A stretch of 64,000 nucleotides of DNA, from assembly GCF_036785885.1 (NCBI RefSeq), contig NC_092312.1, positions 16,200,001 through 16,264,000 of the forward strand, read 5' to 3'. Made by a program: the position numbers and the translations under genes. Below, piece after piece: positions 1 through 64,000 of the stretch (within the stretch, counting starts at the first letter, position 1; each line of letters starts with the position of its first letter). The notes beneath the pieces were generated by a model that made no database searches, had not been told where the DNA came from, and worked only from the letters and a program-made list of their open reading frames with translations. Origin of the DNA: Coffea arabica. Its lineage: Eukaryota; Streptophyta; Magnoliopsida; Gentianales; Rubiaceae.

Positions 1-561
1 ACCAAAACCCTCCTGTGAATAAATTTCAGCTAAAAGCTAACAAGAGATCTATGTATTCAGATTTGAGCACACCACTCTATATGTAATCGTGAATACACCT
101 TGCATCTGTACTTGTACTGCTAATAATTAATAATATAATAATTGAGTGTGTTTGGACAGGAGATTATTTAAAATAATTTTTTTTAAAAAAAAATTGCTGT
201 AAAATATTTTTGTGTAGATAATTTGTTATTCGAACACGTTCGTTGTTCCCTGCACGTGCAACTTGCAGCGCTCGTTGCTTACCCCGTTCCAAATTTGACC
301 ATATGCGGTTTGTAGGCATACGTCGTTTCATTTTGGCCGCTCGTTTCATATTTCTTTGTTCCGTTGGTGTGGCTGGTAATTCATTGGGTTGCCAAGTGTG
401 CAGTATCTACATCAATAGTCACATTTCTTTGGATTGCCTTATTTTTTTTTTTTTTAAAATATATTACGTTTTTTATGAACGTACTCCTCAATTATTTCTT
501 TATCTCACGTTTATCAAATTGTTATGGCGCATTTTTTTTACATGAATTTTCAAAAATAGTA
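1..561. other. Intergenic, AT-rich, no gene seen
   Basis: No open frame here has coding character and I recognise no domain. The stretch contains a short MITE-like remnant (149-237, listed separately) and homopolymer A/T runs near 430-455. The first ~130 bases could be the 3' flank of a gene outside the window, but nothing proves it. Confidence 0.5.
149..237. repeat. Short MITE remnant of the GTGTTTGGA family
   Basis: The left end reads GTGTGTTTGGACAGGAGATT and the right end is its rough inverse (…TTATTCGAACAC), with TGCTGTAAAATATTTT in the middle. The same left end and a 'gctacagtaaaa' core recur at 3811-3978 and 49081-49223, so this looks like an internally deleted copy of that family. Boundaries are approximate and no clear target duplication was found. 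Confidence 0.45.
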
Positions 562-915
562 CTCCCTCCGTCCCGTTTTGTTAGTCTTGGTTTTTTTTTT
601 CACACAGATTAAGAAAGTGTAATTAATTTGATTGGAAACATAAATTTAGATTAATAATTTCCTAAAATACCTTTATGCTAATCACGAAGAGTGCCAATTA
701 ATATCAGCTACAACTAATGGGTTGGTATTGGAAAAGCTCAATGTATTCAATGTAATAGGTTAGTTTTTAATAACAATGTATTAATAACAAGATATTTAAT
801 AAGGGTATTTTAGACAATTTGAAAGATTACTACATTTCTTAATGGGAAAGTGGACTACAATTTGGGACAGACGAAAAAGGAAAACAAGACTATCAAAGTG
901 GTGGGACGGAGTGAG
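562..915. mobile_element. Stowaway-like MITE (Tc1/mariner class)
   Basis: The left end is CTCCCTCCGTCCC followed by GTTTTGTTAGTCTTGG; the right end is the inverse, CAAGACTATCAAAGTGG then GGGACGGAGTGAG. CTCCCTCCGTCCC is the classic plant Stowaway terminal repeat. The left side abuts TA (560-561), the expected target dinucleotide, but no TA follows the right end and the terminal repeats carry several mismatches, so the copy is aged. It has no coding capacity (354 bp). Confidence 0.72.
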
Positions 916-1975
916 TGATTCGAACGAGCTCTCAGAAAGTTGCACTCCATCCCTGTTCGTGTTTTTCTTGGATGAAGATTATGTAGAAACTTTTGCTGCT
1001 GCTGCTGCGTCATCATTACATTCTAAGAGATCTTTTGGAATGTCAAAAATTGATTGAGAAATGTATTTACGAAAAACGCACAAGTTTTACTGGAAAAAAA
1101 ATCACAATCCAAAAAGATTCTTGATGTTATGGTTCAATAATACAGAAGTTGGTGCAAGTACATTGAATTTGCGTTCAAGATGCTTTCTCCAAATTTCTGA
1201 AAATTGTCAAGCACGTTCCCCTTTCCTGGTCGGAAAAATCTTTTTCCCTTTGGTAAAAAGTAGGATAAGTCTCTCATATCGACATGAAACGGCTGCTGAC
1301 CAAGAGAGATTTCAGAACTTCATGGCCCCAAGGCGGACAAGATCATCAAATTGAAGCCATCTTTTCTAACTCCACTTGATTCGAGGCTCCGAGGATCAAC
1401 ACCATAATGAAACAAGCAGCCTCATAAGATTGGTGGATTGTCACTGTCCAAACCATTCAAGGAAATAAATCTACTCCTGATATTTGTCACTCAAACCCAT
1501 AATGTCTCACCCGGTAGTGCCGTTTCCCAGTTCATCTCTATTCTCAGTACCAGTTCATCTCTATTCGAGTGCCGCTTCCAACAATAATCAGTTTACTTGC
1601 TATACAAAGGTGAATTGGTAGGCAAGAGGATCAATTATACTGGACTAACGCCCATTTCTCTTGGATTAGAACTGCAAAAATATTATTGTGAATAAAACAC
1701 AAATAAAAGTTGGACAAAACCAAACTAGATTGGAAGGGAAAAGCATCACTAGTTTACAGACAAGAGAGAGTAATTGCTAATTACACTGGACAAGGTTCCT
1801 GAGCCACACCTGAAAAGATATAAGTAACTATAACCATAACCAAATCCCTCTATGCTTTATTCCTAGTAATTGCTGATAGTTGGAAGTCTAATTAAGACTG
1901 GATCCATATTAATTTAATCCCCTCTAGACGCCAAAAAAAGTCTTTCAATTGGGAGGTCAGCCAGTGCACGCTCGC
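916..1975. other. Intergenic, 3' flank of the bZIP gene
   Basis: No convincing coding region is visible. A 97-codon frame at 1061-1354 has no recognisable domain and no splice-linked partner. The part nearest 1975 must hold the 3' UTR and polyadenylation region of the minus-strand bZIP gene. Confidence 0.45.
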
Positions 1976-2461
1976 TCAGTAGTGGAGCATGTTTGCTGAG
2001 GGCATAAGAGGCTGCTGCTGGTTCAGATAGAGATGATTCCAAGAATTGTTCAAGAATCCATCCGCAGTTTCACCAAACCCATAAGAACCCTCGGCAGCCA
2101 AACCACCAGTACAGACATTCAAGAATTCGATGATCTCGTTGAGGGACTGCAATCTGTGGCTGAGCTCAGCCACCTGAGCCCTGAGGACAGAATTTTCAGC
2201 CTCAACATTCAGATACTGCTGGGTGGTAACGTTCATGCTCGTGATGATTTGGTTATTTTCCTTTCTGAGCTGAGCAACTTGGGCCATCAGGTCGTCTAAA
2301 TGCTTCTGTTTCCTCATTCGCGACCGCCTTGCGGATTCGCGATTCGAGATCATTCTCTTTCTTTTTCTCTGATCCATCAAGTGCTGAAGATCTTCCTCAG
2401 AGCCTGAGTTCTGAAACCCAGATGACCCTGAAGATGTCCCACTGCCACTAGAGGAAGCCAT
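1976..2461 (-). CDS. bZIP transcription factor, group S1 (bZIP11/ATB2-like)
   Basis: Intronless 161-residue protein. It has a Ser/Gly-rich N-terminus (1-20), a basic region at about 31-50 with the plant bZIP signature N40-x7-R48 (NRESARRSR), and then a leucine zipper with heptad-spaced hydrophobics (about 55-115) containing QYLNVEAENSVLRAQVAEL. Small size, lack of introns and the conserved zipper place it in group S1, whose members act in the nucleus, usually as heterodimers with group C bZIPs, and reprogram amino-acid and sugar metabolism under low energy. The ATG at 2461 (MASSSGSG) is chosen because the frame extends upstream only through a non-ATG codon and family members begin MASSS or similar. 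The ~630-nt leader carries three uORFs, including the sucrose-control peptide, so translation is probably repressed by sucrose. bZIP2, 11, 44 and 53 types cannot be separated with confidence. Confidence 0.93.
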   Translation of the reverse strand: MASSSGSGTSSGSSGFQNSGSEEDLQHLMDQRKRKRMISNRESARRSRMRKQKHLDDLMAQVAQLRKENNQIITSMNVTTQQYLNVEAENSVLRAQVAELSHRLQSLNEIIEFLNVCTGGLAAEGSYGFGETADGFLNNSWNHLYLNQQQPLMPSANMLHY

Positions 2462-2669
2462 GCATGTAATTTTTTCCACAAAATTCTTCTTCCTTTTTTT
2501 TTTTTTTTTTTTTAATTATACAAAAGCTCGATTAGCAGATTATTAATGAGGGATGACTAAAATCTAGCAGGACCCAGATAGCTATTGTTCACCAGAAAAC
2601 ACACCCAGATATTTATATAGTTATATTTAAAGAAGAAAAAGAAATATTGATACAGATGTATAACTCTAG

Positions 2670-2696
2670 CTATTGGGAAAAGAAGTCAAAAATCAT
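2670..2696 (-). CDS. Short uORF overlapping the stop of the sucrose-control uORF
   Basis: Eight codons plus stop (MIFDFFSQ). Its ATG overlaps the TGA of the sucrose-control uORF in the arrangement TCATGA, one frame away. A ribosome finishing the long uORF could in principle re-initiate here. Arabidopsis bZIP11 also has several small uORFs overlapping the conserved one. The peptide itself is probably unimportant. Confidence 0.5.
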   Translation of the reverse strand: MIFDFFSQ

Positions 2697-2818
2697 GAAA
2701 TGTAGTAGAACCAGTAGAGGAAGACAACTGAGAAGGATTGAACTAAATGGGTCCTGCGCCTGTATGTGGAATTTATCATACACCCGGAAAGGAAGAGTTC
2801 ACTGAGAATTGCAGACAT
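2693..2818 (-). CDS. Sucrose-control peptide uORF (SC-uORF) of the bZIP leader
   Basis: A 41-codon uORF, 231 nt upstream of the bZIP start. Its C-terminal half contains MINST, then RRRTHLVQSFSVVFLYWFY, the hallmark of the sucrose-control peptide that is conserved across plant S1 bZIP leaders. In the known system the nascent peptide stalls the ribosome when sucrose is high and blocks translation of the main ORF. In Arabidopsis-type peptides the last residues are usually YVFS; here they are YYIS, a small change next to the stall point. The peptide acts in cis inside the ribosome tunnel and is not expected to have a free function. Confidence 0.93.
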   Translation of the reverse strand: MSAILSELFLSGCMINSTYRRRTHLVQSFSVVFLYWFYYIS

Positions 2819-2852
2819 GAATTTCAAAGATCAAGAACAAAAGATTGAGCAT
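2799..2852 (-). CDS. First uORF of the bZIP leader, overlapping the SC-uORF
   Basis: A 17-codon uORF starting MLNLLFLIFE, out of frame with the SC-uORF and overlapping its start by 20 nt. Ribosomes that use this first ATG would run past the SC-uORF start, so the pair could tune how often the regulatory peptide is made. An upstream overlapping uORF is also described in Arabidopsis bZIP11. I scanned the minus strand from about 3090 to 2462 and found only three out-of-frame uORF starts. Confidence 0.6.
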   Translation of the reverse strand: MLNLLFLIFEIHVCNSQ

Positions 2853-3120
2853 TAAGCTTGTTTTGAAGAAAAAACAGGGGGATGATGCTAGAGAACAACG
2901 GTGAAGCTGGCCGCCGCAGCTGGCAAGTGGCAACTCAAGAAAGAAACCCACTACCCGGATGGACAAAATCTTGAAATGGGTGTCGGACTTATTGACCCAG
3001 AAATTAACCTATACGTTGAAACTAATGGGCAGAGAGAAGTGACGCTAGCTAAAGGGTGTTAAGCCAAGGCAAAGAGGAAAGGGAGGAGAAAGGGGAGGTT
3101 ACAATGCGCTTGTTAAGGGG

Positions 3121-3128
3121 ATTATATA
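3121..3128 (-). promoter_or_regulatory. TATA box of the bZIP gene
   Basis: On the minus strand the sequence reads TCTATATAATCC. With a start 25-35 nt downstream, transcription would begin near 3090-3100, giving a leader of about 630 nt. That fits the long uORF-bearing leaders known for this family. A (GA)10 run at 3199-3218 lies just upstream. Confidence 0.55.
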
Positions 3129-3198
3129 GAATCAAGAACTGGTACACAGCTGCAGTTTTTTAAATTAAAAAAAAAAAAGTTTGCAGAATTAAAAATGG

Positions 3199-3218
3199 GA
3201 GAGAGAGAGAGAGAGAGA
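3199..3218. repeat. GA/CT microsatellite in the bZIP promoter
   Basis: Ten GA units, placed about 70 bp upstream of the TATA box on the transcribed minus strand (read as CT). GA/CT runs are common in plant core promoters and may bind GAGA-binding (BBR/BPC) proteins, but that role is inferred. Confidence 0.75.
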
Positions 3219-3560
3219 AGTGGAATAAAAAAGAAGTTTGGAATCTTACCTGTGAGAAGGAAGTGGGCGCTGGGAGAGGATGATGGGACATGTGGGGCGG
3301 GGGAGCAGAGACCTCCACATCCAGCTGGCGAGCAATATCTGACAAGGTTAAAAAGTTAAAATCATCACCCAGAAACCGATTTTTTTTTAATAATGGGCAG
3401 GTAGAAACTGAAATCAATTGGAAACCGTTAAAGGAGAAAAACTTGGACAAATTTTGAGGCCGTGACGATGATGTTGATTTGTATGGTGGGCTGGTGCGCA
3501 CAGTTTCCTTTTCAAGCTAGCCAAGATCATCCTTGAGTTTTCCACGCTTATACCCACTAG

Positions 3561-3735
3561 TAGAGGTGGCAAATCAATCCACTTAACTAGATTTACCCAT
3601 ATCCGTCCATGAATAGATGGGTATGGGTATCTTAAATTTTTGTATATGGATATAAATGGGTTACCCAATAATACCCATTTAATAAATGGGTATTATTGGG
3701 TAACCCATCAAATCCAATTAACCCATTTAAAATTC
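3561..3735. repeat. TAGAGGTGGCAA repeat with a 53-bp perfect palindrome
   Basis: The stretch starts TAGAGGTGGCAAATCAATCC, an end typical of abundant plant hAT-like non-autonomous repeats whose interior is rich in 'atgggta' words. Inside, 3656-3708 forms a palindrome with two perfect 26-bp arms around one base (outer words ATGGGTTACCCAATAA and its inverse). A related, more decayed copy begins near 16803. The right end and target duplication were not found. Confidence 0.45.
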
Positions 3736-3810
3736 TCTTCCCCCCAAGTCTCTTCTTTTCCCCTACCTTTTTTTTTTCAAATTTTTCATTTTGTCATGAT
3801 GTTAACATTT

Positions 3811-3978
3811 AGTGTGTTTGGACAGCCAATTATTTGGCCAAATATATTTGCTGACATCACCATTACAATTTCCAATACACCTTTTTATCTTCCCAATTAC
3901 CTTTTTATCTCACATACATCACATCACAAAAAGTGCTACAGTAAAAATATTTCAAATAACTTACAATCCAAACACACT
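3811..3978. mobile_element. MITE of the GTGTTTGGA / gctacagta family, best copy
   Basis: The ends are perfect 12-bp inverted repeats (AGTGTGTTTGGA … TCCAAACACACT). The interior contains the words CATACATCACATCAC and GTGCTACAGTAAAA, which recur in the copy at 49081-49223 and, more decayed, near 10920-11060 and 18190-18300. It is 168 bp long with no coding potential. No target duplication is obvious, so the superfamily is left open. Confidence 0.65.
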
Positions 3979-5118
3979 TATTATTATTAGTATTATTATT
4001 ATTATTTGTTGGTTTTATCTTATTATTTTATTTTTTTCTTAGTTTGTTAACTTGCTCATTTTTTAGCATTACCAATTTATGATAAATTTTAGCCTATTTT
4101 CTTATCTTTATAAAATGAAATTTTAAATTTATATATGAAAAAATGTTAGGGGTTCAAAATTTTTGAATTAAGTTTTATATTAATTTTTATAGTACTTAAT
4201 TCACAATTATGTTAGGGCCACTAGAGACATCTCTTTTTTTTTTTAATAGTAATTAAAAATTTGAGTTGGTTCGGCTTTTATCACAATTATGAATCAGGAG
4301 GTATGCTCTCGGAATTATAATTGATCGAATATACAGCCTCTCACAAAATTCGAATATATGACCTTTGATAAAAAATTACCCCGTTCTTATCGAGTCAACT
4401 TGTATCATTATGTCAGTAGCAAAGCGTGTAGGAAGTGAGTTGTATCATTATTGTCATTAGTAATACGTTTAGGAGACGAAGAATTCTAATTTTAACTCAT
4501 TGGTTGACATACCTTTCTTTTGGAAAGAGGCAAATATAATAACTCACTCACTCAGTCTTTAATCCTGTCTTTAAATGGAGGAAAACATATCAGATATCCT
4601 TGGATCCACCCAACGTGAATCTGATTCCTTATTTTTTAACCATAGAGCTCAACATTGGTTAGTTTTTAACTTTTGAAAGCCTATGAGTACATAATTTTGT
4701 GCTTTATTAATGATTCCTTTAGCACTAAATCATCCGACGTGTAATACCTATTGCCTTATTACATAAGACTGGACAGTATGCTACTGTGATCCAAAAGCAC
4801 GATAATTTTCCTAATCATATTATTATCTGCTCTTACTTTTACATACCATTTAAGTCCTATGCTTTCAACTCTGCACTACTCTTTAGCCAAAAAAAATTAA
4901 AAAAAAAAAATACACTCTGCACTACTCCACTTCTGTGTTCCAGAGGGAGGGGCCTGGGACTTCTGCAATAACTTGTGCCAATTATATATATTGTACAATG
5001 CAAATAGTACTACAATAAAATATGGACTTTAAGATAGCAAATATGTGGCATTAACAAAGTAACGTATAAAATCACAACAAATTTTATCCTACAATCACAT
5101 TTGTGGTCAATTTTTAAT
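3979..5118. other. Intergenic, no gene recognised
   Basis: AT-rich sequence with short unrelated frames only. I see no domain, RNA gene or clear transposon end. Confidence 0.45.
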
Positions 5119-5655
5119 CCAAAAAATGACCAATTTCTTCCCTAAAATTTTCACTAGTACTGATTTATTTCCTAAATTTTATTCTTAACCAATTTGATAT
5201 GTGAACTTATTTTGCAGTTCCAATTTGGAACTTTCATGATGGCGTCACCACCTAAAACCGATCTGACTCATAATTAACCAATTAAACGATGATGGTATTT
5301 TGGAAATATCACTCACAGGGTTGTAATAAGTCAGGTAAATCGTATAAAAAAAATCACAAGATTAAACTTTAAATATTTTTTATTTGGTGATTTTTTATAC
5401 AATTTAAAAGTTTTATCTGATGATTTTTTACACGATTTATTTCTTATATTACAGCCTCGTGAATGACATTCTCATAACACCCTATTTAGTTAGTCAATTA
5501 AGATTTAGATCAAATTTAGGTAGTGGTGTCACTTTGCAGAGGTCCTTAATTAAAACTTCAAATAAGTTCAAGTATCAAATTGGCCAAGAATAATAGTTAT
5601 GGACTAAATTGAAACCAGTAAAAAAATTTACGTATAAAATCGGCCATTTTTCCAT
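5119..5655. repeat. Foldback element: ~540-bp imperfect hairpin
   Basis: The left arm (about 5119-5330) and right arm (about 5450-5655, read inverted) match over roughly 200 bases. Paired words include AAAAATGACC/AAAAATGGCC, TTGATATGTGAACTTATT/TTGATACTTGAACTTATT, GGCGTCACCACCTAA/AGTGACACCACTACCTAA and GGGTTGTAAT/GAGGCTGTAAT. The centre is itself a weaker inverted repeat with ATTTTTTA words. There is no coding capacity. Long matched arms suggest a Mutator-like or foldback element, but I found no flanking duplication, so the ends are approximate. Confidence 0.6.
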
Positions 5656-6016
5656 TGTTAATCATATCCATTATATTCAATTTGAGCCTGTTTGGTTCAT
5701 CAATTGTAGGAAGCATCAATCCACATATGCAATGAAAACTTTAACAACAAGATCTAATGCCTGTTTTTATGTACCGGATGCCGCCATGCCCTGCTTTGTA
5801 TCTGCCACTTATAATTAACAATGAAAATTCCTGTTGCCTCATCTAAAAGCGCGAAAATTTACCTTTGTATTTGGTACTTATGATATTATGATAAAAAAGA
5901 ACAAAAATCTACCTTTAGGCATCATGTAAGTCTACTTTTAACTTTGCATCTCCCAACTCTACTTCTTTGTTCCACAGATGGAATCATGGAACAAAGCGTG
6001 TCTTCTAAATGAAAAA
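5656..6016. other. Short intergenic spacer
   Basis: Unique-looking AT-rich DNA between the foldback and a Mutator-like element. I recognise nothing in it. Confidence 0.4.
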
Positions 6017-7131
6017 AGGAAAATCATACAAATAATTCTTCGCATATGGATTTTGTGCCTTTTACACTCCTCACATATGAAATGATAATTTTTTTTGGTA
6101 TCTTTTATATCTCTTACATATGAAATGATGATTTTCGTCTCTCGCAAACAAAAAATATAATTTTTTTAGTCCCTCGGCTCATTTTTATTAATATTCTTGT
6201 TGGGAAAGAATCACATGTAGCTTATGCTTCATAACTTTTAAAGACAAAATCGAAAGATCACAAAAAGAAAAGAAAAAAGAAAAAGAAAAATGTTCTTCAC
6301 ATTTATTTCTTTTTGTCTGATTCTTCTAGCCAATAATATGGCAATGGCATGACTCCCTCTAGTCATCGTGCTTATGGTGTGATTGTTGGCTACCACCTTT
6401 TTTTGGTTCATAAAATTTCAACTCGATAGCCCTCAATTTTTTCGTGTACAATCTAATTTCAATACTAATTTTGTAAAAAATGAACGAATGTAGGTGAAAG
6501 ATAGAAAAAACACTGGCAGGTAGAGCCTGGTTTTGATTTAGTTTTGTGCTAAAAAATCATATAGCTAATAGAAAAAATACCAGTGTATTTTTTATGTTAA
6601 TTTTTTTCTATCAGTTGTGTCAAATTCTACTTGTTGCTTTTTTATTATTTTTCACCCACTTTCTTTTTTTTTTTTGCAAAAACTAACATTAAAATCAGAT
6701 TTTACTCAAAAAATTTGAGCGGGGAGTTGAATTTTCATGAAGTTTTGTGACTAAAAGTTGTGGCGATCAATGGTGTCACCACTAGTGTGGTCGTAGAGAC
6801 TAGAGAGCTATGGCTACTGCCGCATTCTTGATTAAAGAAATAGGATGAAGAAAAAAGAAATGTGAGAAACTTTTTGCCTTTTTCTATATAATCTTTCAAT
6901 TTTTATTCCTAAAGTTTCCGAGATATGAGTTGTATGTGATTTTTTTAAACAAGGATACAAGGAGAATGAGTAGATGGACTAACAATGTGCTTTTTATCAT
7001 TTATGAGGAACAAGAAATCATTATTTTATATATGAGTAACGCAAGATATACAAACTTAACATGTGTTTTATATTTGAGGGACATAAAAAGTACAAATTCA
7101 ATATATAGAGGACTATTTATATGATTTTTCT
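6017..7131. mobile_element. Non-autonomous Mutator-like element (MULE) with perfect 9-bp target duplication
   Basis: The left terminus is AGGAAAATCATACAAATA, and the inverted right terminus is AGAAAAATCATATAAATA. Similarity continues inward for about 65 bases (for example TTTGTGCCTTTTACACTCCTC against TTTGTACTTTTTATGTCCCTC, inverted). The element is flanked by identical 9-mers AATGAAAAA at 6008-6016 and 7132-7140, the duplication length typical of Mutator. It is 1115 bp and I see no transposase frame, so it depended on an autonomous relative. Confidence 0.78.
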
Positions 7132-8144
7132 AATGAAAAACTTTTAACAAGAAGAGCAATGATGTAGGGTTTTCGAGAAAAAGGCACCATTTATAGCAGG
7201 TGTAGCAAAAGTATTAAACAACCCTCAGTCACCTGCTGATTGCAAAATTGTTTTGAAAATCCATTTTTTGACAAATTTTTTTTTTTTATATGTTTTTTGT
7301 ATATATATTTTTTAATTATTTTTTTACTTCATATATATATCAATTTAGTTACAATATATATATATATATATATATATTTACAAAAATTGTAAAAAATAAC
7401 CATCCAAACCGGATCTTACTGACCCCAATCGGGATCTGCTGGGGGCTTTGACAAAGCGATAGATATTATTGAGGTGTGGGTAGGCAGCATTAATTCGCAT
7501 TGGACTCTGAAAACGGCATATCGAATGAGGGGCTGCTCTGATCATTCCAGCAGTTCTTATTTGTGGTCCGAAATGACTTTAAACCACACAGCATCGGGTA
7601 TTTTGTACCTGTGAGTTGTTGGGGTAATCCCTAATAATTGTGTGCAGACGACAAGATTCCGCATGAGAGTTCGTGCTCGGAGATCTTAGGTGCTCCCTGA
7701 CGGAACCCGGATGTTACCGGTGGTGGTCATGTCAGGATTTGTTTGTACAGACGGCGTCGACAATAAAAGCTTACTGCCCCGGGGTTGGGAAGATTCGGAG
7801 TTTGATATTTTTTGCTTTTTGCGGGTTTTTCAGTTCTCCGATTACAGGAAAGGTCACTAAGTCACAAAACCCAAGCCTGCGTTTGAAAGGCAAACCGAAT
7901 TGGATGTAATGAGAAACCAACCCTTTATACCGTTACTATTTTATAAATCAATCATTGACAAATCATAGCGTTACTTTTTTTATAAGTATTTGGATGTAAT
8001 TAAAAAAAACCCCCCTTCATGGTCTGCTAAATGTTATTGGTCTTTGCAGAATAATGGCTGTTCCAATTCATCCTCTTTGGTGCTCTGAAAACCAATTCAT
8101 CCTCAGTAGTAGTTTGGTACTTTGGTTAGTATTGATAGCCGCAC
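7132..8144. other. Intergenic, with an AT microsatellite
   Basis: Contains a TA run at about 7353-7377. The 7400-7920 part is less AT-rich and has a 78-codon frame at 7673-7909 that resembles no family I know. This may be an unrecognised repeat fragment. Confidence 0.4.
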
Positions 8145-8145
8145 A

Positions 8146-8631
8146 AGTGGGAGTATATTCGAATTGAGTCGAGTTCGAGTGGCAAATAAAATAACTGAAC
8201 TCGAGTTAGAACTAGTCGAACTTTTAGACTCGAATTTGACTTTAGTTTATCTTACTTGAACTCAAACTCGAACTCGATCTCAAGTTTAATTAAATCTAAT
8301 CGAGTCTGATTAAGATCGAGTTGAGTCTAACCTATTCGATTCTAATTAAGCTCAATCAAACCTATTTGAATCTAATCTAGTTCACCTAATACAAATTAAT
8401 ATTTACATATAATTTTAAATAAATAATATAATTGATATTTCATAATAATAAATACATATTTTAAAAAGTTGCTTGTCGGACTTTCAAGAGTACAAGAATT
8501 TGGAATTCAAACTTGACTCGAAGAACTCAAACGAATAGTTTAAAATCAATCAAAGCGAGATCGAGTCGACTTATTATTGACCAAATAGCATATGAATTCG
8601 AATCGGATTACTTGGTTCAATAACACCCTTA
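8146..8631. repeat. hAT-like 'tcgagttcgag' repeat
   Basis: The stretch is filled with words such as GAGTCGAGTTCGAG, CTCGAACTCGATCTC and TCTAATCGAGTC. These are shared with the better bounded element at 31522-31833 and with a decayed piece near 18540-18740. Likely ends are GTGGGAGTATATTCG on the left and CAATAACACCCTTAC on the right. No target duplication was resolved. Confidence 0.4.
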
Positions 8632-9374
8632 CATGTAGGGCTTTGGATATGAGGGTATGTTTTGTCTTATAGTCGGAAGCATAGCCTCTCCTTGTTTATG
8701 TTGACAGTTGCATTTAACGTCATGTATTGTACAGGATCAGCAGCCCTCTTGTTTGGAGTAGCAGGAGAGAAAAAGTTCCTTTGCCTCTATATCACTTTAT
8801 TGAATTTTTTCAAGTATTAGGGAAGACTCTCAGAGTCTTCCTAGCATCGAGTTTAGTTTAAATGAATTTCACATCCGAGTGTAGTTTAAATGTTGGAATT
8901 GATAGTTGGTAAAGAAAAGATACGAACAAAGATGAGAAGAAAAAACAGGAAAAAAGACAGGTTTATCGATTTGGGTCTATCAAAAGATATGTAATGATCC
9001 TTCCGGGCCCCAATGTCCCGTAGACATTTATGAGAGCCCTCGCTTAGCATAGCAGACTTGATCGTCCAATCAGACCGAAAGTCTTTAGAGTTCCGTCTTT
9101 ACTTGACCTCTTTCTTAAAGGTTACAAATTTCCACATCTAACTTCATCCATCGTCCATGCACCTTATCGTCCGACTGTTTACTTTTGTCTTTTCCAGGCG
9201 AAAAATTCCTATCACTAGGGATTAATGACGTTTTATCTGAAACTAAATTTAAATGTTACTGATATTTTGTACATTAGCCATACAAAAAAAAATCTGCAGT
9301 AAGTTGGGCACTGTTCGTTCGAGTTTCAAGGGTAAAGAATACTACTAACGAACAGATTGAGCTAATAATTAAAA
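8632..9374. other. Intergenic, nothing recognised
   Basis: Mixed-composition sequence with short frames only. The part around 8990-9180 is GC-richer than its surroundings but matches nothing I recognise. Confidence 0.4.
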
Positions 9375-10202
9375 GCGAAAATCACTAAAAATCCCCCTAA
9401 GGTTTGCAGTATTTTGTATTTTGTCCCGTAACATTTATCTTCTTGGCACTTTATCCTCTTTGTTAGTCCACCTTAGCAAGTGATTCATTGAAACATTGAA
9501 CTAGATGAAATTACCTCCCATTGTTTCAACTAGATGAAACTACCTCCCATTTAAATTGTTAAATTTTTTTTTATAAAAATGCCCCCATCTATTATTTATA
9601 TAAAAAAAAGTTTCCTCTTTAACCCAAAAATATTTTTGTTATAATTTCATCGGTCATTAGAGTCTTCAAATTCGTTTCCTTGCTTTCCAGCAAGATGTTA
9701 TCCATCACAACATTTAAAAGAACCAAGTCAAGAAACCTGTGGACGTAGTAAAATAGCACGCTTAAAAAGATCATAGATATCGAAGAATCTCGGAAGGAAA
9801 TTTCTTGGATGTTCAAATTATAAGGTAATGATTTGTACGATAATTTAATGTCTTTTTTTTTTTAATCTTTTAGATAAAGTAATTTGAAAATTTTCTTTTC
9901 TAGAATCGTCAACCATACGATTATCTTATTTTTCTTTGCAAAACATATGAGCAAGAGCGGACTTTTTCCCTATAAGAAGAATATTTTTGGAAAAAAATAT
10001 TGCTCGACTCAAATCCGTTGACTATTTATCTATCCATTATTTTACCAAGAATACCATTGTACTTTCCCTGTTAACCATCACCGCAGTTACTAATTGCATA
10101 GTTGAAAGCTTTGACTGCCAATTCAAATATGGGAATAAAGTGGCATAGGAAGTAAAGTACAAAACGCTACAAACCTTAAAAGGAACTTTTAGTTATTTTC
10201 CC
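9375..10202. mobile_element. Non-autonomous Mutator-like element with long terminal inverted repeats
   Basis: The left end GCGAAAATCACTAAAAATCC pairs with the inverted right end GGGAAAATAACTAAAAGTTC. The match continues through AAGGTTTGCAGTATTTTGTA against AAGGTTTGTAGCGTTTTGTA and GCACTTTATCC against CCACTTTATTCC, about 85 bp of TIR. The flanking 9-mers are TAATTAAAA (9366-9374) and TAATCAAAA (10203-10211), 8 of 9 identical, as expected for an older Mutator-type duplication. A 29-bp direct repeat (about 9499-9550) lies inside. It is 828 bp with no transposase. Confidence 0.75.
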
Positions 10203-12143
10203 TAATCAAAAGTCATTGTTGGTGTTTGATCTCGCAACGGGGATTGCCCGATGTTACTTCTCCAAACACCGATCAATTTGTTTTGTTTCGTCATAACTTC
10301 ACCCGTCGAAGCCAGCCTATTGTACTAGGCAGGATCAGTCAGATTGTCGCAATGATTGATTCTCTTATTACAATGTAGATTATGTATCGGCTACTATGCC
10401 TATGCGATCGACATATAATTATACACAGTTGGTTGAGAGGCATTTTATGGTCATTGTCTTCTGTGGATTCCATGCGTGAGCCAAGTGGCCGTTCGTGAGT
10501 TTGTATCAGTAATTAGACCATACATACACGCTACTATCTTATTCACTTAGGTTTGCTTTATTGAGGGTCAAGGACACTTTATCTCTCTTTTCAGAAAAAG
10601 GGAGAGACAACTTTAGATAACCTATCAAGTTAAGGCATATGTAGTGGTAGTGGTGGGTAATCTTCAGATCATGTACGTTGGGACCTACTTTCCGAGTTAC
10701 TTATCACGCAAAATGGGCGCTACATTATTGCCTGCCGGATGTATATTATATTGGAACAATAATACAAAGTACAGCCCGGCTTTGTTGAGTTGTTCCTTAA
10801 CAAGGATTACTCATTCGTATTAACATCCTTGTCTTCATTAGTCATGCGCTATCTGGATGTGGCCTGTTTTTATTGGTTAAACACGCCTCGGCTATTTTTT
10901 TTTTCAAAAACAAGTTTTTTAAATACAATGCTACAGTAATACACAATAATTTAAAAAACATCTTATCCATACAATATATCAGATATTTCAAATATAAATT
11001 TTTTTTCATATACACTATTACAGTAAAATTTTTCAAAAATACCCTAAAAATAATAATTAATCCAAATGGAGTCCACATAATTTCAGAAAAATATACAACT
11101 AATAAGTTCAATATTTGCCTGACTTTCTGCTTGTTTTTTTTTTCAAAAATTTTTTATATTTTTCATAAATACATTTATCAATCACCTCTTTTTATCTCAA
11201 ATACATCAAGTTCGCTGCAGCACATTTTTTTTTTTGTATAAAAACTCCACAGCATAGCAATCAATCCGAACGAGGAAAGATTTTGGGTCTAAGAGTCTAA
11301 ACATGAAGTAAAAAGAAGCATATTTCAGGGTTTAACTTTTAATGATGGAATATTCCGAGGAAAAGGAAAAGGAGATGGGGAGTAGCTAGCATAAACTACT
11401 CCTAAAGGCAAAAGGGCATTCACAGCATAACCATGAGGACCATGATGAATGATCATATATCACCATCAGGGATGCAAGACCGTAGACATCTTTACTATGA
11501 GTGGGTCACTCTTCGGCCCAGCTACATTTTGGTGCAAATCTACTGTAGAACATGCTAAAGCGTCGACACGTCTCCATCCATCGGCAAAACAAGTTGCCTT
11601 CGTGGCGAAGTAAAATACAAATTACAAACTGCATTGGTTGGTCTGTTGTCTCCGCTCAGGGAATAGGGAATGCTAACTAAAACCACTCCAGTGCCCATGC
11701 ATGGATTTCCATGTGAAACGTCTACCTTCAAAAAAAATTTTTAGGTACAACCAAACATGCATAAGTACATGTTTACAGCTTACAGCTTCCAGACTTGAAC
11801 TCTGAATTCTACAGACAAACGCCGCATCATTCGATCTTCCTTAGCCTCATGTTTTTTTGGTCGGTAGAATTCTACTTTACATTATTAATATTGTTTTGAA
11901 ATTGACCGAGATTGAACCGACATCACTGAAAATGTGGACGTACAATTTTTTTTTTTTTTTTTTACATATATATATATATATATATTAAAAAAAAAAGAAA
12001 ATCAAGTTTTGTTCGACGAAATGTATGCTAATTTTTAAGATGTGTATGTTTAATTGCTCCGTTTAAAAATCCAAGTTTTACTGTTGGACTTAATTAGTTT
12101 TATATGTTTTTGTTCAAAATTAAGGAGAATAGTAATAATTTCC
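10203..12143. other. Intergenic with decayed MITE sequence
   Basis: No gene recognised. At about 10880-11270 the words GCTACAGTAATACACAATAA and CACTATTACAGTAAAATTTTTC resemble the GTGTTTGGA MITE family and may be a nested or rearranged copy. An AT microsatellite sits near 11965-11986. Confidence 0.4.
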
Positions 12144-12371
12144 CTATTTTGCTTCTCCATGTCTTGTATTCCACCCTCCCCTACCCAAAAAAATTAAAAA
12201 GAATAACATAATTGAGCTAATTAAACTCATGGAACACTTGCAAGATCTAAAACCGAAATTGTCCATACATTCTCTTAGTACGCGATAAACATGAATCTCG
12301 ACATCCCATTGGTCCCACTGGCATTTGTATACAATAGCGGTTCTATTAAGCCAGGTGGCAAACTTTACCAT
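12144..12371 (-). pseudogene. Possible LINE RNase H fragment
   Basis: One short frame reads CQWDQWDVEIHVYR and then a segment ending DNFGFRS. This resembles the end of the RNase H domain of plant L1-type LINEs, where W-x-V-x-I-x-HVYRE-x-N-x-CAD is usual. The catalytic core and reverse transcriptase are not visible nearby. The call rests on one weak motif from memory and could be chance. Confidence 0.25.
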
Positions 12372-12444
12372 AGTATTTGAGAAAATTGTGGGTTCACTGG
12401 TGAGTTATTCAATAACTAATTAAAATTTGTCAACTAAATGACTC

Positions 12445-12682
12445 GAGAGACAACCGCTGAGCTAAGCTCAGTGGCCACAGTTCCTCCTTGGGCTGTAGGT
12501 GACGGTTCAAACTTCACCTGCAGCAAAAAAAATCTAAGGGTAGCGTCATAGCACTCCCTTGGTCTAGTTCGATTTGTATACTCACTAGTCCCTGACACAA
12601 GCCTCCTTAGGCTCCTTCTCCCCCTAGATTATGACAGAGTAGGTTATACAATGTATCGTTGCTGGCAAAAAAAAAAAAAAAA
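12445..12682 (+). mobile_element. tRNA-derived SINE with poly(A) tail
   Basis: The 5' part is tRNA-like. An A-box-like AAGCTCAGTGG (12464-12474) and a B-box-like GGTTCAAACTT (12504-12514) are about 30 bp apart, the spacing of an internal RNA polymerase III promoter. A tRNA-unrelated body follows, then an A16-17 run at about 12667-12682. The 8-mer TGTCAACT occurs just upstream (12428-12435) and downstream (12692-12699) and may be a short target duplication, though about 9 bases separate it from the tail. Confidence 0.68.
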
Positions 12683-15258
12683 CTCAGCGTATGTCAACTT
12701 ACTATTTGTAATTTTGTTAATCACTTTTTTACTTTCTTTCCTAATTGCAACGATATTTCTTTTTATGCGACATGAGATTAGACTAAAGAAAAATAATAAA
12801 TGAAAGGAGGAGGGGGAGCGGGGAAGAGGAGAAGGGCTTAAATAATTGAGGAAAAGTCGAGAAGGAGATGTGGTGGATTGACTACAAGAGAGGAGATGGA
12901 AGAAACTGAAGGGGATGGAGGAAGCGGGGATCTGCATTTTGTAGTGCCATGGGAGAGAAGAGCAGATGGGGAAAAGGAAAAATTACAGAGTAGTCATGGG
13001 TAAGTGATCAAAGATTATACAGTTAGAAAGAGAGAGATAAGAGGGAGGCAAAAGTGAGTTACAATAAATGAAACTCTCACTTACATTAATATTATTTCGC
13101 AAACTAGACTCTTCTTCATCTAGTTGATAAATTTTAATTGGTTATTGAATAACTTATGGTATACGGCTATGCTCCACAAGTTGCTCAATGAGCATATTAA
13201 AACTTGCTCGAATTCGAGTGTCAAATTTAGGATTGTAGGATAGATATCTTAGTAATCGCAGCCATAGGTGGGTACGTACCCAATAAAGAACAACCTACGG
13301 GCTTCTTTTCTTAATGGGCCAAGCCCACCAGATGAGCCTGCAGACTTGCTTATGCACGTCGCTGGTTCGCTAGGAGGACACCTGCGCCGACTATCATGCC
13401 AGTTTGACTATTAGGCTCCCACTTAACGGGCCGTTGGCACTACAGGGATCAAGTATTCGAGCCCAAATCATCCGAATTGATGCAGCTAAAAGTGACCTGG
13501 CAAAACCTTGTACTACATTAATTCCCTGTTTGAACCTGCCAAGGAAATCCGCGTTATTGAAAATCTTGTACTAACAGCTAATGCCAAAAAGATTATGCAA
13601 CAGTATATTGTTGTTGGTGCTTCGATCATTTCATTGTTCTTTATAGGGAACTATATATCATGATGACGGTCCCTAATTGCTGACAAATTCTAGCCACATG
13701 GTGTGGAACTCTTCTTTATACTCTTCAATTTCCTCAAAAATTCAGTAATCAAACTTGGCTGAAATTTGCTTACCCAATTAAGCCCTTGACCTATAAAATA
13801 GCACTAATTGGACAAATAAAAGTCCTGAACAGCATTATTTAGATCATATTTAACATGAAATTAGCGAACTTTATCATTTTCATTTCTTGAAGTGAAAACG
13901 ATTGTAAGTACGAGATATTGAATTCAAGATCTTCTATTTATCTATCGGAGAGGAGGAAATAGTCAAAAAAGCTATTACCAACAGTGCTGAGTATTCAAAA
14001 AGTGATTATTAAAAGTGAACCTTGGTTTCATTTCAAACTCTTTGATAGGCCCAGAAAGAACTTGGTTTCCCCTGGGGGTAAATACTTGAAAATTATTTAT
14101 ACCAATGCTACTGCCTAAGATTTTTTTACTTGAAAATTAGAAGTATAGGTTTAAACATCCCGGAGAGGTCTTCTATCCGGGTAACTGCGATTAAAACATG
14201 GAATTTACTCTTGTGTTCGTAATCATGTGAAAGCTCAGGGGATCCTTGAAGAGAGAACGTAAAAAGGAGCCATTTTATTTATTCATTTTTTTGTTTTTTA
14301 CTAGTAATATTATATATATTAGAGGAAAAACGTCAAAGGAGGCAGCCTGGTAGGGTGGTGTGGGTGTAGGTGCTAATAGCAGTAGTATTTGTTTTTAATG
14401 TTTATGGCTGACCAAAAAGAATAGCAAATTAAAGAAACAAAGCGTGCCGGGGTGGGAAGTCTTCAATGCCAGCTCTCTCTCAATAGCTGGGGTCCCTTCG
14501 GTTGCTCTCTCATCTTTTCCCTCTCTTCTCCGATTTCACTTTCTATAACACGCCGTCGGATTAATCATCAACTTGTTAACCCTCTAGTCTTTTTCCAAGA
14601 AAGAGGACTAGCCAGCCGACAAAAAGGGCCAACCAAAAAAAAAAAAAGAGTTTTGATTGCCAGGGGATGGTAGTTAGACTTGGCCAGCTGCAATATAGAT
14701 CGCAACTCATTGTTCATTGGTGAAAGTTTAATCCATTTGTTTGGTTTATACTTCAAAAAAGTGACCGTCCGATGGCAAGAAGACAGAAGTCACGGAACAG
14801 AACGGAAAACTCCATATATGTCACAGATGAAACATATGTGCTGTTCGCCAATCGCCACCATAAATGCCTTATGTGTGCCTGCGGAATTGGTCAAAAATTC
14901 GAATCTTACCTTCCATCACTTATCCCCGTAACATGTATAATCTATATCTATATAAATTTGAGAAGGGATTTTTAGCAACAAACCTCCACGTATCTTCTCA
15001 TTACCAATTCCATTTTTCTAGCATTTCACATTTAATTTAATTTATAAAATATATTTCTCTCAACTTCCACATCTACTTTTCACATTTGAAGTTGTTGGTT
15101 AATGTGCATGTTATCCTATTTAAACTTCAACCCATCACGTTTCTGATTGCCTTACTTTATTTATGATTCTACAATAATTAAAACTTCTATAAGACCATAA
15201 GAAGAAATAACAATTGTAACATCCTTTCATGCTTTCTTATTAATTTAAATAAGTAAGA
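12683..15258. other. Intergenic, no gene recognised
   Basis: Several short frames occur (for example 14452-14673 and 14680-14931), but none has a domain, a splice partner or coding-like conservation that I can recognise. A purine-rich tract lies at 12800-13050. Confidence 0.4.
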
Positions 15259-15383
15259 TTATTTACACTCCATTTTTGTTATTCACACTTCAATAATCAT
15301 TTTGATCATAAAATTTTCATTGATTAGACTATATGATAAAACAAATGGTGGAATTACAAATAATAAAAAATGGAGGGCAAATA
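15259..15383. mobile_element. Small MITE, family shared with 34019-34146
   Basis: The left end TTATTTACACTCCATTTTTG and the inverted right end TTATTTGCCCTCCATTTTTT are terminal inverted repeats. The interior includes ACTATATGATAAAACAAATGG, nearly the same as TTATATGATAAAATAAATGG in the copy at 34019-34146. The 9-mer TAAGTAAGA flanks it (15250-15258 and 15393-15401), but on the right it lies about 9 bp outside the inverted repeat. Confidence 0.55.
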
Positions 15384-18300
15384 ACATTTTCTTAAGTAAG
15401 AAATGGCTTCCATGCCTTTATAATTTAAAAAAGTAGTGGTTCTGCTTATATTGGAATTTGGTTTGAAATTTATTAGTGGGAGGGTAAATAAAAAGAAAAC
15501 ATTGCCAAATTTAGTAAAAGTAAAAAAGTAAATGATAATATTTTATCTTTTAACTTAGTAATCCCGAGCAAAATGGCAAAATAAAATAGAAAACAAAAAG
15601 AAAACAATGTCGTGGATTTAAAAAATCAAGAATGGTACCATTCATGAAATCACTAAATAAAAAACAAAGTACTACTAGCCTTTTATCGTGAAATTCTTTT
15701 TTGAAATATTCATTTTTGATAAAAAAAAATAATGATAATAACAACACAAATTCTACCAAAAATTTTTTTAAAAAAGTAACATTATAGTTTAAGAGAAAGA
15801 TATAGAACATTCAACCCTAAAATACTACTTAATTTGTATATATCTGACCCAAATTTGACATTAGATTTGAATAAGAGTGCAAAATCCAAATATTAAGGAT
15901 AAGTTTTGGTATCATTAATTATTTTATGTATTCTTATTGCTGCCTTCATATGTAAATATGTATTTGCAATGTTAAATATATATATATATATATATATATA
16001 TTGATTGTAGTACTTGAGAATATTATAGATATTATCAGTTTTTCATTTCCATTTTTAGATACTAATAATTGCAATCATTGTAATTAATTTTCAATTTTAT
16101 ATTTTTATTATGATAGGTAAAGTTTAAAAAAAAAGATTGCAAAAATATGATAGAGATGACAAAAAAAAATAATTATTTTGATTTGAAATATAACCCGTGC
16201 ATAGCACAGGCCAAAATACTAGTTTCTTTTACATTCAGGGGTGCTCTTGAACACCCGTTTGTTTAGTTTGATGGTAGTTTAGTTCTATGGGTCTCAATGA
16301 TTCACCGGGACCAACCCCTCTTCTCCCTCCCGCCGTGTAATGAATGTTAAGGAAAAAAAAATCACAGTTGAAAAATAGTTAAATACTCATTCCATTGATG
16401 GAAGTATTCGGAACACCTTGTTCTTTTCACAGCGCCTATCTTCTGGTCGCGCTTGTGAAACGTGTCATGTTCAATCTACACATTCCTACAAATTGTCAAG
16501 ATCTCCATCGTCTGGTTCTCCGTCCTGCCAATTCTTCGATTCTCTGTTGAATTGAATTCTAATGGACGAATGTATAGTTGACCTTCGAAAATGGTTTCTT
16601 GATTTTTGCCAGCGAGGAAGAATTAGGTCGTTGTCTTTTTCACCATAATCTTAATCACGACACCTGCTGTCAATATATATGACGAGAGTAATCCAAACTT
16701 TGGGGCAATATATCAGATTGTCGATGAAAGTTATGAGTTGAATGCTGCATCTAGTTAACCTAAATTCATCTAATCATGGTTTGAATAATGTGACGACTCC
16801 TAACTAGAGGTGTCGAGACGGGTGAATTTGGAGATGGGTGAATTTGACGGGTTTGAACGTGCTATTATTGGATACCGGGAATAATTGAGTCAATCCAATT
16901 ATGTCATTTTAAATAAATGAGTATAGATATATTTAATTATCCATTTATGAGTTTTTTTTTTTTGTTAAAATTTTTTTTCACATGTTATTTGACAAGAAAT
17001 AACGACATTTTATTATTATTAGATTGGTAAGAGATTCAAATTTATTTGCTTTACACTTAATCAAAAATTGAGTTTAAATATATAGTTATTTTTGAATTGG
17101 TATAAATGGATGAGTCGAGTTGATCCACTGCTCACCAATTAAATGCGCTTGACTGCATACCCATTTAAACTCATTCAAAATAAATGGGCAAGTTTGAACG
17201 GGTCAGTATACTCCAAATAGACAACTTAATACATTGATGATATCTTCTAAAATCAGTAAGGACTAATTTTGGCAAGGTAGCAAATTTTTTTGTCCAATGA
17301 CGGTGATAACATTATATTGACCCTTTAATTAAGTTGCCCATTTAAGTGTTTAAAATACGCCTTAAAATGCCCGCACAATCGATTTTGGGCCTGCGCTTGA
17401 TATAATCACCATTTGTTGCGCCACGCGCGAGAAAAGTAGACTCCTGCTGTCATCTGGTGCATCCCCGTTTTGCTTAATCACACAAATTGTTTGGGGAAAG
17501 CCCAATTATTTAGTGGGATATGGAGAAACTTATATTAAAAAAATTTATTTTACAATAAAGTGAAGTCAAGTCAGGGAAAATTTATTATTCTTTTCATATT
17601 TGCTTGGTTAGCATTGATTCACATAAAACCGACAGTGATCATAATTTTTGTAATTCTTATAAAGGATTTTATTTATGCACTATTGAAATCGTAGAATTCA
17701 TTTTTCAGCAACTGGCGCGATTGCAGGGGTCAAAATACAAAAGTGTAAAAAGGAGGAAAAGCAAGAAGTCAAAGTTGAACTTTTCGCTCAGGAAAAGAAA
17801 AAGGAAGAGGCCACGTGATCATTAACTGAATAAGAAGCTAGCTAAACAGGATAAATAATTGCTGTTATAAAAATGCTATCACCGTGACAAGAAAGAGGGG
17901 GAATAAGAAGCTAAGCGCTGCTAAACTATAGTAATTGTTTAGACCCCAACAAATATTTCTTTTTCTGTTTTTTTTTTTTTTGAACTTTTCCCTCTATAGA
18001 AGAAAATGAGAAGACCCGATCTCTGATTTCAATTATCATTATTTTGGAAGAATGGGGCGACATCTGTAGGGCAGGATATATCAAATCATCACTTGATCAC
18101 CATCAAGAAAACGTCCAAACAGACGCCAATTTTGTTAAAGGGCAAATTTTCTTCTTTTCTTTTTCAATAAAAAGTTAAAAAACTGCGAGGTTGTTTAGAT
18201 TACATTTCTTCGAAGAGGTTTTAGGAAAAATTACTGTAACATTTTTTTGGAATGTGATACATGCGAAACAAAAATGCGGTTAAAAAATAACTTAAACTTT

Positions 18301-19019
18301 TTTATTTTTTGAAGTTTTAAATTATTATTTTGCATTAATCTTTAGAGCTCTTAATAGTCAAGAAAAAGTTAAAACGGTTTAGAATCTACTTAACCTATAG
18401 TTGATTTTTTATTTTTTTGGAAAAGTGCTTTCTATAATTATTTGATGCTACCAATTATCTTTTTTCGGAGAATGACAGTTGTTGTATTACATTATTGAAG
18501 AAAAAGAATAGTAATATATGCTGATTATTGACAAGGCCAAGATTAATCAGAGTATAATCAAATTGAATTGAATTCGAATTCAAATAATCTACTATTCGAA
18601 CTTGATTCAAGTTAAAAAAATTAAAAGTCATTTTATATAAGGAGTAAACTAGACATTTTATACTAAAAAGTAAAAAAAAAATATATGTATGTATAAAACT
18701 CAATCAAATTAGACGATCTTTCGAATTTCATGTATTAGATAACTCGAATTTCGAGTTTTCTTCCCTAGCCAAGCAAGAATGCAGTTTACCGACCCGCTGG
18801 CAGGTCTGCTGCTGGTGCTGGCTGTTACCGGCTGGCAAGATTCCTCTTCCCGCCACGTGTCATTCTGCCCTCCGTTTGGGGCCACTAGGTCCCACACCCC
18901 GGTCATCCCACAGAGTACGCAGTAAAAAATATGACAGCTCTCAGCTAACCTTGGCCCCCATTTTATTTTAACTAGTTATTTTAACGCTCCTTCTTCAAAA
19001 ATTAGTTTTTTTTCCTAAA
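15384..19019. other. Intergenic with decayed repeats
   Basis: A decayed relative of the TAGAGGTGGCAA repeat begins at about 16803 (AGAGGTGTCGAGACGGGTG) and runs to roughly 17230. A partial GTGTTTGGA-family MITE lies at 18190-18300, and 'cgaattcaaa' repeat debris lies at 18540-18740. A TA run occurs at 15975-16001. The last few hundred bases should contain the promoter of the SFH gene that follows. Confidence 0.4.
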
Positions 19020-19479
19020 AATAGTCCAAAAAGTCCTTGGTTTTTCCCATCTCGTCCTCCTGCCCCTCTCCTGATCCCGCCAATCAATCCGCCGATATTT
19101 TACCCCGAAGATCATCTCGTTGTATTTATTTATTTAATTTCGCTTTTATTTCCTCTGCTTTACGTACAACTACTATCTTTTGGTTCCGTTACAGTCTGAT
19201 GCATTCATTACCCTCGGATTGATCTCGTGATCAGCGCCGACAATTTCAAGGTACTTTCTCTCTCTTCTCTTCTCTTCTCTTCAGTTGGAATTTTCCTCCT
19301 ACTCCTAAACCAAGGGTTCTTTTGGCTGCCATCTTTCCGATGTTAGATTGTTTATTTTTGCTATTGCCGACGCAGGTTGATGTTATTGACCAATTGATTA
19401 CCTACAGAAATTGATAGACTCGGCTCGGCTCGGCTTGGCTTAGCTGAGGTCGTCTTCATTCTCCCGATTTCCGTCACCG

Positions 19480-22400
19480 ATGTCGGGACCACTGGATAGA
19501 TTTGCTAGACCTTGTAAGTGGAATTGTACTACTGTTTCTTCTCCATTTTTTGTTTAGGGTTTGAGCCGCAGTTTTGTCTCTGGACTCTGATTAAGTTGGC
19601 TTTTGATTTTTACTGCTTTCTGCGGTTTTATCATCCGATAGCTATGGTTTGAGCTTCTTGTTTTGAGATTTCACTTGATCATCAGTTGCCCTTTTAAGTT
19701 TCATTACATTGATCCCCAACCAACAGGAAATTTGGGGGGTGTGGTTGTTAAAAAAAGGATAGAGAGAGAACCGAAGTAGGAGAACAAATTATCATGGATT
19801 GCTGTTTGTAGAGCATGCATTTTCTGGCTAAGTCTTGGTATGCTAAGGTGTCAAAGCTTTGGGACTTTTAGCCCAATTGCACATTTCCCGCTTTTACACA
19901 CCCGCTTATATCTGAATTTATCTGAATTTCGGGCGTTGTGAATACTTCGTTACATTCTTTTTTTTTGGTTTTCTCTGATCCACTGTGGCGTCATTTAAAA
20001 TATTAGAGAAACTAAGTTGGGTAGAGCATTACTTTTATGAGATTTTTCGCATGGAAATGCTTTATTTTTTTCTCAAGTATTAGGGAATCTAAGTTGGGTG
20101 GAGCTTTATTTGTATGACTTTTAGCATGGTTATATCAGCTTTTGCTATTGCTACATGACAGGCTTTGAGGGTTCCTCTGGAAATGATGAGAGAAGAGAGA
20201 GAAAATCTGACTTTGAGAATTCTGAGGATGAGAGGAGGACAAGAATTGGTTCTTTGAAAAAGAAAGCTCTGAATGCATCGTCAAAGTTCAAGCATTCCTT
20301 GAAGAAGAAGAGCAGTAGGAGAAAGAGTGATGGTAGAGTCAGCTCTGTCTCAATTGAGGATATTCGAGATGCGGCAGAGCTACAAGCTGTTGATGCATTC
20401 CGGCAGGCACTGCTTTTGGATGAATTATTACCAGAAAAATTTGACGATTATCATATGATGTTGAGGTTAATATCCCTTTACAATTTTTGAATTAGGTTCT
20501 ATTTATTTTTACATGGAGAACTACTATGTCAATACGAGCAACCACTACAGCTGTAGTGAATAATCTATTAGGGACAGTATGGGCAAATGGCATTGTGAAG
20601 ACCTACTTATGTTTTCATATGGATGGGATCTCAGTACTTATGGGGTCTTATGGTGGGTTTACTCAGGATCTTTAGTTACTGTTTTATAGCTGCCATACTG
20701 TTTTGTACATTATCTAAGGCCTTTGTACCTTTACATGGTTGATCTAGTACATGCATGAAAGTCTTGTTTCCCACAGTGTTTCAACTTCTTAAAGGCTCTA
20801 GAAATTCCATGTAGATTCTTGAAAGCGAGGAATTTTGATTTCAAGAAAGCAAAGCAAATGTGGGCTGATATGATTCAATGGAGGAAGGATTTTGGTACTG
20901 ACACAATTATGGAGGTAAAGAACCCAATAAATTTCTATTCTGGTTATAGATGTTTTTGTAAGCGGGAATGTGGTTTTTATTGCGTTTTCTCCTTCAGTAT
21001 TATTTCTAATGTTCGGGTTCAATGTTTTCATTAGGATTTTGAATTTGAAGAGCTGAATGAAGTTTTGAACTATTACCCTCATGGTTATCATGGTGTGGAT
21101 AAGGAGGGAAGACCTGTATACATTGAAAGGTTAGGGAAAGTGGAACCTAACAAAGTTATGCAGGTTACAACAATGGATCGTTACATAAAATACCATGTCC
21201 GAGAATTTGAGAAATGCTTTGCTATTAAGTTTGCAGCTTGCACAATTGCTGCAAAGAGGCACATTGATTCAAGCACAACAATCTTGGATGTTCAGGGCAT
21301 TGTATGTTAGCTTCTCTTTAGTTTATCCGACTAATTGTTTGAGGTGGCTTTGAATACTGTCTGGCATGGTGTGAATACCTCTTATTATTCATTATTATCA
21401 CATCAGGGTTTAAAGAATTTTACAAAGGCTGCAAGGGATCTCGTCTTACGGTTGCAGAAGATTGATGCTGACAATTATCCTGAAGTAGTTTTCTTGCCTT
21501 AATTAGCTATTCCTGTATCAGCCTTTTGCTTTATCCTGGGAATTCATATACATACATGTGCTGTTGAATTTTTGTAGACTCTCCATCAAATGTTCATCAT
21601 CAACGCGGGTGGTGGATTCAGGTTGCTCTGGAATACGGTTAAATCCTTTCTAGATCCCAAGACAACTTCGAAGATACATGTATGTTTGTTTTCTTAGTTC
21701 TGTTCAGAGGTGTTGTTTTCCGTGTTGCAAAGCTGAGCTTTTAGCTAATACTGGTTTTATCTTTTTAACTTGGAATTCTCAATAGGTTCTTGGAACCAAG
21801 TATCAGAACAAGTTACTTGAAGTAATAGATGCCAGGTGAATGATGTGGAATTCATTTTTAGCGGATTTTTTGGGGGGGGGGGGAAGATATTTAGAGATGC
21901 TATTTTCTAAATTACAGTGAGGTACTAATGTAAAACTATATTGGTTTTGTGCAGCGAGTTACCAGAATTCTTGGGTGGCAGCTGCACTTGTGCTGACGCT
22001 GGAGGCTGCATGCGCTCTGATAAAGGGCCATGGAAGAATCCGGAAATTCTTAAGGTCTTGCTAGTTTTTTTAAGCTTTTCTTCGATTTCCTCATACGTGA
22101 AGTGGATACACGTGGTTGTGGGGATGTAAATTGATGTTACATTATGTGCTTCTGCTTCATTTGTCTTACTCAATGAATGAGAATTGTCTTGTTTGTTGCT
22201 GATGCAGATGGTTCTTAGTGGCGAAACACGGCGTGCGAGGCAGGTTGTCAAAGTTCTGAATAGTGAGGGCAAGGTGGTTTATGCCAAGCCTCGCTACTCA
22301 ATGGTATGCCCTTGAAACCCATTTTGCACTTGTTGAGGCAGCAACCTATTTGTCATAGTGGGTTTGGGTAACTTTGTGCGTGTATATTGTTATTGAACCA

Positions 22401-24604
22401 GCTTAGAGGCAGTGACACATCTACTGCAGAGTCAGGATCTGAAGCTGAAGATATTGCTTCACCCAAAGCTACGAGGAGTTATTCTCATCTGCGCCTGACT
22501 CCTGTTCGGGAAGAGGTATGTAGTAATTTTGTTGTTATGTTACGCTATTAGGTTGGAATATCTGGGACCTACGTGATTGCAAATCCTCGTATGACTTTCT
22601 TCACCACAAATTGGTCATGCATTTGACTTGACACTCAAAATTTATGGTGGATGTAATAAGTTGGTTGGCATCAAATTAAAACTCATTGATCACATTTGTT
22701 GTCTATGTTTAATCATAACACTTTTCTGTTCACGCCATGTTCCTGAAACAGGCCAAGTGTATTGGAACATCAAGCTATGTCCATAATCTCTCAGGATATG
22801 ATGAATATGTTCCCATGGTAGATAAGGCTGTTGACTTTGGATGGAAGAAGCAAGCACCTGTTCAGAAGCCATATGCTTCCCAAGGTTTATACATGATTTG
22901 TACCTAGTTAATTTTTTCCATTTGGCTGCATATATGTTGTGTATTGATCCATATATTGCTACTTGAATATTTTCCATGCGTCTGTCTTTGATCTTGTGTA
23001 AATTTATTCTGATATTGCTGTCCTTTTATCATCATTCTCTATCTCACTGTTTTTAATTTAGGGCTGCTCCCTCCTCCTGAAACTCCAAAGATGCCAGAAG
23101 GACTCCGTGCCCGCATTATAGCGGCTCTTATGGCTTTCTTTATGACCCTCTTCATGCTTTTGCGTTCAGTAACAGCCCGTGCAACTAAGAAACTTCCTGA
23201 TTCTACATTTAAACAAACTCAAACATTTCAAGAATTTTCCCCGGGTGACATTTCCAAGGAGGATTTTAGACCCCCTTCGCCAACTCCTGCATTCACAGAG
23301 GCCGAGCTCCTATCTTCTGTTGTTAAAAGATTGGGTGAGCTGGAGGAAAAAGTCAGCACACTTCAAGCAAAGCCAACTGAGATGCCTTATGAAAAAGAAG
23401 AATTGCTTAATGCTGCTGTTTGTCGAGTAGATGCCCTAGAGGCAGAGTTAATTGCAACTAAAAAGGTATCTATATGGTTTTTATGTTACTATACCGAGAT
23501 GCTACATAACTCACTTGATGTTCAAATTGTATGGATGTACCCATTCAATCATACAAATTTTTTTTTTATCCAATCCAAATAGCCTTTGTGCCATAATTTC
23601 ATGCTTCTACTTCCAGTCCCTGAATTATGCATGCCAAACGACTAATTTTATGTCTCAACTTTGATTGCCAATGTTGCTTCCATAAATACAACTTTATTGG
23701 GTCTTTGTTGCTGTCGTAAATTGTGGGAATGATATGAATAATCAGCTCCAATGCTTCTGTGACAAACAATTGGCAGTCTAATGCTTGCACTATTTATGAT
23801 TGGAAGGTTGCGACTCTTCTGGGGGTGATTCTTCTATATCTACTATTGAAAGAAAGGCCAATTTGGGCCAACTAAGTCATAAGAGGAAAATTACTTGTAA
23901 TGAACTCATGATTGTGGAATAGTTGTGAGATGCCTGTTGTTGTTGATTTTTATTTATTTATTTGGAAATCCGTCTTCTCGTTAATTGCCATTCATAAATA
24001 ATAATAATCATACCCTGATATTACCTTTTTGTTGCACGTCAAGGCCACAGCTCAGACTCATATATGTTGTCCCTTCAGGACTTTTAAATACAGTTCTTGT
24101 TTTTGGCAAATCCTTGTCGTGTATTGTCTTCAAAGTTGTGGGTGCAATTTCCTTTGCCTTCTTAGCATACATTACCGTATGCTTGGAAATAGCTTCGAAT
24201 ATGCAGCCGCTATGTATTTTCACTCTTTTGTTTTCGTCTTGTGGTTTTCCATTCATAAGTTGCATTCGTTCAATAAACCAGGCTCTGCATGAAGCTTTGA
24301 TGAGGCAAGAAGAGCTGCTTGCATACATTGACAGTCAAGCGGAGGCCAAGTTTCAGGCAAGTTGATCACATCTTCCCTGTATTTTCTAGACGCTATTTTG
24401 CTTATATGATTATGGCTTTGAAATCTTGAGAAACATAGAAGTGCATAGGTTCCCCATAGACTCTGTGATGTATATGCTTTCAATTTTTATGTGTTTTTGA
24501 GTTGTGATCGCATGGTTTTTTTTTTTTTTTTTTGTTTCACTACTGATTTTTGGTGTTTGTCTGTTTTCCTGTTTTTCATGCAGAAAAAGAAGTCTTGCTG
24601 GTGA
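19480..24604 (+). CDS. SEC14-like phosphatidylinositol transfer protein, SFH type with nodulin-like tail
   Basis: Fourteen coding exons: 19480-19513, 20162-20465, 20815-20914, 21035-21301, 21407-21484, 21578-21679, 21786-21835, 21955-22054, 22208-22303, 22402-22515, 22752-22884, 23062-23465, 24282-24356 and 24584-24604. They give 625 residues in frame from ATG ([15 protein letters not shown]) to TGA. The order is a basic Ser/Lys-rich N-terminus, a CRAL-TRIO N region (about 80-145), a Sec14 lipid-binding domain (about 147-320, with [20 protein letters not shown] and STTILDVQG), a linker, a hydrophobic stretch (about 477-492), a coiled coil (about 535-615), and a basic tail ending KKKSCW. The family exchanges phosphatidylinositol and phosphatidylcholine at membranes and organises phosphoinositide signalling for polar growth. 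The last intron begins GC instead of GT. A probable 5'-UTR intron spans 19251-19375. A paralogue faces it tail to tail at 25536-29281. Confidence 0.93.
24357..24583 (+). other. GC-AG intron in the SFH gene
   Basis: The exon ends …TTTCAG and the intron begins GCAAGT, the usual 5' context of GC-AG introns, and ends in TGCAG. Splicing here gives FQ then KKKSCW and a stop, matching the Lys-rich end of the family. The alternative GT two codons later (…CAGGCAA|GTTGAT) would give a different frame and the unfamiliar tail [10 protein letters not shown], so the GC donor is preferred. Confidence 0.75.
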
Positions 24605-24670
24605 GCTATGGTGAACCATGATTATGGGCTTCAGGTTGCTGGGCTGGTACCTGTTTGTTTTTCTGCGAGT

Positions 24671-24750
24671 GTGTTTTCATACGAGCACCTTCATTGTGAG
24701 GCTGTGTTTTCATATGAGCACCTTCATTGTGAGGCGGTGATTTCATATGA
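24671..24750 (+). repeat. 33-bp tandem repeat in the SFH 3' UTR
   Basis: About 2.4 copies of a 33-bp unit start at 24671, 24704 and 24737 (core TTTCATATGAGCACCTTCA). It lies about 70 bp beyond the stop codon and so most likely inside the 3' UTR. Copies differ by only a few bases. Confidence 0.8.
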
Positions 24751-25341
24751 AATGGTGTTTCAATTGAGAAAATGTACACTTTTTGCTGTGAGATCCTATT
24801 TAATGTTTTATACATGTTCCAGATGTTCTCTTATGTTTCAAGTGTGTTGGTTTCCTTTTACCCCTTTGAAATGTGTGTACATTTTCTTTTTCTTTTTTTT
24901 TTGGTCAAAAAATGTGTGTACATGAATGACCCCATCTATGAAACTCATAATGTAAGTCGACTGTTCTTATAAGTAAATTTGGGCTTTTTTGGTTTTGTAA
25001 AATAATAAAAATTTAGAAAATAGAAAGACCTGAGATATTGTTAAAAATTGGTTTACTTTATGGGACGTCAACCGTTCAGACCAAAATCACTGGCCGGTGC
25101 AAAGTAATGGTTGTCCAGGAGCACTGGAAGCTTACATACGTGTGACGTCACGCCTCTCTTCTCATCTGTTGGGTGAATTTCAAGACTAGTGTTTCCATAG
25201 CTACATAAACAAAAGCATATGCAGAATCCTCCTAACATATGAAAATGATATATATATATATATGCGTAAAGGTCTACGCTGGAAGCATATGCAATTATTA
25301 AACAGGAATAGAATTCCTTATGTTTGTGTGATTGAATGATA

Positions 25342-25380
<39 letters not shown>

Positions 25381-25535
25381 TAATATACAGAAAGCTCTGA
25401 TCCAAGAATTTGACAAAGCAAACGTTGTTATGGAGCATAACACTCAACACACTTTTTGAGTCTTACCAGAAAGATTAGAAGAGAAAAAAAAAATCACTAT
25501 ATCCTTCTTCCTATACAAACTTCATGGTTCCAGGC
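24751..25535. other. Spacer between convergent SFH genes
   Basis: The 931 bp between the two stop codons hold both 3' ends. There are AT and GT microsatellites (about 25250-25264 and 25340-25380). No coding region is seen. Confidence 0.55.
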
Positions 25536-28500
25536 TTAGAAACCGAAAAACTTCTTCTTCTTCTTCTTCTTCTCAATGTAGGCTAGGAGTTCTTGCTGTT
25601 GGAGAAGAGCCTCATCAAGTGCCTGCAAATGGAAGAGAAATACATGCGGTGGTTAGGAGACGTTTATCACAGCTTATTTATTTTGGCTTTGTTACCAACC
25701 ACTGACACCACCCGACCATTCCATTCCTATATGGTAGGGCTGGCCAACAGCTAACGAGCAGTACCTTTTTGGCTGATGCAAGCTCTTGCTCCAAGGCGTC
25801 AACTCGACTCAAGGCATTGTTGAGCTCTTCCTCTTTCTCAGGTGGCATGGTCTGGGATTTATTCCCGAGGACGGACATCTTGTCCTCCAGCTCAGCCATG
25901 CGCTTCATCATGGTGAAGTAATCAGCGCTGGAGATGGCCGGCGCCGGGAGTTCATAAGCGTGGCCTTTAACCATAGCCTCAACACCGTACATGGAGCCAT
26001 TAGAGTAGAAGGTTGCATCTGTCATCTTCCTTGGCATGTTGCGCGTCATGCGCACCATGGTGACGATGCCCATGACGAAGGTCATTACCCCGGTGAAAAC
26101 CTGGTTGCTGAATCCATCATTGCCCTTGCAAGCATCATGATGATGCACTGGGTAATAATCCGCGGCTTTTACATGCATAAAAACACAGATTATTCAGATC
26201 CGGATCAAACAATCTACATTTACGCGTGCGAGAAAGATAAAAGAGCAAAGCATCAGTCGGTGATCGAGCGAGCACCTTTTGAAAGGGCAAAGTCGTCGAT
26301 TTTCGATATTTTATGCCAAGTCGTATCAACAGTTTTCTCCATTACTGGAATGCATCTTTCGGGCTCGGTGACGGGGCGGCACTTGCTTGCAACCTCCAAA
26401 AAAAAAAAAAAAAAGAAAGAAAAATTATCCCTAGCAGTCATGGTGAAAGTTCCAACTCGTTTGGACGCAGTCAATTTAATTACACCAGGATGGATGGGGC
26501 TTGCATTGCATGGTTAGTTTCAAGTTCTGACCATCAAATCAAACGAAACTACGCAAGGCAAATGTACCTCCTCCTGAACGGCGGAGAGTTGCGAGCGTGT
26601 CCTTTGGACCCTGGGAGATTCTAGTTTGAAGGAATGGTTCTTCTTCGCGTTCACGACATAATAAGAGGACAGAACAAATACATTCAGCATTATTGCATTC
26701 AAAGGAATGAAATAGTTCTCAGCCTCAAAGCAATGACTCACAACTCAAAACCCGATGAGGCAAATTTTACCCAAAAAGAAAATGTAGGGTGTATGAAAGA
26801 ACCAAGGCCATCAATGATCAAACCAGATTAAATGGAATGGTAGGCGTTGTTGTGTACCTTGGAGTTGGCATTCTCGTCCTCTGAAATTGTTTTCTCGTCA
26901 ACATTTGGGATGATGATTTTGTTTGAGCATTTGTGCTCACCATTGCGAACCATCTGGTCAATTTTGTATATCATAAGCCTTCAGTGTTCTCGTTGATAAA
27001 TCAATGTTCAGATGTAAATTCAGAAAGCTTTCAACTCATGAACCAACCTTCATAACATCTGCGTCGTTCCATGGGCCTTTGTCAGAAAGCATGCATCCAC
27101 CCTTATCAGCACAGGTGCATGTACCACCCAAGAATTCAGGTAGCTCGCTGATGCAAGATTTAGGAAGATAAAAAAGTAGTGTCAAGTAAAGTTGTGTAGA
27201 ATTGATGCCAGCCCAGTGAGAATTGAAAAGCTGAGAGCTAGGCTTCACATCTATTAACTAAAGCTTACCTGGCATCAATTACTTCAAGGAGTTTGCTCTG
27301 GAATTTGTTGCCTAGAACCTGGAGATGGTGAAAATTATGTTTCGTTTTCAGTAGGTGAGAATAAATAGTAATGCTTTGAGGTAGCTGATGGTATGTATGA
27401 GCTTACATGGATCTTTGCGGTGGTCTTGGGGTCAAGGAATGATTTGACAGTGTTCCACAAAAGCCTAAATCCGGAGCCAGCATTGACGATGTACATGCGA
27501 CACAACGTCTGTATTGAACAAAGAACATTTTAGAAGAGCAAAACAAACTTCAGAGCTATCCCTAGTAGAAAAACAGGACCAAAAACAATTGACTGTGACT
27601 GGAGCAAAACAGACGGGAGTTAGTACCTCTGGGTAGTTGTCACCATCAATCTTCTGGAGACGTTGAATAAGCTCCCTTGCAGACTTGTTGAAGTTTTTCA
27701 GTCCCTGAGCCAGTCATAGTTGTCATTAGCTCTATACCAGCTCCATTTATTGTCCTTGTCTAAGCGAAATTCTTGACAGCAAGAATCATTTTTTGGGTAC
27801 ATAAATCCAGAAGAACTCGACTTACCACTCCTTGCACATCCAGAATGGTAGTGCTCTGGTCAATGTGCTTCTTGGCTGCAATAGAGCAGGCTGGGAACTT
27901 ATCAGCAAAGGTCCTTTCAAACTCCTGGACATGATACTTAACATAGCGGTCCATGGTCGTGACTTGCATGAGCTTGACAGCATCAACCTGTCCAAGTCTT
28001 TCAATATAAACAGGTCTCCCATCCTTGTCAACCCCATGATGCCCGTGTGGATAGTACTTGAGCACCTCACTCTTTTCCTTGAACTCAAAGTCCTAAACAA
28101 AGGGTTGTCCGTTATGTACTTAGATATGCTCACTCAGTTAATCCTAAACATAAGATGTTGCACTCGGGAATGACAAATACCTCCATGATTGTGTCTGCAC
28201 CGAAGTCCTTCCTCCACTGGATCATATCAGCCCACATTTGCTTTGTTTTCTCAATGTCAAATTTCCTGGCCCTCAAAAATCTGGATATAACAGTGGAACC
28301 TATTAGGCCTATGGTTTTCATTTTTGCCCAAATTATAGGTATAATCTAATTTTTTTTATGTCTATATTTATCAACTGTACTATTTCTTCAACTTGGAATA
28401 AATAGTTGGATTAGACATCCAATCCATCTTGAAACCAGCTACACTTTTGCCTACTTTAACAACAAGAAATGGTACAAACATTATTCTGAGAATAGGATAA

Positions 28501-29281
28501 GAATAAACCTCAGCAACATGTGATAATCATCATGTTTTGAAGGGAGCAGCTCTTCCAGGATAAGTGCTTGACGCAAGGCATCCACAGCTTTTAGTTCCTC
28601 TGCATCATGCTCATCCTCGAACACAACAGACATGACTCTGCTGTTTCTTCTCCCCTTTTTGGTCAAGGAGTGCCTGAACTTGGTAGAGGCACTAATTGCT
28701 GCCTTCTTGAGAGACCCAAGCCTTGTCTTCCTCTCATCATCAGCATTTTCAAGGTCAATCTTTTCCATGCCTGTCAATGTAGTTGGCAGGAGGAGCTCTC
28801 AAACACATTGTTTTCATGATAAACAAATAAAAATTCTATCTCAACATAAAAGAACATTAAAAAAGATTGGGATGCAAGGTAAATTATTAAGTCAATTCTA
28901 ACAAACTTTTTCTAGCTGTAGACGAGTAAAATGCTTAAACCTGTGCAGCTTCTTTAAACTCAAGGCACCATATCTCAAGCTTTTGAGCTTTTTTTTTTAT
29001 CTTCTATCAAAATCAGAACTTACAGTAAAATCTATTTCCTCTTCAGAGGGCCGGGGGGAAGTGAAAAGAAAAAAAAAAAAAAAAACAAAAGATTTGTTGG
29101 TGACTGTGAATAAGTGGAATTAAAGCTGCAAGCTTTTCTGTGTTTTCTCATTCTTGTTAACTCCTAGTGCTAAAAAGAAAAGGGAAATATCAGATCATGA
29201 ATATAGCTAGGAAATGAGACAGGAATACAACTTACTTGGCCTGTAAGGTCGTTCAATTGGTCCAGACATCGCGTCACTCAT
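25536..29281 (-). CDS. SEC14-like phosphatidylinositol transfer protein, SFH type, paralogue with poly-Lys tail
   Basis: Twelve coding exons, in transcript order: 29281-29236, 28770-28509, 28280-28181, 28092-27826, 27704-27627, 27508-27407, 27318-27269, 27147-27048, 26953-26858, 26393-26276, 26165-25765 and 25622-25536. They give 568 residues (start [16 protein letters not shown]). The Sec14 domain (about 137-310) includes [20 protein letters not shown] and [10 protein letters not shown] hydrophobic stretch [16 protein letters not shown], a coiled coil and the tail [14 protein letters not shown] complete the nodulin-like region; such basic tails bind plasma-membrane phosphoinositides. Exons 3-9 have exactly the same lengths (100, 267, 78, 102, 50, 100, 96) as the plus-strand paralogue. 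This gene lacks the counterpart of the paralogue's 114-nt exon (the [10 protein letters not shown]-type linker). The tenth exon follows a long pyrimidine tract and is the least certain. A 5'-UTR intron is likely above 29336. Confidence 0.92.
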
Positions 29282-31521
29282 GATCAAAGTTTGGTAGTTT
29301 GATCTCTTGAGGTGCAAAGGGGGCTTTCACAATGTCTGAAATTACGCACTTGCAGGTTCCCTACACGTTTTACAACGAAATTAGTCGGGGACTAAAAAAG
29401 ATATCCAGCTCAAAATAGTCTTCTCCTTTTCCATCTTCCGATGTAACCGGAATTCATTCATCAGATGAACTCATAATAATCACGATTTTGGAAATCATCA
29501 CGCATCATAATGCGTCCAAAAGTTTCAACTCCATAAGCATACATGATCTTAATTCATACACATTACTTGACACATGATACATGACCTGTGAGTTTCGCTC
29601 AAAAAAGGGTCCGCTGAAAGAGCAGAAACTCAATGAATTTCGATCACTATATATCATGTTGGTGTTGTCATTTCTTTTAAAACCATGAATAGATAGGTCT
29701 TTAGTGGACAAATGAGGAAACATGGTAACAGAAAATCAGATATTCTTTTAAAGAAAAGAGCGAAAAGTCAGTCAATCATCCCCTGCAAAGGGTTGGTGTC
29801 CAAACCCAAAATGCCTCTAAATATAAAATTGCAAGTAAAAGTACAACACCACTATCATTGCCATCATCATCACCGTTCAAAGAAGCAAGAAACAAGAAAA
29901 CCATACAAAGGGATGTCATGTAAGAAGAACGATGGAGAAGTAGAATTGCAATCATTTAATCTCCGAAGCTAAGCTAATGAGAAGGAGATAGAGAGAGGAG
30001 AGGAGAGGAGAGATGTAGATTACCAGTGACAAACAAAATGCTGGACTTTTTGGGAGGAAGGGCGGGGAAGGATATTTAATCACAGAATTAAACTCACAAA
30101 TTGCGGTGGCAAAGAGACAGCCAATGGACAATACTCATCTAACGAGAAATTATTCAACTTTTAAGAGAGAAAAACATGGAGGGGGAGAGAGAAATTGGAG
30201 ATGATTGTTTTTGACAAGGTCACATGTTCGTCCATACACGACCTGTCCGTCTGCAATATTCTCCTATTCTTACCGTCGCCATTAGGCGGTAGTATTTCGT
30301 ATTGGAAAAATGTTTGGTCATTAATTAAGGATCATGTTTTGATGTTTCGCCCACACACACACAGAGTACGCCAAGTGTAAGGCCGCTCCGTTCGATTTGG
30401 ATTTGCATTTCCATTTGCAGGCCATTTTTCCTTGTCAATGCACGTAACTAATTTAACTAACCTCTCTTTTCGCTTCATTTTTTTTTTTTTAAAAAAAAAG
30501 GTAAAATTCTGGTTCCCGCCCCGCCCAGGTTTACATTTACTTTTACTGGAAAAACTAGAAATCGCTTATTTAGAAATCTGACATTAATTACAATTGGCTT
30601 ATATATAATTACGACATCCCTTTTGGCAGAAAACGCAAATTCATAAATCACCGTCAACAGGAAACAAAGAGACATTCATACTTTTACAGAGTTAACATAT
30701 ATATGATACGTAATATACATGGGAGGGCACGTGAAAACGATGATGGTAACGACTAATAATTGAGTAAAACATAGTAATTACTTACCTAAAACTAGTCCGT
30801 GAAAGAGTTGGTGTCAACATAAATATTACCATCAAACTTGAAGAAAACATGTTAGCATTTTTTTTTTTATGTAAATCAATACCTACCTACAGCTGAAGTG
30901 TCCATTTCCCATATAATAATCTCAAAACTCATCGTTGCTCTTACATTATAATGTCGTGGTGCTCCACTAAGTTTCTTTTCCTTAGTTTCAATTGCAATTC
31001 ATTCCCGGAGGAGGAATCGTTCATATGTCCTCCATGTATATGTCTGTCTCTGGATTCTGGTCAACTAAGCCAATACCCGCCAAAAAAATTCAAGGGTATT
31101 AATTTCTTATCTTCTTTTATTTTTAGGTAAATCTTTTGCTGTTCTAGCGATAAAAGTAGACATACATTGATTGCCCCAAAAAAAAAAAAAAAAAAAAAAA
31201 AAGCAGAAGGAAAGGGAAAATGGAGAAGAAATAGTCATATATTGACTCCATTGTCCATAAAATACACCAACATATAAACAACTTGCTCGAAATTTCTAAA
31301 CTTGGTCAAGACTCGAGAGATTATAGATGACTCCACTTGCTGTCTGCTAACAATAAAATATTTCCAAAGCAGAAAAATGATAAATCTCCTCTGAATAGTT
31401 CAACTACTTAGCTACGCCCAAATTTTTCCTGCTCCAGCTAACACAAAAGCCTTCCAACGGGTAATTGCCACTAAACCCCATTTGGCAAATGATGTCTCAA
31501 TAGGCCAAGCGGATACTAGAG
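29282..31521. other. Intergenic; leader and promoter of the minus-strand SFH gene at left
   Basis: A pyrimidine-rich leader (minus strand CTCTCCTCTCC, about 29990-30012) and a TATA-like TTAAATAT at about 30070 suggest a start near 30040, with a leader intron ending about 29336. Beyond 30200 no gene is recognised. Poly(A/T) runs lie at 30478-30499 and 31178-31202. Confidence 0.4.
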
Positions 31522-31833
31522 TAGGGATGTAAACTAGTCTAGTCGAGTTGAATTTTGATTCAATCGAACCGAGTCTCGACTCAGTTTTATCAAACTCGTA
31601 CTCGAGTTCAACTCAAATTCGAGTCGAGTCAAGCTCGAAAAAATAAGAAAAATAATTATTTTTATTTTTTAAAAAATAAATAAAATAATATTTTTCTTAC
31701 TAAATAATAAAATATTAGAGATGTATCTGTAATTTTACTATTAAAATAAATAAATATATATATATATATATTCGAGCTCGCGAGTCAGAATTGATATTTT
31801 GAGCTCGAGCTTGAACTCGAGTTTGCAGCCCTA
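31522..31833. mobile_element. hAT-like non-autonomous element
   Basis: The left end TAGGGATGTAAAC and the inverted right end TAGGGCTGCAAAC are matching terminal repeats. The 8-mers immediately outside, TACTAGAG (31514-31521) and TTCCAGAG (31834-31841), agree at 6 of 8 positions, the duplication length of hAT transposons. The interior is rich in CTCGAGTT-type words near both ends with an AT-rich middle including a TA run. It is 312 bp with no coding capacity. Confidence 0.62.
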
Positions 31834-32904
31834 TTCCAGAGTTGAACTCTTAAGTATATTGCCATAGAAGTATCCTTTTTTCTTTTTTCTGTTTTAAGCG
31901 ACAAAGATCCTGTTAATTAGTATATACTACTAATAATTAATTATTATAAGTAAAAGTGCAATGTATGAATTGATAAAAGTACAAACATATCGGTTCATTA
32001 TCTTGGGATTATGATCTCAAGAATTAAGATTAATGGCCCTAAACTCTACATCATTGATGAACTGCTATTTTTTCTCCATTTAATTTGCACAAAATAACTG
32101 ACATAAATACTTCATAATAAATGGCTATATTAACTTGATAATTAGAATAGAATGACATCCAATAATGGATCTATATTATGTTCAAGAAACAAAAAAGTGA
32201 TATTTTCAAGAAAAGCAAGTCTCGTGTTCCACATAAGATACTTTTCCTTATCTTGCTTGCACTAAAATGAGCATTCTTTTCTTACTTAATTGTATAGTTA
32301 TTTAATATCTTATTGTTTATTGAAAACCTAACTAAAGCAGTAATTAATTTGTAAAATCTTGCTCTTTTTTTTGGTCGCCAAAAATATCTCATAATAAAGT
32401 CCACAATAAGCTAGAAAATGGTTTTTTGGAGAAGACACCATTTGCAGACAATTATTGACCCAATTCCTACAAAAAATAATTAGGGGCAAAAAAAGTCAAT
32501 TCTTTTTTTGAGTTATCCTTTTAACAGCTACTCTACAGAAAATAGAAAAGAAAAAAGTATTCAATGTTTTACACGCACATGTAAGGGTTATATATATATA
32601 TATATATATATATGACAAATAAAATTGCACTCACTTTTATACATCTTATACTAGGGCTATTCAAATTTTAGAAAAAAAACTCAAAAACCAGCCAATCCAA
32701 TCTAGATTGGATTTTTGCATTTCGATAAAATGGAATTCAATAATACCGAAATATATCGAAAATTAATGTTTGGTAATATTAAATATTAAAAGTACATTAC
32801 CGAATTGCCTATTACTGGCCAAATTTTAAAAATTTTTACTATATATATATTAGTTATATCCAGATATATTACTAAACACTAATTAGCAAATAGTAATTAC
32901 TTAC
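31834..32904. other. Intergenic, AT-rich
   Basis: No gene, RNA or bounded element recognised. A TA run lies at about 32589-32612. Confidence 0.4.
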
Positions 32905-33582
32905 TAAGGATGGCAACGGGGTTCCCCGCCCCCAAGCCCCGCTGCCCACAAATCCCCTTCGCCCCGACCGGCTCGCTTAATCCAAAGGGCTAATAAAAAT
33001 TTGTTATATAATTTCATTATAGTTAAATTTTAGCAAATAATCAAGTACTAAAATATCAATACATCATCAAGTTATTATTCATTGTAATTTCACAATTGAA
33101 ATTTATAAAAACAATCAAATAAAAGTTATTTGAATACAATCCAACATTATGAAATAAATACAACTAAAGTAGTCAAGTTTTCACTTTTGACACAAATACA
33201 ATCACTAATTCATTATTGTGCTTGTGTTTTTTTTTTGAGAAAAAATGTTATTGTATTAAATATAATTAAGGATTTAGTATAAATATATTAATAAATTTAG
33301 TATAACTAATTAATAATTTCTATTAGTAGACATATATAATTATTAATATAATTGATAATATCAATTATAGTACATATACTAATATACATTATATAATACA
33401 TATAACTAATAATAATATTATTATAAATTTGTAACTAATTATATTAAATATTATATATATATATAATTATATACATATATATTTATTTTTTTAAGCAGGT
33501 GACGGGATAGAAAATGGGGAGGAGTACACTCCCCCACCCCCCCCCCTCCCCGGGCGGCCCCATTAGCCTCCTTGCATCCTTA
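32905..33582. mobile_element. hAT-like repeat with GC-rich ends and AT-rich core
   Basis: The left end TAAGGATGGCAACGGGG resembles the inverted right end TAAGGATGCAAGGAGGC…ATGGGG. About 70 bp at each side are strongly GC-rich (left …CCCCGCCCCCAAGCCCC, right …CCCCTCCCCGGGCGGCCCC), while the 500 bp between are almost pure A/T. Such 'GGATGGCAACGGGG' ends are common in plant non-autonomous repeats. The flanking 8-mers do not match clearly, so the exact borders are open. Confidence 0.5.
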
Positions 33583-38753
<5,171 letters not shown>

Positions 38754-39345
38754 ATTGTAGTAATAGTATATTGCCTGCTGGAGTGCTGTACCAGTTTTAG
38801 CATATTGCGCTAGGAGGTTGCTTCTGTAGCTACCTATATAGGCTGACAATTTTTCAAGAGCCCCTGGTGTTGCATTTGTTGTGTACCTTAACAATTTTTT
38901 GGATGGCATCCGTAAGTCAGTTGATCAAATCAAAGGTTGTTTTCTGTTTGTCGGTTGTGAGGAAGAAGAACTTTAGTTATCTACGAGTCCTGATGAGCCT
39001 TTTCAGAGATAATATGCTCGCAGTTGGTAAATCTGAACTTATTTTTGGAAGAGTTTGATTGCAGACACTAATTAAAGCTTTAAAGTTATCTACAAATTGA
39101 CCTTGTTAATTGCTTACAAGTTTAAAAGAAAAAAAGAAAGGGTAAAGAATTCCTGCAAAAACGACACAGTTAAGCCCTTTGGCCTACGCGGTTCTCCTTC
39201 TGAGCTTTATTTTGTCTATACTTAGGCAGCCAACCATTTAATAAGCTTCGTTAGCTTCTAAAACCATGCTACTATTAACAATGTAACGGGAATGACGAAG
39301 CTGGACATGCATTACCGCTTGGGCTGGGATTAAGCAAAATACTAA

Positions 39346-39388
<43 letters not shown>

Positions 39389-39629
39389 TTATGTTTTGAC
39401 AGACATGTGATGTTATGTGAGGGCAGCAGGAGCACACGTACGTTCTTTGTTGACCTTTTTTTTTTTTTGGTCAGACAGAGGTGGAGCTTCCTGGACGTGC
39501 AATGCATAATGCAGTTGGTACAATTCCCGTTTCCAATCTTGTTTTTCGTTGTACGTTAGTCTATGAGTTGTGTCATGTGACTCTTATGTACGTGTGTTTT
39601 CGTTGATTCTTGGCATCACCGACTTTGTG
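38754..39629. other. Intergenic, 3' flank of the DAP decarboxylase gene
   Basis: The first few hundred bases should include the 3' UTR. A compound TA/GA microsatellite lies at about 39347-39388. No further gene was recognised. Confidence 0.45.
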
Positions 39630-39836
39630 CACCTTCATATCATTATAATTGGTCTCTTTTGGCTTTAAACTTAGAAATCTAATTAATTGTAAACGATTGT
39701 TGCCAATTATGAGATTTTTTACAATCTCAGCCACCTTCATATCATTATAATTGGTCTTTTTTTGGCTTTAAACTTGGAAATCTAATTAATTGTGAACGAT
39801 TGCTGCCAATTATAAAACTGTCAAGATTTTTTACAA
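39630..39836. repeat. Tandem duplication of a ~102-bp unit upstream of CSLD
   Basis: Two head-to-tail copies begin CACCTTCATATCATTATAAT at 39630 and 39732 and end near TTTTTACAATCTCAG and TTTTTACAACCCTAG. They differ by a handful of substitutions and one small insertion in the second copy. The unit is unique in the window. Confidence 0.8.
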
Positions 39837-41069
39837 CCCTAGAACATGCCTCCTTTTGTAATGGGAAAAAGAAAACAGAGCAGAATTTTTTTTAGAAAAA
39901 AAAAAAGGGTGAAGAAGAAGAAGAGACCGAGTGCAAGCACAATCAAGAAGAGGAACATGGGGAGAATAGAGAAAAACTGACAGACGAGGGAAGTCAAAGG
40001 TAAAACTCCATTACTATACTAACTAAGTATTATTGGAGTTGTAAACTACTATCAATCCAAAAGGAGACAAAAAAAAAAAAACCAATACATCTACTTTGGT
40101 AGAAAGTATGTGGTAACAGGTGGTACTAAATCTAAATTACGTCCCTGCTTTGTAAGTAAAATATGAATGCAGTTCCAGAGCCTAATCATTAGAAATAGGT
40201 ACATAACATAAGTGGCGTTTTGGTTATGACCCCATGACTGGGGTGATCCTCAAATGACCACTCAACTCCAGTTTTAGTCGTTTCCACAGTCCACTGTTAT
40301 TGAAAAAATTAATTTATGACATCCAATACAGATACAGTTGGACGACAACTCCGGTCTTTTCCATCGCATTCCCATCCTATCAGATTTGGATCCAAGAACA
40401 TATGCTAGTCAACAAGCTAGTGCATCATATGCTGGTTATGTGCATGCTTCCATTGATTTTGGCTCCCTGGTCCTGTAATTTTTCTTTCGAGTGCTGGCTT
40501 TGAGGTGTGCTGTGACTTTTACACTAGTAAGCTTTCTATTTTCAGTTTTGCATTTCTGATTCTCATGTTGTTCTCGGACTTGATCTCCATGTAATTTTTC
40601 AGTAAAGATGCTTCTTTTCGACGTGATTCTGAAATGAACATAACGACTGTTTCTCAAGCACCTGCAGCATCATCAAGCACTCTTAGCAATTAGAGAGTTT
40701 GTAATCCATTACATTTTTGTTTACGACTGTCAGATACCAAGGATTTTCTGATCAATCCCACCCCATTATAAAGTGTTACTAGTGAGACCCTCTTGCTGTA
40801 TTCATCGCTTCAGTTTCTAGTTTACGATACTGCAAAAGTTGGCTACCCCGCCTATTTCTTTTCAAGTTTTTACCTTATTGAATTGTATCTTATATGTACT
40901 TCTGAATTCTTTCCTTGTTTCTCTCTTGATTGTCTTCTATAAGCATTAATACATTGTTGTAAGAAGTTGGAAGATGAAGTTACAGTGGTGGTGAACAGGA
41001 AGCCACCTGACATAAGCGCAAGGTTTTCACTTCCTTGTTGATGCTTTGCAGGACCAGTCCGGTATGGAA
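39837..41069 (+). other. Probable promoter, leader exon and leader intron of CSLD
   Basis: A purine-rich stretch at about 39895-39999 ends AAGTCAAAG|GTAAAA, a possible donor. TTTGCAG at 41045-41051 is a good acceptor just before the CSLD start, so a 5'-UTR intron of about 1 kb is plausible. This is inference; no transcript data are available. No separate protein gene is seen. Confidence 0.4.
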
Positions 41070-44000
41070 ATGGCATCGAAATCATTTAAGGCAAGCAGAT
41101 CAAATCTATCAACGGTATCCGATATGTCAGAGTCACAGAATGGCAAGCCCCCACTGCCCCCGCATATGAGATATGGGCAGAGGAATACCTCTGGGAAGTA
41201 CGTCAACCTTTCCAAGGATGATCTTGACAGTGAACTTGGAAGTGGTGACTATATGCGCTACATTGTGCAGATTACGAATACGTCTGACCACCAACCCATG
41301 GATTCCATCTCTCAAAAGGTTGAAGAGCAATATGTCTCAAATTCACTCTTTACAGGTGGGTTTAACTCGACTGCACGAGCTCATCTTTTGGATAAGGTGA
41401 TCGAATCTGAAGCAAAGCATCCACAAATGGCCGGTGCAAAAGGTTCCCCGTGTTCGATTCCTGGCTGTGATGCAAACGTGATGAATGATGAGAGAGGAAA
41501 TGACATCGTCCCATGTGATTGTGGATTCAAGGTATGTAGGGAATGTTACATTGATGCGGTTAGAACAGGAGATGGGATTTGCCCTGGGTGTAAGGAGGAA
41601 TATAAAGATGCTGAGTCGGATGAACTGCCAGAAAATGAGCAGACACTTTCACTTCCTGTGCCTCGTGCGATGTCAAGGCTGGCGAGGAGGCTGACATTGA
41701 TGAAGTCAACAAAATCAATTCTCAAGAGAAGCCAGACTCGAGACTTCGATCAAAACCGATGGCTTTTTGAAACTAAGGGAACCTACGGTTGCGGCAATGC
41801 CATTTGGCCAGAGGATGGAGGATTTGTACATGGAAAGGATGATGAAGTCGTAGACCCTACTGACTTGAGGATGAACAAACAATGGAGGCCTCTAACCCGC
41901 AAACTTAAAATTCCATCTGCCATTTTGAGCCCATATAGGTACAATTTGTACTTTTTGGCATTTTGCCTTGGAGCACTAAAGCAGTACTCTTTTTATGGCC
42001 AGCATGTTTACATGTGTACAAAATGTGCTTGTAATTCAGTCTTTTTTTTTTTTTTCTGTTCCATGTGTTATAGGCTTTTGGCTCTTATTCGGATGGTGGT
42101 TCTTGCATTGTTTTTGGCGTGGAGAATAAATCATCCCAACAAGGACGCAATCTGGTTATGGGCCATGTCTGTGGTTTGTGAAATATGGTTTGCATTTTCT
42201 TGGATTCTTGACCAACTTCCAAAACTCTGCCCAGTAAATCGTGCTACGGATCTTAATGTCCTAAAAGAGAAGTTTGAAACACCTACTCAAATTAATCCTA
42301 CAGGGAAATCTGACCTTCCTGGAATCGATGTTTTTGTCTCTACAGCAGATCCAGAAAAAGAGCCTCCTCTAGTCACTGCAAACACTATATTGTCCATCCT
42401 AGCAGCTGATTATCCAGTTGAAAAATTAGCTTGCTATGTCTCCGATGATGGAGGGGCTCTTTTGACCTTCGAGGCTATGGCAGAAGCAGCAAGTTTTGCT
42501 AATATTTGGGTCCCATTTTGTCGCAAGCATGACATTCAACCAAGGAACCCAGAATCTTACTTCACTATGAAGAAAGATTCTTACAAAAAGAAAGTTCGTC
42601 CAGACTTTGTTAAAGATCGTAGACGTGTCAAGCGTGAGTATGATGAGTTTAAGGTTCGAATCAATGGCCTTCCAAACTCTATCCGTCGTAGGTCTGATGC
42701 CTGTCATGCCAGGGAGGAAATTAAGGCACAACAGCAACAGAGACAAAATAATGATGATGAACTTGTGGAGAATGTCAAGATCCTGAAAGGTACATGGATG
42801 GCAGATGAATCACATTGGCCTGGGACTTGGATAAATCCAGCACCTGAGCACTCCAGGGGTGATCATGCCGGAATAATTCAGGTATGCTCTTCGTGGTATA
42901 TGAACTTTGATTTTGCTAACCAAAACCAAGAAAGTGAATGCAAAGTCACATATCAATGCAAATTTTTTTTTTTTTTTTTTTTTTTGTGTGCAGGTAATGC
43001 TTAAACCTCCAAGTGATGAACCCCTGCAAGGAAATGCTGATGATGGGATAATTGACTTGACTGATGTCGATATCCGTCTTCCCATGCTTGTCTACATTTC
43101 TCGGGAGAAGCGTTCTGGCTATGATCACAACAAGAAAGCAGGGGCTATGAATGCCTTGGTGCGAGCTTCTGCAATCATGTCTAATGGTGCCTTCATTCTC
43201 AACCTTGACTGCGATCATTACGTATACAACTCCGAGGCATTGAGAGAAGGAATGTGTTTTATGATGGACAGAGGCGGCGATAGAATTTGCTTTGTTCAAT
43301 TCCCGCAGAGGTTTGAAGGTATTGACCCTTCTGATCGCTATGCGAATCATAATACCGTTTTCTTTGATGGCAACATGAGAGCCCTTGATGGGCTTCAGGG
43401 TCCTGTTTATGTGGGAACTGGATGCCTCTTTAGGCGCATTGCTCTTTATGGCTTTGACCCCCCGCGCTACAAAGAAGATCGCTCTGGTAGCTGCTTTGGT
43501 AGGCAGAAAAGACATTCTAAATTTGCCAATTCCTTGGAAGAAAACCAAGCCTTGAGGATAGGTGATTCTGATAGTGAAGAAATGAACCTCTCACTAGATC
43601 CCAACAAGTTTGGAAATTCAGTTTTTCTTCTTGATTCAATTCCCGTGGCAGAGTTTCAAGGACGTCCTCTTGGTGACCATCCAGCTGTAAAGAATGGACG
43701 ATCACCTGGTGCCCTTACCATTCCTCGAGAACTTCTTGATGCATCAACTGTTGGAGAGGCAATAAGTGTTATCTCGTGCTCGTACGAGGAGAACACCGAA
43801 TGGGGATCACGGGTTGGGTGGATTTATGGCTCTGTCACAGAAGATGTTGTTACAGGGTACAGGATGCACAATAGGGGATGGAAATCAGTATATTGCGTGA
43901 CAAAAGTAGATGCCTTTCGTGGGACTGCCCCAATCAATCTTACTGATAGGCTTCACCAGGTTCTTCGCTGGGCTACCGGTTCAGTTGAGATATTCTTCTC

Positions 44001-44739
44001 ACGGAACAATGCCATTCTGGCAAGCTCAAGAATGAAGTTTCTGCAGAGAATTGCTTATCTAAATGTTGGAATCTATCCTTTCACCTCCATCTTCTTGATC
44101 GTCTATTGCTTTCTTCCTGCTTTGTCTCTTTTCTCTGGTCATTTCATAGTTCAAACTCTCAATGTCACATTCCTCATCTACCTGCTTATAATTACTCTCA
44201 CACTCTCCATGCTAGCTATTTTAGAGATTAAATGGTCGGGCATTGAGTTACAGGACTGGTGGAGGAATGAACAATTTTGGTTGATTGGAGGGACTAGTGC
44301 CCACTTGGCTGCCGTGCTCCAGGGACTACTAAAAGTGATTGCCAGATTTGAAATTTCCTTCACTTTAACTTCAAAGTCAGCTGGTGATGACGAGGAGGAT
44401 GAGTTTGCAGATCTCTACATTGTTAAGTGGACGTCTCTCATGATTCCGCCGATAACGATTATGATGGTCAACTTCATTGCAATAGCAGTTGGAATTAGCC
44501 GGACAATATATAGTGTTATACCTCAATGGAGCCGCCTGTTAGGGGGAGTTTTCTTCAGTTTCTGGGTTCTAGCACATCTGTACCCTTTTGCCAAGGGGCT
44601 CATGGGCAGAAGAGGAAGGACGCCTACTATTGTTTTTGTTTGGTCAGGACTCGTAGCCATAATCATATCTCTTCTTTGGGTTTCAATTAATCCTCCAGAT
44701 GCCACCAACCAGATAGGAGGTTCATTTCAGTTCGCCTGA
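41070..44739 (+). CDS. Cellulose synthase-like protein D (CSLD2/3-type)
   Basis: Three exons (41070-41938, 42074-42881, 42994-44739) encode 1140 residues, the usual CSLD length. The ATG at 41070 ([15 protein letters not shown]) matches the family start; one at 41064 would add two residues. A RING-like zinc region has Cys 128, 133, 149, 151, 156, 159, 171 and 174. Two transmembrane helices (about 293-335) precede the cytosolic GT2 domain with D414-D415-G, D631-C-D633 (DCDHY), T841-E-D843 and Q881VLRW885, and six or so helices follow. All catalytic motifs are present. CSLDs make beta-1,4-glucan or mannan at the plasma membrane of tip-growing cells and cell plates. Ending SVSDMSES and LFTGGFNS-type segments favour the CSLD2/3 clade over CSLD5. 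One unusual residue is Ser822 in SCSYEE, where relatives I recall have Trp. Confidence 0.96.
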
Positions 44740-45135
44740 GTAGTGTTTTTAGTTTTGGGGTCAAATTGAGTCCCAAACTTGATAGGAGAATTTTTTTTTT
44801 AGATTAATCTCCCTATGCAGCAATCTCAAGAGTTGTTACCCTTACATGCAAGTAGATCAGAACTATAATGGACATTCCAATATTCCTCGTACAAATTAAG
44901 AGAAACAGCTATATAAACGTTTTCCTCTCTGTTTTTCTTCAAACGAGGAACAGAGAATTATCAAAGTTTGAGAATATTGTCAATTATAAGTAACCAAGAG
45001 AAAAACTGTTGCAAGAAAAGAGGGACTTCACCAGATTTCAAGTTGGTTTCTAGTTATTTAGCAGTATCAATCACTGCATAAATTAAGTACATTTCCAAAG
45101 TCCTTCGAAATGGGGGGCTAGCGAGTGGCGTCTCG
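44740..45135. other. Spacer between convergent CSLD and AAA-ATPase genes
   Basis: The 396 bp between the two stop codons hold the 3' UTRs of both genes, which may overlap. No other feature is seen. Confidence 0.55.
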
Positions 45136-46950
45136 CTAAACATTTGGACCATCTATTTCTTGTTCGCCTTGTTCTTCTTGTAATCTTTTTGCCTTGATTT
45201 CATCATCTTCCCTCTTCTTCTCGAGGAGGAAGTGAATTAAATCTGCTAATGCCCCATCTGCGTCCTCGTTTCTCAATAACTGCTCCCCTACCTTAGCCGG
45301 AGACACCTCGACCTCCTCCAGCAGATTGTTGATTTCGTTGAAACGAGGGTGGGTTCTTAGCTTCAGATAATTCAAGGCAAGAGTCTTGAAGGCGCAGGGC
45401 GTGCAGTACGACATATGGATATGCATGTCCATCCGACCAGGCCGCAGCAGAGCAGGGTCCAAGTGCTCTTTATGATTGGTTGTAACCACTATTATCCGCT
45501 CATCTCCGCAACTTGACCACAGCCCGTCAATGAAATTAAGCAATCCTGACAATGTCACCTAAGAAATGTTCCAAAATGTAAGCAGGAAATGGTTCAAAAT
45601 TGATTTGGATAATCAAAATCTAAATTTTTGTGCTGCTTACAGGTAACGACAGCTTTCTTCTTGAGATGTACAAAGATTACGTACATTATATACCACATAG
45701 CACTGATCCTTAATCCTCATGGCTCTTAATACCATAACATCAATCTATCGGACAAAAGTCGGCCCTTAAGATGGTAGGGCACAATTTTTCATTTTTCTGG
45801 GAGAGGCAGCTAAGGCTCTTGTAAATGAATGCATTTCTCAAAAAGAAGAGAATCAGAGAGAGTTGATAGAGCTTACTTGGTTAGGTTTATTTTTTCGAAC
45901 GATGTTTACAGTCTGAGCTTGGCTGGCTTGATTTGAGCGAAGGATCTTCAAAGCTTGTTCTTCTGCCTTCCTGTCTTCCAGTTCAAGAGTGGAGTCTATG
46001 TCCTCAACAACAAGTATGGACCGATTTGCCGTGTTAATTAACAGCCTTCTAAGGTCAGAATTGGCGTGAATATCAGTTAGCTCCAGGTCATATATGTCAA
46101 AGTTAAGGTGGTTAGCCATGGCTGCGATCAAGCTTGATTTCCCTGTACCTGGAGGACCGTATAACAAGTACCCTCGTTTCCAAGCCTTGCCTACATCTCT
46201 ATAAAACTGCCTTCTTCTAACAAACCTGTCAAGATCGTCCATGATCATTTTCTTCAGTTCTGTGTCCATTGCCAACGTTTCAAACGTTGCAGGATGATCA
46301 AGCTTGATGGAGTGCCATGAATAATCTCCGGAGTATCTTCGCATGTGATCGCTACTCAGAGTATGAATCTTTATAGTTTTTTGCTCTTCTTTCACATTCT
46401 TAGATTCCTTGAGAATAAAAGGAAAGTACGATTCAAAGACCAATTTCTTGTGTTTCTTGTGGAAACATAGCTCAAGATAACGTATCTCTGCCTGCTGGCT
46501 TGAACCTTGACCGGAATACGAATACCTGACGCTGCTCTTCGATTCGAGCTGCCTTGTGACCTGCCTCCACTTGAATTGCACCCCCTTGAACTTGTCAATG
46601 ATTTCTTGATTTCTTGCCATTGATGTTGTTATCTTGCTCTCTTTCTCGGCCATGCTGACCATAAACCTTGCTGTGGAAGGGGAAATTTTGTCGCCTATGT
46701 AGATGTCAGCAGCCTTGTATATCTGATTCACTCCAAGGCCCGCGTATTCTTCAATGATCAAGACAATCTCAGGGGAAAATGATCTGAAGAACCTATGGAT
46801 ACTCGAGTAAACGTACGGTTGGAGTTCATATGGGATTAAGTCCCGGGCTATGGACCGGATCACCATAGCAGAAGCTGCCACAGACGCAGCAGCGGAGACG
46901 ATTGTCCCAGCAGAAGGCATGTTGTTGGCATCAGAAAAGATGGCGGGCAT
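45136..46950 (-). CDS. AAA-ATPase of the BCS1-like / ASD family
   Basis: Two exons (46950-45877 and 45558-45136) encode 498 residues. An Ala-rich hydrophobic N-terminal helix (about 14-32) acts as a membrane anchor. It is followed by the plant-specific AAA-associated domain (to about 200) and one AAA+ module: Walker A GPPGTGKS at 265-272, Walker B ILVVEDID at 312-319, and in exon 2 TTNHKEHLDPALLRPGRMD with sensor and arginine-finger residues. The charged C-terminal tail is rich in Glu and Lys. The family includes AtOM66 and stress- or salicylate-induced AAA-ATPases at mitochondrial or ER membranes. Substrate and exact location cannot be read from the sequence. Most relatives are intronless or have one intron, so two exons are normal. 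Confidence 0.93.
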
Positions 46951-47731
46951 CGTTGTCCTGCCGTCTGCGACTGGAATTTCAATAACGACTTTTACCGAAG
47001 CCTGAAACTACACAATATGAAGACAGAGGGAATTTCTTTCCACGCACAAAGATTAACTTCTTAATTTGTTCCCTAAATTCACATCAATACGATGATACCT
47101 TCACCTGCCCGCTCGGAAAATGGTGCCTAAGAAATGCCGCAAGGAAAAACTATTCATAACTGGATACTAATAAAATTAGTAGGATTAATGTATGGACGTC
47201 ATGTCATGGTGGGTCTTCGTAGCAATTTCACTCGTCTTTTCCTGCTTGGCTTTCTCAATAAATCCATCTAAACAACTACTAATGCTTTATCATCATTCGC
47301 TTTTAGCTATTGTCCTGTTAGGTGTGAAACATTCAACTACTGCAGCAGCGACTTCAATGGGTCGAATTTTCCAATTCTGTGCGCATATTTCCAACTGCCG
47401 TAGACTTGAGACAGCAGCGCCAGTACTTAGTGGAGGGTAATAGAACAAGTCTTGCCCTGAAGATTCTTGTTCTTTTTCTCTTCTAACCAAAGTCCAAAGA
47501 CCAAAACCAAGGAGCCATAGACGGCAGCCGTACAAGGCTTTCTAAAATCTCCTACAGTAATTGTTCTCAAATCTCTTTTAGTCTTTCTATTTTCTGTTTG
47601 GCGCATCGTCTTATGATTTTTTGGAAGGTGACTTTTTAAGTAAATTACCTTGGATAACTAACCAACTACTTCTTGTTTCCGTTTCTTGATCAATATTCAA
47701 TAGTCTTGTCTGGCAACCTTTGAACTCCAAA
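46951..47731. other. Intergenic, promoter side of the AAA-ATPase gene
   Basis: An 82-codon plus-strand frame at 47192-47440 begins with a hydrophobic segment (WWVFVAISLVFSCLAF) but continues into no family I recognise. It is probably chance. Confidence 0.4.
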
Positions 47732-48057
47732 CATGGTTCGAAGACTCGGCCGAAACTGAGACGACTCAGCCCTCGCCGATATGATATCGTGACGAAACGA
47801 TACCGAGATACTCAATTCGCCGAGACGTCACCACGAAAGATTAAAACGGTCAAGTCACACCAAATCACTCCGAGTCATCCCAAGTCAACACAAATTTTTA
47901 TTATTTTTACTAAATTTTTAATTATTTTTGTTTATCATATTTTTTACAATTTTTAAAATATTAAATATTTCAAAAATTCGTCTTTCGCCAAAATCGCAAT
48001 GGATATGTTGAGACCGATGTGAAACGGTCCACGCCGCGACCATGACTTTGAACCATG
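47732..48057. mobile_element. hAT-like non-autonomous element with perfect 8-bp target duplication
   Basis: Left end CATGGTTCGAAGACTCGGCC; right end CGACCATGACTTTGAACCATG, whose inverse starts CATGGTTCAAAGTC. Identical 8-mers ACTCCAAA lie directly outside both ends (47724-47731 and 48058-48065). An 8-bp duplication with CA…TG termini is the hAT signature. It is 326 bp and has no transposase. The unbroken duplication suggests a fairly recent insertion compared with the other elements here. Confidence 0.78.
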
Positions 48058-48065
48058 ACTCCAAA

Positions 48066-49080
48066 TGAGCATTTGCCAACTTTTGCCATTCCCTCCGATG
48101 CCGTGAGATATGGAAGAAAATCTTTGCTCCAAAAATCGGGCTGAAATTCTGATAATTGTTGGGAATATTAGTGGGCTTCACAGCAGAGATCTGAAGTTTC
48201 AGCCTAATCTCTACTTCTGGCCCCTGCCCACTGACCACTTTGTAGGTTTAAATCAAACAGTTGGACGTCTGAATTAGGCTGGGCCAGATCAAAGTGTAAG
48301 GTTAAGGTGGGTCGACTGTACTTTTAAATTAGTCATGGGCACACGCAACACAAACCAAGCAATACTGGACGGTTTAAAATTGGGAGCGTGGTAAACAAAA
48401 CGAAATGACTCCAAAAGAGTGGAGTACTTTCCGTTTTATTTATTTATTATTTATCTTTAAAAAAAAAAAAAAAAAAAGAGAGAGGAGTGTGCGTTCATCA
48501 GCGAGTTTAGGTGGATGTTAGGTGACATTGGCATATAAGGAGTATTATAATTTCCCTTCTTATTATTATTTTATTTCATTTTCTGTTTCTTCCAGCTTTT
48601 GTACTTTTTTTTTTTTTTAATTTTTGGGGTCAGAAAAGAAGGTTCAAAATTGAAACACATAAGAACAAAACGACAAGCATAATACATCAGCGACAGTGCT
48701 GTCACAGATTTAAAGCCGTTGTTTTGTCGTTCAATTGGTTCTGCGTTTTGCACACCATTTCCTGAACCTTTTTTCGGCTTTAACTTCCAACTTAGCGAAC
48801 TTAAAGTGCCATCTATTTTGAAGTAACAATAATGTATGACTCCAAACTAATTGCATGATAAAAGCTGCAATCTTAAACTGAAGTTTTTTCTTTCTTTCTT
48901 TTAAGAAAACTTTTAAGAAAAGCAAATGTGACGGTTTATAACCCAATGCAGACGACCTCCGATCGTCGGTTGTAGTATAAAATTATTATCTTCCAGGCCG
49001 ATAGCACTTTAAATCTCAGACACGCGAAAGACACAGATGTTAAACTTGGACTAGATAGCGACTCGACTAATCTACTGTTG
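48066..49080. other. Intergenic, no gene recognised
   Basis: Short frames and A/T runs (about 48460-48478 and 48607-48619) only. Confidence 0.4.
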
Positions 49081-49223
49081 AGTGTGTTTGAACAGGAGAT
49101 TATTTGTCTAAATATATTTACTTACATCACCATTATAATTTTTAATACATTTTTTTATCTCACATACATCACATCACAAAAGTGCTACAGCAAAAAATAT
49201 CTCAAATAATTTACAATCCAAAT
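49081..49223. mobile_element. MITE of the GTGTTTGGA / gctacagta family
   Basis: It begins AGTGTGTTTGAACAGGAGAT, passes through CATACATCACATCACAAAAG and GTGCTACAGCAAAA, and ends TTACAATCCAAAT. Over its length it is collinear with the copy at 3811-3978. The right inverted repeat is eroded (missing the final CACACT). Confidence 0.6.
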
Positions 49224-50395
49224 ATCAGGAATTAATTGGTCGGATCAGTCAGACCGTTCTCAAAAACCCGCTGACGTCAACATGATGTTATAATTATTTT
49301 ATATTTTTATAAGTTTTCGAAATATTGAAATTAAGTTTTTTATTATATCTGATCAATCATGAAAAATGTTCCAAAAATATTAGACTTGCAATCAAATATA
49401 CACCTAATAATTATATATAAAAATGTGAATTCATAGTAAAAATATATCCATTCTCAAAAACTACTCGAGAAACTAAATTAAAACAAATTAATGCAAGTTA
49501 GAATCACTAATACTAAATTAAGGAGATCATAGGGATGAAAATATCTTGATTTAGAGATCATTTAGGAAAGTATGTGATTTTAATATTTACACTAAATGGG
49601 TGGCATTTTCTTATTTCTATTAATAAATGAAAATGTTACAATTTAGATAATTCAAATTATGTTTGGAGAAAGAAAAAAAAAAGTTTGAGAACCGGATCAA
49701 TCAATCAAATCGAGTAACTGGTTTAATCAGTTTTTTTATGATTTTGACCAAAACAGTTTTATACTACAAATTAGTTGGGAAAAAAAATGCCGGCTCACGG
49801 TAGGACCGGTCAAACCGACTGATCCGATCTGGGTTTAATAATTACAAAGTCTACAGTCCCCGCGGGTAATCCGACTGATTCTATAACCTGGTAATTACCA
49901 ATAGTTCTAGTGATCAACCCTCATACTATTTTGTTGTGTATTCTTGGGGCAAAACTGTACACAAATTTAGGGAATTAGTCTGGCCAAAAAATTGAGATAC
50001 CCTTAAGTGAAAAAACAAATTTACGGAGTCTACAGACTCACGACACAAGTATACCAAAATAGCAAGGCCCTTTGTCGAAGGCACACCCCAAGAAAAAAAA
50101 AACAATAATTAACTTTTTATATACAGACAGTTTAGTAATTTTTTTTTACACTAACAATTTTGGATATATGTTACATGTGCATAATTTGAAATTTAAATTT
50201 GAATTCATATAATCTAATATAATCTAAACCTATTATAATAAAAAAAATTATACGCTGATAATTTATAAACAATACGATACAATATAATATAGATCCTCAA
50301 ATTATTTGGACGCTTGTTCAACAGACTCAGACTCTCCAAAGTGACTTGTAAATCGGCTCGATTGTAAAAATTGGGGGGTTTATTATAATCTTATT

Positions 50396-50439
<44 letters not shown>

Positions 50440-51288
50440 GTGTGTATTAAACATAAAGATTCTTGTTCCTTTTCCTAACAGAATGAGTGCCGCGTAAGAA
50501 CTGACTCACTTGTCACGAGTTCATGTCCAGATGGCTTTTTACTTTGACGAGAGATGCCATTATACTCGGTTGATATTAGCATGAAATATTCGAACAATAA
50601 CTTAGCTGTATTATGGCATCGGAGCATGTACGTTTCCTAGAACAAGCATTTGGAATTTTAATCGAAAGCGCCAATTTATACCGTCTGGGATAACTGCCTC
50701 CAATACTAACCCAGAAAGCTTTTCCATATTGCAGTTATGCGTTCTGATGTAAGAATTTATCAGTTGATTCCCCGAAATTTTCCCAGGTGCCCATATGCCT
50801 ATGCCTATGCCTATGCGTGCTGAAAATATTCTGCCGGCCTCATTTCATACTAAGCTATCAATATCATGCCTCAACTTTTTTTTGTCCCTTGTTTTTTTCA
50901 CCCCATTCCATTTCCAGTTCAGGGTATGCCGCATTTATTCTTACGAATAATCATCATATTATCCCCGGCGTCACACCAAGTGGATATTTGTGCTTAGACT
51001 CAAAAAAAAAAAAAAAAAGAGGACTACATAATTGTTCATATATGTATATATACATACACATAATATAAAAACAAAAGTTTTTCTTTTTTTCCTTGAGGGA
51101 AAAAAATGATGCTAAAATAGGAGATATAGAACCATGTTATATTAAATTGTTCTTATTTAGATAAACATCATTCAGATATAGTCTTGTTATGGCTACGGAT
51201 TTTAAGGTCCTACTAATTTCCAAAAAAGGAAAAATACATTAAAGAGCTGCAAGAAGAAGAGAGGAAGCGAGGGGAGTACACAGAGGTA
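49224..51288. other. Intergenic with a 'cggatcagtc' repeat
   Basis: GGTCGGATCAGTCAGACCG (about 49239) and the roughly inverted GACCGGTCAAACCGACTGATCC (about 49805-49826) may be the ends of a ~600-bp non-autonomous repeat; borders were not resolved. A TA/TG microsatellite lies at about 50400-50446 and a short run of CTATGC-type hexamers at about 50793-50816. No gene was recognised. Confidence 0.35.
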
Positions 51289-52053
51289 TTATAAGTTTCG
51301 AAGGAAACACTGTGCAAACTCTTCTTCCTCCCTCAAAGCCCTCTGCTGCCGAGCAATAAAAGCCTCCACAGTTCGTCGGAACTCTTCATTGCTCATTTCG
51401 TCCTCCTTATATGAACTACCCAACACCGCCGGCTTCTCCTCATTATCTACATGTCCCCTGCATTTAACCGTCGCCAACCGCCTCAGTTCTCGGCCAGCAC
51501 ACTCCTGCTGTTGCTGCTGCACCGCCCTCTTCAAGTTTTCCGACTGGCTCCTCTGAATCTTTACCTTCCTTTCCTTGGTATTATCACTACGGGAATTGTG
51601 TGCATCAGAACTCACTGCTACTTCTCTACCGACACAAGTGCTGCCACTCTGTTTCCTCTGTTTTTTACACGCAGTATTCTCTTCTTTATAAACACTTGGA
51701 TTCTTTTCAGAATTAATTTTGACGTATTCGTCGTACAAATCTAGCTTGCTGTTGACTGTCGTGTCACCATTTTTCGCAGATGGATGCCCAGATTTGAGAA
51801 ACAGGAGGAGGACTATGGCGTTGCCAAGGATGAATACCAACCCGGGACTCACCGCCGTGACCGAGAATCCCCTGAAATACTCACCCGAGAGCTTAAAAGC
51901 GACAGGAAGTTGGACTGTGAACCTGGAGACAATGATCAACAATATGCAGAACTCCATCAGGCGGAACATGGCCGTAATCTTGTGAAGCCTGCGGTGCCGT
52001 AGCTTGGCGTTTGCTTTCTCCATTTTGATTTTGTGGAAGTGGAAGGAATCCAT
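51289..52053 (-). CDS. DUF4408/DUF761 membrane protein of unknown function
   Basis: Single-exon gene of 254 residues. A short basic N-terminus (1-31) precedes two hydrophobic segments (about 32-55 and 63-87) with VSPGLVFILGNAIVLLLFL, the DUF4408-like part. A long polar, charged linker follows (about 88-215, with a Q5 run). Near the C-terminus is the DUF761 motif NEEFRRTVEAFIARQQRALRE (about 222-242). Plant proteins of this layout ('cotton fibre protein'-like) are small membrane proteins; the role is unknown. The start is the first ATG in an open frame bounded by non-coding sequence. Lack of introns is usual for the group. Confidence 0.85.
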   Translation of the reverse strand: MDSFHFHKIKMEKANAKLRHRRLHKITAMFRLMEFCILLIIVSRFTVQLPVAFKLSGEYFRGFSVTAVSPGLVFILGNAIVLLLFLKSGHPSAKNGDTTVNSKLDLYDEYVKINSEKNPSVYKEENTACKKQRKQSGSTCVGREVAVSSDAHNSRSDNTKERKVKIQRSQSENLKRAVQQQQQECAGRELRRLATVKCRGHVDNEEKPAVLGSSYKEDEMSNEEFRRTVEAFIARQQRALREEEEFAQCFLRNL

Positions 52054-53941
52054 TTCAGGACAGCTGAACTGTTTGTCACTCTGATCTTTAGTGGAGGTTT
52101 TGAGAATGATCTTTGTTTTTATTTAGGGGGGCTTCACTCGAAGGAGAATTCCTTTGAGGTCAAGAACTTGGCTAGAGCCAGTGGATTCAAGACACGGCAA
52201 ACATGAATTATTGGGACCATATTGAAGCTGGAAGAAATACAGAGAGGATAACAGGACAAGTGTGATGTGGTAGAGAAACACAGAGAGTAAAATAAATGTG
52301 TGTTGCTTTTTATGGCCCTTGAATGAAATTATTGTGGTAATAATTATAATGGTTTCTCCACACTTGGCCTTCGGAGTTGGGAGTGGTTGTCACTTTGAAG
52401 ACAAAAAATATCATTGTGGTAGTGCGGTATTTATAGGAACACAAAAAATAGATTCTTTGTTCCTTCTTTTTTTTTTTATTGTTCAATTATTATCATTTTC
52501 CCCCTTTATTGCTACTTTTACTATGGGGTATATCTTGCAGAAAGTCTAGCACAATAATTAAACGGCCACCGTTAGGAAAAAAAAAAAAAAATTAAACGGC
52601 CACGACTGGCTAACTGGTAGCTTTAGTTGGGTGGAGATTTTTTTTCTAGAAATGAATATTTGAATCAATTCTTGAGTTGATTCTAGCAGCTGGCTAAGGG
52701 TTTAATTAGGATTTTAAATATCTGCGTTGCTTGCATCTATTATCTATTTTGGATAAGAAAGTTGAAGCATTTAGTTCAAGCAGAGAGACAGGTAACCAAT
52801 GTCTGATATGGAGACAAGCATCGGATTATGCTCATGGGGAAAAAGACATTGCCATGCGCCAAAGATACTTATCCCACGAAGGCAAACAAAAAAAAAAAAA
52901 AAAGAATATAGTTAGTAAATGCGGATGTGTGTAATACGATATATTATATGATACTTTTTTATTTAAACTATGATTAAAAGTTCGGCATGAAGTATGTGTT
53001 CGGCAAAATTATGCATATAAATTTGTAAGTGAATAGTATGAATATATTTGAAAGTTACCATGGTCTTCAAAGACTATACTACATTTATACTAATTTTAAA
53101 CTTGTCTTTTGGTATGAGACGTAAAGTACATTAAATTTTTATCACCTCATTATTTAAATATGCATAAATATACGATTATTCTTATATATGTCACTTTTAT
53201 TTTTTGTATATAACTTATAAGTATGTCATTATCCTTACTCAAAAAATTTAAAAAAAAAATCAAGTAAAATATGTTAAAAGTTCACTGCCTGCTATATACG
53301 GTTAATTGAAATGCATGAATATTTTTTTACAGTATTTTTGAAACGTATAAAATATGAAAGTTTTTCTGAACGATATGCATGAAAGTGTACTGTATACAAG
53401 CATTGACTGGCCAGGATACTAAATTTAGGACTTCTCTTTGAAAACGTGTATTCTTTTTCTTTTTTCTTTTTTTTTTGCCACGTCAATGTTATTCACCATT
53501 TCATTCAACTCGAAAAATATAATTTTGGAGGACGTAATGTAAATATAATTTTGGGTGATTTTTAATTATCACCTGCTAAGCAAAGTAATCTCAGCCAAAG
53601 ACAATTTTAGCTAATTAATGAAAATCTGACGCAACTCCTTGAGAAACCCGCAATTATTATTATAAGGAGCTAATTACTGTAATGTTGCTACAATTTACAG
53701 TTAATGAAATGACAATTTGAGGTTGACATGTTCGCTACGCGTTTCCACGTGTTAATCCGATACCCAAGTGTTGCCATTGCATTGGAGCTGAATGTTGATC
53801 ACCTCCTTGCTTACGAGCTAAGAAACGGACACGTGGCAGCTGCTTTCGCTTCACGAAGTCTACTTTCCGCCTTTGGGCTTATGAAGAAGGACTTTGAGTT
53901 GAGCCCACCACGCACAATTTCAGTTAGCTGGTAGTCCTCCT
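52054..53941. other. Intergenic, promoter side of the DUF4408 gene
   Basis: No gene recognised. There are homopolymer A/T runs near 52468-52479, 52577-52591 and 52888-52904. Confidence 0.4.
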
Positions 53942-54268
53942 GTGAAGTTCTGTAGGTCCTCCTTAAGTTGTGTGGGACTCTTTTTGGTATGTTTTGAGTG
54001 TATTTTAACTTTTTTTTTATTAAATATCTATTGTCAAAAACAAAAACAAAAAACTTTTGCGAGGTCTTGTGAGAGTGTGTTTTTGAAAAAAAAGAATGAG
54101 TGCTCCCCTTAGGAGTTGTCGCATATCGAAGCTTAGTATGGGTAAGTAGCAAGACTTAAGAGGGATGGTGAAGTTCTGTGGGTTCCCTCTTAAGTTGAGT
54201 GAGACTCTCTTTAGTGTGCCCTGAGTGTAGTTTAGTTTTTCCCCTGTTAAATGCATATTGTCGAAAAA
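53942..54268. repeat. Direct repeat pair of ~100 bp
   Basis: Copy one (about 53942-54038) and copy two (about 54169-54268) share GTGAAGTTCTGT, then CTTAAGTTG, GGGACTCT/GAGACTCT, TGAGTGTA and ATTGTC in the same order. They are about 70-75% alike by eye, so the duplication is old. They may be parts of one repeat family. Confidence 0.55.
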
Positions 54269-54333
54269 AGGTAGTCCACCTGTGCTGCGAGCGTGACTGC
54301 GTGAGGGAGAGACTTTAAAAAATCTCCATTTGT

Positions 54334-54949
54334 CTAAGATTCTTTAATTTCATTTCTTATTATTTTTATTAAGAGGGATGTTATGTATTGGCGAGACGAA
54401 ATAAATCTCGAGAGTCCACGGGGACGCCAAACCTCTCTCCTCATCGCCTTAAGACTTGATGATAAAGCTTTAATAAAAAGGAGGAGGCAGCCCACAGTTG
54501 AGCTAAAACTGCTTGAGCTTCTAGTTTCCGTTTCCTTTTGGATCAACGGAGCTTTTAAAACCCTTTTTGAATATGAGAAAGCTCTGCCGCTTGACTTGCA
54601 TTTGCCTTGGAGTCCCATTATTTTCATATATTGTTCTTTCGGTGAAGCAGAAGCACTTGTTTTTCTTCCTTTCCGTCTCAAAACGATCTCTAGTTCCGTA
54701 AGGCCAATTATTAAAACACTTGAGAAAGAAGTAGAGTCACTTGCGTGCAAAACACCTGCTCTTGCTCTTGGTAGGCAACTGCTTAGAGCAATTTTTTTTT
54801 TCTTTTTTTTTTTTTGGGAAAGCATCTTCAACAATTTTCTCCTACGCCTTGACATCTTTCTTCCTCGTGTCATTCTTCTTCTTATATCTCTACATATCAA
54901 AGGAGAAGCACTTGAGTTGGTAGGCAGGATTAGCGTGATGATGCACTAA
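54334..54949. other. Region open on both strands, no family recognised
   Basis: A 188-codon frame runs on each strand (plus 54383-54949, minus 54334-54900) across a T-rich run near 54790-54813. Neither translation shows a domain I know. The composition resembles old coding sequence more than the surrounding AT-rich DNA does, so a decayed gene or transposon piece is possible. Confidence 0.3.
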
Positions 54950-55515
54950 CAGTAATAAATGAAACTCAAAGAGTACAAAGTAATATTCAAGGATTAAGTC
55001 TTGAGAAAAGCAATAACGAAATGGTCTCTATAGCCGTCACTCTTCCACCAAGATTACGATGGAAGGGTAACCTCCAAACTTTTCTCCTAACAGCCGATGA
55101 TACCGCCTCAGTTGACAGCTACCCAAATACAAATTAACATGGGGTTTCAGTCTTATTCAACTGTACTTTTTATTTGGTGAGTACAATATGGATAATACCT
55201 TACATAATCTCAGTGCACAAGAAGATAACTACTAAACACCTTATGCTGTTAACTGGTTACATAATCTTAGGACCGGTTTGATAACCCATTTCAGCACTTA
55301 AATTTAATGGATTCAGATCTTAATATATTCAGACCGTTTGATAACCAAAAATTGAACATCTGAGTAAATTAAGCTATTCACTTATCACTGAATGTGATGT
55401 GCGTTCAAATGTATTAGATTTTAATATTTAACAATTCAATAACTTAATAGATTCAGACTTCAATTTTATCAAATGCATCCTTAGCGTATAATACACTATT
55501 TGATTTAAATACATG

Positions 55516-55550
<35 letters not shown>

Positions 55551-57290
55551 AAAGTTCAAATTCAAATTTTATCATATGTATCCAGATGTACTAGTGTATA
55601 TATTGACAGTGTATCAAAGAATATATTGACCGTGGTTAATTGTTTTGTTTTTTTTTTCCAATTGTATTTTGCTGTCCTTGATCGCAGAATCTGTTACACC
55701 ACTGAAAGGCGGGTATGATTGTGTAAAGCACGAATCCAAGTAGGTGATTAAAGAAGTGGGTCCAGTGGGCAGGAAAAATTAGTGAATTATTGGGCTCTGT
55801 GGCAGGCGGCCCTTTCATTCCAAATGAGCCAGATCTCTGGGCTCCATTATGGTGGCCAGTCTAAATTATCCGAAAGTGGTTAGTTAATTAGATCCAAAAG
55901 TGGGAGACAAGCGCCTTTTTGAAGCAGCAACCACTTGTTCAATTATTATACCACCCCACCCCACCCCCCAAATTGCTTCAGGTCGATTCAGAATATCAAT
56001 AATTATACAATGTTGCTTCTAAATCCAGAGTTGATGAAAAGTAAATCAATCTTTTCATTGATCTTAATGCATCTTTTTGATTCTAAAAGGCTACACAGAA
56101 GGATAAGGATGCACTCATTAACCTCAAATCTAGTTGGCTTTTGTTTATAAAGAAATAACCTCGTATGGTTGAGTTTGTTATTCTTCGGTTAATGGAAGAT
56201 TAACACAGTCTAAGCCTTTTCTTTATATCGGCCGGTACCGAAGCTTTGTTTGAGGAGTGGTGGATGATTCGATGACACGACGGAGCTGATTAGATGGATT
56301 TGTTATACTTCAAAGATTGAATGACAAAAAGGGGATTCCACATTGAAAAATAGACCCGTATGCCCCCATCTCCATGAGGCGTATAGATGCTCTTCGCCTC
56401 ATCTTTGTGCACGCGGTACAACCACGGCAAGGGGAAGCCAAAGATCCCCCGCCCCCTCCCTCTCTTTTGGCGAAGTCGTCTTTTCCTTGTGGAATAACAG
56501 TAGCAATAGTTTAAGCATATCACCGTTAATTTATCACACGCAAAAGTCCTCGTACCTGTGAACCGACTTTCCCATGTAACTCCTAATGAAACTGAGAAAC
56601 ACAGATGTTGATAGGATCCGCTTTTGCTGGTACTGATGGTAGTTTAATTTCGAGTCTTGCAAGATTATTGCCAATGGGCTTGATGAGAGAAGGGCAATGA
56701 CAATGAGTGCAGACACTTGTGATGGCAACCAACGAACTGTCTTTGGTTCATATTTCGAAATGTGAGAGATTATGAATCGAATTATATAAAATTTTATTTG
56801 ACAATTTTGTTCTTAAAAAATAATCACGTACAAGGCACGTGGTGGATTCTAACCAAAATTTAGTCGGAAGCTTAGGTAGGGATCAAATTTGATCAATGTG
56901 AATTTGTAAATGACATAAAATTACAGTTTTAAAAGTGAGTGATGAAAAAAGTCATCTTATAAACGTCTTTTATTCATATTCTGAAATCGAAACAATAAAT
57001 GAGAGAACTCATTTTAGTTTGGAGGAGTCATTGAATTCATTTTATTAAAGTGTCAAACAGTTTGAAGCCCAAATTATAAGTGGGAAAGGAGAGCGAGCAA
57101 AATCTAAAAATTTCATTCCAAATGATTCATGAATTGGTCAACCAAACATCTGGTATGGGTATCGTTACCTTTGATACCCGTTTATTATGCCCTTTATATC
57201 CATTTACCAAACACTCCCTCAGAAATTCAACGAGTGGCCTTCGAATTTGGAGGGAAAAAAGAAGCGCAAGGGTTCGGCCTAATGAATTCA
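54950..57290. other. Intergenic
   Basis: Contains the MITE-like repeat at 55266-55484 and a TA run at about 55519-55545. A GC-richer patch at 56340-56470 carries no recognisable gene. Confidence 0.4.
55266..55484. repeat. MITE-like repeat with GGTTTGATAA ends
   Basis: Left end CTTAGGACCGGTTTGATAAC; inverted right end CTAAGGATGCATTTGATAAA. Inside, 'taatagattcaga' words recur (TTAATGGATTCAGATCTTAA and TTAATAGATTCAGACTTCAA). This pattern is common for short plant hAT-like repeats. No clean target duplication was seen. Confidence 0.5.
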
Positions 57291-57292
57291 TG

Positions 57293-59050
<1,758 letters not shown>

Positions 59051-62000
59051 ACAAGATTGCTCCTTCAACTTGCTTAGGAAGAGTTGAAATGTTTTTGGTT
59101 ATGTTAGACTTGTGTCTGTCTTTGAAATAGTTCTATTCTTGTCTTCTATTAAATGCTGTGAGACGTATCTATTGTCCTACTTGAAGGATGTGATCACAAT
59201 TTTAAGTTTGATACTGAATTTTTTTCTCAGGTTCATGGTTTATACCATTCTGTAGTTTATCATTGTTACTCTTTTGTTGACTCGGTTCCCATGGCTGGGT
59301 GGATGTCTTTGAAGTATTCAATCTTTGTCATGATGCAGTTTACAAGCCACAAAACCTGTTCCTGGGGTGTGTGTGATGTAATGCTACCTCTTCCTAGTTG
59401 AGGCATGTGTTCCTGGTATTTTGGTTTCTAGAAAGATAATTCTCGATTTGTGCAACAGAAATGGTACATGGAACTGGTGATTGGTGGGCGTTCGGCTGAA
59501 ATTTGCATCGCTGGGTGATGGTTGTAGTTGGAACTACGGGTAATAATTTCAGAAGCCTCCTTTAAGTTTAATGGCAGTTGCACTGGCTCTCCTCAAGGTT
59601 TCAAGAATTTCAGAAACCTCTCTTAGAACACGGTCATGTTTTGAAATTCGGACTGGGTAGTGATTTTGTGGGGGTTAGGGAGATCAGGGTTGGATTCATT
59701 GAATAATGGGGATGTTTGTTATAAATATATTTAATTTCATAGTCATAAATGATTAAGTAAAATTAAAAACAGCTGGAATTGCAGTAGTGAAAAATTGAAA
59801 CCGAAATTGAAGGTATCAAAATCACAACAGAGCCGGTTTCAATTCTACTACACTCCTATAAATATGGGAACTGCTCTCTCTCCGCTATAAAGGATGACTC
59901 CTTTTTTTGAAGGATAAAATGGAAAAATATTATTATTATGGGCGGTCTTCCTATTTATCAAACCGAGGCTGATCACAAATATCAATGCATTATTGAGGCG
60001 GGGACTTACCGCCTGTACACTGTACAGTGACGTGAGGTTCTTCCATTTGAACCGTCCACAAGGTTGCTGCATGCATGTGCAAGATCCAGTTTCGTTTACG
60101 AATCACGACTCGACTGCAAATTGCAAAGTGCTTCCAAAATTTTGTACAACAAACCGAAGGAAAAGATATCTGTAGTCACCACTTGATGGTACACCATACT
60201 AGTACTATTTAATTTCAGAATCCCACTATCTGATGTGAAACATACCAAGAATTGCCCTTGATATTAATTCCTGCTTAAATTTTGAACGATCCATGCCCTT
60301 TCAAGCGTTGCAGACAAAGATGGAAGTAATACCATACGGAATCCTCCAAAAGCAACGTGGGCTGTCCATTTCACGCACACCTAATATAGTTGAATTGCAT
60401 CTCAAGAGCACATATAGATATAGATAGTTAAATTGGAGGGTATGTCGTTCCTAAACGTTTGATTAAATTATAGGTTGGAGTAGAAGGATTCCTAAAAGTT
60501 CTCCGTCTGTCGAAAAAAATTAGGTCGGAGTAGAAATTCAAGTATGTTGTGACAGAAGCGAGTGCTGTAGGGCCAAAAAGGACGAACGATCCCCCATTTT
60601 CAAATGTTCCGTACAGCTTCCAGGAGAGGAGAGTAGAGACAAATGGCTGCCTGGCTGAGACGTTTCTAGACGGTCCTCCGTTGTGCTCTAGACAACCAAA
60701 CTAGTGCAGTCACACACAGAGCAGCACTAGTTGGAAGTTACACACACATACAGCAGCATTATTCTGCGTTTCTTTCCGTGGGAGAAAAAAAGAAAATTCT
60801 GAAGGGGCACTCAAATTATTATATTATATTAGTCATGTTGTTTGTTGTCTTTGATCTTCTACAGTCGTAGTCAGTAGATAGGGGCAACTATATATATATA
60901 TATATTTGTATGAAGATTAACGTCAAAACAACTATTGATTTGTCACGCTTCGAAAGTGCTGGAGAGCTGATGGGTTCAATTTGCAAATGGGCCAAGGTGA
61001 TAGCTCTCCGGCTCCTCAACCTCTACCGTCGAATACAGCTTATTGCTGGTTGACAAAAAATGGTTAGGGCCCTTTAGAAAAAGCAAGATATCTTTTTTTT
61101 TTTTTTTTTTTTTAAAGTGATTAGTGTAAAATACAAGAAGGATTTTGGTATATACCGAATGATAAAATGATGATTCAAGGAATGTTAGCCGCAAATGGTG
61201 ACCCCCCCACCCCACCCCACCCCACAATTTGAGCTCTGCACCATGCCATGCCGCCTCAAATCAGCAAATTCACAGTCCCCCTTTCGTTTCATGAATTCCA
61301 TTAGTCACCCGCTAAAGCAAAAACAACACAGTAAATCAGCAACATCTAGTGATGCAGACAAGTGTTCGGCCTGTATGGGAGTCCTGTTGGATTTTTGCTG
61401 AAGTACCCTAGGGAAGTGTGACTGTTGCAGAAACCAGATCAGCAGAAACAATACAGCCAATTGATCATCGTAATAATGCATCCAATAATCCCCTATTAAT
61501 TAATGGGTGTGACACAGAGAGAGAGTCATGGTCGTACATGTTATCACTATGATATTTGATTGCAATTATATATTTATATATATTATATTTTGTTTTCTGG
61601 GTGTGCTTGCTGGGGATATAAAAACCAAAGATTGCCAGATTTCTCGTGAAAGCTCACATGCCAGTGAAAGCCCACTAGCCAGCAGCCCTTCGATATCGCA
61701 ATTCAACAAACATTCACGCATTTCCTCCTCCTTGATCAGTCCTTCGGTTTTCAAACTCCTCCATCACCTCCCAATCAACTTTTATTTGTATTACTGCATA
61801 ACTAACGGCTTTTCGCTAGAATCTTGGCCACTAACTTCCAAGTACTGGGAATTCGGATTCTCGTAGTCGTTTGATCTTTTTTTTTTTCTTGATCAGGGAT
61901 TGGGCCAATTGTCTTGCTTTTGCACCTGATTTCCATGTAAGGCCCTTCATTAATGTGAAAGATTCATTTTTTTAGCTTTTCTCGTTGTAGACGCTCTATC

Positions 62001-62289
62001 CTTGCGGGAGTTATTAGTGGTAAGAGTATTATATTGGATAAGAAAAATGGTAACTTTGATTAAGGGTCACATTTGGCTGTCTCCACTCGTTAATTAGCAC
62101 ATAGTACTAGAATCTTTATGTGATTTATACTTTACTTGGTTACTTAGATTGCTTCTGTCACTTTACTGGGACTAGAGATAGCTCTCTTGCTTCTTCACCT
62201 GTGATCCTTCTTACTAATTTTTTCTTTTGGGTTCAATCGCAAGCTACTGATTCGAGTAATTCTGGGTTGGTTGTGGTAGTGAGACAAGC
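59051..62289. other. Intergenic; 3' flank of RPS25, then leader region of the AGPase gene
   Basis: No further protein gene recognised. A TA run lies at about 60888-60905 and a C/A-rich tract (CCCCACCCC words) at 61200-61227. The last several hundred bases probably hold the AGPase leader, perhaps with an intron ending AATCGCAAG near 62243. Confidence 0.45.
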
Positions 62290-63956
62290 ATGGTGATGGA
62301 TACTGGCTTTGCAACAATGAAAGCCACTGCCCACTTGGCAACAGTAAATGGAGAAAATGGAATTTGGGGGGAGAGGGTCAAAGGCAGCCTAAATGGCAAT
62401 TTTTGGGTTAATCAGTTGGCAAAAAGCTTAAAACTTGACTACGAAAAGAAACAGAAATTTAAACCTGGGGCTGCTTTCTCGGTCATCACCAGAGAAACTG
62501 GAAAAGAGACTCTGGTAAGTTCATTTTAGAGAATTTGTTTTTGGAGATTTTTGCTTGTTGATCCATCAGCCTTGAAGAATAAGTGAATAACTAGGTTCAA
62601 ATGGTTCTAGTAAACTTGGAAGCGCTGCATGATATGTTTTTTGATGTTACCACAGTTTCGTTGATGTGCTGTTATAATTTTCTTGATATGCCTGTTGGAT
62701 CTGTGATTCAGACCATAGAAGCACCACGTTTTGAGAGACGGAGGGCGGACCCTAAGAATGTGGCTGCTATCATACTAGGAGGAGGTGCTGGGACTCAACT
62801 TTTCCCTCTGACGAGCAGAACTGCAACTCCTGCTGTAAGATCATAATTCTGGTCTCTTGTGCCTGTTTAAGTATCTGGTTTTCTAGTTATTTGATAAAAA
62901 TAGATTTACCTTGCAATTTGTGTTATACTGTTCTTTTCAGAATGTATTAATTTTGTTATGTCACGTTGGTTTCAGGTCCCAGTTGGAGGATGCTATAGAC
63001 TTATAGACATTCCAATGAGTAACTGCATCAATAGTGGCATTAACAAGATTTTCGTGCTGACTCAATTCAACTCTGCTTCACTGAATCGTCATATCGCTCG
63101 AACCTATCATGGAAATGGTGTGAACTTTGGAGATGGATTTGTAGAGGTAGGAATCTGTTATTGTTGTATTCCTTTGTCATTTATTAAACTAAGTTCCAAT
63201 ATAGTAATTGAACTTTGATGCAATAATTGAAAAGAAACTAAGGCCTTGATAATTGAGGTACAAGAGAAGCTAGAGTGAAATAGGGACGGGACTCAAAACT
63301 CTCTGTAAGATAATTGTTTAGATCCGCTGAATTAGTATGCAGAAAGAAAGAAAAGGTTATACCTCTTCCTTCAAAACGTGTTTTTTTATATAGAACTTAA
63401 TGTGGAGTGGAGTATTTGGTAACTTTGTATCAAACAGGTTCTGGCAGCAACACAAACTTCAGGGGAAGCAGGAATGAAGTGGTTCCAAGGAACTGCAGAC
63501 GCTGTTCGCCAATTTCTATGGATGTTTGAGGTCAGTGCTTCTTTTTGCAGGTCCAGGATGCTATTTCACTTTGATCCATATAAGATCTAACTCAATAGTA
63601 TCTCAGCAAATCATCTACTCTGCTTTTATCGGCTTCATATTGTTATTAGTTTACATGGATATCTACTATTTTCTATCATAATTTTATAATACTAGAAATG
63701 CTTTTTCATTTACTTAAATTTAAATCTCATAGGATGCAAGGAACAAGGACATTGATAACATACTCATTTTGTCTGGAGATCAACTTTACCGGATGGACTA
63801 CATGGACTTTGTGCAGGTCTGTTCATCGTAAACTATTGTTTTTGGATACTTGTGTACCTAATATTTAAATGTGTCATTAATGCTTCAGATCCTTTGACAG
63901 AATCATGTTGATCGGAATGCTGATATCACACTTTCATGTGTCCCAGTTGGTGAGAG
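62290..63956 (+). CDS. ADP-glucose pyrophosphorylase large subunit, 5' part (cut by window end)
   Basis: Six exons seen: 62290-62514, 62712-62834, 62976-63146, 63438-63530, 63733-63816 and 63901-63956, about 250 residues; the gene continues past 64000. The enzyme makes ADP-glucose from glucose-1-phosphate and ATP, the committed step of starch synthesis in plastids. Residues 1-75 fit a transit peptide plus linker. The nucleotide-binding motif [20 protein letters not shown] (96-115) has Gln104 and Thr114 where catalytic small subunits have Arg and Lys, marking it as a regulatory large subunit. [33 protein letters not shown] and [11 protein letters not shown] follow. The exon before [13 protein letters not shown] uses the AG at 63899-63900; an earlier AG would bring a stop. 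The final donor at 63957 leaves a split codon. Confidence 0.94.
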
Positions 63957-64000
63957 GTCTGTTAGAAAGCTTTACTTGTCAATCAACAACTCGCTTTAAA

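Follow-up and report, generated by a model that had tools for sequence, protein, structure and literature searches.

A canonical sucrose-control uORF in the leader of a Coffea arabica S1-type bZIP gene, surrounded by small overlapping uORFs that look mostly incidental

When several small reading frames overlap in the leader of a plant transcription factor gene, is the arrangement a device shaped by selection or a coincidence? The question is raised by a bZIP gene on the minus strand of the window, the stretch of 64,000 nucleotides of Coffea arabica DNA analysed here (assembly GCF_036785885.1, contig NC_092312.1, positions 16,200,001 to 16,264,000). An earlier note placed three uORFs in its leader at 2852-2799, 2818-2693, and 2696-2670 (all minus strand), read the middle one as the sucrose-control (SC) peptide, and proposed that the outer two form a nested control setting how many ribosomes make the stalling peptide and how many re-initiate. 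We confirmed all three sets of coordinates, the passage of the first uORF out of frame across the SC start, and the overlap of the third with the SC stop through a shared ATGA. The proposal of nested control fared less evenly: a canonical SC-uORF and weak AUGs are present, and the two outer uORFs were not supported as an evolved control, with start-crossing uORFs in three of five gene pairs and stop-crossing uORFs in four of five, both within chance. The evidence supports an S1-type bZIP gene with a canonical SC-uORF that has the four named residues and the fixed stop, and with weak AUGs that fit leaky scanning; the extra small frames around it look mostly incidental.

Reading frames, start contexts, and SC conservation across paralogs were all established in the present analysis. 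A single open frame lies 3′ of the leader, the main ORF (1976..2461, minus strand), and its small product is a 161-aa S1-type bZIP transcription factor with a Pfam bZIP_1 match (E 9.2e-11). The main ATG sits in the context TGC ATG G, with a pyrimidine (T) at −3 and G at +4. Reading toward it along the minus strand, the leader begins with uORF1 (2852-2799; 17 aa, MLNLLFLIFEIHVCNSQ), which has a weak start (TTA ATG C) and spans the SC start out of frame. The SC-uORF (2818-2693; 41 aa), the equivalent of AtbZIP11 uORF2, contains RRRTHLVQSFSVVFLYWFY, starts weakly (TTC ATG T), and holds the core codons for HLVQSFSVVFLYWFY at 2705..2749, where the degenerate SC codon pattern is found. Within it lies an internal in-frame start equivalent to the Arabidopsis “2b” start (2779-2693; 28 aa), which the earlier note did not include. 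The SC stop shares its ATGA with the start of uORF3 (2696-2670; 8 aa, MIFDFFSQ), and uORF3 is in the same frame as uORF1. Also absent from the earlier note is a fourth frame, uORF4 (2465-2448; 5 aa, MHGFL), whose ATG lies 4 nt 5′ of the main ATG (ATGCATGG) in a weak context of its own (TAC ATG C) and which runs out of frame to end at the 14th nucleotide of the main ORF. If transcription starts near a TATA-like sequence at 3128-3121, the leader contains five upstream ATGs (2852, 2818, 2779, 2696, and 2465), all five with T at −3 and none with G at +4. This candidate TATA box (TATATAAT, 3121..3128, minus strand) was recognized from sequence only and is kept in the homeolog; it would place a possible transcript start near 3095. 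A candidate leader intron of 100 nt is also visible at 3249-3150 (minus strand), running from CAG/GTAAG through a T-rich stretch to CTGCAG, and the homeolog keeps it. Use of this intron could mean a more upstream transcript start and two additional ATGs, at 3320 and 3291, of which the one at 3320 is missing in the homeolog. The extra upstream AUGs that such an intron would bring count as a point against the SC explanation.

A close known counterpart of this leader is that of AtbZIP11 (ATB2, At4g34590; conserved-peptide uORF homology group 1), described as 547 nt long with four uORFs of 18, 42, 5, and 18 aa (PMC2738917). The second of these is the SC-uORF, and its peptide is called required and sufficient; when its internal start was replaced by a stop codon, the reporter was active in high sucrose (PMC2738917). 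Five uAUGs are reported, uAUG1 and uAUG2a being weak, together with re-initiation given a spacer of at least 50 nt (PMC3020687). Sucrose-dependent stalling is described in PMC11120861, and stalling at the uORF2 stop codon has been attributed to Yamashita 2017. Across angiosperms, Ser29, Ser31, Leu35, and Tyr39 along with an invariable stop position are given as the conserved features of the SC peptide (PMC4960570). We compared the AtbZIP11 layout with the window through its published description rather than by nucleotide alignment. Both leaders have four uORFs with the SC-uORF second, five upstream AUGs, a 2b frame overlapped by the uORF or uORFs behind it, and weak AUGs at uORF1 and at the first SC start, and the sizes of uORF1 and the SC-uORF nearly coincide (18 and 42 aa in Arabidopsis, 17 and 41 aa in the window). 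The later uORFs are arranged differently. In the AtbZIP11 description, 2b is overlapped by two uORFs, uORF3 with 5 aa and uORF4 with 18 aa, whereas the window has one uORF over the SC stop and a fourth at the main ATG.

The reading of the middle frame as the SC peptide is borne out. By spacing (2, 4, 4), its S28, S30, L34, and Y38 match the four AtbZIP11 residues; its stop position is the angiosperm one; and 100 shuffles never produced the degenerate SC codon pattern, which the window contains once, so that the peptide is far beyond chance. A search with the SC peptide through the window's own genome (1.2 Gb; an assembly of 1.198 Gb in 131 contigs, with the window on contig C3) returned eight matches including the window, and all eight lie in bZIP leaders. 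Conservation was then judged among paralogs within this same genome, which contains at least 69 Pfam bZIP matches (150 of 191 candidates scored), many of them paired on contigs C3/C4, C13/C14, C19/C20, and so on. Twenty-one distinct bZIP genes were examined, namely the window gene and 20 others drawn from 16 stretches and 8 loci, 4 of which overlapped; the remaining Pfam bZIP matches were checked for the SC core through the SC peptide search alone. The genes fall into two groups, with 12 to 19 of the 19 SC core residues in 10 of 21 and 8 or fewer in the other 11. These 10 SC loci form five pairs: the window and its homeolog L009, L020/L021, L022/L023, L012/L013, and L016/L017, the last being more diverged and the one pair that the SC peptide search missed. 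The L012/L013 pair is unlike the other four in that both members lie on one contig (C2, at 55.17 Mb on the plus and 56.06 Mb on the minus strand), in opposite orientation, and its basic region reads NRLSAQRSR versus NRESARRSR in the other SC genes.

All 10 SC loci have two Ser, a Leu, and a Tyr at the AtbZIP11 spacing. Because we found these loci with the string SFSVVFLY, the search itself partly guarantees the two Ser and the Leu. It fixes neither the Tyr nor the stop, which falls exactly three codons past the key Tyr in all 10. The first SC AUG likewise follows one rule throughout: position −3 is a pyrimidine and position +4 is never G, a context that PMC3020687 classes as “weak.” Six of the 10 also carry an in-frame start at −87, counted from the SC stop. 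The last residues are more variable: the window and L009 end in YYIS, six of the 10 loci in YVFS, and the other two in YVIF. The final Ser is encoded by TCA in all eight Ser-ending loci (L020, L021, L022, L023, L012, L013, the window, and L009), including two that have a TAA stop, and the codons of the other two core Ser residues vary. This may reflect a preference for TCA where ribosomes would stall, although the sample is small. The YYIS ending counts against the SC explanation, and it is the observation behind a reading in which the SC-uORF is a relic that has lost its sucrose response, either through these altered last residues or through a transcript start downstream of it. We give that reading very little credence. 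The window gene retains each of the four key residues as well as the stop position, and between the window and L009 the SC-uORF has changed at 0 of 126 nt versus 10 of 486 nt for the main CDS. A sucrose response is also reported to persist for gymnosperm SC peptides with two of the four residues missing and another stop position (PMC4960570).

The homeolog further separates the frames around the SC-uORF from one another. A 240-nt block, which begins 234 nt before the end of the SC stop and runs 6 nt past it, is the same in the window and L009, and uORF1 within it is accordingly unchanged (0 of 54 nt); uORF3 differs at 2 of 27 nt. Set beside the changes in the main CDS, these counts indicate that the SC-uORF, and perhaps uORF1, has been held and that the body of uORF3 has not. 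One residue and the stop site of uORF3 differ between the homeologs, making it 8 aa in the window and 27 aa in L009, and we therefore rejected uORF3 as a coding peptide. We also rejected a conserved peptide in uORF1, since the four other pairs lack this ORF; the homeolog has an identical copy, but the whole surrounding block is equally unchanged. uORF4 occurs in both homeologs and is absent from the other eight SC loci.

How often would uORFs cross the SC start and stop by chance? For the window, we assumed a leader at 3095-2462 and ran 5000 simulations in which the SC peptide was kept, its codons were redrawn synonymously, and the flanks were shuffled. Of these runs, 34.9% produced a start-crossing uORF, 20.8% one that crossed the stop, and 6.6% both. 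When the flanks alone were shuffled, these figures were 36.6%, 99.9%, and 36.5%, the stop-crossing value being nearly complete because the stop-crossing ATG sits inside the SC codons. When the SC codons alone were redrawn, start-crossing uORFs remained in 86.7% of runs and stop-crossing uORFs in 11.3%. With both overlaps in 6.6% of fully randomized leaders, we rejected the overlap in the window as evidence of selection.

Extending the comparison to the five pairs led to the same rejection for the counts across pairs. A start-crossing, out-of-frame uORF is present in three of five (the window pair, L020/L021, and L012/L013), at positions and with peptides that differ from pair to pair, and is absent from L022/L023 and L016/L017. 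A stop-crossing uORF is found in four of five. Three pairs (the window pair, L012/L013, and L022/L023) have one that starts at −4 from the SC stop, through ATGA, and two (L020/L021 and, again, L022/L023) have one that starts at −14; in L016/L017, an ATG at −14 is followed immediately by a stop, and the SC stop is not crossed. In a second set of 3000 simulations, one locus per pair was used, the SC codons were redrawn synonymously with codon usage derived from the ten SC genes' own main ORFs, and the flanks were shuffled; stop frequencies (TAA 0.35, TAG 0.20, TGA 0.45) were a generic assumption. Three start-crossing pairs were reached in 637 of the 3000 runs, which is not beyond chance, four stop-crossing pairs in 704, which is within chance, and the −14 count in 1635. 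An ATG at −4 in three of five pairs was reached in 16 of 3000, a figure uncorrected for the four tests or for shared ancestry, and this ATG is the sole sign of selection among the four features tested. The earlier note had called for comparing the ATGs and overlaps among S1 bZIP leaders of related species. Carried out on five pairs from one genome, that comparison upholds the key Tyr and the stop position of the SC peptide (10 of 10 loci) and finds start-crossing uORFs, and likewise stop-crossing uORFs apart from the ATG at −4, no more often than chance allows. It suggests that selection has acted on the SC-uORF, and that the small uORFs overlapping it do not make up a conserved device.

These results bear directly on whether uORF1 and uORF3 were selected to apportion ribosomes between making the SC peptide and re-initiating, a reading that we consider unlikely. 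It can draw on the identical 240-nt block in which uORF1 lies, on the rarity of the −4 ATG in the simulations, and on AtbZIP11, where removal of uORF2b by mutation is reported to have reduced wild-type reporter output and the authors tentatively suggested that uORF2b softens the inhibitory effect of uORF3 and uORF4, which it overlaps. Against it are the chance-level counts of both kinds of crossing, the lack of any start-crossing counterpart of uORF1 in two of five pairs and the presence of a different ORF in two others, and the unlike uORF3 peptides and stops of the two homeologs. The −4 ATG is one feature of four, and L020/L021 also has TCA as its final Ser codon, with a TAA stop that leaves no ATG. 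In Arabidopsis, only uORF2 of the four is stated to be required for sucrose control (PMC5737654, citing Hummel 2009). A different second gate can be pictured in the uORF4 AUG together with the poor context of the main AUG, which would lower bZIP output as a last step, independently of sucrose, and without uORF1 or uORF3. We find this doubtful. The retention of uORF4 in both homeologs speaks for it, as does the standing of the window and L009 as the only SC pair of the five without a purine at −3 of the main AUG; but uORF4 is missing from the other eight SC loci, its own AUG context is weak, and the homeologs are so alike that the retention of a few bases is little evidence. An arrangement that joins parts of these readings is more improbable still: a two-step gate in which the SC-uORF senses sucrose, the lineage-specific AUG at 2465 and the poor main context cap output, and the ATGA is kept to decide the fate of ribosomes leaving the stall.

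We favor ordinary sucrose-induced repression of translation (SIRT) combined with leaky scanning over weak AUGs, to which we assign a probability of about 0.9, mostly by homology. The sucrose response, the stalling, and the re-initiation in this scheme are carried over from published work in Arabidopsis and tobacco. Scanning ribosomes would meet a series of weak AUGs, with part of them starting at uORF1, part at the SC-uORF (at 2818 or 2779), and part bypassing all of these. In high sucrose, ribosomes translating the SC-uORF would stall at its stop codon, block the leader, and cut bZIP output. In low sucrose, they would terminate, and some would re-initiate at the main ATG. The 231-nt spacer before it is longer than the 50 nt reported as needed for re-initiation in wild-type Arabidopsis with a simplified leader (PMC3020687). 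The parts given to uORF1, uORF3, and uORF4 are read from the layout, and uORF1 and uORF3 would be mostly passive. Ribosomes that translate uORF1 would skip the SC start and finish 19 nt before 2779, a gap that by the 50-nt figure is too short for them to re-initiate efficiently there, and SC translation would therefore be slightly reduced. A ribosome halted at the SC stop would sit over the uORF3 AUG, leaving it usable only by ribosomes that have leaked past; covered in this way, uORF3 could not count re-initiating ribosomes during the stall. uORF4 may lower bZIP output a little.

Other characterized leaders place this one in context. Tobacco tbz17 likewise has its SC-uORF second, among three uORFs, and sucrose repression was shown there with a reporter; in its 358-nt leader construct the uORFs occupy three frames, unlike in the window, where uORF1 and uORF3 share one (PMC3310857). 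The SC-uORF of strawberry FvebZIPs1.1 resembles that of the window in its two start codons and conserved Arg pair (PMC7470447). Overlapping uORFs are also described for AdoMetDC, whose tiny and small uORFs provide a precedent for what the earlier note proposed here, the first being described as limiting translation of the second (PMC7503886). The AdoMetDC pair, in contrast, overlaps by 1 nt, answers to a polyamine signal, and is described as highly conserved, and the overlaps in the window are not beyond chance. SC-type uORFs are reported in five of five Arabidopsis S1 genes and in only some of those elsewhere, such as 5 of 10 in poplar (PMC11120861). One supplementary SC-uORF alignment names Coffea canephora in its legend (PMC3310857), and our literature searches on coffee bZIP genes and uORFs and on Coffea arabica S1 bZIP genes returned no title describing the window gene. 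With the AtbZIP11 and tbz17 accounts, much the same layout has already been published and discussed for related genes.

Searches in other collections returned no relatives. The bZIP protein gave seven pattern stretches and no relative in viral_contigs and 0 matches to solved structures up to E 0.001, the SC codon pattern had 0 matches in viral_contigs and 0 in genome_contigs, and the SC peptide had 0 matches to solved structures up to E 10 and matched 0 Pfam families. Two features of the surrounding DNA came to light in the comparison with L009. About 657 bp upstream of the bZIP leader (3561-4217) are missing in L009 and have copies of CTAGTGG at their edges, likely a transposable-element insertion in the window copy. 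The stretch at 5163-5653 matches the homeologous L009 region in inverted orientation at ~69% identity, which suggests an imperfect palindromic element. Farther along the window, between 27763 and 58046, six of nine neighboring ORFs scanned have a Pfam match: CRAL_TRIO (27763-28092), Orn_Arg_deC_N (34203-34772), cellulose synthase (42904-44736), an AAA lid (45139-45558), AAA with AAA_assoc (45856-47007), and ribosomal S25 (57600-58046). Sec14-type, AAA, and S25 genes are, we presume, also found near Arabidopsis bZIP11 or bZIP2, and their sharing would support orthology.

The window shows how one S1 bZIP gene with an SC-uORF is laid out in a large plant genome, adds a comparison of five pairs, and opens no new question. 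Manipulation of the SC-uORF is reported to have raised sugar content in strawberry and tomato. The translation of S1 bZIP genes under sucrose control affects sugar content and growth.
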